NCBI GenBank assembly: GCA_017551765.1
Contig: JAFZKV010000004.1
Location: 1 to 45,372 of the forward strand
DNA: 45,372 bases
Direction of reading: 5' to 3'
Source: Bacteroidales bacterium
GTDB lineage: Bacteria; Bacteroidota; Bacteroidia; Bacteroidales; P3
Positions 1 to 45,372 of the stretch are shown piece by piece. Position 1 is the first letter of the stretch. Each line of letters begins with the position of its first letter. The position numbers and the translations under genes are program-made. The notes beneath the pieces were generated by a model, which saw nothing but the letters and a program-made list of their open reading frames with translations, was not told the DNA's origin and made no database searches.

Positions 1-98
1 AGTTGACCGTCACCCGCACACTCATCACCGTGCTCTTTGTCACCTTCCTGGCTTTCATGGTGTTTCTCATCAAGAACCATCTGCTCATCGTCAAATGA
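1..98 (+). CDS. C-terminal end of a membrane protein (partial)
   Basis: The reading frame from base 3 is open from the window edge and encodes about 31 residues ending at a TGA at 96-98. The tail is one strongly hydrophobic stretch (LITVLFVTFLAFMVFLI) followed by a short end, KNHLLIVK, so it looks like the last transmembrane helix of an integral membrane protein. Its stop overlaps the lpxB start as ATGA, which implies co-transcription and translational coupling. Too little is present to name a family. Confidence 0.6.
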   Translation, partial: LTVTRTLITVLFVTFLAFMVFLIKNHLLIVK

Positions 99-1192
99 GG
101 TACTACATCATAGCAGGCGAGGCCTCGGGCGACCTCCACGGCGCCAACCTCATGCGGGCCCTGCGGGAAAAAGACCCGCAGGCCGAGTTCCGATTCTGGG
201 GCGGCGACGCAATGGCGGCCGTCGGCGGCACCCCTGTACGCCACATCCGCGACCTGGCCATCATGGGTTTTGTCGAGGTGGTTGCCCACCTTGGCACTGT
301 GCTGGGCAACATCAGCTTCTGCAAGCACGACATTCTGGAATACCATCCCGATGTGGTAATCGGCGTCGACTATCCGGGTTTCAACCTCAAAATCGAGGCT
401 TGGGCTCACAAGCAGGGCTTCCGCACGGTGCACTACATCTCACCCAACCTCTGGGCCTGGAAGAAAGGGCGCATCAACGGCATGCGGCGCTCGCTCGACC
501 TGCTGTGCTGCATACTGCCCTTCGAGCAGCGTTTCTTCGCCGAGAACGACTTCCCCCAAGCAATCTATGTGGGTCACCCACTGCTCGATGCCATCAGCGC
601 CGAAGGCGCCATTGCGGACAACGGCCGCCCCATCGTAGCCCTGCTACCCGGCAGTCGCCGTCAGGAGCTGAGAGAGAGCCTGCCCAAAATGGTGGAGTTG
701 GCGCGCCTGCGCCCACAGTATCGTTACGTCGTGGCCGGCATGAGTCTCCTCGGCAAAGAGCTGTACACGAAACTCATCCCTGCCGACAGCAACATCGAGG
801 TGGTCTACGACCAGACCTATCCCCTGCTGGCCTCAGCCTACGCTGCCGTGGTCTGTTCTGGCACCGCCACCCTCGAAACAGCCCTCTTCAACGTGCCACA
901 AGTGGTCTGCTACAGCGGCAACCCACTCTCCTACCTCATCGCCCGAGCCGTCGTGGGCCGCCGCATCAAGTACATCTCGCTGGTAAACCTCATTGCCGAC
1001 AGCCCCGTTGTCACCGAACTCATCCAGCGCGACTTCAACCCCGACCGTCTGGAATTTGAACTCTACCGCATCACCAAGGACAACATAAAACGCCAGCGCA
1101 TGCTCAAAGAATATGCCGCCATGCGCGCCCTCCTCGGCAACGGCGGCGCCAGCAACCGTACCGCACAAGCCATCATCGACCTCATCAAATGA
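95..1192 (+). CDS. lpxB: Lipid-A-disaccharide synthase LpxB
   Basis: A glycosyltransferase of family GT19 that joins UDP-2,3-diacylglucosamine to lipid X to give the lipid A disaccharide at the cytoplasmic face of the inner membrane. At 365 residues it is close to the family's usual length. Recognisable motifs are GEASGDLHGA (about residues 8-17), HYISPNLWAWKKGR, the nucleotide-sugar loop LLPGSRRQEL and the late motif CSGTATLETALFNVPQVVCY. The start is the ATG overlapping the upstream stop. The stop overlaps the next start (ATGA at 1189), so it is coupled to the SpoIID-like gene. Its presence shows that the organism makes lipid A. Confidence 0.96.
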   Translation: MRYYIIAGEASGDLHGANLMRALREKDPQAEFRFWGGDAMAAVGGTPVRHIRDLAIMGFVEVVAHLGTVLGNISFCKHDILEYHPDVVIGVDYPGFNLKIEAWAHKQGFRTVHYISPNLWAWKKGRINGMRRSLDLLCCILPFEQRFFAENDFPQAIYVGHPLLDAISAEGAIADNGRPIVALLPGSRRQELRESLPKMVELARLRPQYRYVVAGMSLLGKELYTKLIPADSNIEVVYDQTYPLLASAYAAVVCSGTATLETALFNVPQVVCYSGNPLSYLIARAVVGRRIKYISLVNLIADSPVVTELIQRDFNPDRLEFELYRITKDNIKRQRMLKEYAAMRALLGNGGASNRTAQAIIDLIK

Positions 1193-2514
1193 AACGACTG
1201 CTGCCCATACTCCTGCTACTCCTCAGCCTCACCGCACAAGCCGAACGGGTGAGGGTGAGACTATATTCGACCAACAATATCAGCACCCTCAACATCTCGT
1301 TCGACCTGGGCTACTACAACCTCTACGCCGACGGCGACCAACTGCTGGAAGACCTGGTCGGCGAAGGCCGTTCGGTGCTCATCCGGCAGGATGGAGGCAA
1401 ACTGCACGTCAGCGTCAACGACGACGACTACGGCCTCTTCTCCACCCTCCGCCTCGAAGCCACCGACACCGCCTGCATCCTATGTATCAACCCTGCTGGA
1501 TGCAAGCAGCGCACCTATGAGGGCAACCTCGAAGTGTCGCTACTCAAGGGAGGCTCGCTGCAGCTAATCAACGACGTGGAATTTGAGACCTACATCGCCG
1601 GCGTAGTGCAAAGCGAAATCTACGGCACCCAGACCGACATCTTCCGCATACAGGCCATCATAAGCCGCACCTGGGCCCTGCGCAACCTCAAGAAACACGC
1701 CGCCGATGGCTACAACTTCTGCGACAACGTGCACTGCCAGGCCTACCAAAACCGCTGCATCAGACCCGACATCATGATTGGCGCCATACAGAGCAGTGGC
1801 GAAACCCTGGTGGACTCCGCCGGACAACTCATCGAAACCCCCTTCCACTCCAACTCGGGCGGCCAGACAGCCAACTCGGAGGACGTGTGGCGCGCCGCCC
1901 TGCCCTACCTGCGCTCCGTACCCGACACCTTCTCGCTCCACATGCGACAGAGCGATTGGGTGCGCACCATCAGTCTCGACCGATGGCTCGACTACTTCAG
2001 CAAGAAGCATAAACTCAACGTGGCCGACAGCGCCGTCCTCGACACCCTGCTGCACTTCACCCAAGAGAGCCGGCAGGCCCGCCTGATGGGTGTGCCGCTC
2101 ACCCGCATACGCACCGATTTCCAACTCAAATCCACCTTCTTCTCCGTAAGCGTAGACAGCGCCAGCCTCTCCGTCATCCTCCACGGCCACGGCTACGGCC
2201 ACGGCGTCGGCCTCAGCCAGGAAGGCACCATCCGCATGGTCGGCCTCGGCTACGCCTATGACAGCATCCTGCGCCACTACTACACCGGTGCCGTGTTGCA
2301 CCAAGACCCCACCGCCAACCGCAGCCACCTCGAAAACTACACCGCTCAGCTGGCACGCATCATCGAAGAGGACCGCAACCGGCAAACCCAGGTGCGCTCC
2401 AAGAAAGACGATTGGCTCGGACGCCTCTTCCGACTGCGCGACCGCGAAGAACGCCAGGAAGTCTACATCGAAGAAGAACAAGACAACGAAAAAGATTGGC
2501 AATATGAATGGTGA
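1189..2514 (+). CDS. Secreted SpoIID/LytB-domain protein
   Basis: A 441-residue exported protein with a clear signal peptide (MKRLLPILLLLLSLTAQA). The SpoIID/LytB domain covers roughly residues 115-370. It holds EFETYIAGVVQSEI with a Glu near residue 143 in the position of the SpoIID catalytic Glu, then RTWALRN, HCQAYQNR, HSNSGGQTANSEDVW and, later, GHGYGHGVGLSQEG. In Bacillus, SpoIID is a lytic transglycosylase acting on peptidoglycan. This organism is not expected to sporulate, so a general cell-wall role is inferred. A highly charged tail rich in D, E, R and K follows the domain. The ATGA overlap with lpxB places it in an envelope operon. Confidence 0.85.
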   Translation: MKRLLPILLLLLSLTAQAERVRVRLYSTNNISTLNISFDLGYYNLYADGDQLLEDLVGEGRSVLIRQDGGKLHVSVNDDDYGLFSTLRLEATDTACILCINPAGCKQRTYEGNLEVSLLKGGSLQLINDVEFETYIAGVVQSEIYGTQTDIFRIQAIISRTWALRNLKKHAADGYNFCDNVHCQAYQNRCIRPDIMIGAIQSSGETLVDSAGQLIETPFHSNSGGQTANSEDVWRAALPYLRSVPDTFSLHMRQSDWVRTISLDRWLDYFSKKHKLNVADSAVLDTLLHFTQESRQARLMGVPLTRIRTDFQLKSTFFSVSVDSASLSVILHGHGYGHGVGLSQEGTIRMVGLGYAYDSILRHYYTGAVLHQDPTANRSHLENYTAQLARIIEEDRNRQTQVRSKKDDWLGRLFRLRDREERQEVYIEEEQDNEKDWQYEW

Positions 2515-2519
2515 GAGAA

Positions 2520-2547
2520 GAATTAAGAATTAAAAATTAAAAATTAA
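2520..2547 (+). repeat. 7-bp tandem array (GAATTAA type)
   Basis: Four consecutive 7-bp units, GAATTAA, GAATTAA, AAATTAA, AAATTAA, fill the spacer between the SpoIID-like stop and the start of the thioredoxin-like gene. Units of the same type recur after the thioredoxin-like gene, after ftsY and upstream of ftsE. Confidence 0.8.
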
Positions 2548-2551
2548 GACA

Positions 2552-3100
2552 ATGGATATGAAAAGGGCTTTGATTTTGTCAACTGCGTTTCTGCTTTTCA
2601 CTTTTCACTTCTCACTTTTCACTTCGCAGGCGCAGGCTCAGGTCAAATGGCACACCATCGAGGAAGCCTCAGCCGCCAAGATAGGCGAGAAAATCTACCT
2701 TATCGACTTCTACACCTCATGGTGCGGCTACTGCAAGAAAATGGACCGCGAGACCTTCAGCAACCCCACCGTCGCCAAAATCATCAACCAATACTATTAC
2801 CCTGTCAAGTTCAACGCCGAAGGCGACAACACCTTCACCTGGGCCGGCACCACCTACCGCCGGAGCGGCCGCATACACGACTTTGCACGCGGCGTCAAAG
2901 GCTACCCCACCATCGTACTCTTCCACCCCGACGGCTCCATGATGCAGTCAATCCCGGGCTTCGCCTCGGCAGACGAATACATCGTCATCCTCTGGTACTT
3001 CGCCAGCGGCGACTACAACCGCTACCCATTCGACCGCTACCGCCAGCTGTTCGACACCGAGATACGTCCCAAGATGAAAAAAGCCCTCTCCGAGAATTAA
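2552..3100 (+). CDS. Exported thioredoxin-fold protein
   Basis: A 182-residue protein with an N-terminal signal peptide and a thioredoxin fold of the thioredoxin_7/DUF255-like kind. The active site WCGYC is at about residues 57-61 within FYTSWCGYCKKMDRETF, and the cis-proline loop is GYPTIVLFHPDG. It probably acts as a periplasmic disulphide oxidoreductase, but the substrate is unknown. The start used is the first of two in-frame ATGs (MDMKR); the second is two codons later. Two things are odd. The signal-peptide coding region is itself a 7-bp tandem repeat, and the last residues EN-stop fall inside the next GAATTAA array. Confidence 0.85.
   Translation: MDMKRALILSTAFLLFTFHFSLFTSQAQAQVKWHTIEEASAAKIGEKIYLIDFYTSWCGYCKKMDRETFSNPTVAKIINQYYYPVKFNAEGDNTFTWAGTTYRRSGRIHDFARGVKGYPTIVLFHPDGSMMQSIPGFASADEYIVILWYFASGDYNRYPFDRYRQLFDTEIRPKMKKALSEN
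2594..2628 (+). repeat. 7-bp tandem array inside a signal-peptide coding region
   Basis: Five 7-bp units, CTTTTCA, CTTTTCA, CTTCTCA, CTTTTCA, CTTCGCA, encode much of the hydrophobic core LLFTFHFSLFTS of the thioredoxin-like protein. Because 7 is not a multiple of 3, gaining or losing one unit would shift the reading frame. Confidence 0.75.
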
Positions 3101-3167
3101 GAATTGAGAATTAAGAATTAAGAATGAGAGTGACTTTAAACTTTAAACCTTAAACTTTAAACCATAA
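3094..3167 (+). repeat. Bipartite 7-bp array, first copy
   Basis: Units GAATTAA, GAATTGA, GAATTAA, GAATTAA, GAATGAG (3094-3128) are followed by AGTG and then ACTTTAA, ACTTTAA, ACCTTAA, ACTTTAA, ACCATAA (3133-3167). The first unit supplies the stop codon of the thioredoxin-like gene, and the last ends 3 nt before the ftsY ATG. The same two-part order occurs again at 4115-4223. Confidence 0.85.
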
Positions 3168-3170
3168 CTC

Positions 3171-4121
3171 ATGGGATTATTCAGCAAAAAGAGCGAGGAC
3201 CGCGCCACCCTCGACAGCGGCCTCAGTAAAACCAAAGAGAACTTCTTCCAGAAACTCACCAAGAGCATCCTCGGCAAGAGCAGCGTCGACGACGACGTGC
3301 TCGACAACCTCGAGGAAACCCTCATCAGCAGCGACGTGGGAGTCGACACCACCCTGAAAGTCATCGACCACCTGCAGGCACGCATACGGCGCGACAAATA
3401 CATTTCCACCTCAGAACTCAACTCCATCCTCCGCGCCGAGATTGCGCAACTATTGCGACAGCCCGACAACAACTTCCCGCCCACCTTCGACGCTCCGCTG
3501 CCCCACACTCCCTATGTCATTCTCGTGGTGGGCGTCAACGGCGTGGGCAAAACCACCACCATCGCCAAACTCGCCTACCGCTACAATCAAGCCGGCCGCA
3601 GCGTCGTCCTCGGCGCCGCCGACACCTTCCGCGCCGCCGCCGTCGAACAGCTCTGCCTATGGGCCGACCGCGTCGGCGTGCCCATCGTCCAGCAAGGCAT
3701 GGGCGCCGACCCCGCCAGTGTCGCCTTCGACACCCTCCAATCCGCCCTTGCCCACCATGCCGACATCGTCATTATCGACACCGCCGGACGCCTACACAAC
3801 AAAGTGGGACTCATGAACGAGCTCACCAAGATACGCCGTGTCATGCAGAAACTCGTCCCCGACGCCCCACACGAAGTGCTCCTCGTCCTCGACGCCTCCA
3901 CCGGACAAAACGCCATCGAACAGGCACGCCAATTCACCTCAGCCACCGACGTCAACGCCCTGGCCCTCACCAAACTTGACGGCACCGCCAAAGGCGGCGT
4001 CATCATCGGCATCAGCGACCAATTCCACGTGCCTGTCCGCTACATAGGCCTCGGCGAAAAAATGACCGACCTCCAACTCTTCGACCCCGACCAATTCGTA
4101 GACTCACTCTTCGAGAATTAA
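3171..4121 (+). CDS. ftsY: Signal recognition particle receptor FtsY
   Basis: An SRP-family GTPase that docks ribosome-SRP complexes at the inner membrane for co-translational insertion. At 316 residues it is the short form without a long acidic A domain. An N domain (about 20-95) is followed by a G domain with the P-loop GVNGVGKTT (121-129), DTFRAAAVEQL, DTAGRLHNK, TKLDGTAKGG and the closing GLGEKMTDLQLFD. The ATG follows a 7-bp array, and no strong Shine-Dalgarno is visible. The protein ends FEN-stop, with GAGAATTAA matching the end of the upstream gene because a GAATTAA array begins at the stop. It probably shares an operon with rimO. Confidence 0.96.
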   Translation: MGLFSKKSEDRATLDSGLSKTKENFFQKLTKSILGKSSVDDDVLDNLEETLISSDVGVDTTLKVIDHLQARIRRDKYISTSELNSILRAEIAQLLRQPDNNFPPTFDAPLPHTPYVILVVGVNGVGKTTTIAKLAYRYNQAGRSVVLGAADTFRAAAVEQLCLWADRVGVPIVQQGMGADPASVAFDTLQSALAHHADIVIIDTAGRLHNKVGLMNELTKIRRVMQKLVPDAPHEVLLVLDASTGQNAIEQARQFTSATDVNALALTKLDGTAKGGVIIGISDQFHVPVRYIGLGEKMTDLQLFDPDQFVDSLFEN

Positions 4122-4223
4122 AAATTAAGAATTAAAAATTTAAAATAAGCGTGACTTTAAACCCTAAACCTTAAACCATAAACTTTAAACCTTAAACCAT
4201 AAACTTTAAACCTTAAACTTGAA
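4115..4223 (+). repeat. Bipartite 7-bp array, second copy, running into the rimO start
   Basis: GAATTAA-type units (4115-4149) are followed by CGTG and ten ACYWTAA-type units at 4154-4223: ACTTTAA, ACCCTAA, ACCTTAA, ACCATAA, ACTTTAA, ACCTTAA, ACCATAA, ACTTTAA, ACCTTAA, ACTTGAA. The first unit contains the ftsY stop and the last contains the TTG start of rimO. This repeats the layout at 3094-3167 with more units. Confidence 0.88.
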
Positions 4224-5469
4224 AATCAACATCATCACCCTGGGGTGCTCCAAGAACACCGTTGACAGCGAAAACCTCGCCGGACAACTCAAGGCTCAAG
4301 GACATACCGTATACTTTGACCGCCAGCGTAACGACTGCGACACGGTCATCATTAACACCTGCGGCTTTATCGGCGACGCCAAAGAGGAGAGCATCAACAC
4401 CATCATCGGTCAGATTGCCGCTAAACAACGTCGCCACAACAAGACCCGTCTCATCGTCTGCGGCTGCCTCGTTGAGCGCTACAAGGAAGAGCTTTCCCAA
4501 GAGATGCCCGAGGTAGACGAATGGCATGGTGTTGACTTCTTCAAATCGTCACTCCAAAGACGTCTTTCCACTCCAAAACACTACGCCTACCTGAAAATTG
4601 CCGAGGGCTGCGACCGCAGCTGCTCCTATTGCGCCATACCGCTCATCCGCGGAGCGCACAAATCACGCCCTATAGAGGAACTCGTCACCGAGGCCAAAAC
4701 ATTGGTAGACAACGGCGTCAAAGAGTTGATTGTCATCAGCCAGGATACCACCTTCTACGGACTTGACCTCTACCACCGTCGCGCCTTGGGCGAACTGCTC
4801 AACCGGCTGGCTACCGAGAGCGGCGCCCCTTGGATACGGCTGCACTACACTTACCCCGCCTCGTTCCCCGACGACGCCATCGACGCTATCGCACGCCACA
4901 CAAATATTTGCAACTACATTGACATCCCTCTGCAGCACATTAACAGCCGCATACTCAGCTCCATGCAGCGTGGCATTGATCGCGAGGGTACCCTGCGCCT
5001 GCTTGAGCGTTTCCGTACCAAGCTACCCCACGTGGCCATCCGCACCACCCTCATTGTGGGTTACCCAGGCGAGACTGAAGCCGACTTCGAAGAGTTGAAA
5101 CAATTTGTGGCCGAAGCACGCTTCGACCGCATGGGGTGCTTCGCCTACTCGCCTGAGGAGGGCACGCCGGCCTACCGTCTGGGTGACCCTGTGTCCGACG
5201 AAGAAAAGCAACGCCGCGTCAGCGACTTGATGGCCTTGCAGGAAAGCATCTCGCTGAAAAAGAACCAACAACGCATAGGCAAAACTTACCGTTGTCTGGT
5301 AGACCGCATCGACGGAGAATACATTGTAGCCCGCACCGAGTACGACAGTCCCGAGGTGGACGATGAGGTGCTCGCCCGGCAAACCCGCCCAGGCATCCGC
5401 CCAGGCGACTTCATCAACGTACGCATCACCGACGCCCTCGAGAACGACCTCGTAGGCGAACTATCTTAA
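4219..5469 (+). CDS. rimO: Ribosomal protein uS12 methylthiotransferase RimO
   Basis: A radical-SAM methylthiotransferase that modifies an aspartate of ribosomal protein S12. Of its 416 residues, the N-terminal MTTase part carries cysteines at about 10, 48 and 83 for one iron-sulphur cluster. The radical-SAM core has CDRSCSYC (C131, C135, C138), and a TRAM domain occupies roughly the last 65 residues. The reading MKINIITLGCSKNTVDSE fits the usual RimO N-terminus, and no in-frame ATG precedes it, so a TTG start at 4219 is inferred. That TTG lies inside the last unit of a 7-bp array, so the initiation region is made of repeat sequence and may be weak. Confidence 0.94.
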   Translation: MKINIITLGCSKNTVDSENLAGQLKAQGHTVYFDRQRNDCDTVIINTCGFIGDAKEESINTIIGQIAAKQRRHNKTRLIVCGCLVERYKEELSQEMPEVDEWHGVDFFKSSLQRRLSTPKHYAYLKIAEGCDRSCSYCAIPLIRGAHKSRPIEELVTEAKTLVDNGVKELIVISQDTTFYGLDLYHRRALGELLNRLATESGAPWIRLHYTYPASFPDDAIDAIARHTNICNYIDIPLQHINSRILSSMQRGIDREGTLRLLERFRTKLPHVAIRTTLIVGYPGETEADFEELKQFVAEARFDRMGCFAYSPEEGTPAYRLGDPVSDEEKQRRVSDLMALQESISLKKNQQRIGKTYRCLVDRIDGEYIVARTEYDSPEVDDEVLARQTRPGIRPGDFINVRITDALENDLVGELS

Positions 5470-5491
5470 AACCGAAGGATGTCCGTGTTTT

Positions 5492-5531
5492 GTCCGACTG
5501 AAGTCCGACTGCGGTCGGACTTCAGTCGGAC
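5492..5531. terminator. Perfect 18-bp hairpin between convergent genes
   Basis: Bases 5492-5509 and 5514-5531 are perfect inverse complements around a 4-nt loop (TGCG). The hairpin sits 23 nt after the rimO stop and about 59 nt beyond the sppA stop, a natural place for a bidirectional terminator. There is no T-run directly after the stem on either strand, so intrinsic termination is an inference. Confidence 0.5.
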
Positions 5532-5575
5532 TTCAGTCGGACCATAGTCGGACCACAGTCGGACATGAGTCGGAC
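5492..5575. repeat. 11-bp tandem array (AGTCGGAC type)
   Basis: Between the convergent ends of rimO and sppA, AGTCGGAC recurs with an 11-bp period; the three linker bases vary (TTC, CAT, CAC, ATG). The first part is inverted (GTCCGACTGAAGTCCGAC) relative to the rest. The leader GTGTTTTGTCCGACT before it also occurs in the element at 20729-21060 and, as its complement, in the element at 31769-32093. Confidence 0.85.
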
Positions 5576-5589
5576 ATGGTACGTGGTTA

Positions 5590-7410
5590 TCAGTCCTTTA
5601 CAATAACGAAGGGCAGACGGGCCTGAAGGCCCTCACTTTCGGTGACAAAGTGGAGGTCCTGCTCGAAACTCGATAGCACTTTCCACTCACCGCTTCCCAT
5701 TTTCCATTTGAGCGCCAAACGCATCTTGGACAGCAAGTTGAGGTCATCGCTGCCACTTTCTCCGAAGAGTTCGGAGAGTTGTGTCCATGTGTCTTTCTCC
5801 TTGGGGAACTCCTTGACTTTGTAGTCGCTGAGGCTGGCCTTTTCGGCAGCGATGCTGAGGGCCAAGTCGATGCCACCGAGGGTGTCGACCAAACCGATAC
5901 CGATGGCATCAGCACCGGTCCAAACACGACCGCGGGCAATCTGGTGCACCTCGTCATAAGTCATGTGGCGTCCTTCGGCCACACGTCCGACAAAGACCTT
6001 ATAGAAATCCTCGACATTCTTGGTCCACAGAGCTTTAGCGGCTGGCGAGAGTGGGCGGTAAATACTAAGTCCGGCTGCATTGCGGTTGGTACTGACGGTG
6101 TCGGTGTTGAGTCCCAGTTTTTGGCTCATAAGCTTGCCCACATTGGGGATGGTGCCGAAGACACCAATGGAGCCGGTGATGGTAGTAGGCTGAGCCACAA
6201 TGACGTCTGCCATGCAACTCATCTCGTAGCCGGCAGAAGCAGCGAGGTCACCCATGCTGACGATGACGGGCTTCTTCTCGCGAGCAGCGATGACGGCATG
6301 GGTCATGCTCTCGCTGGCAGTGGCTTGACCACCAGGGGAATTGACACGTAGCACGATGGCCTTCACATCGTCGTCATCGACGGCCTGACGCAATGCCTTG
6401 ACAATATCGTCGCCATAGACACCTTCGTTGAAGCCCTTACTGCTGCCATCCATCACATTGCCCTGGGCGTAGATGACGGCGATGGCCTCTTTGGCCTTGT
6501 TGGGGGTCTTTTTCACGTTGGAGGCATATTTTTCCATTGGAAGCAACTGTTTCCCACCGTATTCCTCTTTCAGCATGTGGCGCACATCCTCCTCGAAGCA
6601 AAGGGTGTCGGCCAGACGCTGCGCAAGGGCACCGTCGGCCATAAAGCCACTGAGATCATCGGCAATGCGGTTAACATCAAGCACTTCCATTCCACGACTG
6701 ACCGCAATTGCATCCGTAGCCGTGCGCCAGATGCTGGCGATATAGGCACGTATCTGCTCGCGGTTGGCGTCGCTCATGTGGTTGAGCGTGTAGACCTCGC
6801 CGGCGCTCTTGTAGGCGCAACTTTCGGGACGGATGAGTTGCATCTCAACGCCCAACTTGTCGAGGAGGTCCTTGTAATACATCACCTCGGCTCCCATACC
6901 ACGAAAATCAATCATGCCGCTGGGGTGCAGGCAGATACGATCGGATAATGAAGCCACATAGTATCCTCCTTGCGAATAGGTGGTGGCATAGGCCACGATG
7001 GGTTTCTCGCTGGCGGCAAAGTCTTCCAAGGCTGCGCGCAACTCGGTGAGCGAGCCCCAGCTGATACCCAGGCCGCCATCTTTCAATAAGATACCCTTTA
7101 TTTTGTCGTCGTTGGCCGCGGCGCGGATGGCATTTTCGGCGTCAACAAGTCCGATGGTCTTGGTCTCTGAGAGCGATGCCTGCAGGCCTGTGGCGCTACG
7201 GTCGCCACTAATCTTGGCAAGGTCGACGGTGAGAATGGTGCCGTCCTTGAGCACAGCGGCGCTTTCCTTGTCCATCGAGCTGAGGGATGCCACCATAGCA
7301 ATCATCATCAGGAATGAGATTAGGCCACCGAGGGCCGAGACAATCACCACGCCCACGGCTGTAGCCAGCATGGTCATACCGAAACTGAGGGGTTTTCTTT
7401 GTTTTTCCAT
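5590..7410 (-). CDS. sppA: Signal peptide peptidase SppA, long (67K) type
   Basis: A membrane-anchored serine protease that degrades cleaved signal peptides in the envelope. It has 606 residues, the double-domain size. One N-terminal membrane helix (about 12-45) precedes two tandem peptidase-S49 domains. The catalytic lysine is K201 in SCAYKSAGE and the nucleophilic serine is S392 in DLAASAGYE, matching the Lys/Ser dyad split between the two halves in E. coli SppA. The start lies just after the tex stop, so they are co-transcribed. The C-terminal WKMGSGEWK region is encoded by a 7-bp tandem repeat. Confidence 0.95.
   Translation of the reverse strand: MEKQRKPLSFGMTMLATAVGVVIVSALGGLISFLMMIAMVASLSSMDKESAAVLKDGTILTVDLAKISGDRSATGLQASLSETKTIGLVDAENAIRAAANDDKIKGILLKDGGLGISWGSLTELRAALEDFAASEKPIVAYATTYSQGGYYVASLSDRICLHPSGMIDFRGMGAEVMYYKDLLDKLGVEMQLIRPESCAYKSAGEVYTLNHMSDANREQIRAYIASIWRTATDAIAVSRGMEVLDVNRIADDLSGFMADGALAQRLADTLCFEEDVRHMLKEEYGGKQLLPMEKYASNVKKTPNKAKEAIAVIYAQGNVMDGSSKGFNEGVYGDDIVKALRQAVDDDDVKAIVLRVNSPGGQATASESMTHAVIAAREKKPVIVSMGDLAASAGYEMSCMADVIVAQPTTITGSIGVFGTIPNVGKLMSQKLGLNTDTVSTNRNAAGLSIYRPLSPAAKALWTKNVEDFYKVFVGRVAEGRHMTYDEVHQIARGRVWTGADAIGIGLVDTLGGIDLALSIAAEKASLSDYKVKEFPKEKDTWTQLSELFGESGSDDLNLLSKMRLALKWKMGSGEWKVLSSFEQDLHFVTESEGLQARLPFVIVKD
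5677..5711 (-). repeat. 7-bp array inside the 3' part of sppA
   Basis: On the plus strand the units read CACTTTC, CACTCAC, CGCTTCC, CATTTTC, CATTTGA. They encode KWKMGSGEWKV near the SppA C-terminus, outside the peptidase domains. The 7-bp phase matches the arrays in the spacers. Confidence 0.6.
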
Positions 7411-7411
7411 A

Positions 7412-9514
7412 TTATATACCTTTTAATGTAAGACTGATACGGTGACGCCGCAGGTCGACGTCGAGCACCTTTACCTTGAGGTGCTGGTGCAGGTGGACCA
7501 CTTCGGCGGGGTCGTTAACACGCCGATCAGCCATCTGGCTGACATGGATAAGGCCGTCTTGGTGCACGCCAATGTCTACAAAAGCGCCAAAGGCGGTGAT
7601 GTTGGTAACAATGCCAGGCAGCACCATGCCGGCCTGTACATCCTCGATGCGGGTCACATTTTTGTCGAACTCAAACACTTCGAAATGTGCACGCGGGTCA
7701 AGGCCAGGCTTCTCCAACTCTTTCATGATGTCCTGCAGAGTGGGCATGCCGCAGTCGGCGCTAACGAAGTCGCCGAGGCGTATCTTGGCACGCAATTCCT
7801 TGTCCTTCATCAACGTCTGCACATCGGCACCGACCGAGGCGGCCATCTTCTCCACCAGAGGATAACGTTCGGGATGTACAGCACTCCTGTCCAAAGGATT
7901 TGTGCTTTCGCGCACGCGCAGAAAGCCAGCACACTGCTCGAAGGCCTTGTCGCCAAGGCCCTTTACATGTTTCAATGCTTGACGGTCGGCAAAGGCGCCG
8001 TTGCGGTTGCGGTGCGCCACTATCTTGTCGGCCAGCGCAGGACCAATGCCGCTGACGTAGCTGAGCAACTCGCGGCTGGCTGTATTGAGTTCTACACCCA
8101 CGCTGTTGACACAACTGACCACGGTATCACTCAGGCTATCGGCCAGCATGCGCTGGTCCACATCGTGCTGGTACTGACCCACACCGATGCTCTTGGGGTC
8201 AATCTTAACCAATTCGCCAAGGGGATCCATCAAGCGGCGACCGATGCTGACGGCACCACGCACGGTGACATCATAGTCAGGAAACTCACGGCGAGCCACG
8301 TCGCTGGCGCTGTAGACGCTGGCACCAGCCTCACTGACACTCACAGCAATGACTTTGTTTTTAAAATGGCAGCGCTGCACCACTTCCTCGGTCTCACGGC
8401 CAGCGGTGCCATTGCCGATGGCGATAGCCTCAATTCGGAAGGCTTCAACCAACGCTTCGAGTTTATTCACAGCAGCACGCTCCTCGCGCACCGAGGTGAA
8501 AGGATAGATGGTTTCATTGTGCAGCAGTTGGCCTTGTGCATCGAGGCACACCACCTTGCAGCCGGTGCGGAAGCCCGGGTCAATGGCCAGAGTGCGTTTC
8601 TGCCCCATCGGAGCGGCCAACAGCAACTGCCTCAGGTTCTCGGCAAAGACACGGATGGCCTCGCGGTCGGCTTTCTCCTTTAGAATATTGCGGAACTCGT
8701 TCTCAATGGAGGGCTCTATCAGACGCTTGTAACTGTCGGCAATGGCCATGCGATATTCCTTGAGCGAATCATCCGAATAATTTCGATTTCCTTCGGCTTT
8801 TTCAGTCAGCACCTTGAGACATTCGTCGTCCGTGTCTGGCCGTACACGTACCTTGAGCACACCAGCCTCTTCGCCACGGAAGAGAGCCAGAATGCGGTGC
8901 GACGGTGCCTTGGAGGCAGGCTCCTTCCACTCCATCCAACTCTCGAACTTGGCCGCACGCTCGTCATCCTCCTTCACGCCACGGGCCAGCCCCGACGAGA
9001 GCATAGCCCTGCGGCGGAAGATGTTGCGTACACGGTTGCGACATACGGCATCTTCACTGATGCGCTCAGCGATGATGTCGCGCGCCCCTTGCAGGTCGTC
9101 GTCAGAGGCAGCGGCCGGCATCACACCGCGCATAATGCTGTCAGCCAAAGGTTCGAGGCCTTTTTCGATGGCGATGGTGGCGCGGGTGCGCCGCTTGGGA
9201 CGGTAGGGCAAATAGAGGTCTTCGAGGTCGGTCATGCTCTCCACCGCCTCAATCTGCCGCTTCAACTCGGGCGTCAGTTTGCCCTGTTCGTCGATGCTTT
9301 GCAATATGGACTCACGGCGTTTGTCGAGTTCTTTCAGGCGCAGCAGCAGGTCACGAATGGCGGCAATCTGTACCTCGTTGAGGCTGTCCGTCACCTCCTT
9401 GCGATAGCGGGCAATGAAAGGCACCGTGGCGCCCTGTTCGAGGAGCTCCACGGTGCGTTCCACTTGTCGCGCGCCCAGCTCTAAGCGCTGGGCGATTATC
9501 GCGGCATAATTCAT
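7412..9514 (-). CDS. tex: Tex-family S1 RNA-binding transcription accessory protein
   Basis: A cytoplasmic nucleic-acid-binding protein homologous to Tex of Bordetella and to the core of eukaryotic Spt6. Of its 700 residues, the N-terminal helical part includes the conserved LYLPYRPKRRTRA. A YqgF-like RNase H fold begins around LAIDPGFRTGCKVV (about 325), helix-hairpin-helix motifs follow (VSGIGPALADKIVAHR, HVKGLGDKAFEQCAGFLR), and an S1 domain ends the protein (GIVTNITAFGAFVDIGVHQ, about 630-698). The C-terminus stops almost at the end of the S1 domain, with no extra tail. It lies 5 nt after the Omp28-like gene and directly before sppA. Confidence 0.94.
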   Translation of the reverse strand: MNYAAIIAQRLELGARQVERTVELLEQGATVPFIARYRKEVTDSLNEVQIAAIRDLLLRLKELDKRRESILQSIDEQGKLTPELKRQIEAVESMTDLEDLYLPYRPKRRTRATIAIEKGLEPLADSIMRGVMPAAASDDDLQGARDIIAERISEDAVCRNRVRNIFRRRAMLSSGLARGVKEDDERAAKFESWMEWKEPASKAPSHRILALFRGEEAGVLKVRVRPDTDDECLKVLTEKAEGNRNYSDDSLKEYRMAIADSYKRLIEPSIENEFRNILKEKADREAIRVFAENLRQLLLAAPMGQKRTLAIDPGFRTGCKVVCLDAQGQLLHNETIYPFTSVREERAAVNKLEALVEAFRIEAIAIGNGTAGRETEEVVQRCHFKNKVIAVSVSEAGASVYSASDVARREFPDYDVTVRGAVSIGRRLMDPLGELVKIDPKSIGVGQYQHDVDQRMLADSLSDTVVSCVNSVGVELNTASRELLSYVSGIGPALADKIVAHRNRNGAFADRQALKHVKGLGDKAFEQCAGFLRVRESTNPLDRSAVHPERYPLVEKMAASVGADVQTLMKDKELRAKIRLGDFVSADCGMPTLQDIMKELEKPGLDPRAHFEVFEFDKNVTRIEDVQAGMVLPGIVTNITAFGAFVDIGVHQDGLIHVSQMADRRVNDPAEVVHLHQHLKVKVLDVDLRRHRISLTLKGI

Positions 9515-9519
9515 TTTTT

Positions 9520-11235
9520 TTATTCTTTGACGAACTTCTGCATGCCGATGCCGTCCGCGGTGGCCACACGCACCATGTAGACGCCGGCGGCCAGGCCACT
9601 GACGTTGATGTCTTTGGTGGCGTTCGCGGTAGCGACGGTGCGTCCGCTCATGTCAATGATGTTCACCTCGCGCACTTCAGCGTCACACTCGATGTTCAGA
9701 CGGTCGAATACGGGGTTGGGGTAGACGTTGAAGTCCACCACTTTCATCACGTTGTCGATAGCCATGGTGCCTGTACCGGCATTGGTGACGTTGATCCAGC
9801 AGTCGGCCTGTTTTCCATAGTTGCCTTTGGCTGTCCAAAAGACGGTGTTGGAGGCATCATACAGTGTTACACCCTGTGATGCATTCGTCATGCCGTCGCC
9901 ATAACTATCGTAGACCGAGAAGATGTAGAGGCCGGCCTCGGCGGGCGACAACCGGAAAGTGCACGTTTTGTTGTTGTTGGCGTTGGTAAACTGTTTCGTG
10001 AGAAGGGTGCTGCAATCGGCCTGTTTTTTGAAGGTTATCTTGGCTTCACTTGCATAGTTGTCCAATTTGAAGGTGGCGGTGATGGGTCCTTCTACGCTGT
10101 AGACGCGATAGTCGAAGTCATAGAGGGTGAATTCCCTCGGGGAGCTGACAGCGGCCATGGGCGTGGAACCGACCTGATAGCTGTAGAGGTCGACGGTTCT
10201 GGTTTCGGTGTAGTGCTGCACCTCGTCCGAAAGGGTGACCTCACACAGGGGCATGTGGAAGGTGTCGGTGGTGAAGGGCTGCATGGTCTTGTTTATAGAA
10301 ATCTGTGTGCCGTTATAGAGGAAATAAAAATTGCTGACCACATTGGGGGTGTTGTTGTTCACGGCAACCACCGGCTGGTATTCGTGGACACACTCGCTGC
10401 TGCGCTCGACGTAGATGTAGGAGATCTCGGGCTGCGAGAAAGCGATATTGGCTTTGGTGCCGGAGAGTATGTTCTTGTGGTTTTCGGCGACAAAGACGAT
10501 TACCTCTAAATCGGACAGCGCCCCCACTTCCACCGGGTTGGGGGTGCCATAGCTCTGCTGGATGGTGTAGACGATGGTGGTGTCGATGAAGGAGCCTTGC
10601 GTGGCGGGGATTTCAACGCCCCACTGACCGGTAATCAGGTCGCGGAGCATGTGCATGTGGCGGTAGCGGCCGTCGGGAAGCACATAGTCGGGGTTGTGAA
10701 GGGAACCACCTATCTGGGGACCCAATACGCTGTTCTGCAACAGAGCCACATTCAACATATTGGTGGCAGAGGTGCTGCTGGCGGTATAGTAAACCTCGAT
10801 GTGGAGGGTCAGCTCGCGCGTGTCGGGATTGATGGTGCCCTCGGCAGCAATGTTGACGGGGGAAACCTGAGACTGGATAGAGGCGGCCTGGCTCACCCAA
10901 GCAGAGCGGTCGCTCGTGGAGCTGGCTCCACGATTCACCGTGGCGTTGGGGTAGGAACTAACACTGTATTGCTGGGCCAACGCGTTGCCCCACTGCGTGG
11001 TATAGGTGTTGGCGGAGAAACCACCCTGATGGATGTTAATAGCCCACATGTGGCCGGGGTAGGTCGCTGCAATAGTGTTGCAGGTAGCGTGGCCATCGGG
11101 GCACCAAGTGCAGTTGACTCCTGTGAACTCTTCAATGACGATGTTGCGGTTCGACGGCTCGGTTGACACGATGGTCTGCGCTATCATCGCGCCACCCATC
11201 AACATTGTGGCAAGAAACAATAATACTTTTTTCAT
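9520..11235 (-). CDS. Omp28-like secreted protein with T9SS C-terminal signal
   Basis: A 571-residue exported protein. The signal peptide MKKVLLFLATMLMGGAMIAQ is followed by a thioredoxin-fold Omp28-like domain with FTGVNCTWCPDGH (cysteines 42, 45 and 52). Beta-rich domains come next, including a stretch with VYDSYGDGMTNASQGV. The end is a type A T9SS sorting domain with YPNPVFDRLNIE and an ending of MVRVATADGIGMQKFVKE. Omp28 is an outer-membrane protein first described in Porphyromonas gingivalis; its biochemical role is not settled. The protein is inferred to be exported by the type IX system and anchored at the surface. It leads an operon with tex and sppA. Confidence 0.85.
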   Translation of the reverse strand: MKKVLLFLATMLMGGAMIAQTIVSTEPSNRNIVIEEFTGVNCTWCPDGHATCNTIAATYPGHMWAINIHQGGFSANTYTTQWGNALAQQYSVSSYPNATVNRGASSTSDRSAWVSQAASIQSQVSPVNIAAEGTINPDTRELTLHIEVYYTASSTSATNMLNVALLQNSVLGPQIGGSLHNPDYVLPDGRYRHMHMLRDLITGQWGVEIPATQGSFIDTTIVYTIQQSYGTPNPVEVGALSDLEVIVFVAENHKNILSGTKANIAFSQPEISYIYVERSSECVHEYQPVVAVNNNTPNVVSNFYFLYNGTQISINKTMQPFTTDTFHMPLCEVTLSDEVQHYTETRTVDLYSYQVGSTPMAAVSSPREFTLYDFDYRVYSVEGPITATFKLDNYASEAKITFKKQADCSTLLTKQFTNANNNKTCTFRLSPAEAGLYIFSVYDSYGDGMTNASQGVTLYDASNTVFWTAKGNYGKQADCWINVTNAGTGTMAIDNVMKVVDFNVYPNPVFDRLNIECDAEVREVNIIDMSGRTVATANATKDINVSGLAAGVYMVRVATADGIGMQKFVKE

Positions 11236-11309
11236 AATGATTTAATTTTAATTAATAACTTATTATTTTTCAATATTATAAATTCTACCTTTTTATTATT
11301 TATCAATTG

Positions 11310-11341
11310 CAAATATACATTTTTTTCGACAAACAAACAAA
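11310..11341 (-). promoter_or_regulatory. Bacteroidetes-type promoter for the Omp28-like gene
   Basis: Read on the minus strand, TATATTTG (11310-11317) matches the -7 box TAnnTTTG, and TTTG (11338-11341) lies 20 nt upstream as the -33 box. The AT-rich leader to the ATG is about 74 nt. Confidence 0.65.
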
Positions 11342-11396
11342 AAAATCACGGTTTTTCCAAGGACAAACGCATCAAACTATCCGGCATTGCCCAATC

Positions 11397-11460
11397 CCTA
11401 CCAAGAACCTACCAAGAACTTACCAAGGACTACCCAAAGACTTCCCATCGACTACCGCGG
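11397..11460. repeat. 11-bp tandem array (CCTACCAAGAA type)
   Basis: The units are CCTACCAAGAA, CCTACCAAGAA, CTTACCAAGGA, CTACCCAAAGA, CTTCCCATCGA and CTACCGCGG. The period is exactly 11 bp and the units decay to the right. The array ends in a short inverted repeat, CTACCGCGGTGGTAG. It lies between the divergent omp28-like and btuB promoters. Its sequence is unrelated to the AGTCGGAC arrays but the period is the same. From here to the btuB promoter (11461-11638) I see only AT-rich DNA. Confidence 0.8.
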
Positions 11461-11638
11461 TGGTAGTATACAAGTCGTTTATACGAGCAGACAAAGGTTG
11501 GCTTATTTTTTATATATCAACCCATTAGCATTTCTTTGGAGCCAACTCCATTATTTTGATGCGTTAGCCTTGCGGTTTTTCCCAGGGCGATTTTTCAGTA
11601 AACTGCCGTTGAACTGCTTTTATATGAGTTTTTTTTTG

Positions 11639-11646
11639 TAATTTTG
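11639..11646 (+). promoter_or_regulatory. Probable -7 box of the btuB operon
   Basis: TAATTTTG matches TAnnTTTG and lies 4 nt before the riboswitch P1 stem, so transcription would begin at or near the aptamer. No good TTTG is found 19-21 nt upstream, which lowers confidence. Confidence 0.5.
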
Positions 11647-11650
11647 CAGT

Positions 11651-11820
11651 CGGTTTTGGTCGCCCGAAGAGGGCGCCAAGAGGGAATCAGGTGCAAGGCC
11701 TGAGCAGTCCCGCTGCTGTGAGTCTCAATGATTTGCGCCGCACAAAAAGCCACTGCATGCCGCCATAGGCATGTGGGAAGGCTGTCGGCGAGAGACAAGC
11801 CAGAAGACCTGCCAAGACCG
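11651..11820 (+). ncRNA. Cobalamin riboswitch
   Basis: The 5' arm CGGTTTTGG (11651-11659) pairs with CCAAGACCG (11812-11820) as P1, with one G-U pair. Between them are the conserved blocks AGGGAATCAGGTGCAAG, CCTGAGCAGTCCCGCTGCTGTGA, GCCACTG (11749-11755), GGGAAGGC (11775-11782) and AGAAGACCTGCC. These are the hallmarks of the adenosylcobalamin-type aptamer. It ends 34 nt before the btuB ATG, so control of translation initiation, or early termination, by bound B12 is expected. This also fixes the btuB start downstream at 11855. Confidence 0.95.
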
Positions 11821-11854
11821 AAAAAATCCAAGCCCTCGAGGAAAGGACAGGAAA

Positions 11855-13894
11855 ATGAGCAAAGTATTTTATCGTATTGTATCGTTTATCGTCGACGGTA
11901 GCCACCACGCTGCCGCCCCACCGCTCGTTGCATCCCCTCCTGCGTGGGCTTTTTTACTGATTATTTCCTTTTTACCATACACCTCCTCGCAGGCACAGGA
12001 CACGGTGCACCGGCTGGACGAGGTGGAGGTGAGCGCCCAACGCACCCCCGTCACCACCCGCACGGTGGCCCCCACACAGGTGCTTGACGCCCAACAGCTG
12101 GAGCAACAAGGGGTGCGACAGTTGAGCGACGCCGTGAAGCAGATGGCCGGCGTGACGCTGAAGGACTATGGCGGCGTGGGCGGCATGAAGACCGTATCTG
12201 CCCGCGGCCTGGGCAGCCAATTCTCGACGGTGACAGTAGACGGTGTAGCGGTGGACAACTCACAGAACGGCCAGGTGGACCTGGGCCGCTACCTGACGGG
12301 CAACGCCGCCTATGTGAGCCTGAGCCAGGGACAGGACCAGCAGCCACTGCTGTCGGCACGGGCATACGCCGCCGGCAACGTGCTGAACCTCGAAACCGCC
12401 GAACCACAATTCCACTACGGAGAGCGTACCAACCTGAAGGTAGGCATGGAGATGGGCTCGTTCGGGCTACTGAACCCCTTTGCCCTTTGGGAACAGCGAT
12501 GGGGGAAAAAGCTGCGCACCAGCCTCTGGGCTGGCTATATGCAAAGTGCCGGCAACTACCCCTTCACACTCTACTACACCCACGACCGGCAGGGCGAAAC
12601 CAGCCGAGAGACCCGCGAACACTCGGCCATGCGCATGTTTGTGGCCGACGGCAACCTGTTCTACACCTTCAGCAAGGACAACACCCTGACGGGCAAGGTG
12701 CACTATATGCGCGGCATGCACGAGCTGCCCGGAGAGGTGGTGCAATACAACGCCACACCGTCGGCACAATCGACCCACGAAGAGTCGCTGTTCGCACAGG
12801 TGAAATGGCGTATGGAACGCGAACAATGGAAAGTGCAGGTGCTCGGAAAAGCCCAACACTCCCGCGACCAATACGAAGACAGCGCAGCGCTGGGTTACCG
12901 CAACAACTACATGGAGAACCACTACCTGCAGCACGAGGGCTACCTGAGCGGCAGCGCAGTGTGGAGTCCGCTGAAGTGGATGGACCTGAGCGCATCGGTC
13001 GACGGAGACCTGAGCCGGTTGCAGAGCAACCTGGAATACCGTAGCGACGTGCTGCGCAGCAGTGTGCTGGCCGCCGCTGCCGTGCGGCTGCATAGTAAGC
13101 ACATGGAGGCCAACGCCCACCTGCTGGCCACATCGGTGACCGACCGCGTGAACGACCTGGACACCACACCCTTGTACCGCTGCCTGTCGCCCTATGCAGG
13201 CCTGCGCTGGTCGCCAAACAACCACCTAACACTGCGCTACTTCTACAAACAGACCTACCGCGTGCCCAACTTCAGTGAGCTCTACTTCTTCCTTTCCACC
13301 CCACGCAACCTGCGACCCGAGCGGGCCATGCAGCACAACGTGGGAGTGGCATGGGTGGACAACCACGTGAGCGCCACGGTGGACGGCTACTTCAACCGCG
13401 TGGTGGACAAGATAGTGGCCAAGCCCGGGTCCAACATGTACTATTGGACGATGGAGAATCTGGGCCTCGTGCATATCCTCGGCGTAGATGCCACAGTGGA
13501 GTGCCGAATGGGTAACGTTGAGCTGAGAGGCAACTACAGCTTCGCCCATGCGGTGGACCTAAGCGACCCGACGAACACCGATACCTATGGTTACCAGATA
13601 CGCTACACCCCCCGTCATTCGGGCGGCGGTAGCCTGCGGTGGGAGAACCGATGGGTGAATTTGGGCGCCACCGCTATGGTGGTGGGCCATCGCTACGCCT
13701 ACGTAAACGTGGGCAGTCGCTTGCCTGCCTACTGCGACCTGGGACTCAGTGCCGACCGTCAATTCGAGTTGAGTGGTGGCTCCTTCCGCGTACAGGTCCA
13801 GGTACTGAACCTTTTGGACACACAATACGAGGTGGTTAAAGACTATCCCATGATGGGCCGCAACTACCGTCTGTCAGTGACATACGAATTCTAA
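11855..13894 (+). CDS. btuB: TonB-dependent cobalamin receptor BtuB
   Basis: An outer-membrane active transporter for B12 and related corrinoids, driven by TonB. It has 679 residues from the ATG at 11855, chosen because the upstream in-frame codons lie inside the riboswitch and GGAAAGGACAGG precedes this ATG. The N-terminus is long for a signal peptide; the hydrophobic core is AWAFLLIISFLPY before SQAQDT. The plug domain (about 55-170) includes RTPVTTRTVAPTQVL and SARGLGSQFSTVTVDGVAV. The rest is a 22-strand-type barrel ending MMGRNYRLSVTYEF with a terminal Phe. There is no carboxypeptidase-like extension as in SusC. Substrate assignment rests on the riboswitch and the BtuG-like neighbour. 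Confidence 0.92.
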   Translation: MSKVFYRIVSFIVDGSHHAAAPPLVASPPAWAFLLIISFLPYTSSQAQDTVHRLDEVEVSAQRTPVTTRTVAPTQVLDAQQLEQQGVRQLSDAVKQMAGVTLKDYGGVGGMKTVSARGLGSQFSTVTVDGVAVDNSQNGQVDLGRYLTGNAAYVSLSQGQDQQPLLSARAYAAGNVLNLETAEPQFHYGERTNLKVGMEMGSFGLLNPFALWEQRWGKKLRTSLWAGYMQSAGNYPFTLYYTHDRQGETSRETREHSAMRMFVADGNLFYTFSKDNTLTGKVHYMRGMHELPGEVVQYNATPSAQSTHEESLFAQVKWRMEREQWKVQVLGKAQHSRDQYEDSAALGYRNNYMENHYLQHEGYLSGSAVWSPLKWMDLSASVDGDLSRLQSNLEYRSDVLRSSVLAAAAVRLHSKHMEANAHLLATSVTDRVNDLDTTPLYRCLSPYAGLRWSPNNHLTLRYFYKQTYRVPNFSELYFFLSTPRNLRPERAMQHNVGVAWVDNHVSATVDGYFNRVVDKIVAKPGSNMYYWTMENLGLVHILGVDATVECRMGNVELRGNYSFAHAVDLSDPTNTDTYGYQIRYTPRHSGGGSLRWENRWVNLGATAMVVGHRYAYVNVGSRLPAYCDLGLSADRQFELSGGSFRVQVQVLNLLDTQYEVVKDYPMMGRNYRLSVTYEF

Positions 13895-13913
13895 CAAATA
13901 AACAAGCAATAAT

Positions 13914-14996
13914 ATGAAACACATTGAAAGAGTACTCATAGTCATGCTGCTGGCAATTGGCATTGCCGCCTGCGAGAAGCCTGAACCCGAACAGCAACAC
14001 TCCAGCACCGTGGATGTAGACACACTGCACGCCCTGGTGCTCAACGAAGGTCCTCAAGGCAACAACGCATCGCTGACACGCATTGACCTGGCTAACGGCA
14101 CGTTGGAAAACGATTGGTTCGCCCTCTGCAACAACCGAGGGCTGGGCAATGTGGCCCAAGACCTGATTATCTATGGCTCGAAAGCCTATATCACCGTGTG
14201 GAAATCGGGCACCCTTGAGGTGGTGGACACTGCAACAGGCATCTCGCAACAGGTAAACCTCGGCAACCGCGGGCCCCGCTACCTGGCAGCCGACGGAGGC
14301 AAGCTGTACATCAGTTGCTACAATCCCCGCAGCGTTATCCGCATAGACACCGCCACCCTTCAAATCGAAGCCACCTGCACGCTGGGCAACTACAACCCTG
14401 AAGGTGTAGCCATCGCCGACGGCAAATTGTTTGTGGTCAGCTCTTGGGTCGGTGAGACACAAAGCAGCATCACCTACGACGACAAGGTGTATGTGGTGGA
14501 CCTCGCCACCTTTGCCAACCCCACTCCCATTGTGGTGGGCAAAAATCCACAACGGGTGGAAGCCATTGACGGAAACACGTTAATAGTAAACTGCTGGGGT
14601 GAATGGAACATGAATACCGGCACCACCGAAGGCGAAGGGTCGGCACTGATTAACGCCACCACCTTAGCCGTGACCCAGACAGGCCAACTGCTGAGCCGCA
14701 TGACGGTGGACCACGGCATGGTCTACGGCTGCGCATCGACCTACGACGCCTCTTGGAACATGACCACCAGCTACATGAAAATAGACCCCGCCACATTGAC
14801 TGTGACGCCGATACTGACCTCTTGTGGTATTAACAACCCCTACTCCATCGGCGTACACCCCGTAAGCGGAGACATCTATATAGGCACCGACGGCAACTAC
14901 ATGACCAACGGCGACCTCTACTGCTTCAGCCCTGACGGAACACAGCGGTGGAAACGCGAGGTAGGCCAACTGCCCTCAAAAATAGTATTTTACTAA
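13914..14996 (+). CDS. btuG: BtuG-like surface lipoprotein (YncE/DUF5074 beta-propeller)
   Basis: A 360-residue lipoprotein with the lipobox GIAAC (Cys20) followed by an acidic linker. The mature part has repeated blade-like units such as GSKAYITVWKSGTLEVVDTA, GGKLYISCYNPRSVIRIDTA and DGKLFVVSSWVGE, typical of YncE/DUF5074 seven-bladed propellers. In Bacteroides, BtuG is a surface lipoprotein of this fold that binds B12 very tightly and hands it to BtuB. Its place 19 nt after btuB under a cobalamin riboswitch supports the same role here. The symbol is an inference from fold and context. The gene ends 4 nt before a convergent gene with no obvious terminator. Confidence 0.78.
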   Translation: MKHIERVLIVMLLAIGIAACEKPEPEQQHSSTVDVDTLHALVLNEGPQGNNASLTRIDLANGTLENDWFALCNNRGLGNVAQDLIIYGSKAYITVWKSGTLEVVDTATGISQQVNLGNRGPRYLAADGGKLYISCYNPRSVIRIDTATLQIEATCTLGNYNPEGVAIADGKLFVVSSWVGETQSSITYDDKVYVVDLATFANPTPIVVGKNPQRVEAIDGNTLIVNCWGEWNMNTGTTEGEGSALINATTLAVTQTGQLLSRMTVDHGMVYGCASTYDASWNMTTSYMKIDPATLTVTPILTSCGINNPYSIGVHPVSGDIYIGTDGNYMTNGDLYCFSPDGTQRWKREVGQLPSKIVFY

Positions 14997-15000
14997 CCAC

Positions 15001-15747
15001 CTATCGCTGGGTAGCGATGTAGTCAATCACATTCTTGCGGTCACGGCTGAAAGTAAGCACATTGACCGCCGTATAATAATTGGTGGGGTCGACACAATAA
15101 GCATAGGCATACTTGAGGAACTCGACCTGCGAATTGCTATAGTCGATGGTCTCTGCCAGGCGCCCAATCTGCTCAGCGGTAAGGTTGGAGGAGGCCACAA
15201 TGACCTTGCCGAGCGACAGACGGTCGCTGTCGAAAGTCTGAGCCTTCATGCGCTGAATCATGCCCTGCAAGTCCTCCTCTGAGGCGGTTTTGTTTTCAGG
15301 CTCACCGGTTGCCATGTGATTGACCTCGAGCGACTGAGGCCTACGTCCCACACGCCCCAGCTCTTCGCGAGCCATCTTCCGCTCCTCCGTATAGGAGTCG
15401 GCACGGTTGTATGAGGGAGTGTAGAGCATCAACTGTTCAAGGCGCTGGTCATAATTGACATTCACAATCACGTTGGGTTCACCTGGACGCAGGCTGAGAA
15501 CGGCAGCCTTGGCGGCAGGGCGTTTGAGAATCACCACCACCTCGTGCGATTGGTCGCTAATATCGTTCACCATCACGCGACTCTGGGGCATGCGGTTCTT
15601 CTGGTCACCGTCGATATAGACAGTGAACGACTCGCCATGCTGCGATTCAAAACTGACGGTGTAGCGCGTAGGCGGCGGCAACTGCGTAGGCTGGGCCAGC
15701 GAAATGAAAAATGAAAAGGTAAAAAGCAAGAAGGCAATCTTTTTCAT
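15001..15747 (-). CDS. Secreted DUF4476-domain protein
   Basis: A 248-residue exported protein with signal peptide MKKIAFLLFTFSFFISLAQ. The first half (about 25-110) is a beta-rich region with SFESQHGESFTVYIDGDQ, the pattern of proteins with an N-terminal PEGA-like fold. The last 90 residues, from about MIQRMKAQTFDSDRLSLGKVIV to the end, resemble DUF4476, a helical domain of unknown function common in Bacteroidetes. Its start overlaps the PHP gene's stop by 4 nt, so it is the last gene of the long minus-strand operon. The signal-peptide region (15700-15727) shows a faint 7-bp periodicity. No function can be given. Confidence 0.8.
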   Translation of the reverse strand: MKKIAFLLFTFSFFISLAQPTQLPPPTRYTVSFESQHGESFTVYIDGDQKNRMPQSRVMVNDISDQSHEVVVILKRPAAKAAVLSLRPGEPNVIVNVNYDQRLEQLMLYTPSYNRADSYTEERKMAREELGRVGRRPQSLEVNHMATGEPENKTASEEDLQGMIQRMKAQTFDSDRLSLGKVIVASSNLTAEQIGRLAETIDYSNSQVEFLKYAYAYCVDPTNYYTAVNVLTFSRDRKNVIDYIATQR

Positions 15748-16520
15748 ATCTTTCTCAGTTTGTGTTCACGGAAATACATGGTATCAATCCAGCGTCCCTC
15801 TTCGCCGTGCAAAGCTTTGGCAAACTCAGAGAAGGACCGGTGCTCCATGTAGATGACATTGTAGACATCGCCCACGTTATCTATAAAGTGGGCGTCGCTG
15901 TCGGTGATGAAGTTGAAACGCTTGAGGTAAGCAAACTTCTTGAGTATTTCGTCCTTAGTGATGCGGAAGTTGATTTCCAGCCCGTCGGCACGGAGGTCGG
16001 GCGGCACGAAGCCGAGCTGGCTCATAAGACTTGTAGTACCCTTGTTGATGTGGGCAGGTACAAAGAGGCCTCCAATGCGATGCACCTCATCGTAGATGCC
16101 GTCAATGTCCACATCAATGGCGTTAAGCAGGTGGTATGGCTCCTCCCCCACTATCTCGTCGTTCTCGTCGACAATGAGCTGGTATCCGAAACGGTCCTCA
16201 TCGTTGGGCATGGGCGGCAGGTGGGCGTCGAGAAACTCCTGGAACTCGTCCAACTGCCCATCGTTCTCGAAATAGCAGAGGCAATGGGTTTCTTCCTGAC
16301 TCGTCACCTCCACGCCGCCAAGCACAAAAAGTCCTTTCTGCTTGCCGATGCGCTGAGCCACCTTGACCTGGCGCGTAGTGTTGTGGTCGCTGATAGCTAT
16401 CATGTCCAGCCCTCGGGCAAGGGCACGGTCAACGATAGCCGTGGGTGACATCTCGAGGTCGCCGCACGGCGAAAGCACAGTGTGAATGTGCAAGTCGGCT
16501 TTGAACGGCGACAACGGCAT
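15744..16520 (-). CDS. PHP-domain metal-dependent phosphoesterase
   Basis: A 258-residue cytoplasmic protein of the PHP superfamily. Metal ligands are seen in KADLHIHTVLSPCGD near the start, AISDHNTTRQ, a Glu in GGVEVTSQEETH, FVPAHINKG and the late ITDSDAH. This protein resembles the stand-alone histidinol-phosphatase-like or nucleotide-phosphoesterase type, but the substrate is not evident. Its start overlaps the DRTGG gene's stop by 1 nt. DRTGG and PHP proteins are also found together in anaerobic Firmicutes near hydrogenase or redox genes, which points to a redox-related role; that is inference. Confidence 0.85.
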   Translation of the reverse strand: MPLSPFKADLHIHTVLSPCGDLEMSPTAIVDRALARGLDMIAISDHNTTRQVKVAQRIGKQKGLFVLGGVEVTSQEETHCLCYFENDGQLDEFQEFLDAHLPPMPNDEDRFGYQLIVDENDEIVGEEPYHLLNAIDVDIDGIYDEVHRIGGLFVPAHINKGTTSLMSQLGFVPPDLRADGLEINFRITKDEILKKFAYLKRFNFITDSDAHFIDNVGDVYNVIYMEHRSFSEFAKALHGEEGRWIDTMYFREHKLRKI

Positions 16521-16855
16521 CAGGCGTTCAGCAACTGATAAATCTTGCCAACAGTCTCGTAGGTCTGCATGTCGGTGCTAAGGAAGGGGATGCCCTCCTC
16601 GTTGCTCTGCTCCACTGTGTCGTCGCTGGCGGTGAGACCCTTGACGAGGATAACGCAGGCCAACTCCTTGAGCGAGGCAATGGCCATCACGTTCTTGTGG
16701 GTTTGCAGGGTCACCCAGACATTGCCCATCTCGGCATTGCCCATCACGTCGCTCAGCAGGTCGCTGACATAGCAGCCGTCAATGTCGCGGTCCAGACCGT
16801 TCTCGCCGCTCAGCACCTTGAGGTTCAATTTATCAACAAGTTCTCTGACTTTCAT
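16520..16855 (-). CDS. DRTGG-domain protein
   Basis: A small (111 residues) cytoplasmic protein made of one DRTGG-like domain. It begins MKVRELVDKLNLKVLSGENGL and has the central pattern GCYVSDLLSDVMGNAEMGNVWVT, then VMAIASLKELACVILVKG and GIPFLSTDMQTYETVGKIY. DRTGG domains occur alone or joined to CBS or HPr-kinase-like modules and are thought to have ligand-binding or regulatory roles. It follows acyl-CoA dehydrogenase by 24 nt and overlaps the PHP gene, so it is likely to work with the PHP protein. Confidence 0.85.
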   Translation of the reverse strand: MKVRELVDKLNLKVLSGENGLDRDIDGCYVSDLLSDVMGNAEMGNVWVTLQTHKNVMAIASLKELACVILVKGLTASDDTVEQSNEEGIPFLSTDMQTYETVGKIYQLLNA

Positions 16856-16879
16856 ATTTCGTATTGCTTTTTTTGTTCA

Positions 16880-18592
16880 TTATTCAGCACGGAAAGCGGG
16901 AAGGTCGGCCTCGCTAAAATGCATCACATAGTAGCTCTTGGCGCAGACATCCTCTTCGGTCATGCGGACGTAGACGTTGGCGCTCTTCTCGAAGAGTTCG
17001 GGAGCGCGGCTGGCGTCGTCCATAATGAGCAAGCTCATGATGAGCTCGGCGGTCATGTCGTAGAGGCGTCGAGCCAGGAAGTCGTGGACATCTTGATTGC
17101 CCTGTTCCTTCACGTAGTTGACAGCCTGCTCATAGAGGTCCACCAGCGGGGCGATGCGGGCTTTCAAGGGCTTCATGGCATCGCTCACTTTGCTCTGCAT
17201 CATGTCGCGGATGACCTGCAGGTAGGTGCCGTTAGTGACGTATCGTATGGCAGCCACAACCTGCAGCTGGGTGGTACCCTCGTAGATGCTGAAGATACGC
17301 GCGTCGCGGTAGAGGCGCTGGCTCTTGTATTCCATGATGAAGCCCGAGCCGCCGTGGATGCTGATGGCGTCGTAGGCGTTCTGGCTGGCATACTCGCTGT
17401 TCATGCCCTTGGCCAACGGCGTGAAAGCATCGGCCAACTTGCTGTACTGCTTCATCTCGTTGCGCTCCTCGGGTGTGAGCTTGCGGTCGCGCTGAATGTC
17501 CTCCAGACTCTTGTAGAGGTCCACATAGCGGGCGGTCATGTAGAGCAGCGAGCGGCCGGCATCGAGCTTGGTCTTCATGCGGCTGAGCATATCGTAGACG
17601 GCGGGGAAGTGGATAATCTTCTCGCCGAACTGTGCACGTTCGCGGGCGTAAGCCAGGCCTTCGTTGTAGGCTTCCTGCTCCACACCGACGCTCTGGGCTG
17701 CGATGCCGAGGCGGGCGCCGTTCATCAGGGCCATGACGTATTTGATGAGGCCGAGCTTGCGGTCGCCACAGAGTTCGGCCTTGGCGTTCTTGTAGGTGAG
17801 CTCGCAGGTGGGGCTGCCGTGGATGCCGAGCTTGTGCTCGATGTGACGCACGTCGACACCGCCGTTGCGCTTGTCATAGATGAACATCGACAGGCCACGG
17901 CCGTCCTTGGTGCCCTCCTCGCTGCGGGCAAGGACGAGGTGGATGTCCGAGTCGCCGTTGGTGATGAAGCGCTTCACGCCGTTGAGACGCCAGCAGTTCT
18001 CCTTCTCGTCGAAGGTAGCCTTCAACATCACGCGCTGCAGGTCAGAGCCTGCGTCGGGCTCGGTGAGGTCCATACTCATGGTCTCACCCTTGCAGATGCG
18101 CGGGATGTACTTGGCACGCTGCTCCTCGCTGCCGAACTCGTAGAGGGTGTCGATGCAGCTCTGCAGGCTCCAGATGTTCTGGAAGCCGGCGTCGGCGGCG
18201 CTGATGACCTCGCTCATCATGCTGAAGACCACGTTGGGAACATTCAATCCGCCGAAGCGGCGCGGCATGGAGACGCCGTAGAGGCCGGCCTTGCGGGTCT
18301 GCTCAAGATTCTCGACGGTCTTCGAGGCGTAAATCATGCGGTTGTTCTCCAGATGCGGCCCTTCGAGGTCGACGCTCTCAGAGTTGGGCTCAATGACGTT
18401 GGCGGCCACGTCGCCCGTGATATCGAGGATGCGACGGTAGTTCTCGATGGTGTCTTCGTAGTCCACGGGGGCGTAGTCGATGCCGTTGGCGGCATCTTCG
18501 TAATTCTTTTCGCGCAACTCCACCAAACGCTTCATCAGCGGATGCTCAAGGTGGAACGCTATCTCAGGATGGTCTGTATAGTAGTTTGCCAT
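16880..18592 (-). CDS. Acyl-CoA dehydrogenase family protein
   Basis: An FAD-dependent dehydrogenase that makes an alpha,beta double bond in an acyl-CoA and exchanges electrons with ETF. It has 570 residues, longer than the 380 of short- and medium-chain enzymes, with an extra helical C-terminal domain of about 120 residues after the catalytic core. Motifs include MSMDLTEPDAGSD (172-184), GVKRFITNGD, ERAQFG and RDARIFSIYEGTTQLQ, where E438 is in the place of the catalytic base of MCAD. It lies directly downstream of etfB, etfA and a small gene in one operon, so ETF is its partner. Substrate chain length, and whether it runs as dehydrogenase or as enoyl-CoA reductase, cannot be told. Confidence 0.92.
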   Translation of the reverse strand: MANYYTDHPEIAFHLEHPLMKRLVELREKNYEDAANGIDYAPVDYEDTIENYRRILDITGDVAANVIEPNSESVDLEGPHLENNRMIYASKTVENLEQTRKAGLYGVSMPRRFGGLNVPNVVFSMMSEVISAADAGFQNIWSLQSCIDTLYEFGSEEQRAKYIPRICKGETMSMDLTEPDAGSDLQRVMLKATFDEKENCWRLNGVKRFITNGDSDIHLVLARSEEGTKDGRGLSMFIYDKRNGGVDVRHIEHKLGIHGSPTCELTYKNAKAELCGDRKLGLIKYVMALMNGARLGIAAQSVGVEQEAYNEGLAYARERAQFGEKIIHFPAVYDMLSRMKTKLDAGRSLLYMTARYVDLYKSLEDIQRDRKLTPEERNEMKQYSKLADAFTPLAKGMNSEYASQNAYDAISIHGGSGFIMEYKSQRLYRDARIFSIYEGTTQLQVVAAIRYVTNGTYLQVIRDMMQSKVSDAMKPLKARIAPLVDLYEQAVNYVKEQGNQDVHDFLARRLYDMTAELIMSLLIMDDASRAPELFEKSANVYVRMTEEDVCAKSYYVMHFSEADLPAFRAE

Positions 18593-18595
18593 AAC

Positions 18596-18766
18596 TTATT
18601 GTTCTTCTTTGTTTGTTTTTGATTTTGCTTCCTCTTCGGCCTTTCGGCGACGCAGGGCCTCGCGCATGGCTTCCAATTCAAGATTGTTGTGGTCATCGGT
18701 GCTGTATCTGTTGCCATAGCCCAATTCCCACGCGTCGTGATCCTGCTGCTGCATTGTCTTGGCCAT
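18596..18766 (-). CDS. Small charged protein between etfA and acyl-CoA dehydrogenase
   Basis: An unlisted 56-residue reading frame on the minus strand. It begins MAKTMQQQDHDAWELGYGN and ends in a basic and acidic helix (EAMREALRRRKAEEE). The ATG is 2 nt after the etfA stop, and the stop is 3 nt before the acyl-CoA dehydrogenase ATG. It fills the spacer exactly and should be translated by coupling. It has no signal peptide or membrane segment. The tight fit and charged composition argue for a real gene, perhaps an accessory or stabilising subunit, but I do not recognise a family. Confidence 0.72.
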   Translation of the reverse strand: MAKTMQQQDHDAWELGYGNRYSTDDHNNLELEAMREALRRRKAEEEAKSKTNKEEQ

Positions 18767-18768
18767 GA

Positions 18769-19791
18769 CTACTTGCTGTTTTGCTTGTAATACTTAATCA
18801 TCTTGGGCACCACCTCTTCCACGGTGCCGGTAATGACGTAGTCGGCAATCTTATTAATCGGCGCTTCAGGGTCGCTGTTGATGCTGATGATGATACCTGA
18901 ATCCTGCATGCCGGCGATGTGCTGAATCTGACCGCTGATGCCGCAGGCGATGTACACCTTGGGGTGCACCGTGACACCCGTCTGGCCAATCTGGCGGTCG
19001 TTGTCAATCCATCCGGCATCCACGGCGGCACGGCTGCCGCCCACCTCACCGTGCAGCACCTTGGCGAGCTCGAAGAGCATGTCGAAGCCCTCCTTCGAGC
19101 CCACGCCATAGCCGCCGGAGACGACGATGGGGGCTCCCTTGAGGTTGTGCTTGGCGGCCTCCACATGGTGGTCGAGCACTTTCACCACAAAAGCTTCAGG
19201 GCTGACGTACTTGCTCACCTCGGGATAGACCACCTCTTTCTTGCAGTTGCCGTCGTAGACAGCTTTTTGCATGACGCCGCTGCGCACGGTGGCCATCTGC
19301 GGACGGTGGTCGGGGTTGACGATGGTGGCCACGATGTTGCCACCGAAGGCGGGACGAATTTGATAGAGCAGGTTCTCATAGGTCTTGCCGCTCTTCTTGT
19401 CCTCGTAGGGGCCAATCTCCAGCTGGGTGCAGTCGGCGGTGAGGCCGCTGGTAAGGCTGCTGCTGACGCGCGGGCCAAGGTCGCGGCCGATGACGGTGGC
19501 GCCCATCAGGCAAATCTGAGGCTGTTCCTCCTTGAAGAGGTTCACCACGATGTCGGTGTGCGGAGCCGAGGTGTAGGGGAAGAGTGCGGGGGCGTCAAAG
19601 ACGAAGAGCTTGTCCACACCATAGGGCAGCACCTGCTCCTCGACTTTGCCTTTGATGCCGGTGCCGATGGCCACGGCGTGCAGCTCCACCCCGAGTTCGT
19701 TGGCCAGCTTGCGGCCCTTGGTCAAAAGTTCCTGCGAGACCTCGCGCACCTCGGTGCCTTCAATCTCGATATATACGAATACGTTGTTCAT
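18769..19791 (-). CDS. etfA: Electron transfer flavoprotein alpha subunit
   Basis: The FAD-binding subunit of ETF, 340 residues, the family's normal size. The N-terminal domain contains GATVIGRDLGPRVSSSL and the C-terminal FAD domain (about 215-335) has GSRAAVDAGWIDNDRQIGQTG, YIACGISGQIQHIAGM and SINSDPEAPINKIADYV. It forms a heterodimer with EtfB and exchanges electrons with the acyl-CoA dehydrogenase downstream. Its ATG overlaps the etfB stop by 1 nt. The anaerobe-type features of the pair are compatible with a bifurcating or FAD/FAD type of ETF, which remains open. Confidence 0.95.
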   Translation of the reverse strand: MNNVFVYIEIEGTEVREVSQELLTKGRKLANELGVELHAVAIGTGIKGKVEEQVLPYGVDKLFVFDAPALFPYTSAPHTDIVVNLFKEEQPQICLMGATVIGRDLGPRVSSSLTSGLTADCTQLEIGPYEDKKSGKTYENLLYQIRPAFGGNIVATIVNPDHRPQMATVRSGVMQKAVYDGNCKKEVVYPEVSKYVSPEAFVVKVLDHHVEAAKHNLKGAPIVVSGGYGVGSKEGFDMLFELAKVLHGEVGGSRAAVDAGWIDNDRQIGQTGVTVHPKVYIACGISGQIQHIAGMQDSGIIISINSDPEAPINKIADYVITGTVEEVVPKMIKYYKQNSK

Positions 19792-20660
19792 TAGCCAATA
19801 ATCTTATCGTTTAACAATTCCTGGATGAGGGCGTTGATGTCCTCGTCTTTCGCCGTGAGTGTCTTGCTCTCCTTGGCCTGGAAGGCGATGCTCTGCACCT
19901 CCTTGACCTTCGTCGGGCTGCCACTCATGCCGCACTGCTGCGGGTCGCCATCCACGTCGGACACGCTCCACTGCGTCAGGTTAAGGTAGGGGCGCTCGGC
20001 GCGGAGGCCCTTGCGCGGGTCGTCCTCAGCCACTTCCAACGGGCAGGCGGCATACTTATACTTCATCACCAGCTTGGCGTTTTGCGGACGGCACTCGGCA
20101 GCGCTGCCATTCACGGTAACAACCAAAGGCAGCGGGGCTTCCACCACCTCCACGCCGCCGTCAATCATACGGCGGATGGTGGCTTTGCTATTCTCTATCT
20201 TAAGGATTTCCTCGGCGTAGGTCACCTGGTTGAGACCCAACTTCTGCGCCACCTGGGGACCCACCTGGGCGGTGTCACCGTCGATGGCCTGGCGGCCTCC
20301 AATGACGAGGTCCACATCGCCAATCTTCTTGATGGCGGTGGCCAGCGCATAGCTGGTAGCCAGCGTGTCGGCACCGGCGAAGAGGCGGTCGGTAAGCAGC
20401 CAGCCTGTGTCGGCGCCGCGGTAGAGGCCCTCGCGGATAATCTCGCCGGCACGAGGCGGTCCCATCGTCAACAGGCCCACGGTGGTGCCGGGGTTCTGTT
20501 CCTTGATGCGGAGCGCCTGTTCCAGCGCATTGAGGTCTTCGGGGTTAAAAATAGCCGGCAGCGCGGCACGGTTCACCGTACCCTCGGCCGTCATAGCATC
20601 CTTGCCAACATTCCTTGTGTCAGGAACTTGTTTGGCAAGTACAACAATCTTCAAACTCAT
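19791..20660 (-). CDS. etfB: Electron transfer flavoprotein beta subunit
   Basis: The beta subunit of ETF, 289 residues, somewhat longer than mitochondrial-type EtfB because of a C-terminal extension (after about 255). The nucleotide-binding motif is GGRQAIDGDTAQVGPQVA near residues 120-137. The DGDTAQVGP form is the one I associate with FAD-binding, often bifurcating, ETFs of anaerobes, rather than the AMP-binding form; this is from memory. It is the first gene of a seven-gene minus-strand operon and has a good promoter at 20684-20714. Confidence 0.94.
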   Translation of the reverse strand: MSLKIVVLAKQVPDTRNVGKDAMTAEGTVNRAALPAIFNPEDLNALEQALRIKEQNPGTTVGLLTMGPPRAGEIIREGLYRGADTGWLLTDRLFAGADTLATSYALATAIKKIGDVDLVIGGRQAIDGDTAQVGPQVAQKLGLNQVTYAEEILKIENSKATIRRMIDGGVEVVEAPLPLVVTVNGSAAECRPQNAKLVMKYKYAACPLEVAEDDPRKGLRAERPYLNLTQWSVSDVDGDPQQCGMSGSPTKVKEVQSIAFQAKESKTLTAKDEDINALIQELLNDKIIG

Positions 20661-20683
20661 ATTTTATAGTATATAATAAAATG

Positions 20684-20714
20684 CAAAGATACGAACTTTT
20701 TCCGATGTGGCAAA
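20684..20714 (-). promoter_or_regulatory. Bacteroidetes-type promoter for the etfBA operon
   Basis: Minus strand: -7 box TATCTTTG (20684-20691) and -33 box TTTG (20711-20714), 19 nt apart, a full match to the Bacteroidetes consensus. The transcription start would be close to 20677, giving a short leader of about 16 nt. Confidence 0.8.
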
Positions 20715-20728
20715 ATTATATTTTCCCG

Positions 20729-21060
20729 CCGCAGGCGGGGAGGTTATAAAACGGGATTTATGTCGTGCACGACCTATCCGTGTCAACACCGTGTGTGCAC
20801 CGTGTTTTGTCCGACTGTGGTCGGAGTTCAGTCGGACTTGAGTCGGAGTTGAGTCGGAGCAGAGTCGGAGGGGGTGCGGCGGCAACACGATGCTTATACA
20901 TGATATTATGCTTTGAAACAGTGGTTTTTAGGTGATTGATAGTCGGTGATTGGTGGTCGGTAGCCGGTGAAACGGCGGTTTAGGGGTGGTTTTGGGTCAA
21001 TTCCGATTACCGATTACCAGCTACCGATTACCTATTTATATCGTGCACGACCTATTTTTA
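20729..21060 (-). repeat. Composite intergenic repeat element, copy A
   Basis: About 330 bp that align along their whole length, as reverse complement, with 31769-32093. Read on the minus strand the parts are: a palindrome TATCGTGCACGA-type core (near 21039-21052), a GGTNNNN 7-bp array, a central AAACCGCCG-type stretch, an inverted 7-bp array, AATCACCTAAAAACCACTGTTTC, the 11-bp AGTCGGA array (20809-20870), a second TCGTGCACGA palindrome (20761-20773) and the hairpin CCGCCTGCGG (20729-20738). There is no convincing coding capacity. It fills the 411-nt spacer between the nitroreductase end and the etfB promoter. Confidence 0.88.
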
Positions 21061-21071
21061 TGCATAGGAAA

Positions 21072-21824
21072 TCAGAAGTCCCACAGGCCGCTGTCCTTGA
21101 GGAACTGCAGCAGGTCGCGGCTGACGCTGACGTTGAGGTCATGGGGGTAGCGCTTGGTGGTGAAGATTTCGCAGTAGTTGCGGGTGCCATTCTCCTCGAC
21201 CATCCTCTTGTTGAAGGGGTCGTTGTCACGCACTTTGTGACTCTCGATCAGCTCGCTGTCGGTGGGCACGTGGTAGGTCTCGCTGTGCACCACGGCGTCC
21301 TGACCGAGGCGCTCGCTGAGGCGCGGCTGCCCGGCGGGGTGGCCCATCGCGATGGCGATAACAGGCACCACGCCCTTGGGGCACTGCAGCAGGTCGGCAA
21401 TCTGGCGCGTGTTGTAGTTGACAGTGCCCAGGTAGCAGAAACCCAGGCCTTTGGACTCGGCAGCCACACAGATGTTTTGCGCGCAGAGCGAAGCATCGAC
21501 GAGGGCGGAGATGAACCAAAGCAGGTTGCCGTAGGGCTCATCGCATTGGTTGACACGGCAGTAGTGGTGGTAGCGGGCCACATCGACACAGATGGTGAGC
21601 CACAGAGGTGCCGAAGCGCACTGTCCGAAGTGCAGCTTGCAGAGGTCGGAGCGCAGGGGTTCCTGGGTGGTAGTTATCACGCTGTATAACTGCATATTGC
21701 CCGTATTGGAGGCGCGGAGGCCGCACTCCAGAAGGGTGGACAGCAGGTCGGGGTCGACGGGGTCGGGGGTGAATTGGCGCACGCTGCGGTGCTGCATCAG
21801 CAGTTCGATGGGGTCTTTACTCAT
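21072..21824 (-). CDS. Nitroreductase-family FMN oxidoreductase
   Basis: A 250-residue flavoprotein of the nitroreductase fold, NfsA/FRP-like in size. FMN contacts are expected in the N-terminal HRSVRQFTPDPVDPDLL and in the later GLGFCYLGTVNYNTRQIADLL. The stretch FDPLNKR-like NDPFNKRMVEENG and the C-terminal LLQFLKDSGLWDF are typical of the NADPH-dependent oxidoreductases of this group. The substrate is not evident. Its start overlaps the glycosyltransferase stop by 8 nt, so it is the last gene of the fab-GT39 operon. Confidence 0.88.
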   Translation of the reverse strand: MSKDPIELLMQHRSVRQFTPDPVDPDLLSTLLECGLRASNTGNMQLYSVITTTQEPLRSDLCKLHFGQCASAPLWLTICVDVARYHHYCRVNQCDEPYGNLLWFISALVDASLCAQNICVAAESKGLGFCYLGTVNYNTRQIADLLQCPKGVVPVIAIAMGHPAGQPRLSERLGQDAVVHSETYHVPTDSELIESHKVRDNDPFNKRMVEENGTRNYCEIFTTKRYPHDLNVSVSRDLLQFLKDSGLWDF

Positions 21825-23565
21825 GGTCGGCTGGTCTTGTGATGGTTAGGTAATCGGATGAACGGGTGACGGTGGCCGGCAGGCGCTGGCTGTTGTCGGT
21901 GGGGTTGGCACCGCGCGAAAGGCAGAAGCCCGAGGGCATGGTGCCGTCGACGGGCGGGCGCCCCATGCGCAGGTCGCACTCAACGAAGGTGGTGGTGCCG
22001 GCGCGGAGGGTGTCGGTGAGCGGACAACCACCGCCGGCGGCGGTGTAGCGGGCCTCGTTGAAGAAGATGGTGATGCGCAGCGGCAGGCTGTCGGTGCTGT
22101 AGATGTCGTAGGGGTAAGGGTTGGTGACGGCCAAGCTGACGTGCAGCGCGCCAAGGCTGTCGGTGCCCTTGGTGGAGCGGAGGATGGGCAGGCGGGCGTC
22201 GATGGGCTCGACGGCGGCAATGGTCACCTCGCGCAGGGGATGGAAGTCGGGCAGGATACTGTAATAGAACGGCTTGCCATTGGGCAGGAGCAGCGTGTTG
22301 CTCTGCCGGTTGGTGAAGTTGCCAACGACGACCTCGCGGCCGGTGAAGGCGCGGTCGGAGGTGTCGTACTGCCATTGGCTGTGGCGGTTGAAGTAATAAG
22401 GAGTGCAGTAGGCCTCGCCGCCGGTGTAGAAGGTGTACTTGGGCGGTGCGGTGTAGGTGTGCATGAACTGCACGGGCCGACCGTCAGCCACGCGGGCGAT
22501 GGCGGTGTAGATGTCGCGTTGCCCCCAGAGCTCACCCTTGAAACCGAAGGGGTTGGCCACGGCCACCACCCTGACCACGAGGAACAGCACAAAGCAAACA
22601 ATACCCACAACACGCGCATAGCGCGCACGGCGGGCGGCGTGAAAGACGAAGGCCACGAAGGGGAACACCGCAGGCAGTATCCACTGAGGCTGCACGGGTC
22701 CGCGCAGGGTGGAGACCAGGAAGAAGAGGAGGAAGCCTGCCAAAAGGACGAGCAGGGCGCGGCGGAAGGGGTCGGCGAAGCGGCCCGAGCGGATGCCCTT
22801 GACAAGATGCCAGAGCCAGAGGGGGTTGAAGACCACAAGGGCAGTGGCCAGATACTCAAGCGTGTAGTTGATGCGATAGCTGTCGGCATTGCGGCCCACC
22901 AGGTGGTAGCGCAGCGAGACCCAATCGTGCGTGTACTGCCACCAGAGGTGCGGCGCATAGAGCAGCAGTGCGACGGCGGCGGCAAGGTAGAGCTGCCAGC
23001 GCAGCAGCAGCTTGGGATTGGAGAGCACCACCAACAGCACCACCAGGGCACCGTGGTACTTGCTATAGCCGAGCAGGGCCACGGTGAGGCCGAGCAGCAG
23101 GGCGTTGTGCAGGTTGACCTTGGCGCTGAAGCGCTTATAGGCCCAAAGGAAGAGCACGGTGGTCATGAGCAGCGGTGCGTCGGGCAGGGCCAGGAAGCCG
23201 TAGAGCTGCAGCAGAGGCTGCGAGAAGCATATCAGCACATAGAGCAACGCATCGCGCCGAGAAGCATCGGCAGGTTTAATCAAATGCCAGAAGAGCAGCA
23301 GATAGAGCGGCTGCAACAGCGTGGAAGCCAGGCGCACACCGAGGGTGCCGGGGAGCCAGGCGGTGAGCCACACAAGCAGCGCCACGAGGGGTGGGTGGTC
23401 GTAGTAGCCCCAGTCGAGGTGCTTGGAGAAGTACCAATAATAGGCCTCGTCGTTGGCCAGGTCCATAAAGGCGGCTTGCAGCAGGTTGAGCACCCACCAC
23501 GCCGCCAACAGCAGTAGCACCAGCCTATCGGCCGCCAGCCACTTGTTATTCCCGCTAATAGTCAT
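21817..23565 (-). CDS. GT39/ArnT-like membrane glycosyltransferase
   Basis: A 582-residue polytopic membrane protein. The first loop has FMDLANDEAYYWYFSKHLDWGYYDHPPL (given here in two parts: ANDEAYYWYFSKHLDWG and YYDHPP), the acidic motif of the PMT/ArnT family, which uses lipid-linked sugar donors. About ten hydrophobic segments follow up to about residue 340, and a soluble periplasmic C-terminal domain (about 345-582) has mainly beta-type sequence. It probably glycosylates a lipid or protein at the outer face of the inner membrane. It lies 62 nt after fabG, with an 8-nt overlap with the nitroreductase. Confidence 0.85.
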   Translation of the reverse strand: MTISGNNKWLAADRLVLLLLAAWWVLNLLQAAFMDLANDEAYYWYFSKHLDWGYYDHPPLVALLVWLTAWLPGTLGVRLASTLLQPLYLLLFWHLIKPADASRRDALLYVLICFSQPLLQLYGFLALPDAPLLMTTVLFLWAYKRFSAKVNLHNALLLGLTVALLGYSKYHGALVVLLVVLSNPKLLLRWQLYLAAAVALLLYAPHLWWQYTHDWVSLRYHLVGRNADSYRINYTLEYLATALVVFNPLWLWHLVKGIRSGRFADPFRRALLVLLAGFLLFFLVSTLRGPVQPQWILPAVFPFVAFVFHAARRARYARVVGIVCFVLFLVVRVVAVANPFGFKGELWGQRDIYTAIARVADGRPVQFMHTYTAPPKYTFYTGGEAYCTPYYFNRHSQWQYDTSDRAFTGREVVVGNFTNRQSNTLLLPNGKPFYYSILPDFHPLREVTIAAVEPIDARLPILRSTKGTDSLGALHVSLAVTNPYPYDIYSTDSLPLRITIFFNEARYTAAGGGCPLTDTLRAGTTTFVECDLRMGRPPVDGTMPSGFCLSRGANPTDNSQRLPATVTRSSDYLTITRPADHE

Positions 23566-23627
23566 TGCATTATAAACGACGACTTTGCGGTTTTATTATA
23601 TAGCAGGACAATTATTGACTTCTCCGT

Positions 23628-24374
23628 TTAGAGCGACACGCCACCGTCGACACAGATTACCTGGCCGGTGATGTACTCGCTGAGGTCGGAAGCCAGGAAG
23701 AGCGAGGTGCGGGCGATGTCGAGGTCGGTACCGCCACGGCGCAGAGGTATCTCGCTGAGCCACTTGTTGTGAGCCTCCTTGGGCATGGCTTGCGTCATGG
23801 CCGACTCGATGAGGCCGGGGGCAATGGCGTTGCAGCGGATGCCGCGCGAGCCAAGTTCCTTGGCAAGGCTCTTGGTAAAGCCAATGATGCCGGCCTTGGA
23901 GGCCGAGTAGTTGCACTGTCCAGCGTTGCCGTTGACGCCCACCACCGAGCTGGTATTGATGATAGAGCCAGAGCGCTGCTTGAGCATCATGGGAGCGAAG
24001 GCCTTGCAATAGTTGAACACCGAGCGCAGGTTGACCTCAAGCACGAGGTCCCAATCCTTGGGGCTCATGCGGAGCAGGAGGGTGTCGCGGGTGATGCCGG
24101 CGTTGTTGACGAGGGCATCGAGGCGGCCATACTCTTTCTGCACCTGTTCGGCGACGGCGACGGTCTGGTCATAGTCGGCAGCGTTGCTGACAATGAAGGT
24201 GCTCTTGGGGCTGTACTGCTGCAGCTCGGCGAGAAGTTCACGGCTGGCGTCGTTCTCCTGCAGGTCGGTAAAAATCACGGTAGCGCCGTGCTCAGCAAAG
24301 AGTTGGGCGGTGCGTTTGCCGATGCCGCGCGAGGCACCGGTGATGAGGGCTATCTTGTTTTCTAACAGTTTCAT
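23628..24374 (-). CDS. fabG: 3-oxoacyl-ACP reductase FabG
   Basis: A short-chain dehydrogenase that reduces 3-oxoacyl-ACP with NADPH in type II fatty acid synthesis. It has 248 residues. The cofactor loop is TGASRGIG (12-19), NNAG is at about 90-93, and the catalytic set is S143, Y156 and K160 (NYSASKAG). The ending GQVICVDGGVSL is typical of FabG. The start overlaps the fabZ stop by 1 nt. The gene is the last of four consecutive fatty-acid genes here. Confidence 0.93.
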   Translation of the reverse strand: MKLLENKIALITGASRGIGKRTAQLFAEHGATVIFTDLQENDASRELLAELQQYSPKSTFIVSNAADYDQTVAVAEQVQKEYGRLDALVNNAGITRDTLLLRMSPKDWDLVLEVNLRSVFNYCKAFAPMMLKQRSGSIINTSSVVGVNGNAGQCNYSASKAGIIGFTKSLAKELGSRGIRCNAIAPGLIESAMTQAMPKEAHNKWLSEIPLRRGGTDLDIARTSLFLASDLSEYITGQVICVDGGVSL

Positions 24375-24811
24375 TATTCTTTGGGATTATCAATTAATGC
24401 AAATGTGAGTTCACCAGAGCAGCAAACCTTGCCGCCGACGCTGGCTTTGGCGTCGACGAAGAAAATCATGCCGCGGCGTGAGGTGATGCGGGCACGTATC
24501 TCCATTGTGTCGCCCGGGCGCACCGGCTGGCGGAAGCGCACATTGTTGATGCCGCTGTAGAGCGGGGTGCGGCCCACAAGCTCGTCGCGCACCAGGATGC
24601 ACGACGACTGCGCCATGATTTCACACTGTATCACTCCGGGCACCACGGGGTTGCCGGGGAAATGTCCTTGCAGGAAGAATTCGTCGCCACGCACATGGTA
24701 GTGGGCAATGGCGGTGTCGCCTTCCATCACCACATCGTCGATGAGCAGCATCGGCTCGCGGTGCGGCAGGAAGGTCTTGATATCGTCTCTGTTCAATACG
24801 TTCATATCCAT
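24374..24811 (-). CDS. fabZ: Stand-alone 3-hydroxyacyl-ACP dehydratase FabZ
   Basis: A hot-dog-fold dehydratase of 145 residues. The catalytic His50 and Glu64 lie in LQGHFPGNPVVPGVIQCE. It begins MDMNVLNRDDIKTFLPHREP; the ATG at 24805 is an alternative start two codons in. In most Bacteroidetes the housekeeping FabZ is fused to LpxC, so a free-standing FabZ is noteworthy. The ATG at 24809-24811 lies inside a 7-bp array that also contains the fabF stop. Confidence 0.93.
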   Translation of the reverse strand: MDMNVLNRDDIKTFLPHREPMLLIDDVVMEGDTAIAHYHVRGDEFFLQGHFPGNPVVPGVIQCEIMAQSSCILVRDELVGRTPLYSGINNVRFRQPVRPGDTMEIRARITSRRGMIFFVDAKASVGGKVCCSGELTFALIDNPKE

Positions 24812-24841
24812 AAACTTTAAACCTTATACTTTAAACTTTGC
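24808..24841 (-). repeat. 7-bp array between fabF and fabZ
   Basis: Plus-strand reading: CCATAA, ACTTTAA (24814-24820), ACCTTAT, ACTTTAA, ACTTTGC. This is the same ACYWTAA family seen upstream of ftsY and rimO, here in the opposite direction relative to the genes. The unit at the left end holds the fabZ start and the units at the right end hold the fabF stop. Confidence 0.8.
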
Positions 24842-26069
24842 GCAGGGCCACGGTGGCGTTGTTGCCGCCGAAACCGAAGGTGTTGCTGATAGCGATGTCG
24901 GCCTGCCACTGACGGGCGGTGTGAGGCGTGTAGTCGAGGTCGCACTCGGGGTCGGGATGGTCGAGGTGGATGGTCGGCGGAATGACACCGTTCTGCAAGG
25001 CCAGGGCACTGATGATGAGTTCGACGGCACCGGTGGCACCGAGCATGTGGCCATGCATCGACTTGGTGCTGCTGATCATCACCTTACGGGCCTCTTCCTC
25101 GCCAAGGGCAGCCTTGATACCTTTGGTTTCACCCTTGTCGTTGAGGGGCGTGCCGGTACCGTGAGCGTTGATATACAGGTGTTCTCCGCTCTTATAACCA
25201 GCCTCTTCCAAGGCCAGACGCATCGACTCGGCACCGCCACGGCACTCGGGATGCGGGGCCGTGTAGTGGTGCGCGTCGCAGGTGTTGCCGTAACCGCACA
25301 CCTCGGCGTACAGTTTGGCGCCGCGTTGCTTGGCAAGCTTCTCGCTCTCAAGCACCATGATGCCACAGCCTTCACCCAGCACGAAGCCTTTGCGTCGAGC
25401 GTCGAAGGGGAGCGATGCGGCCATAGGATCCTCCGATTGCGTGAGGGCCTTCATGTTATTGAAACCACCCACAGCCATCTCACAGATGGCCGCCTCGGTG
25501 CCGCCGGTGATGACGGCGTCGGCACGTCCTTCGTGGATAAGGCGGTAGGCCTCACCCACACTGTGGGTACCTGTAGCGCAGGCGGTAACCATCGGAATGT
25601 TGGGACCTTGGGCGTTGTAGGTGATGGCCACGTTGCCGCCGGCAATATTGCTAATCATTTCGGGAATGAAAAGCGGCGAGATGCGGCGCAGGCCAAACTG
25701 CAATTTGTTGGCATGTTCGCGCTCAAAAGTCTTGATGCCGCCGATGCCGCTGCCTATGGCGGTGCCGAAACGGCGGGGGTCGATATCCTCGCCCACCCGC
25801 AGGCCGCTGTCCTGCATGGCCTGGGCGGCAGCCGCCAGCGCGAAGAGCGCGAAGCGGTCGTTATGACGTATCATCGTCTTGTCAATACCAAAGTCCTCGG
25901 GAACAAATCCTTTGACCTCGGCAGCAATCTTCACGGGAAGGTTCTCACGGTCAATCTGCTGGATGAAGTCGATACCGCAGACACCGTTAATGACGCTGTT
26001 CCACAGCGCCTCGATATTGTTTCCAAGTGGGGTTATACAGCCCACGCCTGTAATGAACACTCTATTCAT
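24831..26069 (-). CDS. fabF: Beta-ketoacyl-ACP synthase II FabF
   Basis: A condensing enzyme that elongates acyl-ACP with malonyl-ACP. It has 412 residues, the standard KAS II length. The Cys-His-His triad is visible: C164 in VTACATGTHS, H303 in NAHGTGTPLND and H341 in GHMLGATGA, with K336 just before. It lies between fabH (23 nt upstream) and fabZ. No acyl carrier protein gene is adjacent, unlike the common acpP-fabF pair. Confidence 0.95.
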   Translation of the reverse strand: MNRVFITGVGCITPLGNNIEALWNSVINGVCGIDFIQQIDRENLPVKIAAEVKGFVPEDFGIDKTMIRHNDRFALFALAAAAQAMQDSGLRVGEDIDPRRFGTAIGSGIGGIKTFEREHANKLQFGLRRISPLFIPEMISNIAGGNVAITYNAQGPNIPMVTACATGTHSVGEAYRLIHEGRADAVITGGTEAAICEMAVGGFNNMKALTQSEDPMAASLPFDARRKGFVLGEGCGIMVLESEKLAKQRGAKLYAEVCGYGNTCDAHHYTAPHPECRGGAESMRLALEEAGYKSGEHLYINAHGTGTPLNDKGETKGIKAALGEEEARKVMISSTKSMHGHMLGATGAVELIISALALQNGVIPPTIHLDHPDPECDLDYTPHTARQWQADIAISNTFGFGGNNATVALRKV

Positions 26070-26092
26070 ATAAATATGTATTTACATTGTTT

Positions 26093-27055
26093 TTAATAAC
26101 GTACCACGGCGGCGCTGGTGACGAAGCCTGCACCGAAGCCGTTGAAAACCATCAGGTCGCCACGTTTGATGACGCCCTCGCGTATCTTCTCGTCGAGCAG
26201 CACGGGGATGCTGGCCGAACTGGTGTTGCCGCGACGCTCAATGTTGTGCAGGAAGCGTTCCTGCGGCAGGTCGAAGTTCTGCTTGATGGCATCGAGGATG
26301 CGCATATTGGCCTGATGCAGAATGAAATGGTTGATGTCGCTCAGCTGCAGGCCCGCCTTCTCGACCACGTCGCGAATGTCGCGCTGGGCCGAAGCCACAG
26401 CCATACGGAACACCTCGCGACCCTTGAGCTGCATGGCCTTGTGCGTGTCGATGCCCTCTCCCACCTCGAAGGGGGTAGGCTCACACGGCAAGCGATAGTA
26501 GATAACATCGGGCATGGGGGTCGAAGTGAGCTTGCTGGCCAGCATGTTGTCGCCCTTGCCGAGCACCATAGCACCTGCGGCGTCACCGAAGAGCACGCAG
26601 GTTTCGCGCTGCGTCCAATCCACCATGCGGGTCACCTCTTCGGCACATATATATAATATATGGTTCGCGCGACCCGTCTGTAGGAAAGCATCGCAGATAT
26701 CAAGACCATAAGTGAAACCGGCGCAGGCCGAGTTGAGGTCCATCGTGGGGCAGTTGGGTCCCTTGATGCCGAGAATGTGTTGCACAAGAGCTGCCAGCGA
26801 GGGAGTTACGTAAACGTTGCAAACATTGTGGCAGATAATGAAGTCGATGTCTTCAGGTACCAGACCGGCCGCCTCGATGGCACGCTGGCCAGCCAGGGCA
26901 GCCAGCTCCTCAAAACGCTCAGTAGTGATAATCTGGCGCGATTTGATACCGGTGCGGGTGGTGATCCATTCGTCGCTCGTGTCGACATACTCCGACAACA
27001 TATCGTTGGTCACTGTATGTTTCGGCACGGCACTTCCTGTTCCAAGTATTTTCAT
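26093..27055 (-). CDS. fabH: Beta-ketoacyl-ACP synthase III FabH
   Basis: The initiating condensing enzyme, which uses acyl-CoA primer and malonyl-ACP. It has 320 residues. The triad Cys-His-Asn is C111 (LNSACAGFTYG), H247 (FILHQANMRI) and N277 (RRGNTSSASIP), as in authentic KAS III. It leads the fabH-fabF-fabZ-fabG series and is divergent from the LytTR regulator. No plsX lies next to it, although plsX-fabH is the usual arrangement, which is consistent with a second, specialised synthase set. Confidence 0.94.
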   Translation of the reverse strand: MKILGTGSAVPKHTVTNDMLSEYVDTSDEWITTRTGIKSRQIITTERFEELAALAGQRAIEAAGLVPEDIDFIICHNVCNVYVTPSLAALVQHILGIKGPNCPTMDLNSACAGFTYGLDICDAFLQTGRANHILYICAEEVTRMVDWTQRETCVLFGDAAGAMVLGKGDNMLASKLTSTPMPDVIYYRLPCEPTPFEVGEGIDTHKAMQLKGREVFRMAVASAQRDIRDVVEKAGLQLSDINHFILHQANMRILDAIKQNFDLPQERFLHNIERRGNTSSASIPVLLDEKIREGVIKRGDLMVFNGFGAGFVTSAAVVRY

Positions 27056-27211
27056 TCTTTCTGTTTTTATCGGGCTTGAGTGTGCTTGTTTTTGCCCGTG
27101 TTATTCATTAATATTATATTAATTTTTCTTAAAAAAGCGGTGCAAAGAAACAACAATAATATATATCGAAAAAGTTAAAATCGGCAAATCATGCAATACG
27201 ATTGGTAAAAA

Positions 27212-27251
27212 TGCGTTATTTGGGGTGAAATTGCATTATTTTTGGCGAAAT
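27212..27251 (+). promoter_or_regulatory. Tandem 20-bp direct repeat at the LytTR gene start
   Basis: Bases 27212-27231 and 27232-27251 match at 16 of 20 positions (TGCGTTATTTGGGGTGAAAT and TGCATTATTTTTGGCGAAAT), adjacent to the ATG at 27252. The first contains a CGTT core as in LytTR sites. The second also contains TATTTTTG (27237-27244), a possible -7 box. The rest of the 27056-27211 spacer is AT-rich with nothing I can identify. Confidence 0.45.
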
Positions 27252-28160
27252 ATGACCGACATATACTTTGACCAAACGTTAAATCTCGACAGTATAAGAC
27301 GCTTTTTAACTCGTCGGGAGTCTGTTTTTCTGTTTTTGGCACTTACGCTTACCTTCACTATTTTGCTTGTCGTTTTCGGGCAACCCACCTCGATGACCGA
27401 GTTCACATCACAGCAGACATCACTCTCCCCCCTGGGGCAGGTGGCCATAGGTCTTACTTCCGGATTTGCCACTCTCTGTTTCAGTCGCATACTGCTCTTC
27501 CTGGTAAACCGCGGCCATGAGCTGCAGGCGGCCCCGTGCGGTATCTGGCTGATTGCCGAAATGCTCGTGTGCGTGTCCGTTACATCATTGGTAATCTGGG
27601 CTGTAGGTGGCGGCGGAACCGTACAGCTCTCCCCTCTTGTGGGCGACATCGTGCTGGGCTTCGTAAGCATCCTCCTGATACCCTATGTCATCACTTACCT
27701 CATCTATCGCCTCTACGAGAGCAAACAAGAAATCACACGCCTGAGACAAACACTTCTCTCCCAAGACCTTTCACAGCAGGCGGGCGGCGAGGCGAACATC
27801 AATTTCCACGACAAGGGCAAGCGCCTGGCCTTCTCGACCAAACGCGCCAACGTGCTCTACATCGAGGCCGCCGACAACTATGTCAATATCCACTACCTGA
27901 ACGACGGCAAGGAAGACACCTTTATCCTGCACAACTCGCTGAAAGAAATGGAGAAACACTTCAGCGGCACCAGCCTCGTGCGTTGCCACCGCGGCTACAT
28001 TGTCAACGCCGACAACGTGAAACTGATGCGCAAAGAAAGCACCGGACTGATGCTCGAACTGAACCAGAGTGTCAAGGTGATACCCGTCTCGAAGAGCTAC
28101 GCCGAGACTGTCACCCAATACTTTGCCTACAACACAGCCATGCCGCTACCCGAGAAATAA
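27252..28160 (+). CDS. Membrane-anchored LytTR-family transcription regulator
   Basis: A 302-residue protein from the ATG at 27252; an in-frame GTG at 27225 is less likely because a tandem repeat and a possible -7 box lie there. Four membrane helices occupy about residues 20-165 (for example SVFLFLALTLTFTILLVV and VLGFVSILLIPYVITYLIY). A short linker follows, then a LytTR DNA-binding domain (about 195-290) with VLYIEAADNYVNIHY and LVRCHRGYIVNADNV. There is no receiver domain, so it is a one-component regulator probably responding to a membrane signal. Its targets are unknown; divergent fabH and the gene downstream are candidates. Confidence 0.85.
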   Translation: MTDIYFDQTLNLDSIRRFLTRRESVFLFLALTLTFTILLVVFGQPTSMTEFTSQQTSLSPLGQVAIGLTSGFATLCFSRILLFLVNRGHELQAAPCGIWLIAEMLVCVSVTSLVIWAVGGGGTVQLSPLVGDIVLGFVSILLIPYVITYLIYRLYESKQEITRLRQTLLSQDLSQQAGGEANINFHDKGKRLAFSTKRANVLYIEAADNYVNIHYLNDGKEDTFILHNSLKEMEKHFSGTSLVRCHRGYIVNADNVKLMRKESTGLMLELNQSVKVIPVSKSYAETVTQYFAYNTAMPLPEK

Positions 28161-28172
28161 ACCCATTCACTT

Positions 28173-28586
28173 ATGGAAATCAGACTCACCTATCAGGAAA
28201 TCAGCGACCTGATTGAGAAAAAAACCGGCCGAGCGCTGCCTGTCGTCTACGGCGGCCCGCACACGGTACGCATCTCCTACGACGTCAACGTGCTCTTCAA
28301 AACCGCCAGCGTGGGGCTTGACCTCACGGTGGACCGCATCGAAGGGCGCGACATCTTCCTCTCCTACAATGGCGGCGCAGGCATCGACTTCATGGTGCGC
28401 CAGGCCATCAACATGGCCAAAAACCGCCCTGGCGGCGAACTCATCGAGCCTCTCGACGGCAACCGCATCCTGCTGGCCCTGAGCAAGAACCCTCAAGCGG
28501 GGAGCCTGTTCGACCACATCGAACTGCAGGACATACGCTTCGACGAGCACTACGCCATCATCGAATTCCAGCCCAAAGGCATTTAA
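28173..28586 (+). CDS. Protein of unknown function
   Basis: A 137-residue soluble protein starting MEIRLTYQEISDLIEKKTGR, 12 nt after the LytTR gene. It contains a central beta-type stretch, DVNVLFKTASVGLDLTVDRI, then DFMVRQAINMAKNRPGG, and ends DEHYAIIEFQPKGI. No signal peptide, membrane helix or cysteine is seen. Codon use is like that of its neighbours. I do not recognise a family. Its stop directly abuts the stop of rlmH on the other strand. Confidence 0.8.
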   Translation: MEIRLTYQEISDLIEKKTGRALPVVYGGPHTVRISYDVNVLFKTASVGLDLTVDRIEGRDIFLSYNGGAGIDFMVRQAINMAKNRPGGELIEPLDGNRILLALSKNPQAGSLFDHIELQDIRFDEHYAIIEFQPKGI

Positions 28587-29060
28587 TTAAGCATTGTGGT
28601 ACTTCTCGTGCCGCAAAATGGTGTGGGCACGGTAGAGCTGCTCCACGAAGAAGAGCCGCACCATCTGGTGGTTGAACGTCATCCTTGAGAGCGACATGCG
28701 CTGAGACACAGCATCATATACCTCTTTGGAAAAGCCGAAGGCACCGCCTATAACGAAGGCGAGGGTACGTGTGCCGGCGTTCATCCAGCGTTGCAGGGCG
28801 TCGGCAAACTCGACCGAGCCGTATTCGCGCCCGTGCTCGTCGAGCAGCACCGCCTGGTCAACCTTCTCCAACTGCTTCAGTATCAACTTCCCTTCCTGTT
28901 CCTTCACCTCCTCGGGGCTGGCCTTGCCCTGGTTCTTCAGGGCAGGCACCACCACCAACTCGAAGGGGCAGTAGTGCTTCAGGCGGGCCACATACTCGTC
29001 GATGCCCGTCTGCAGGTAAGGCACATCTGTTTTTGAGACCACTATCAACTTGATGTTCAT
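28587..29060 (-). CDS. rlmH: 23S rRNA (pseudouridine1915-N3)-methyltransferase RlmH
   Basis: A SPOUT-class, SAM-dependent methyltransferase that modifies pseudouridine 1915 in helix 69 of 23S rRNA. It has 157 residues, the normal length. Typical motifs are VLLDEHGREYGS, the knot glycine-rich loop FVIGGAFGFSKEV, and the C-terminal MTFNHQMVRLFFVEQLYRA ending HEKYHNA. It lies 8 nt after the FemAB-like gene in the same direction. Confidence 0.96.
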   Translation of the reverse strand: MNIKLIVVSKTDVPYLQTGIDEYVARLKHYCPFELVVVPALKNQGKASPEEVKEQEGKLILKQLEKVDQAVLLDEHGREYGSVEFADALQRWMNAGTRTLAFVIGGAFGFSKEVYDAVSQRMSLSRMTFNHQMVRLFFVEQLYRAHTILRHEKYHNA

Positions 29061-29068
29061 AGGCTTGA

Positions 29069-30010
29069 CTAACGGCTAACGAACCTCGAAAGCAACGGGT
29101 TGGCAAAGCGCGACACCTCGAAATAGGGCACCTGTCGGGCACCGAAGGAGCGGTAGAAATGCTCGATGCCATTGTCCATGCTGCCCTCGAAATCGAAAGC
29201 CTGCGTGCGCCCGTGCAACTCCTCCAGGAGGGTCCACACCAGAAGGGTCATGCTGTTGCGCAGGGCATCGGGCCGCATGGCGGAGAGGAGGGCATAGGCG
29301 CAACGGTCGTCATAGACCACAAAACGGGCCGCAACCAACTGACCGTCAGCGTTGCGCAGGCCGTAAATCAGGGCCTGGTTGCGAGCCATCGCTGTTGTAA
29401 CCACGCGTAGCAGGAAGTCATGCGAAAGGAGGTCGCTGCCGGAGCGGCGTTCCCAATAGTCGCGGTGCAGGGCCACAAACTCCTCGGCACCCACCTGCCG
29501 GTCAAGCGTATAGGCCTCGCGGACGGACGCCAGCTGACGCTTGCGTCCACGGTCGGCCAGGGTGGCCAGCGTTGCAGGGTCGGGCAGCGGGTCGAAGCGG
29601 TAGGTGTAGCGGGTGGTCTGCTTGTAGCCATGCCAATAGAAAGGCAGCCAATCGGTTATCGTTGGCGAGAAGCGCTGCAGGTAGACGCTGAGGTGCAGCC
29701 TGTCGAGCTGCGACACCAGGTCCTCGGCCACATGGTGCTCAAACTCCACAGGGTCGCCCGTGCGCGGGTGGTGGTGGAACCAAGGGCCGCTGTATTGAGT
29801 GAGTTGCGGCTGTAGCACATAGTACATGCCGAACTTGGAGCCAAAGAGGAATGGCAACGCCCCGTCGATGAAGCCGTTGGCCTGGACGGAGAGCAGCACG
29901 TCCCACTGCTTGCCGTGGCAGACGGTCTCCATCCACCAATACTGCTGAAACAGAGGGATATTGGCACCCTCCGACTCGCAGAGGAGGCGGTAGCGTTCCT
30001 TATTGGTCAC
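29069..30010 (-). CDS. FemAB/GNAT-like acyltransferase
   Basis: A 313-residue cytoplasmic protein with two GNAT-like halves as in FemAB proteins. The N-terminal half has IPLFQQYWWMETVCHG and LQPQLTQYSGPWFH. The C-terminal half has QLVAARFVVYDDRCAYALLSAM and FDFEGSMDNGIEHFYRSFGARQ (split here as FDFEGSMDNG and IEHFYRSFGA), which is the characteristic late motif of the FemAB/acetyltransferase_6 group. Relatives use aminoacyl-tRNA or acyl-CoA donors; the donor and acceptor here are unknown. The start overlaps the OmpA-family gene's stop by 4 nt. Confidence 0.75.
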   Translation of the reverse strand: MTNKERYRLLCESEGANIPLFQQYWWMETVCHGKQWDVLLSVQANGFIDGALPFLFGSKFGMYYVLQPQLTQYSGPWFHHHPRTGDPVEFEHHVAEDLVSQLDRLHLSVYLQRFSPTITDWLPFYWHGYKQTTRYTYRFDPLPDPATLATLADRGRKRQLASVREAYTLDRQVGAEEFVALHRDYWERRSGSDLLSHDFLLRVVTTAMARNQALIYGLRNADGQLVAARFVVYDDRCAYALLSAMRPDALRNSMTLLVWTLLEELHGRTQAFDFEGSMDNGIEHFYRSFGARQVPYFEVSRFANPLLSRFVSR

Positions 30011-30939
30011 TGTATTTTAATGCTGACACGGTTGTTGAGGATGCGGCCCTCGCGGGTGTCGTTGTCACCGATGGGGTCGGCGTCACCCCTGGCCTCCACC
30101 TCGATGCGGCTCTCGTCGATGCCACGCTGCAGCAAGGCCTTCTTCACCTCCATAGCGCGCTGGCGCGACAGGCCCTTGCAGTAAGCTTCAGTACCTTGAT
30201 TGTCAGCATATCCGCTGATGAGCACACCCTTGGCCTCGTTATCCTTGAGGTAGGCCGCCACGGTGTCGAGGTGGCTCTGCCACGACTCGAGGATGGTGGC
30301 GTCGTTGGGGAAGAAGCGGATGTCCTCGAAGGTGCGGCTGACGGTGTCGGGCGAGAAGATGGGTTTCTTCTTGGTGCCGAAATACATCAGCAGGCCCACA
30401 TGTATCACAGGCTCAGCGGTCTGCTCGTTATAGTAGTAGGCACCCTTGAAGTAGCGATAGTCCACCTCGGCCACCTGGTACTGCACCTTGTTGCGCATCT
30501 GGCGTTTCACCTTCCAGGCGTCGAAGTCGTCCAGCGCCTGCTTGGCCTCGGTCTTGGCCTCGGCCACCAGCTTCTCGCGCTCCTTCGGGTCCTCAATGTT
30601 GGGGTTGACGGCAAAGATGGCGCACATCACCATCGTGGCGCGCGAGCTCTTTTCCAGGTAGTTGACCACCGGCCTGAAGCAGCCCCACTGCGGGTTGCGG
30701 TTGCTGACGAGCCCAAGCATGGCAGTATAGTCATAGGGGCTGTAATAGATGGCGGTATTCTTGGTGTTGAGGTTGGTGAACTGCCAGATGGTGTCGAAGT
30801 CGGTCTGGCGCACCTTCTGACGGCCCTCGATAAAGGGCGAGGCCGCCTTCTTGCCGCCCTTGGGCTTGGCCTGGGCCATCAGGTCGGCGCTGCCGCCCAG
30901 AAGCAGGGCGATGCTGAGGAGTGCGAATATACGTTTCAT
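30007..30939 (-). CDS. OmpA-family peptidoglycan-binding protein
   Basis: A 310-residue exported protein with signal peptide MKRIFALLSIALLLGGSADLMAQA. The central region (about 40-190) is not recognised and includes a stretch rich in E, K and A (KEREKLVAEAKTEAKQAL). The C-terminal OmpA domain (about 215-310) has GVLISGYADNQGTEAYCKGLSRQRAMEVKK (cited in part: GYADNQGTEAYCKGLSRQRA) and ends with GRILNNRVSIKIQ. The domain binds peptidoglycan non-covalently, so the protein probably tethers the outer membrane to the wall. It follows the FtsE-like gene by 49 nt. Confidence 0.85.
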   Translation of the reverse strand: MKRIFALLSIALLLGGSADLMAQAKPKGGKKAASPFIEGRQKVRQTDFDTIWQFTNLNTKNTAIYYSPYDYTAMLGLVSNRNPQWGCFRPVVNYLEKSSRATMVMCAIFAVNPNIEDPKEREKLVAEAKTEAKQALDDFDAWKVKRQMRNKVQYQVAEVDYRYFKGAYYYNEQTAEPVIHVGLLMYFGTKKKPIFSPDTVSRTFEDIRFFPNDATILESWQSHLDTVAAYLKDNEAKGVLISGYADNQGTEAYCKGLSRQRAMEVKKALLQRGIDESRIEVEARGDADPIGDNDTREGRILNNRVSIKIQ

Positions 30940-30988
30940 GATGCTGTGTTTATTCTTTTTGTGCTTTTACAACGTGTTTTCTTGCATT

Positions 30989-31705
30989 TTATTGCGCCTC
31001 GGTGTCGCGCAGGGTCCCCTCCTCGCACATCACCACGCGCGAGGGGAAACGGTCGATCATCATAAAGTCGTGGGTCGAGATGAGCATCGTGGTGTCCGTC
31101 TTTCGGCCCACATCCACAAGCAGTTGCATAATCTCAGCCGAGGTGACGGGGTCGAGGTTGCCCGTAGGCTCGTCGGCCAGGATGAGCTGCGGATTGTTGA
31201 TGAGCGCGCGTGCAATGCCCACTCGCTGCTGCTCGCCCTCGCTCAGGCGGCTGGGCAGGGCCTGCGCCTTGTGAGCCACGCCCACAGAGGCCAGCGTCTT
31301 CTCAATCTGCTCCTTGCGCTCGGCGGCCTTCTTCCAGCCCGTGGCGCGCAGCACGAAGTCGAGGTTGGCATAGACGCTGCGGTCGTCCAGCAGACGGAAA
31401 TTCTGGAACACAATGCCCATCCTGCGGCGCAGCTGGGGCACCTGACGACGGCGGAGGCCCGCCAGATCGATGCCACACACGCGCGCCGTACCGCCCGACA
31501 GCGGATGGTCGGCATACAGGCAGCGCAGCAGCGTGGTCTTCCCCACCCCGCTCTTGCCTATCAGATAGACAAATTCACCAGGCATGATGCGGAGGTCCAC
31601 CCCTTTCAGCAGCGGCTCCTCATCATGACCAACCTCCACATTTTCAAGCAGTATCACAGGTTCCTGCACGGCAGTGTTCTCGTTGTTTTCCATAGTTCGG
31701 ACCAT
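30989..31705 (-). CDS. FtsE-like ABC transporter ATP-binding protein
   Basis: A 238-residue ABC ATPase with Walker A GKSGVGKTT, signature LSEGEQQRVGIARAL, Walker B LILADEPTGNLD and switch His in STHDF. Overall sequence and size fit FtsE/LolD-type ATPases; DPVTSAEIMQLLVDVG and the late MIDRFPSRVVMCEEG are FtsE-like. FtsE works with FtsX to activate peptidoglycan hydrolases at division, but no ftsX is adjacent. Two starts are possible: 31705 or the ATG four codons in (MENNENTAVQ). A likely -7 box lies just upstream. Confidence 0.82.
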   Translation of the reverse strand: MVRTMENNENTAVQEPVILLENVEVGHDEEPLLKGVDLRIMPGEFVYLIGKSGVGKTTLLRCLYADHPLSGGTARVCGIDLAGLRRRQVPQLRRRMGIVFQNFRLLDDRSVYANLDFVLRATGWKKAAERKEQIEKTLASVGVAHKAQALPSRLSEGEQQRVGIARALINNPQLILADEPTGNLDPVTSAEIMQLLVDVGRKTDTTMLISTHDFMMIDRFPSRVVMCEEGTLRDTEAQ

Positions 31706-31718
31706 ACAAATTGCGGTG

Positions 31719-31726
31719 CAAAGATA
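31719..31726 (-). promoter_or_regulatory. -7 box upstream of the FtsE-like gene
   Basis: Minus strand TATCTTTG matches TAnnTTTG and lies in the same context (CGTATCTTTGCA) as the etfB promoter. The expected -33 region is A/T only (an AAATTAA-type 7-bp array at 31732-31760), so no clear TTTG is seen. If the ATG at 31705 is used the leader is nearly absent. Confidence 0.5.
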
Positions 31727-31768
31727 CGAAAAAAGTTAAAAATTAAAAATTAAAAGTCAAAAAATAAT

Positions 31769-32093
31769 ATGTCGTGCACGACATAAATAGGTAATCGGTG
31801 GCTGGTAGTCGGTGGTCGGTATTGACCAAAAACCGCCCCAAAACCGCCGTTTTACCGGCCACCGGCTACCGAACACCGGACACAAATCACCTAAAAACCA
31901 CTGTTTCAGAGCACAATACCACGTATTGACATCGTATTGCCGCCCCACCCCCTCCGACTCTGCTCCGACTCATGTCCGACTCAAGTCCGACTGAACTCCG
32001 ACCACAGTCGGACAAAACACGGTGTATCTACGATGCATCTACGATTATGTCGTGCACGATATAAATCCCTTTTTCCAACCTCACCGCCTGCGG
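31769..32093 (+). repeat. Composite intergenic repeat element, copy B
   Basis: About 325 bp, homologous in reverse orientation to 20729-21060. The order is: perfect 16-bp palindrome ATGTCGTGCACGACAT (31769-31784); 7-bp units GGTAATC, GGTGGCT, GGTAGTC, GGTGGTC; central ACCAAAAACCGCCCCAAAAC; inverted units ACCGGCC, ACCGGCT, ACCGAAC, ACCGGAC; TAAAAACCACTGTTTC; an 11-bp array of TCCGACT type (31951-32013); a second palindrome (32047-32062); and the hairpin CCGCCTGCGG (32084-32093). It is non-coding as far as I can judge and lies between the divergent FtsE-like and lipoprotein genes. The rest, 32094-32204, is AT-rich with one small GGGGTG/CACCCC hairpin. Confidence 0.88.
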
Positions 32094-32204
32094 AGAGGCA
32101 TATCATAAAAAAAGTTAAAAAAAGAGGGGTGGTTGTAAGATTTCACCCCCTTTATGCGTTATTTATATATGAATGGCAAAAATAACATCAAAAATACAAT
32201 TCTC

Positions 32205-32717
32205 ATGAAAAAAGTACAGAAAATCGTCGCCTTGTTCCTTGTGGCGGCAGTGATGACCCTCGCAGGCTGCGAGAAGGATAACAACACGAACAACAACAGC
32301 AATCCCCAACCGCAGCCGCGTCCCGCAGGCATCAGCCTGGCCGGCACCTCATGGACAAGCGACGTCAACACCGAGTACTACCAGCAGGGTATCCAGATGC
32401 TTGTCAATGCACAGTTTATCATGGACATGAACGACGACGAGAACGGCGAAATGTTTGTCGACATGACAATAGAAGTCCCCGTCTATCCCCAGGCCAACCA
32501 ACACGAGACCACGACCGAGCCGATGACCTACTACTTCTACAACAACACGCTGACTCTCACCTCGACGGGGGACGATGCCGTAGAGGGTGACGAAGGCACT
32601 ATGATTTACCATCCCGAGGACACCACCTTCCACATGATTGTGGACGATGCCCAAGCCGCCGAGATACTTGGCGACGAGATAGTGTTCTACCTGACGCGCG
32701 GCACCATCAATTTCTAA
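32205..32717 (+). CDS. Small lipoprotein encoded just before a C10 protease
   Basis: A 170-residue lipoprotein from the ATG at 32205, chosen because MKKVQKIVALFLVAAVMTLAGC gives a proper signal with lipidated Cys22; the frame is open further upstream. A low-complexity N/Q/P linker follows, then a domain of about 125 residues beginning AGISLAGTSWTSDV with alternating strands, a lipocalin-like pattern (inference). It ends 13 nt before the protease start, so they are co-transcribed. In Bacteroides fragilis and streptococci, C10 proteases are paired with small inhibitor proteins, so a protease-inhibitor role is possible but unproven. Confidence 0.82.
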   Translation: MKKVQKIVALFLVAAVMTLAGCEKDNNTNNNSNPQPQPRPAGISLAGTSWTSDVNTEYYQQGIQMLVNAQFIMDMNDDENGEMFVDMTIEVPVYPQANQHETTTEPMTYYFYNNTLTLTSTGDDAVEGDEGTMIYHPEDTTFHMIVDDAQAAEILGDEIVFYLTRGTINF

Positions 32718-32730
32718 GCACCCCGGAGCC

Positions 32731-34722
32731 ATGAAGAAGATTATCGCAATTCTGTTGGCAGTTGCCGGATGGCAACTGTCGGTAGTCGCCGCTCCCGTGA
32801 CGCCGCAACAGGCGGCCTCGGTGGCGCGCACCTTCTGGTCGCAGGCCCTGCAGGGCAAAGACGCCAGCCAGCTGGTCGACCGCACGGCCGAGTGGCCCTA
32901 CAGCGCCGTCTACCTCTTCACCCACCCTGCGGGAGGCTTCGTGCTGGTGGCGGCCGACGACGCGGCGCGCCCCATCCTGGGCTACTCCGTCACCTCGACA
33001 ATGGACCCCGCGCGGCTGCCCATCCAGCTGCAGGAGTGGCTGCAAGGCTATCAGGACCATATTGAGTGGCTAGGTGAGAACGACGGCCAGCCCTACGCCG
33101 CCGACGCCGACGCCTGGGCGATGCTGCTCAAGGGCGATTGTCCCTCTGGCGCGGGCACCAAGAGCGTGGCTCCCCTGCTGTCCACACAATGGGACCAGGA
33201 CTACCCCTACAACATGCTGTGTCCGGGCACCACGGTGACCGGCTGCGCCGCCACCGCGCAGGCCCAGCTGATGAAGTTCTGGAACTACCCTGCCTTCGGC
33301 ATGGGCAGCCACAGCTACACCCACGCCACCTACGGCGAACAGAGCGCCGACTTCGGCCACACCCTCTATGATTGGGAGCACATGCCCAACCAGATGGGAT
33401 ATTGGTCGAGCGCGCAGGAGTGTCAGGCGGTGGGCACACTGATGTACCACTGCGGCGTAAGCCTCGAGATGAACTACGGCACCGCCGCCCAAGGCGGCAG
33501 CGCCGCCCTCGGCTTGGCAGACATCGACGGGTACTTCACCATCAACAACGCGCTGAAGAACTATTTCGGCTACAGCCAAAACATGCAGGTGGAGTACAAG
33601 GACGCGGGCTATTTCGGCAATGGCTACACCAACGACCAATGGCGCGCCATGCTGATTGCCGAACTCGACCTGGGCCATCCCGTCCTCTATACGGGTTCGG
33701 CCACGCAAAGCGGCCACGGCTTCGTGTGCGACGGCTACGACAACCGGCAGTATCTGCACTTCAACTTCGGCTGGAGCGGCGTGGGCGACGGCTACTACCC
33801 CGTCGACTCCATCAGCCCGGGCGTGGGCGGCGCCGGCGGCAACGGCACCTATACCTTCAACATGAACAATGCAGCCCTCTTCGGCGCCGTGCCCGACTAC
33901 CGCATACGGCTGAGCGACACGCTGTATAACTTCGACGGCGAGGCCGCTACCGACTCGGTACTCTTCGGCATCAACGAGGCTGTGAACACCACCTGGAGCG
34001 TCAGCAGCAACGCCTCGTGGCTGACGGTGGACAACGCCGCCTTCAGCCGTGCCGGCTGGGTACGCTTCCACGTGGCAGAGAGCAACGAGAGCGGCGAGCG
34101 CATCGGCACACTGACCTTCACGCAGGGCAACGAGACGCTGAAGGTGAGGGTGATACAGGTGAACTACAACACCGACGACCTCTGCCCGCTGACGGTGGTG
34201 ATGGAAAGCACTCATGGCAGCGGCTGGCAGGGCGGCGCATACCTGTCGCTCGAGTCGGCCAACGGCTATGTGTTCGGCACGGCCAGCCTGCAGAGCGGCC
34301 AGCGCGACTCGGTGGTAATCAACGTGTCGGACCACGACATCTACTCGGTGTGGCACAGCGGCGGCGGCACGGACCGCTATATCAACTACTACGTCAAGAA
34401 CCAATACGGCGAGACGGTGGTGGAGGCCGAGTATGCCTACAGCACGGGCGGCACCGATCTGCTGGTGTGGCCCTGCGCCCACCTGGGAGTGAGGGACGTA
34501 CAGGCTTCCGACTTCCGCATCTATCCCAATCCGGCCAGCGAGCGGCTGCACATCGACGCCGAAGGGCTGCAGCAGGTGGAGATAGTCGACATGACGGGCC
34601 GCACTATTGGTACCTACAGGAACGCCGACATTGACATCAGACCGCTGCCGGCCGGCGCCTACTTTGTGCGCGTCACCACAGCCGACAGCACGGGAGTGAA
34701 ACGGCTGGTGGTGCGCAAATAG
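32731..34722 (+). CDS. C10-family cysteine protease with BACON-like and T9SS domains
   Basis: A 663-residue secreted cysteine protease of the streptopain (SpeB)/interpain family. The signal peptide (about 1-21) is followed by an inhibitory pro-domain (about 22-115, PVTPQQAASVARTFW and GFVLVAADDAARPILGYS). The catalytic domain has C172 in TVTGCAATAQAQLMKFW and H329 in SGHGFVCDGYD. A BACON-like beta domain (about 400-470, TTWSVSSNASWLTVD) is next, then a spacer. The end is a T9SS type A signal with FRIYPNPASERLHID and RLVVRK. The expected path is export by Sec, activation by pro-domain cleavage, and surface attachment or release by the type IX system. Confidence 0.92.
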   Translation: MKKIIAILLAVAGWQLSVVAAPVTPQQAASVARTFWSQALQGKDASQLVDRTAEWPYSAVYLFTHPAGGFVLVAADDAARPILGYSVTSTMDPARLPIQLQEWLQGYQDHIEWLGENDGQPYAADADAWAMLLKGDCPSGAGTKSVAPLLSTQWDQDYPYNMLCPGTTVTGCAATAQAQLMKFWNYPAFGMGSHSYTHATYGEQSADFGHTLYDWEHMPNQMGYWSSAQECQAVGTLMYHCGVSLEMNYGTAAQGGSAALGLADIDGYFTINNALKNYFGYSQNMQVEYKDAGYFGNGYTNDQWRAMLIAELDLGHPVLYTGSATQSGHGFVCDGYDNRQYLHFNFGWSGVGDGYYPVDSISPGVGGAGGNGTYTFNMNNAALFGAVPDYRIRLSDTLYNFDGEAATDSVLFGINEAVNTTWSVSSNASWLTVDNAAFSRAGWVRFHVAESNESGERIGTLTFTQGNETLKVRVIQVNYNTDDLCPLTVVMESTHGSGWQGGAYLSLESANGYVFGTASLQSGQRDSVVINVSDHDIYSVWHSGGGTDRYINYYVKNQYGETVVEAEYAYSTGGTDLLVWPCAHLGVRDVQASDFRIYPNPASERLHIDAEGLQQVEIVDMTGRTIGTYRNADIDIRPLPAGAYFVRVTTADSTGVKRLVVRK

Positions 34723-34738
34723 CGTCCGGTGAAAAGTT

Positions 34739-34784
34739 AAAAATACACACTTTTTTTGCCATGTGCGAAAAAGTGTGTATTTTT
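34739..34784. terminator. Perfect 17-bp inverted repeat after the protease gene
   Basis: Bases 34739-34755 and 34768-34784 are perfect inverse complements (AAAATACACACTTTTT-type arms) with a 12-nt loop. The hairpin begins 17 nt after the protease stop and its right arm is followed by T-rich DNA, so it can act as a terminator. It also covers the -7 box of the next gene's promoter, so it could equally be an operator. Confidence 0.6.
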
Positions 34785-34785
34785 G
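34755..34785 (+). promoter_or_regulatory. Bacteroidetes-type promoter for the acyl-CoA synthetase gene
   Basis: TTTG (34755-34758) and TATTTTTG (34778-34785) are 19 nt apart, a full match to the consensus. The ATG at 34808 is about 16 nt beyond the expected transcription start. The -7 box overlaps the right arm of the inverted repeat at 34768-34784. Confidence 0.75.
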
Positions 34786-34807
34786 CATTTTAAAAGAGCG
34801 AAAAAAG

Positions 34808-36664
34808 ATGACAGAAATTACACGTACTTTCGACCTGCTGGACCACCTGGTGGAGAACTTCCCCAAGGACGACATCCTGGCAGGCAAAGTGAACGGCGAG
34901 TGGGTGAAATACTCGTCGCACGACTACTATAAATATGCCCATTACCTTGCCTACGGACTGTGCGAAGTGGGCCTGAAAGAGGGTGACCGCGTGGTGACCA
35001 TGAGCGCCAACTGTCCGGAGTGGAACTTCATCGACATGGCGCTGGCCATGAGCGGCATCATCCACGTGCCGATCTACCCCACCCTGTCGGCCGACAACTA
35101 CCTGCACATCCTGAAACACAGCGAGGCCAACGCGGTGTTTGTCAGCACCAAAGTGCTGCTGGGCCGTCTGCGTCCTGCGCTGGACAAGATGGAGCAGCGG
35201 CCCCAGGTATTTACGCTGGCCAACATCGAGGGCGAGCGCCGCATGCTGGAGATACTGAAAGCCGGCATCGCCAACCGCGACAAATGGATGGAGGAGATTG
35301 AACGCCGCAAGCGCGAAATCAAGCCCGACGATTGGACCACCATGATCTACACCAGCGGCACCACAGGGCAGCCCAAGGGTGTGATGCTGAGCCACCGCAA
35401 CCTGTGCAGCAACTTCCTGGCGCACGAGAAGGTGAACCCGATGGGCAGCGAGTGCAAGGTACTGAGTTTCCTGCCGCTGAACCACGTGTATGAGCGCAGC
35501 CTGAACTACCATTGGCAGACCAAGGGCGTGAGCATCTACTATGCCGAGAGCCTGGGCACGATTCAGCAGAACATGATGGAGATACACGGCGACGGCTTCT
35601 GCGCCGTGCCGCGTGTGCTGGAGATGGTGTACGACAAGCTGTATGCCGCCGGCAAAGACTTCACGGGTATCCGCAAACGCATCTACGATTGGGCATTCCG
35701 CCACGGGCAGCGCTACGACTACACGCTGCTGAAGAAGGCCAACATATTCTTCCAGATGTCGCAGTGGTTCCTGGACAAGGCGGTCTACAGCAAGTGGCGC
35801 GAGAAATTCGGCGGCCACCGGCTGACGGTCATCACGGGCTCGTCGTCAATCCAGCCTAAGATGGTGCGCCTCTTCGCTGCCGCCGGCATCAACATCTATG
35901 AAGGCTATGGCTTGAGCGAGACATCGCCCGTCATTGCCGTGAACGACCCCGCGCACCACATGGTGAAAATCGGCACCGTGGGGCCCGTCCTTTCGGGCGT
36001 GGAGATGCGCTTCGGCGACGACGGCGAGATATTGACCCGCGGACCGCACGTGATGTTGGGCTACTACAAAGACCCCGAATACACCGCTCAGGTGATAGAC
36101 AAGGACGGCTGGTTCCACACGGGCGACATCGGCGAGCTGGTGAGCGGCCGCTACCTGAAGATTACCGACCGCAAGAAGGACATCTTCAAGTTGTCGGCAG
36201 GCAAGTATGTGGCGCCACAGCTGATTGAGAACATGCTGCGCGGCTCGGAATACATCGACCAGGTGATGGTCATTGGCGAGAACGAGAAGCAGGCTGCCGC
36301 CATTATCAGTCCCAACTTCAACACGCTGCACTATTGGGCGCTGAAGTACAAGCTGCACTACCGCGACAATGTGGAGTTGGTGACGCTGCCGCAGGTGCTG
36401 GACAAGATGCGCAAGGTGCTGGACGAGTACAACAAGAGTCTGGCTCCGCACGAGCAAATCAAGCAGTTCCGTCTGGTGACCGACGAATGGAACGCCACCA
36501 ACGGGCTCCTCTCGCCCACCCTCAAACTGCGCCGCGGCCCTCTGATGGAGAAGTACAAAGACCTGGTGGCAGACATCTACGGCAAGGAAAAGACGACCTC
36601 CAGCGGTCTCTTCTCGGCCTTCAAGAGCGTAGAACTGCCTACCATGCCTTGGGTAAAAAAATAA
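34808..36664 (+). CDS. Long-chain acyl-CoA synthetase (AMP-forming)
   Basis: A 618-residue adenylate-forming enzyme that activates fatty acids to acyl-CoA. Motifs are the P-loop-like YTSGTTGQPKGVMLSH, YGLSETSPV, GWFHTGDIGEL and ITDRKKDIFKLSAGKYVAPQ with the hinge and catalytic lysine region. The size and DRKKDIFKLSAGKY form fit the FadD15/eukaryotic long-chain group. The start at 34808 is preferred over the upstream in-frame codon at 34763, because the promoter lies between them. It may feed the acyl-CoA dehydrogenase/ETF system elsewhere in the window; that is inference. It is followed after 3 nt by the Wza-like gene. Confidence 0.93.
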   Translation: MTEITRTFDLLDHLVENFPKDDILAGKVNGEWVKYSSHDYYKYAHYLAYGLCEVGLKEGDRVVTMSANCPEWNFIDMALAMSGIIHVPIYPTLSADNYLHILKHSEANAVFVSTKVLLGRLRPALDKMEQRPQVFTLANIEGERRMLEILKAGIANRDKWMEEIERRKREIKPDDWTTMIYTSGTTGQPKGVMLSHRNLCSNFLAHEKVNPMGSECKVLSFLPLNHVYERSLNYHWQTKGVSIYYAESLGTIQQNMMEIHGDGFCAVPRVLEMVYDKLYAAGKDFTGIRKRIYDWAFRHGQRYDYTLLKKANIFFQMSQWFLDKAVYSKWREKFGGHRLTVITGSSSIQPKMVRLFAAAGINIYEGYGLSETSPVIAVNDPAHHMVKIGTVGPVLSGVEMRFGDDGEILTRGPHVMLGYYKDPEYTAQVIDKDGWFHTGDIGELVSGRYLKITDRKKDIFKLSAGKYVAPQLIENMLRGSEYIDQVMVIGENEKQAAAIISPNFNTLHYWALKYKLHYRDNVELVTLPQVLDKMRKVLDEYNKSLAPHEQIKQFRLVTDEWNATNGLLSPTLKLRRGPLMEKYKDLVADIYGKEKTTSSGLFSAFKSVELPTMPWVKK

Positions 36665-36667
36665 ATA

Positions 36668-37489
36668 ATGAAAAGCAAGACATATATTCTGATTGCGGCA
36701 GTGCTGTTGCTGGTGGGTTGCCAGCAGCAGAAATACGCCTATCTGGAGAACGTCCCACGGCACCTGCAGATGCCCATCACCACGACCTACACCACCACCA
36801 TCTTCCCTGGCGATGTGTTGTACATCTATGTCTACAGCCAGACTCCGGAAACGGCGGCCCCTTTCAATGAAGAGACCAACCGCACCGACTACACGAGGCA
36901 GTTGCAGTCCTACACAAATGCGAAGGCTTTCCAGCCGCGTGGCCATCTGGTGGGCAGCGACGGCTCTATCGTGTTCCCCCTGCTGGGCACGCTTTCCACC
37001 ACGGAGAAAACTGCAGACAGCCTGGCACACGAAATTGAGCAACGCCTTATGGACGGTCATTATGTGGCGGACCCCATTGTCACCGTCAGCCTGATGAACT
37101 TCCGCGTGACGGTGATTGGCGAGGTGGCCAATCCGCAACAGCTACATGCGGATGGAAACCGAATGACCATCTTTGAGGCCATTGCCCAATGCGGTGATGT
37201 GACGATGGACGGCAAACGTGACCAGGTGGTGGTCGTGCGTTCACACGGCGGCAAAGAGACCATCGACACCGTCAACCTGACCTCACGGACCGTGCTGGAG
37301 TCTCCCTACTACTACCTGCAGCAGAACGACATTGTCTATGTGGTTCCCACCAAGAAGAAACAACGCACCGCCTACCGCAATGAAGAGTGGACACAATATC
37401 TCACCACAGGCCTGGAGGCTGTACGCTTCGCCTACACAACTATCTACCGATGGTTTATCAGTCCCACCACACGCACATATTTTAAATGA
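36668..37489 (+). CDS. Wza-like polysaccharide export lipoprotein
   Basis: A 273-residue outer-membrane lipoprotein of the polysaccharide biosynthesis/export family. The lipobox is LLLVGC (Cys18). A Poly_export domain (about 45-160) has FPGDVLYIYVYSQTPE and VADPIVTVSLMNFRVTV, then an SLBB-like part with VIGEVANPQQLHADGN and MTIFEAIAQCGDV. The C-terminal segment, ending TTRTYFK, may be the membrane-spanning helix. Wza proteins export capsule or exopolysaccharide with a Wzc partner; no wzc is next to it here. A hairpin terminator follows. Confidence 0.88.
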   Translation: MKSKTYILIAAVLLLVGCQQQKYAYLENVPRHLQMPITTTYTTTIFPGDVLYIYVYSQTPETAAPFNEETNRTDYTRQLQSYTNAKAFQPRGHLVGSDGSIVFPLLGTLSTTEKTADSLAHEIEQRLMDGHYVADPIVTVSLMNFRVTVIGEVANPQQLHADGNRMTIFEAIAQCGDVTMDGKRDQVVVVRSHGGKETIDTVNLTSRTVLESPYYYLQQNDIVYVVPTKKKQRTAYRNEEWTQYLTTGLEAVRFAYTTIYRWFISPTTRTYFK

Positions 37490-37502
37490 ACAGATATAAA
37501 GA

Positions 37503-37526
37503 AAGCCCCGCAATATTGCGGGGCTT
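37503..37526. terminator. Bidirectional terminator
   Basis: A perfect 24-nt palindromic hairpin, AAGCCCCGCAAT joined to ATTGCGGGGCTT, followed by CTTTTGTT on the plus strand and by TTTCTTTAT on the minus strand. It ends the Wza-like transcript and the tRNA-Gln transcript from opposite sides. Confidence 0.85.
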
Positions 37527-37532
37527 CTTTTG

Positions 37533-37603
37533 TTGTCCTACCTGGACTCGAACCAAGACAAACAGAACCAAAATCTGGTGTGCTACCATTACACCATAGG
37601 ACA
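37533..37603 (-). tRNA. tRNA-Gln (anticodon TTG)
   Basis: On the minus strand a 71-nt tRNA is read. Acceptor arms TGTCCTA and TAGGACA pair, with discriminator A. The D arm contains TGGTGTAATGGTAGCA, the anticodon stem CAGA/TCTG encloses loop TTTTGGT with anticodon TTG (Gln), and the T loop is GGTTCGAGTCC. CCA is not encoded. Confidence 0.93.
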
Positions 37604-37625
37604 ATCCCTTATCAAAAAGAGAGTG

Positions 37626-37657
37626 CAAAAATACTAACTTTTCCGCACTCGACCAAA
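37626..37657 (-). promoter_or_regulatory. Promoter of tRNA-Gln, overlapping the end of the upstream gene
   Basis: Minus strand: -7 box TATTTTTG (37626-37633) and -33 box TTTG (37654-37657) with 20-nt spacing. The -33 box lies inside the last codons of the O-antigen-ligase-like gene, so the tRNA has its own promoter. The expected start is about 15 nt before the mature tRNA. Confidence 0.75.
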
Positions 37658-38866
37658 TTTATTTTCTTCCATACTCAATATCAAAACAATAACAGAGAGC
37701 AGGTAGCCGATAAAAAGCAGTCCCATCTGCCGCTCCAGCATGGATTCAAAGAGCAAGTTGAACATCACCACACCCTCCAGCATAAGTAGCAGGAAGAGGT
37801 TTGGACTCTTGCGTCGCCAAGCTAACCAGAGAGGATAGAACAGCCAAATCAGGAACGGTATGAGACCGATAACACCAACAGACAATAGTGTCTCAAGATA
37901 CTGATTGTGTATATTTGCTGCCACATACCCATTGTTCTCTTTATCGCTTATTTCGGAGAATGACTGATAATAATCACCGGCACCATAGCCTACCACCGGC
38001 ATCTCTTTTGCCGTATGCAGAGCCGATTTATATATTTGTATGCGAGCATCACCTTCACCACCACTTACGCTCTCCACCGTTTGTTCCACCCTATCGGTAT
38101 GTCCAAGAAATTTCATGCCTAAAAGTACACCAGCAAACAACAAGGCGACCAACAATGCACATTTCCATTGTTTACAGAACAGTACCATATATAGAACATA
38201 GCCTATCACAACTATCCAGAGCGAAAGAACGCCAGCACGTGAATTGACAATCATCAAGTAGAACATGCAGACCGTCAGCGAAACTGCCATTAGTACCTTC
38301 TGCCATACCTTCATTTCGTTCCAACGGGTGCTCATTTCATGGAGCACAAAGACGATGGCTATGGTCATGTACAACGCTGTATACGTATGGTGGCGTGGGT
38401 CGAAGACGTAACTAACGGACACGGCAGCCCACGAAGCACCGCCTATCATGCCCACAACTGCTATGCCAAAAAAATAGAGGAACACGCCGCAAACCGATGC
38501 CAGCAGCGCATAGCCAAGACCGCGCAGATACTTTGCATTGAGATAGGATGTATCTGCCAGCAGGAAGCACAGCGGAAAGATAATCAACCCCGCTTTGCGA
38601 CCCACCACCTGCCATGCAGACGCCGTATTGGCACTGAAGAGCACACTCACCACAATCATCAACCAATAGAGGATGATTGCATAGAGCGGTATCCTCAACC
38701 TCCAATCCAACGCCGAGTTCCAAATGCGACGCTCGGCCACCATCTTCACCACCGACACCGTTGCCAGCAACAGGGCCACATATAATCCAAAGCGCCAACT
38801 TATCGGCATGGCCGCTGCCATCAGCAACATGGTGCCATACTGCAACTTATTGTACCATTTATTCAT
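37634..38866 (-). CDS. O-antigen ligase / polymerase-like membrane protein
   Basis: A 410-residue protein with about ten membrane helices, of the Wzy_C/WaaL superfamily. A large periplasmic loop between late helices contains VGYGAGDYYQSFSE and AANIHNQYLETLLSVGVIGL, where the H-N-x-Y-L-E pattern is a hallmark of the family. It would either ligate O-antigen to lipid A core or polymerise a surface glycan. Its start overlaps the uvrB stop (ATGA). By eye its base composition is more AT-rich than both neighbours, which suggests a different history. Confidence 0.85.
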   Translation of the reverse strand: MNKWYNKLQYGTMLLMAAAMPISWRFGLYVALLLATVSVVKMVAERRIWNSALDWRLRIPLYAIILYWLMIVVSVLFSANTASAWQVVGRKAGLIIFPLCFLLADTSYLNAKYLRGLGYALLASVCGVFLYFFGIAVVGMIGGASWAAVSVSYVFDPRHHTYTALYMTIAIVFVLHEMSTRWNEMKVWQKVLMAVSLTVCMFYLMIVNSRAGVLSLWIVVIGYVLYMVLFCKQWKCALLVALLFAGVLLGMKFLGHTDRVEQTVESVSGGEGDARIQIYKSALHTAKEMPVVGYGAGDYYQSFSEISDKENNGYVAANIHNQYLETLLSVGVIGLIPFLIWLFYPLWLAWRRKSPNLFLLLMLEGVVMFNLLFESMLERQMGLLFIGYLLSVIVLILSMEENKFGRVRKS

Positions 38867-40947
38867 CGTGCTGTTTCAAGTAAGGTTTGCAATTCTTTGA
38901 TTTCGTCACGGAACGCCGCCGCCGCCATAAAATCAAGTTCTTTGGCGGCCAACTGCATCTTGCGTTGACGTTCCCGTATCTCCTTGCGCAACTGTTCCTT
39001 CGTCATCGCCAGAAACTTATCATCCATTTTCTTACCATACTCAGATTCCGCTTCGGCAGCCATCAGTGGCGGCTCCTCATAAGTCTCGTATGGGCGCGTC
39101 TCGGCCTTGCTGCCCCCAAGTTCTCGTTCCTCGGCAGCGCGTTCAATCACACTCGTGGTGCCCATAATAGCCTCGGTGCTCTTCACTATCTGGCGCGGCA
39201 CTATTCCATGCTCCATATTGTATTTTATCTGCTTGTCGCGGTGACGGTTGGTGAGGTCAATGGCACGCTGCATGGAGCCGGTGATGGTATCGCCGTACAG
39301 AATAGCTTTGCTGTGCACATTACGTGCCGCACGGCCAATGGTCTGTATCAGTGCACGGTCGCTGCGCAGGAAACCCTCCTTATCAGCATCAAGAATGGCC
39401 ACCAGGGACACCTCCGGCAAGTCCAAACCCTCGCGCAACAGGTTGACACCCACCAGAACATCGAACACCCCCATGCGCAAGTCACGCATAATCTCCACAC
39501 GTTCCAGCGTGTCCACATCGCTATGAATATATTTGCTTCTGATACCCAAGTTAATCAGGTAACTTGTCATCTCCTCGGCCATACGCTTGGTGAGGGTGGT
39601 CACCAGCACGCGCTCACCCTTGCCGACCGTCTTCTCAATCTCATCCAGCAGGTCGTCCACCTGACTGACGGCAGGCCGCACCTCGACCACAGGGTCAAGC
39701 AGACCCGTGGGGCGTATCACCTGCTCCACCACCACACCCTCGGCCTCGCGCAACTCATAGTCAGCCGGCGTGGCACTAATGTAGATGGTCTGGCCTGTGA
39801 GGTTATAGAATTCCTCATACGTCAACGGCCTGTTGTCCAACGCTGAAGGCAAACGGAAACCATACTCAACAAGCGAGGTCTTACGGCTACGGTCGCCGCC
39901 GAACATGGCACCGATTTGCGGCACCGTGACGTGACTCTCGTCCACCACCAACAGGAAATCATCAGGGAAATAGTCAATCAAACAGAAGGGGCGGCTGCCT
40001 GGAGCACGGCCGTCAAAATAGCGGCTGTAATTCTCTATACCGGAACAATAGCCCAACTCCTGTATCATCTCAACATCGTAGTTCACACGTTCCTCCAGGC
40101 GCTTGGCTTCCAAATGCTTGTCTATGCTATTCAAGTAGTCGCGCCGTTCGTACATATCCCTCTGTATCTGCAACAAGGCGCTGCCCATATTCTCCTTGGA
40201 GGTAAGGAAGTTGCTGGCTGGATATATCACCACTTCATCGAAGCGCTCCAGACGCTGCCCACTAATGGGGTCAAAACTCTCAAGAGTCTCTATCTCATCG
40301 TCCCAAAAACTGACACGGTAACAGAAATCGGCAAACGAGGGGTAGACATCCACCGTGTCGCCTTTCACCCGGAAACGGCCGTTGGTGAACTCTATCTCAT
40401 TCCTCACATACTGCGCCTCAAGCAACCGCATCAACATGTCGTCGCGCTTCATACGGTCACCCACCCTCAACGTCACCGTCCCCCTCTTGAACTCATCCGG
40501 ATTGCCAATGCCATAGATACAGCTCACCGAACTGACCACAATAACATCGCGACGACCACTGAGCAGTGCACTCGAGGCTCTGAGTCTAAGCTTGTCCAAC
40601 TCGTCGTTGATGGCCAAATCTTTCTCGATATAAGTATTGGTGGCGGGGATGTAAGCCTCGGGCTGGTAGTAGTCGTAGTAACTGACGAAATACTCCACCG
40701 CGTTGTTGGGAAAGAACTGCCGGAACTCGCCGTAAAGCTGTGCCGCAAGGGTCTTGTTGTGACTCATAACCAATGTAGGACGGTTCAGTTCCGCGATGAC
40801 ATTGGCCACCGTGAAGGTCTTGCCGCTTCCTGTAACACCCTGCAACACCTGAGCACGCTGACCCGAACGCACACCCTCCACCAGCTGGCGGATAGCCTCC
40901 GGCTGGTCGCCCATTGGCGCGAAGTCCGATTTCAGTTCGAAGTTCAT
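38863..40947 (-). CDS. uvrB: Excinuclease ABC subunit B
   Basis: The damage-verifying helicase subunit of nucleotide excision repair. It has 694 residues from the ATG at 40947 (MNFELKSDFAPMGDQPEAI), which matches the family N-terminus; the open frame continues further upstream without a plausible start. The P-loop is GVTGSGKT, the beta-hairpin region is YYQPEAYIPATNTYIEKD, helicase motifs include VVDESHVTVPQIGAM and TIGRAARN, and the C-terminal UVR motif is QRKMQLAAKELDFMAAAAFR. The 82-nt spacer to the divergent flavoprotein gene must hold both promoters, but I see no consensus -33/-7 pair in it. Confidence 0.96.
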   Translation of the reverse strand: MNFELKSDFAPMGDQPEAIRQLVEGVRSGQRAQVLQGVTGSGKTFTVANVIAELNRPTLVMSHNKTLAAQLYGEFRQFFPNNAVEYFVSYYDYYQPEAYIPATNTYIEKDLAINDELDKLRLRASSALLSGRRDVIVVSSVSCIYGIGNPDEFKRGTVTLRVGDRMKRDDMLMRLLEAQYVRNEIEFTNGRFRVKGDTVDVYPSFADFCYRVSFWDDEIETLESFDPISGQRLERFDEVVIYPASNFLTSKENMGSALLQIQRDMYERRDYLNSIDKHLEAKRLEERVNYDVEMIQELGYCSGIENYSRYFDGRAPGSRPFCLIDYFPDDFLLVVDESHVTVPQIGAMFGGDRSRKTSLVEYGFRLPSALDNRPLTYEEFYNLTGQTIYISATPADYELREAEGVVVEQVIRPTGLLDPVVEVRPAVSQVDDLLDEIEKTVGKGERVLVTTLTKRMAEEMTSYLINLGIRSKYIHSDVDTLERVEIMRDLRMGVFDVLVGVNLLREGLDLPEVSLVAILDADKEGFLRSDRALIQTIGRAARNVHSKAILYGDTITGSMQRAIDLTNRHRDKQIKYNMEHGIVPRQIVKSTEAIMGTTSVIERAAEERELGGSKAETRPYETYEEPPLMAAEAESEYGKKMDDKFLAMTKEQLRKEIRERQRKMQLAAKELDFMAAAAFRDEIKELQTLLETAR

Positions 40948-41029
40948 CAAGTGTAAAACGATATTTATATCAACATATTGTGCAACAAGACAAAATAAAA
41001 TGGCAAGCCTTGCGTTTTTATCCCGAGCA

Positions 41030-42568
41030 ATGAGAACAATCAACATAGACTTGACTCCCGAGGAGTACCATGTGCCGAAGCTAATGCGAAAAGCAGTAGC
41101 ACGCCAGATAGGGGGCTCGCTATCCAACCACGACAGCCTGCATGTCGTGCGTCGCACCCTCGACTGCCGTCGGCGCAATATTGTCTACCACACCGAGATA
41201 GAGATAGGAGCACCCGTTGAATCCTTGAGCCATCGGGAACCCCAAACACCCTCCCTTCCTGCCTCGGCACCTCACGTAATCATTGTAGGCGCAGGTCCAG
41301 CAGGCCTCTTTGCCGCACTGAGGGCCATCCAATTGGGCATCAAGCCCGTCATCGTGGAGCGCGGCAAACCCGTTGAAGAGCGCAAATACGACATTGCCAA
41401 GCTCGGACGGGAACAGATTGTCAACCCCAACAGCAATTGGTGCTTCGGCGAAGGTGGTGCGGGCACCTACAGCGACGGCAAACTCTACACCCGTTCCACC
41501 AAGCGGGGCGACGTTTCCGCAGTACTGCGTACTTTTGTGGCCCACGGTGCCGACCCCGACATCATGCTCGATGCACACGCCCACATTGGCACCGACCGCC
41601 TCAGCGGCATCATTGCCAACATGCGCCACACCATCGAAGAGGCAGGCGGCGAATACCACTTCAACACACGTGTTAGCGACCTCATTGTCAAGGACGGCCG
41701 GGTCTGCGGCGTCATCGACGCCGACGGCAACCACATCGAAGGCAAGGCGGTGATATTAGCCACCGGACATTCGGCACGCGACATCTACCACATGTTCCAC
41801 CGCCACGGCTGGTTGCTCGAGGCCAAACCCTTCGCCCTCGGAGTGCGCGTGGAGCATCCGCAGCAACTCATCAACGAGATACAATACCACGGCAAAGGCT
41901 ACAGCAAATACCTGCCGCCGGCAGCCTACAGCCTCACCACCCAAGTCGGCAACCACGGTGTCTTCAGTTTCTGTATGTGTCCAGGCGGCGTCATTGTGCC
42001 CGCCGCCACTGCCGAGGAGCAGCAGGTGGTCAACGGCATGAGCAATTCGCACCGCAACTCGCCCCACGCCAACAGCGGCATCGCCGTCACCGTAGGTCTG
42101 AATGACGTAGAAGGCACCGATGTATTCGCCCTGCTGCGCTTCCAGCAGGCTGTGGAGCAACGCATGTTCGCCGCCGGCAACGACAGCATCAGCGCCCCCA
42201 CACAGCGGCTGGTCGACTTCCTGCAACGCAAGCCTTCCTCGCGCCTGAACAAGACCGGCTACATGGGACAGACCGTCAGCGCCCCGCTGCACGAGTTGCT
42301 GCCACCCTTCATCGTAGACTCACTGATACACGGTTTTAAGGATTTCGACTGCAAGATGCACGGTTTCATCACCGAAGAGGCATCACTGCTGGCTGTCGAA
42401 AGCCGCACCTCGTCGCCGGTGCGCATCCCCAGAGACAAAGAAACCCTGCAGCATCCACAGTTGCAGGGCCTATATCCTTGCGGCGAAGGAGCCGGCTACG
42501 CCGGCGGCATCGTCAGTTCCGCCCTCGACGGCATCCGCTGCATCGAAGCCTTCAACCTTCAAAGGTGA
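41030..42568 (+). CDS. COG2509-type FAD-dependent dehydrogenase
   Basis: A 512-residue flavoprotein from the ATG at 41030 (MRTINIDLTPEEYHVPKLMR); the upstream in-frame ATG at 41000 would add ten residues. A small N-terminal domain (about 1-80) precedes the FAD-binding GXGXXG motif IIVGAGPAGLFAALRAIQLG. Further motifs are NSNWCFGEGGAGTYSDGKLY, AVILATGHSARDIY and, at the end, LYPCGEGAGYAGGIVSSALDG. This family is widespread in anaerobes and its substrate is not known. The last 17 bp overlap the 3' end of the convergent porT gene. Confidence 0.88.
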   Translation: MRTINIDLTPEEYHVPKLMRKAVARQIGGSLSNHDSLHVVRRTLDCRRRNIVYHTEIEIGAPVESLSHREPQTPSLPASAPHVIIVGAGPAGLFAALRAIQLGIKPVIVERGKPVEERKYDIAKLGREQIVNPNSNWCFGEGGAGTYSDGKLYTRSTKRGDVSAVLRTFVAHGADPDIMLDAHAHIGTDRLSGIIANMRHTIEEAGGEYHFNTRVSDLIVKDGRVCGVIDADGNHIEGKAVILATGHSARDIYHMFHRHGWLLEAKPFALGVRVEHPQQLINEIQYHGKGYSKYLPPAAYSLTTQVGNHGVFSFCMCPGGVIVPAATAEEQQVVNGMSNSHRNSPHANSGIAVTVGLNDVEGTDVFALLRFQQAVEQRMFAAGNDSISAPTQRLVDFLQRKPSSRLNKTGYMGQTVSAPLHELLPPFIVDSLIHGFKDFDCKMHGFITEEASLLAVESRTSSPVRIPRDKETLQHPQLQGLYPCGEGAGYAGGIVSSALDGIRCIEAFNLQR

Positions 42569-43277
42569 AGCTAAGCATAAAAGTACGGGTGCGGAGGTCG
42601 TCGTAGGTGCGTATATAAATGTCGGGATCTGGCACCTTGAGGTCCAGCAAGCCAAAGTTCATTTTCAGTTCGATAGCAAACTTTACATAGTGTAGGAAGA
42701 CATCGAAGCCCACACCCATCGTATAGCGCAGGTCGCTCGACTGCAAGCGTATGATGCTCTGGTTGGTTTCATTGCGGTTCTTGCGCAAGGAGGCAAAGTC
42801 GAAACCATAGGAGGCGCCAGCCGTGACATAGGGACGGAAATTGCCGTAGCGCACCGAGCGGAACTTCAACTCCAACGGTATGTCACCATAGACCGACTCC
42901 ACATTGCGACTACGCTCAAGCAGGTGATGGGCGGCAAGATAGTCGACTTCCCATGAATAGCTGATTTCGCGCGTTACCAATGTCACCCCTGGCAGAAGAC
43001 GCAGGTTAATCCAACTGCCCACACGCATATCGCCCACCACAGCAATATGGAAACCAGGCGCATAGTAAGAGGTCGTGCCCTGCAAGGTCTGCCGCAACTC
43101 GGCATCCTCGCTGTAATGCAAGTCAAATTTGGACTGCGTGTAGCCCACCTGTATACCATAGTGCAACAGACGGCGGTCAAACTGTCCGAGGTTGCCCGTC
43201 TGCCCTTGGCCAAACAAAGAGAGAGGACTTATAAGTCCTATAAGTCCTATAAGTCCTATAAGTCCACTCTTCTTCAT
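42552..43277 (-). CDS. porT: Type IX secretion system protein PorT/SprT
   Basis: A 241-residue outer-membrane beta-barrel protein. The start at 43277 (MKKSGLIG) is chosen because it gives a signal peptide ending LFGQ. The pattern LHYGIQVGYTQSKF, FHIAVVGDMRVGSWINLRLL, VYGDIPLELKFRSVRYGNFRP, YTMGVGFDVFLHYVKFAIEL and the closing RTFMLSFTFEG agrees with PorT/SprT, which is needed for T9SS secretion. This fits the two T9SS cargos in the window. The signal-peptide codons are a 9-bp tandem repeat giving repeated GLI. Its start lies 1 nt after the asparaginase stop. Confidence 0.82.
   Translation of the reverse strand: MKKSGLIGLIGLIGLISPLSLFGQGQTGNLGQFDRRLLHYGIQVGYTQSKFDLHYSEDAELRQTLQGTTSYYAPGFHIAVVGDMRVGSWINLRLLPGVTLVTREISYSWEVDYLAAHHLLERSRNVESVYGDIPLELKFRSVRYGNFRPYVTAGASYGFDFASLRKNRNETNQSIIRLQSSDLRYTMGVGFDVFLHYVKFAIELKMNFGLLDLKVPDPDIYIRTYDDLRTRTFMLSFTFEG
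43231..43265 (-). repeat. 9-bp tandem repeat in the porT signal peptide
   Basis: Plus-strand units ATAAGTCCT at 43231, 43240, 43249 and (last base changed) 43258. In the porT frame each unit encodes GLI or its phase equivalent, so the hydrophobic core reads GLIGLIGLIGLI. Because 9 is a multiple of 3, unit number could vary without a frameshift. Confidence 0.85.
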
Positions 43278-43278
43278 A

Positions 43279-44298
43279 TCAGTTTTCTGTGATTTCTCCC
43301 CGGAGCGACATACCCAGACGGTCGCGCACATGCTGCTTGTCGTCGGGGAAGTTGCCGAGCAGGTACATCATCTTGGTGACGGCAGCCTCAATAGTGATGT
43401 CGCCACCGCCGATGACACCTATGCGGTCCATGTCGCAGCTGGCGGCATACTGACGCATGATGACGGAGCCCGCCTTGCACTGCGTGACATTGAGGATAAT
43501 GATGCCGCGACGGATAGCATCGTCGAGGGCCGAGATAAACCATTCGTCGGTAGGGGCATTGCCCGAGCCGTAGGTTTCGATGACCACACCCTGCAGGTGG
43601 GGCGTATGGAGCACGGCGTTCACCACCTCGGGACCGATGCCAGGGAAGAGTTTAAGCACCGCCACACGGGTGTCGAACTGCTTGCGCACCTCCATCTTGC
43701 CCGTAGGCATGGGGCGGAACAGGTGTTCCTTGAAGGTGATATTGATGCCAGCCTTGGCCAGCGAGGGGTAGTTGTAGCTCTCGAAAGCGTCGAAATTCTC
43801 CGCACTGAGCTTGGTACTGCGGTTGCCACGGTAAAGGTGGCTCTCAAAGAAAATGCACACCTCGGGGATGGACACCAAGCGGGTGGAGGCTATCTCGAGG
43901 GCGCAGATAATGTTCTCGCGTCCGTCGCTGCGCAGCATGCCCAGCGGCAACTGACTGCCGGTGAGCACCACAGGCTTGCCCAGGTTCTTGAACATGAAGC
44001 TCAAGGCCGAGGCCGTGTAGGCCATCGTATCGGTGCCGTGCAGCACCACAAAGCCGTCGTAGCGGTCATACTCCCGCTCGATGATGTTGGCAATGTCCAC
44101 CCACAGCGCGGGAGTCATGTTCGACGAGTCAATGATGTGGTCAAGCATCACCGAGTCGATGCCATAACTGCAGGCGCGCAACTGAGGCACTGCGTCATAG
44201 ATGCGGTCAAGAGCAAAAGGATGCAACGACCCGTTCTCGTCCTGCACCATACCGATGGTGCCACCGGTATAGACAATCAAGACCCGATTATGCTTCAT
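43279..44298 (-). CDS. ansA: Type I (cytoplasmic) L-asparaginase
   Basis: Hydrolyses asparagine to aspartate and ammonia. It has 339 residues and no signal peptide, as expected for type I. The two catalytic threonine regions are visible: YTGGTIGM (T14 or T11 at 10-17) and VLHGTDTMAYTASAL (T89, D90). The C-terminal part has GVVIETYGSGNAP, the usual allosteric/dimer region. The start overlaps the coiled-coil lipoprotein stop by 4 nt and porT follows after 1 nt. Confidence 0.93.
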   Translation of the reverse strand: MKHNRVLIVYTGGTIGMVQDENGSLHPFALDRIYDAVPQLRACSYGIDSVMLDHIIDSSNMTPALWVDIANIIEREYDRYDGFVVLHGTDTMAYTASALSFMFKNLGKPVVLTGSQLPLGMLRSDGRENIICALEIASTRLVSIPEVCIFFESHLYRGNRSTKLSAENFDAFESYNYPSLAKAGINITFKEHLFRPMPTGKMEVRKQFDTRVAVLKLFPGIGPEVVNAVLHTPHLQGVVIETYGSGNAPTDEWFISALDDAIRRGIIILNVTQCKAGSVIMRQYAASCDMDRIGVIGGGDITIEAAVTKMMYLLGNFPDDKQHVRDRLGMSLRGEITEN

Positions 44299-45167
44299 TT
44301 CGTCGAGACAACCAGGTAGTCAGTGTATTTCCAGAACTGCGTGGGGTTGAGGATACGCAGGTAGGCTGTCACGCCACTCTCCTCGGGATCAGCCACAAGT
44401 TCGTAACTATTTTCGGGGTGCTGAGTGATGAGAACGGCTTTCTTCTTGCCGATGGCGATGGTGGTCACCTTGGTGCGATCAATCTCGTTGAAGAGTTCGG
44501 TATTCATGTCGGCTACGGTGCCCTGCTTGCGGCCAATGCCGATAAAGCCACCGGTCTTGTTGACGATGCCCGACTCTTTCAGTTCGCTGTAGCTGCCCAC
44601 GATATAGTAGGCACGGTTGGCATCGGCAATCTGGCGAGCGATGTAGCTGTCCTTCTCCTGATTCGAGGCCGTGAGGTCATCGACATTCTTGTTGAGGCCC
44701 TTGATTACCACCTTGCTGTTCTCCAGCTCGGTCAGCAGGTCGTTAATCTGCTGCTCCTGGGCGGCGGCGCGCTCCTCGAGGCGTTCGATATAGCCCTGCA
44801 GGTCGGCGTTCTTTTTGTTCAGGCTGCTCACCTGCGAGCTCAACTGCGCGATTTTCTTCTTGTTGGCAGCCATCATGTCCTCGATGGAGGTCATCTGCTC
44901 GGCAATCTGCTGCTTCTGGTTCACGTTGCCCTCGGTGGTGTTGCGACGCATCTCCTGTACGCTGGTGTACTTCGAGTTGATCATCGCCAAGTTGTCCTCA
45001 ATTTCGTTAAGCATCTCAAACAGTCCGTCAATCTCAGCATCCTTCGAATCCACTACGCCTTGCAGCGAGTCAATCTTGGCCTGGCGGCTGTCCAATTCCT
45101 TCTGGTTGCAGGCAGTGAAGGCCAGGGCCACGGCTGCCATGCTGATGGTCAGGATGATTTTCTTCAT
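44295..45167 (-). CDS. Coiled-coil lipoprotein of unknown function
   Basis: A 290-residue lipoprotein with lipobox AFTAC (Cys20). From about residue 23 to 175 it is a long heptad-patterned coiled coil (for example KIAQLSSQVSSLNKKNADLQ and YIERLEERAAAQEQQIN). A compact C-terminal domain follows (about 185-290, AYYIVGSYSELKESGIVNK, TTIAIGKKKAVLITQHPENS). It probably spans part of the periplasm from the outer or inner membrane. It is first in an operon with ansA and porT, but I cannot give a function. Confidence 0.85.
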   Translation of the reverse strand: MKKIILTISMAAVALAFTACNQKELDSRQAKIDSLQGVVDSKDAEIDGLFEMLNEIEDNLAMINSKYTSVQEMRRNTTEGNVNQKQQIAEQMTSIEDMMAANKKKIAQLSSQVSSLNKKNADLQGYIERLEERAAAQEQQINDLLTELENSKVVIKGLNKNVDDLTASNQEKDSYIARQIADANRAYYIVGSYSELKESGIVNKTGGFIGIGRKQGTVADMNTELFNEIDRTKVTTIAIGKKKAVLITQHPENSYELVADPEESGVTAYLRILNPTQFWKYTDYLVVSTK

Positions 45168-45245
45168 GTTGTGTATCGTTTATTTGTTACTATTCAAAAA
45201 CTTTTTCGCCTAATCGCGGTTGGTTACATAACGCTAATTGCCAAT

Positions 45246-45253
45246 CAAAAGTA
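45246..45253 (-). promoter_or_regulatory. -7 box for the lipoprotein-ansA-porT operon
   Basis: Minus strand TACTTTTG fits TAnnTTTG. There is only a weak TTTA-like match for the -33 box in the expected 19-21 nt window. The leader to the ATG at 45167 is about 70 nt. Confidence 0.45.
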
Positions 45254-45321
45254 TATACCCCTATCGTAAAATATGTTAAAAAGACCGCAATGAGTCCCAC
45301 CCTTCAACAACAGTTCGACGG

Positions 45322-45372
45322 CAGTTCTTCAACAGTTCTTCGATTTTTTGTTGAAGAACTGTTGAAGAACTG
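45322..45372. repeat. 11-bp direct repeats in a perfect 20-bp inverted repeat
   Basis: Left arm 45322-45341 and right arm 45353-45372 are perfect inverse complements around an 11-nt T-rich loop. Each arm consists of two copies of an 11-bp unit (GAAGAACTGTT on the right). The right arm runs to the window edge, so the array may continue. It sits about 70 nt upstream of the -7 box of the lipoprotein operon. Confidence 0.8.

Follow-up and report, generated by a model that had tools for sequence, protein, structure and literature searches.

The window, by which we mean the whole 45,372-nt stretch of DNA from a gut bacterium of the Bacteroidales analysed here, contains two copies of a composite repeat, and the question raised by this locus is what kind of element they represent. 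The preliminary description, made from the letters of the window, had named a non-autonomous mobile element, a structured RNA and a chromosome-organising site as candidates.

Build and distribution of the palindrome-bounded elements

As had been proposed, the two copies are homologous as inverse complements, with 85% identity from end to end over approximately 330 bp. The complete element of copy 1 is located at positions 31765-32066 on the plus strand and that of copy 2 at positions 20756-21057 on the minus strand, with 24-bp palindromes as ends. In copy 1 (all parts on the plus strand), the near-perfect left palindrome TAATATGTCGTGCACGACATAAAT (31765-31788) is followed by a 7-bp array of the GGTNNTC type (31790-31821), which is swapped for other sequence in some orthologues, by a AAACCGCC-rich centre (31828-31849) and by an inverted 7-bp array (31854-31881). 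The central conserved block CTAAAAACCACTGTTTCAGAGCACAATACC (31886-31921; the AAACAGTGGTTTTTAGGTGA block of the original part list) includes the midpoint between the palindromes. It precedes an 11-bp array of TCCGACTNNNG units (31953-32012), which terminates in the dyad TCCGACCACAGTCGGA (31997-32012), and inverted-sense units with 11-bp spacing (ACGGTGTATCT ACGATGCATCT; 32019-32042), after which the near-perfect right palindrome (32043-32066) closes the element. The core TCGTGCACGA is exact in all four palindromes (31772-31781 and 32050-32059 in copy 1, 21041-21050 and 20763-20772 in copy 2), and the cores of a pair are 278 bp apart in both copies.

This order of parts is the one described before, and it applies to both window copies; the inverted 7-bp array, however, is missing from many family members. 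The palindromes stand as the ends of the element, and the CCGCCTGCGG hairpin (32084-32093) does not belong to it: it is a distinct repeat of the flanks that trails some of the copies only. The bare 10-mer TCGTGCACGA is not rare, with four matches in the window when one mismatch is allowed against 2.1 expected, a number reached by 10 of 100 shuffles. The extended pattern GTCGTGCACGAYATAAAT, in contrast to its reversed control (0 + 0), occurs 30 + 26 times in the source genome, and the consensus of 240 catalogued palindromes, AAATAGGTCGTGCACGACATAAAT, is near-symmetric.

Exact 8-mer repeats in the intergenic DNA of the window are found almost solely at lags of 7, 11 and their multiples, and at lag 11 there are 49 intergenic versus 0 coding repeats. 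A lone 11-bp array of the GTCGGACTGCA type, with its first units inverted, is located between convergent genes at 5492-5577 without palindromes, and thus the array module exists independently. Several 7-bp arrays (AAGAATT, CTTTTCA, ACTTTAA, TTAAACC) are present at 2518-4218, and a 9-bp repeat (TATAAGTCC) in four perfect copies at 43230-43265 overlaps called ORFs. The window also harbours a cobalamin riboswitch (11640-11830, plus strand) and a tRNA gene (37533-37603, minus strand).

The elements were followed in the window's own genome (G000, a 1.92-Mb draft in 148 contigs, 90% complete) and in its closest relative found among 121 genomes of the genus, G050 (JAGCOF01, isolate RGIG9971, a member of the Bacteroidales sampled from yak reticulum; a draft, 83% complete). 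The stretches common to the two genomes are between a few hundred bases and several kb long and mostly 85-95% identical. BLAST of copy 1 against G000 gave 62 matches, the first 40 of which represent main bodies, each at its own place and in unrelated surroundings, with an identity to copy 1 of 71-89%; 40 of 113 first-look candidates were scored in this survey. Our catalogue, which covers fetched loci rather than whole genomes, comprises 120 palindrome-paired elements: 60 in G000, 49 in G050, five in G037, three in CAMHDJ01 (a more GC-rich uncultured member of the Bacteroidales, with 62-63% GC at the three loci) and one each in G107, G109 and G111, the last 11 thus coming from genomes that belong to the genus or are close to it. 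Thus the notion of two copies has to be replaced by that of a family with dozens of members and with relatives in other genomes, and neither a restriction to two copies, nor a lack of relatives, nor a match to a named family, which had been considered fatal to the initial view, was encountered in what was searched.

Since elements were detected by their palindrome pair, those without intact palindromes are under-counted; in one BLAST copy (C31, locus L165) the array sequence is present and the core is absent. Conversely, a few of the 60 elements in G000 may be strain duplicates, since L002 and L004 share flanks: on contigs C127 and C145, they appear to be two versions of one locus, probably due to strain mixture in the assembly. 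The pattern TAKGTCGTGCACGAYMTA was found in 7 of 191 genomes of the window's GTDB family, all of them in one of its 12 genera, and this number is a lower bound because variants such as TAGATCGTGCACGATCTA of CAMHDJ01 are missed. A scan of a genome collection for the core returned at least 80 loci, most of which, chiefly from GC-rich organisms, look like chance 10-mer matches as judged from their titles; inspected were 17 loci of RGIG9971, three of CAMHDJ01, and L209, L219 and L235. At L219 (5112-5532; RGIG3283, goat reticulum), tandem units of approximately 51 bp contain TCGTGCACGA without TA arms and are probably unrelated. Carriage by viruses was considered and rejected: in four viral contigs two cores are separated by 261-291 bp, yet the TA arms are absent there and the matches are probably due to chance. 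A crude scan of 20 loci from core-less genus members, some of them already known to bear elements, revealed no evident other palindromes around 11-bp arrays.

The interiors fall into several types, with 7-bp arrays of differing sequence, a central AT-rich block, the 11-bp TCCGACTNNNG array with its dyad, and CGG units at 11-bp spacing, and in other species the same plan is realized with different sequences. Approximately 125 bp outside the left palindrome are alike at L019, L020, L029, L074, L084, L157, L160 and L163. This is another dispersed repeat, which accompanies some copies and holds a GC hairpin (CCGCCNNNGGCGG) and a ATAAATCTTATAAATC-like sequence; it also contains TATCTTTGCAGTCG, which we take to be promoter-like and to read outward.

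No family of this build was found in the open-licence PMC literature searched, in which the literal TCGTGCACGA gave only matches that are unrelated judging by their titles. The TAACTGA heptamer repeats known in some Bacteroidetes are similar in that arrays of short units are largely intergenic (PMC4679880). They differ from our elements in the palindromic bounds, the composite build and the 11-bp grid, none of which is noted for them in the parts of that source available to us (PMC4679880).

The spacing of the palindromes follows an 11-bp rule

The palindrome-to-palindrome distance ranges from 233 to 408 bp and is clustered at 11n + approximately 2.7 bp. Such a rule, which ties palindrome spacing to one phase of an 11-bp period, or approximately one helical turn in bacterial DNA, is newly described here. 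In a scan of periods from 4 to 20 bp, scored as z = nR^2, the best period for all 120 elements was 11.0 (z = 77), and the score at 10.5 was also high (z = 39.5) because one length class dominates. For the 36 elements outside the range of 260-290 bp, the score was 20.4 at 11.0 versus 1.2 at 10.5, and none of 2000 uniformly random length sets reached 20.4 at any period. When only the 24 distinct lengths of these 36 elements were used, z was 10.5 at the best period of 11.0, a value reached by one of 2000 random sets. With the phase derived from the same data, 101 of the 120 spacings are within 1.5 bp of 11n + 2.67, as compared to 33 expected, and the remaining 19 deviate by more than this. For the 11 elements outside G000 and G050, z was 7.2 at 11.0 (best 7.4 at 11.1) and the residue was 2-4 in ten cases, while L228 of CAMHDJ (281 bp) is off phase.

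The grid extends to the interior: a dyad is recognisable in 111 of the 120 elements, and in these the distance between the dyad and either palindrome follows the same 11-bp steps. As a guard against array slippage, the rule was also assessed in the left modules, which do not contain the 11-bp array; these were clustered by absence of BLAST similarity. With one value for each of 21 mutually dissimilar clusters, one of which contains 85 elements, z was 12.5 at 11.0 and was reached by none of 2000 random sets; since orientation was set by the TCCG count, left and right are perhaps swapped in a few elements. In the 278-bp class, 11 bp are missing from the centre of L013 and L016, and the stretch after the array is longer by 11 bp, by which the spacing of 278 bp is restored, and 1-bp gaps are compensated in L014 and L018. 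The net change in spacing between 22 orthologous pairs of G000 and G050 is 0 in 13 pairs, ±1 in three, ±10 or 11 in five and -36 in one. No clear excess of 11-bp gaps inside the elements over the flanks was seen (Fisher p = 0.40), in a comparison in which the aligner over-gaps replaced interiors. The common 11-bp phase points to direct contact between the ends of the element.

Orthologous sites and gene context

In the 22 orthologous pairs, most of which were found through their palindromes, introducing a bias, and 13 of which were anchored by one flank only, identity is 86.4% in the near flanks (2572/2976), 83-85% in the interiors, 91% in the inner palindrome arms and 97-99% in the palindrome cores. 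A similar picture was obtained for the 12 pairs found by flank search, although the recognition of an occupied site relied in part on the palindromes here, too: both palindromes are kept to within one mismatch in all 12, with core mismatches at 3 of 240 bases in the genome without palindrome selection and at 4 of 480 over both genomes. In some pairs, such as L012/L302 (65% identical) and L017/L299, the interiors were swapped while flanks and palindromes were kept.

Using the flanks, 24 sites were tried in the other genome. Thirteen are occupied, three are empty (L025, L164 and L156) and eight gave no clear assignment, so that 13 of the 16 resolvable sites are common to both sister genomes. G050 likewise has no element at the site of window copy 2, and its intergenic region at this place comprises 40 bp. 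These four empty sites suggest that not every site is needed, and each may reflect either gain or loss. The comparison of flanks that had been recommended yielded these empty sites. None of them had a clean insertion junction, and no target duplication was seen.

The gene pair around copy 2 is found together in nine other genomes, in five of which the gap contains unrelated 11-bp-type arrays, while three gaps are short (34-75 bp) and one comprises 1473 bp. At this place in the genus the array stays and the sequence of its units differs. The arrays in question (L123, L125, L126, L127 and L145, in the gap upstream of the gene starting at window position 20660) are of unrelated sequence, and some of them resemble long hairpins. 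In place of the G000 element L164, another 11-bp array, made of ACTCTTGGTAT units and without palindromes, is found in G050 (L301, about 1620-1690). Near the right end of copy 1, at a distance of no more than about 30 bp, synteny between the two genomes is lost (G050 L146 2715 and L148 857 versus window 32074-32102), and the G050 counterpart of the copy 1 surroundings is split, with its left part on contig C34 and its right part on C33. Across species, the same neighbouring gene was found at 3 of 12 loci tested: the neighbours of CAMHDJ L193 and G000 L329 are relatives with 86% protein identity, those of G109 L044 and G000 L016 are relatives with 47% protein identity and a second gene is shared, and G037 L441, which has weaker palindromes, and G000 L080 have a related neighbour.

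The elements are placed between genes. Among the 50 copies of G000 for which both neighbours were called, 27 are in tandem, 16 in divergent and 7 in convergent context. In tandem contexts the orientation is balanced (14 versus 13), and the upstream stop codon is mostly nearer to the element than is the beginning of the following gene. Long ORF calls extend into elements in four cases (L013, L156, L080 and L167), and there are several short calls of 91-201 aa that overlap with elements; we take these to be start-codon artefacts or spurious frames. The absence of an orientation bias argues for an action at the DNA level.

Possible mechanism and origin of the elements

Based on these observations, we propose that the two palindromes are connected by a single protein, with the DNA between them in a loop of fixed helical phase, a reading drawn from sequence comparison for which we see as much reason to believe as to doubt. 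Each element would be a DNA-level site built from two copies of one 24-bp palindrome, to which one putative dimeric or tetrameric protein may bind, bridging them and folding the intervening 233-408 bp into a loop. Bridging would be efficient only with a fixed rotational relation of the palindromes on negatively supercoiled DNA, and this relation would result in spacings of about 11n + 2.7 bp. The 11-bp arrays and the dyad, being on the same grid, may assist via phased binding or bending. The arrangement that such a loop presupposes, two like operator-type sites at helically phased spacing, is present in the elements. Against the loop speak the 19 off-phase spacings, the off-phase L228 of CAMHDJ and the orthologous pair with the change of -36 bp.

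A parallel is the Lac repressor of Escherichia coli, where one protein bridges two operators, as we infer for the putative protein here (PMC8501960). According to the part of that study available to us, loops in vivo form best at spacings near 133 and 144 bp, which are 11 bp apart, and the helical repeat of the loop is 11 bp per turn (PMC8501960). The Lac loops were studied with a designed operator pair in one construct, whereas our elements represent dozens of natural pairs per genome with a common phase.

Alternatively, the elements could be MITE-like and non-autonomous, with the palindromes as recognition ends of a transposase, the length rule as a consequence of the synapsis of the ends of a short element, and the copies otherwise functionless. 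We consider this rather unlikely. The dispersal of dozens of similar copies to unrelated surroundings, which supports this part of the initial suggestion, the conservation of ends around divergent interiors and the four empty sites in G050 are in line with it, and at some time members of the family must have been copied elsewhere in the genome. Bacterial MITEs are likewise short, non-coding and dispersed with inverted ends, as far as the consulted portion of the source describes them (PMC10969869), and the near-perfect 24-bp palindromes at both ends of our elements correspond to terminal inverted repeats. However, the ends of fixed copies would be expected to decay at the rate of the flanks, and this was not observed; further, most resolvable sites are common to both sister genomes. 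In contrast to MITEs, our elements have the helical length rule and ends that are conserved in fixed copies. No target-site duplication was seen by eye in the aligned flanks, and neither an autonomous copy nor a parent transposon with the same ends was noticed among the fetched loci, the only transposase family searched genome-wide being Y1 (PF01797, Y1_Tnp). This family gave no matches in G000 and G050, while it is present in 8 of the 13 genomes searched, and the exact core was absent from 12 Y1 loci fetched from other genomes.

The last result bears on REPINs and REP dimers, which are thought to be moved by RAYT transposases (PMC3116915, PMC3733652). As in these, two palindromes form one dispersed, mostly intergenic unit with strongly conserved ends and variable spacers (PMC3116915, PMC3733652, as far as the sections consulted go). 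Unlike in them, the 24-bp palindrome of our elements is near-symmetric and has neither a GTAG nor a CGTC tag, the spacings fall into clusters 11 bp apart, and the core-to-core spacers measure 233-408 bp, as compared to the 20-100 bp given there for most REP dimers. Membership in the REPIN/RAYT (RAYT/IS200) system was therefore rejected, as no Y1 transposase was found in the two copy-rich, incomplete genomes, the tag is missing and the spacers are too long.

The nearest precedent we met for a length rule of such a kind comes from the internal eliminated sequences (IESs) of Paramecium, which are excised by a transposase and have lengths that are periodic near the DNA helical repeat (PMC3408717). 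In the part of that work on which we rely, the 10-bp periodicity is attributed to helical phasing of transposase contacts between the two ends (PMC3408717), and so transposition could also produce the rule seen here. IESs differ in being eukaryotic, excised and of 10-bp period, whereas our elements are bacterial, retained and of 11.0-bp period.

A passive repeat is a third, quite improbable possibility: the rule would reflect gain and loss of 11-bp units in the descendants of a few founders, and gene conversion would keep the palindromes alike. Indeed, gain or loss of array units yields 11-bp steps without selection, several steps in the 278-bp class are single 11-bp units in repeat-like stretches, and 11-bp gaps are not in excess over the flanks, in the comparison affected by over-gapping. 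Some orthologue interiors look exchanged between copies, and other members of the genus carry unrelated 11-bp arrays at the copy 2 spot. On the other hand, the rule persists in the array-free, mutually dissimilar left modules and in other genomes. In addition, copy-number changes of the internal 7-bp arrays would be expected to break the 11-bp phase, and conversion should homogenise interiors as well as ends. A structured RNA, an attenuator or a bidirectional terminator, acting after transcription, is hardly tenable and was dropped. In its favour are the terminator-like look of palindromes beside A/T tracts and a window copy that folds far better than shuffles (z -7.5 as DNA). Covariation, however, is negligible in the 33 main-class copies compared (term -0.57; two-sided change in 3 of 36 predicted pairs), and Rfam 15 gave no match for the elements of the window and of 12 loci. 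Some copies have 7-bp arrays of two different types, although these would have to pair with each other, and the copies are balanced in orientation and lie between divergent genes in 16 of 50 classified cases.

Returning to the protein-bridged loop, we favour a role at gene boundaries, either in organising the chromosome or in insulating adjacent transcription units, rather than transposition alone, since copies that have stayed in place after the divergence of the sister genomes still have intact palindromes. The chromosome-organising site considered at the outset thus gains support from the length rule and from palindromes conserved in place. More specifically, a genome-wide system of some 60 helically phased, protein-bridged micro-loops between transcription units may act as insulators or chromosome-organising boundaries, with a nearly free interior and with anchor palindromes and phase selected at each site; this is a tentative view, which we doubt more than we believe it. 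Caution regarding a function for the host is advisable because of the empty sites, the hypothetical nature of the protein and the possibility of gene conversion.

Bacteria commonly contain paired palindromic repeats, which have long raised the question of whether they are parasites or working parts. In this family the DNA itself may bear a mechanical signature, since elements of very different length and sequence fall on one 11-bp phase, and the 11-bp ruler matches the value given, in the portion of the source consulted, for a repressor loop in living bacteria (PMC8501960). If the loops serve transposition, the elements would parallel, in bacteria, the IESs of Paramecium with the helical periodicity of their lengths. 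If they serve the host, they would represent a new class of gene-boundary element.
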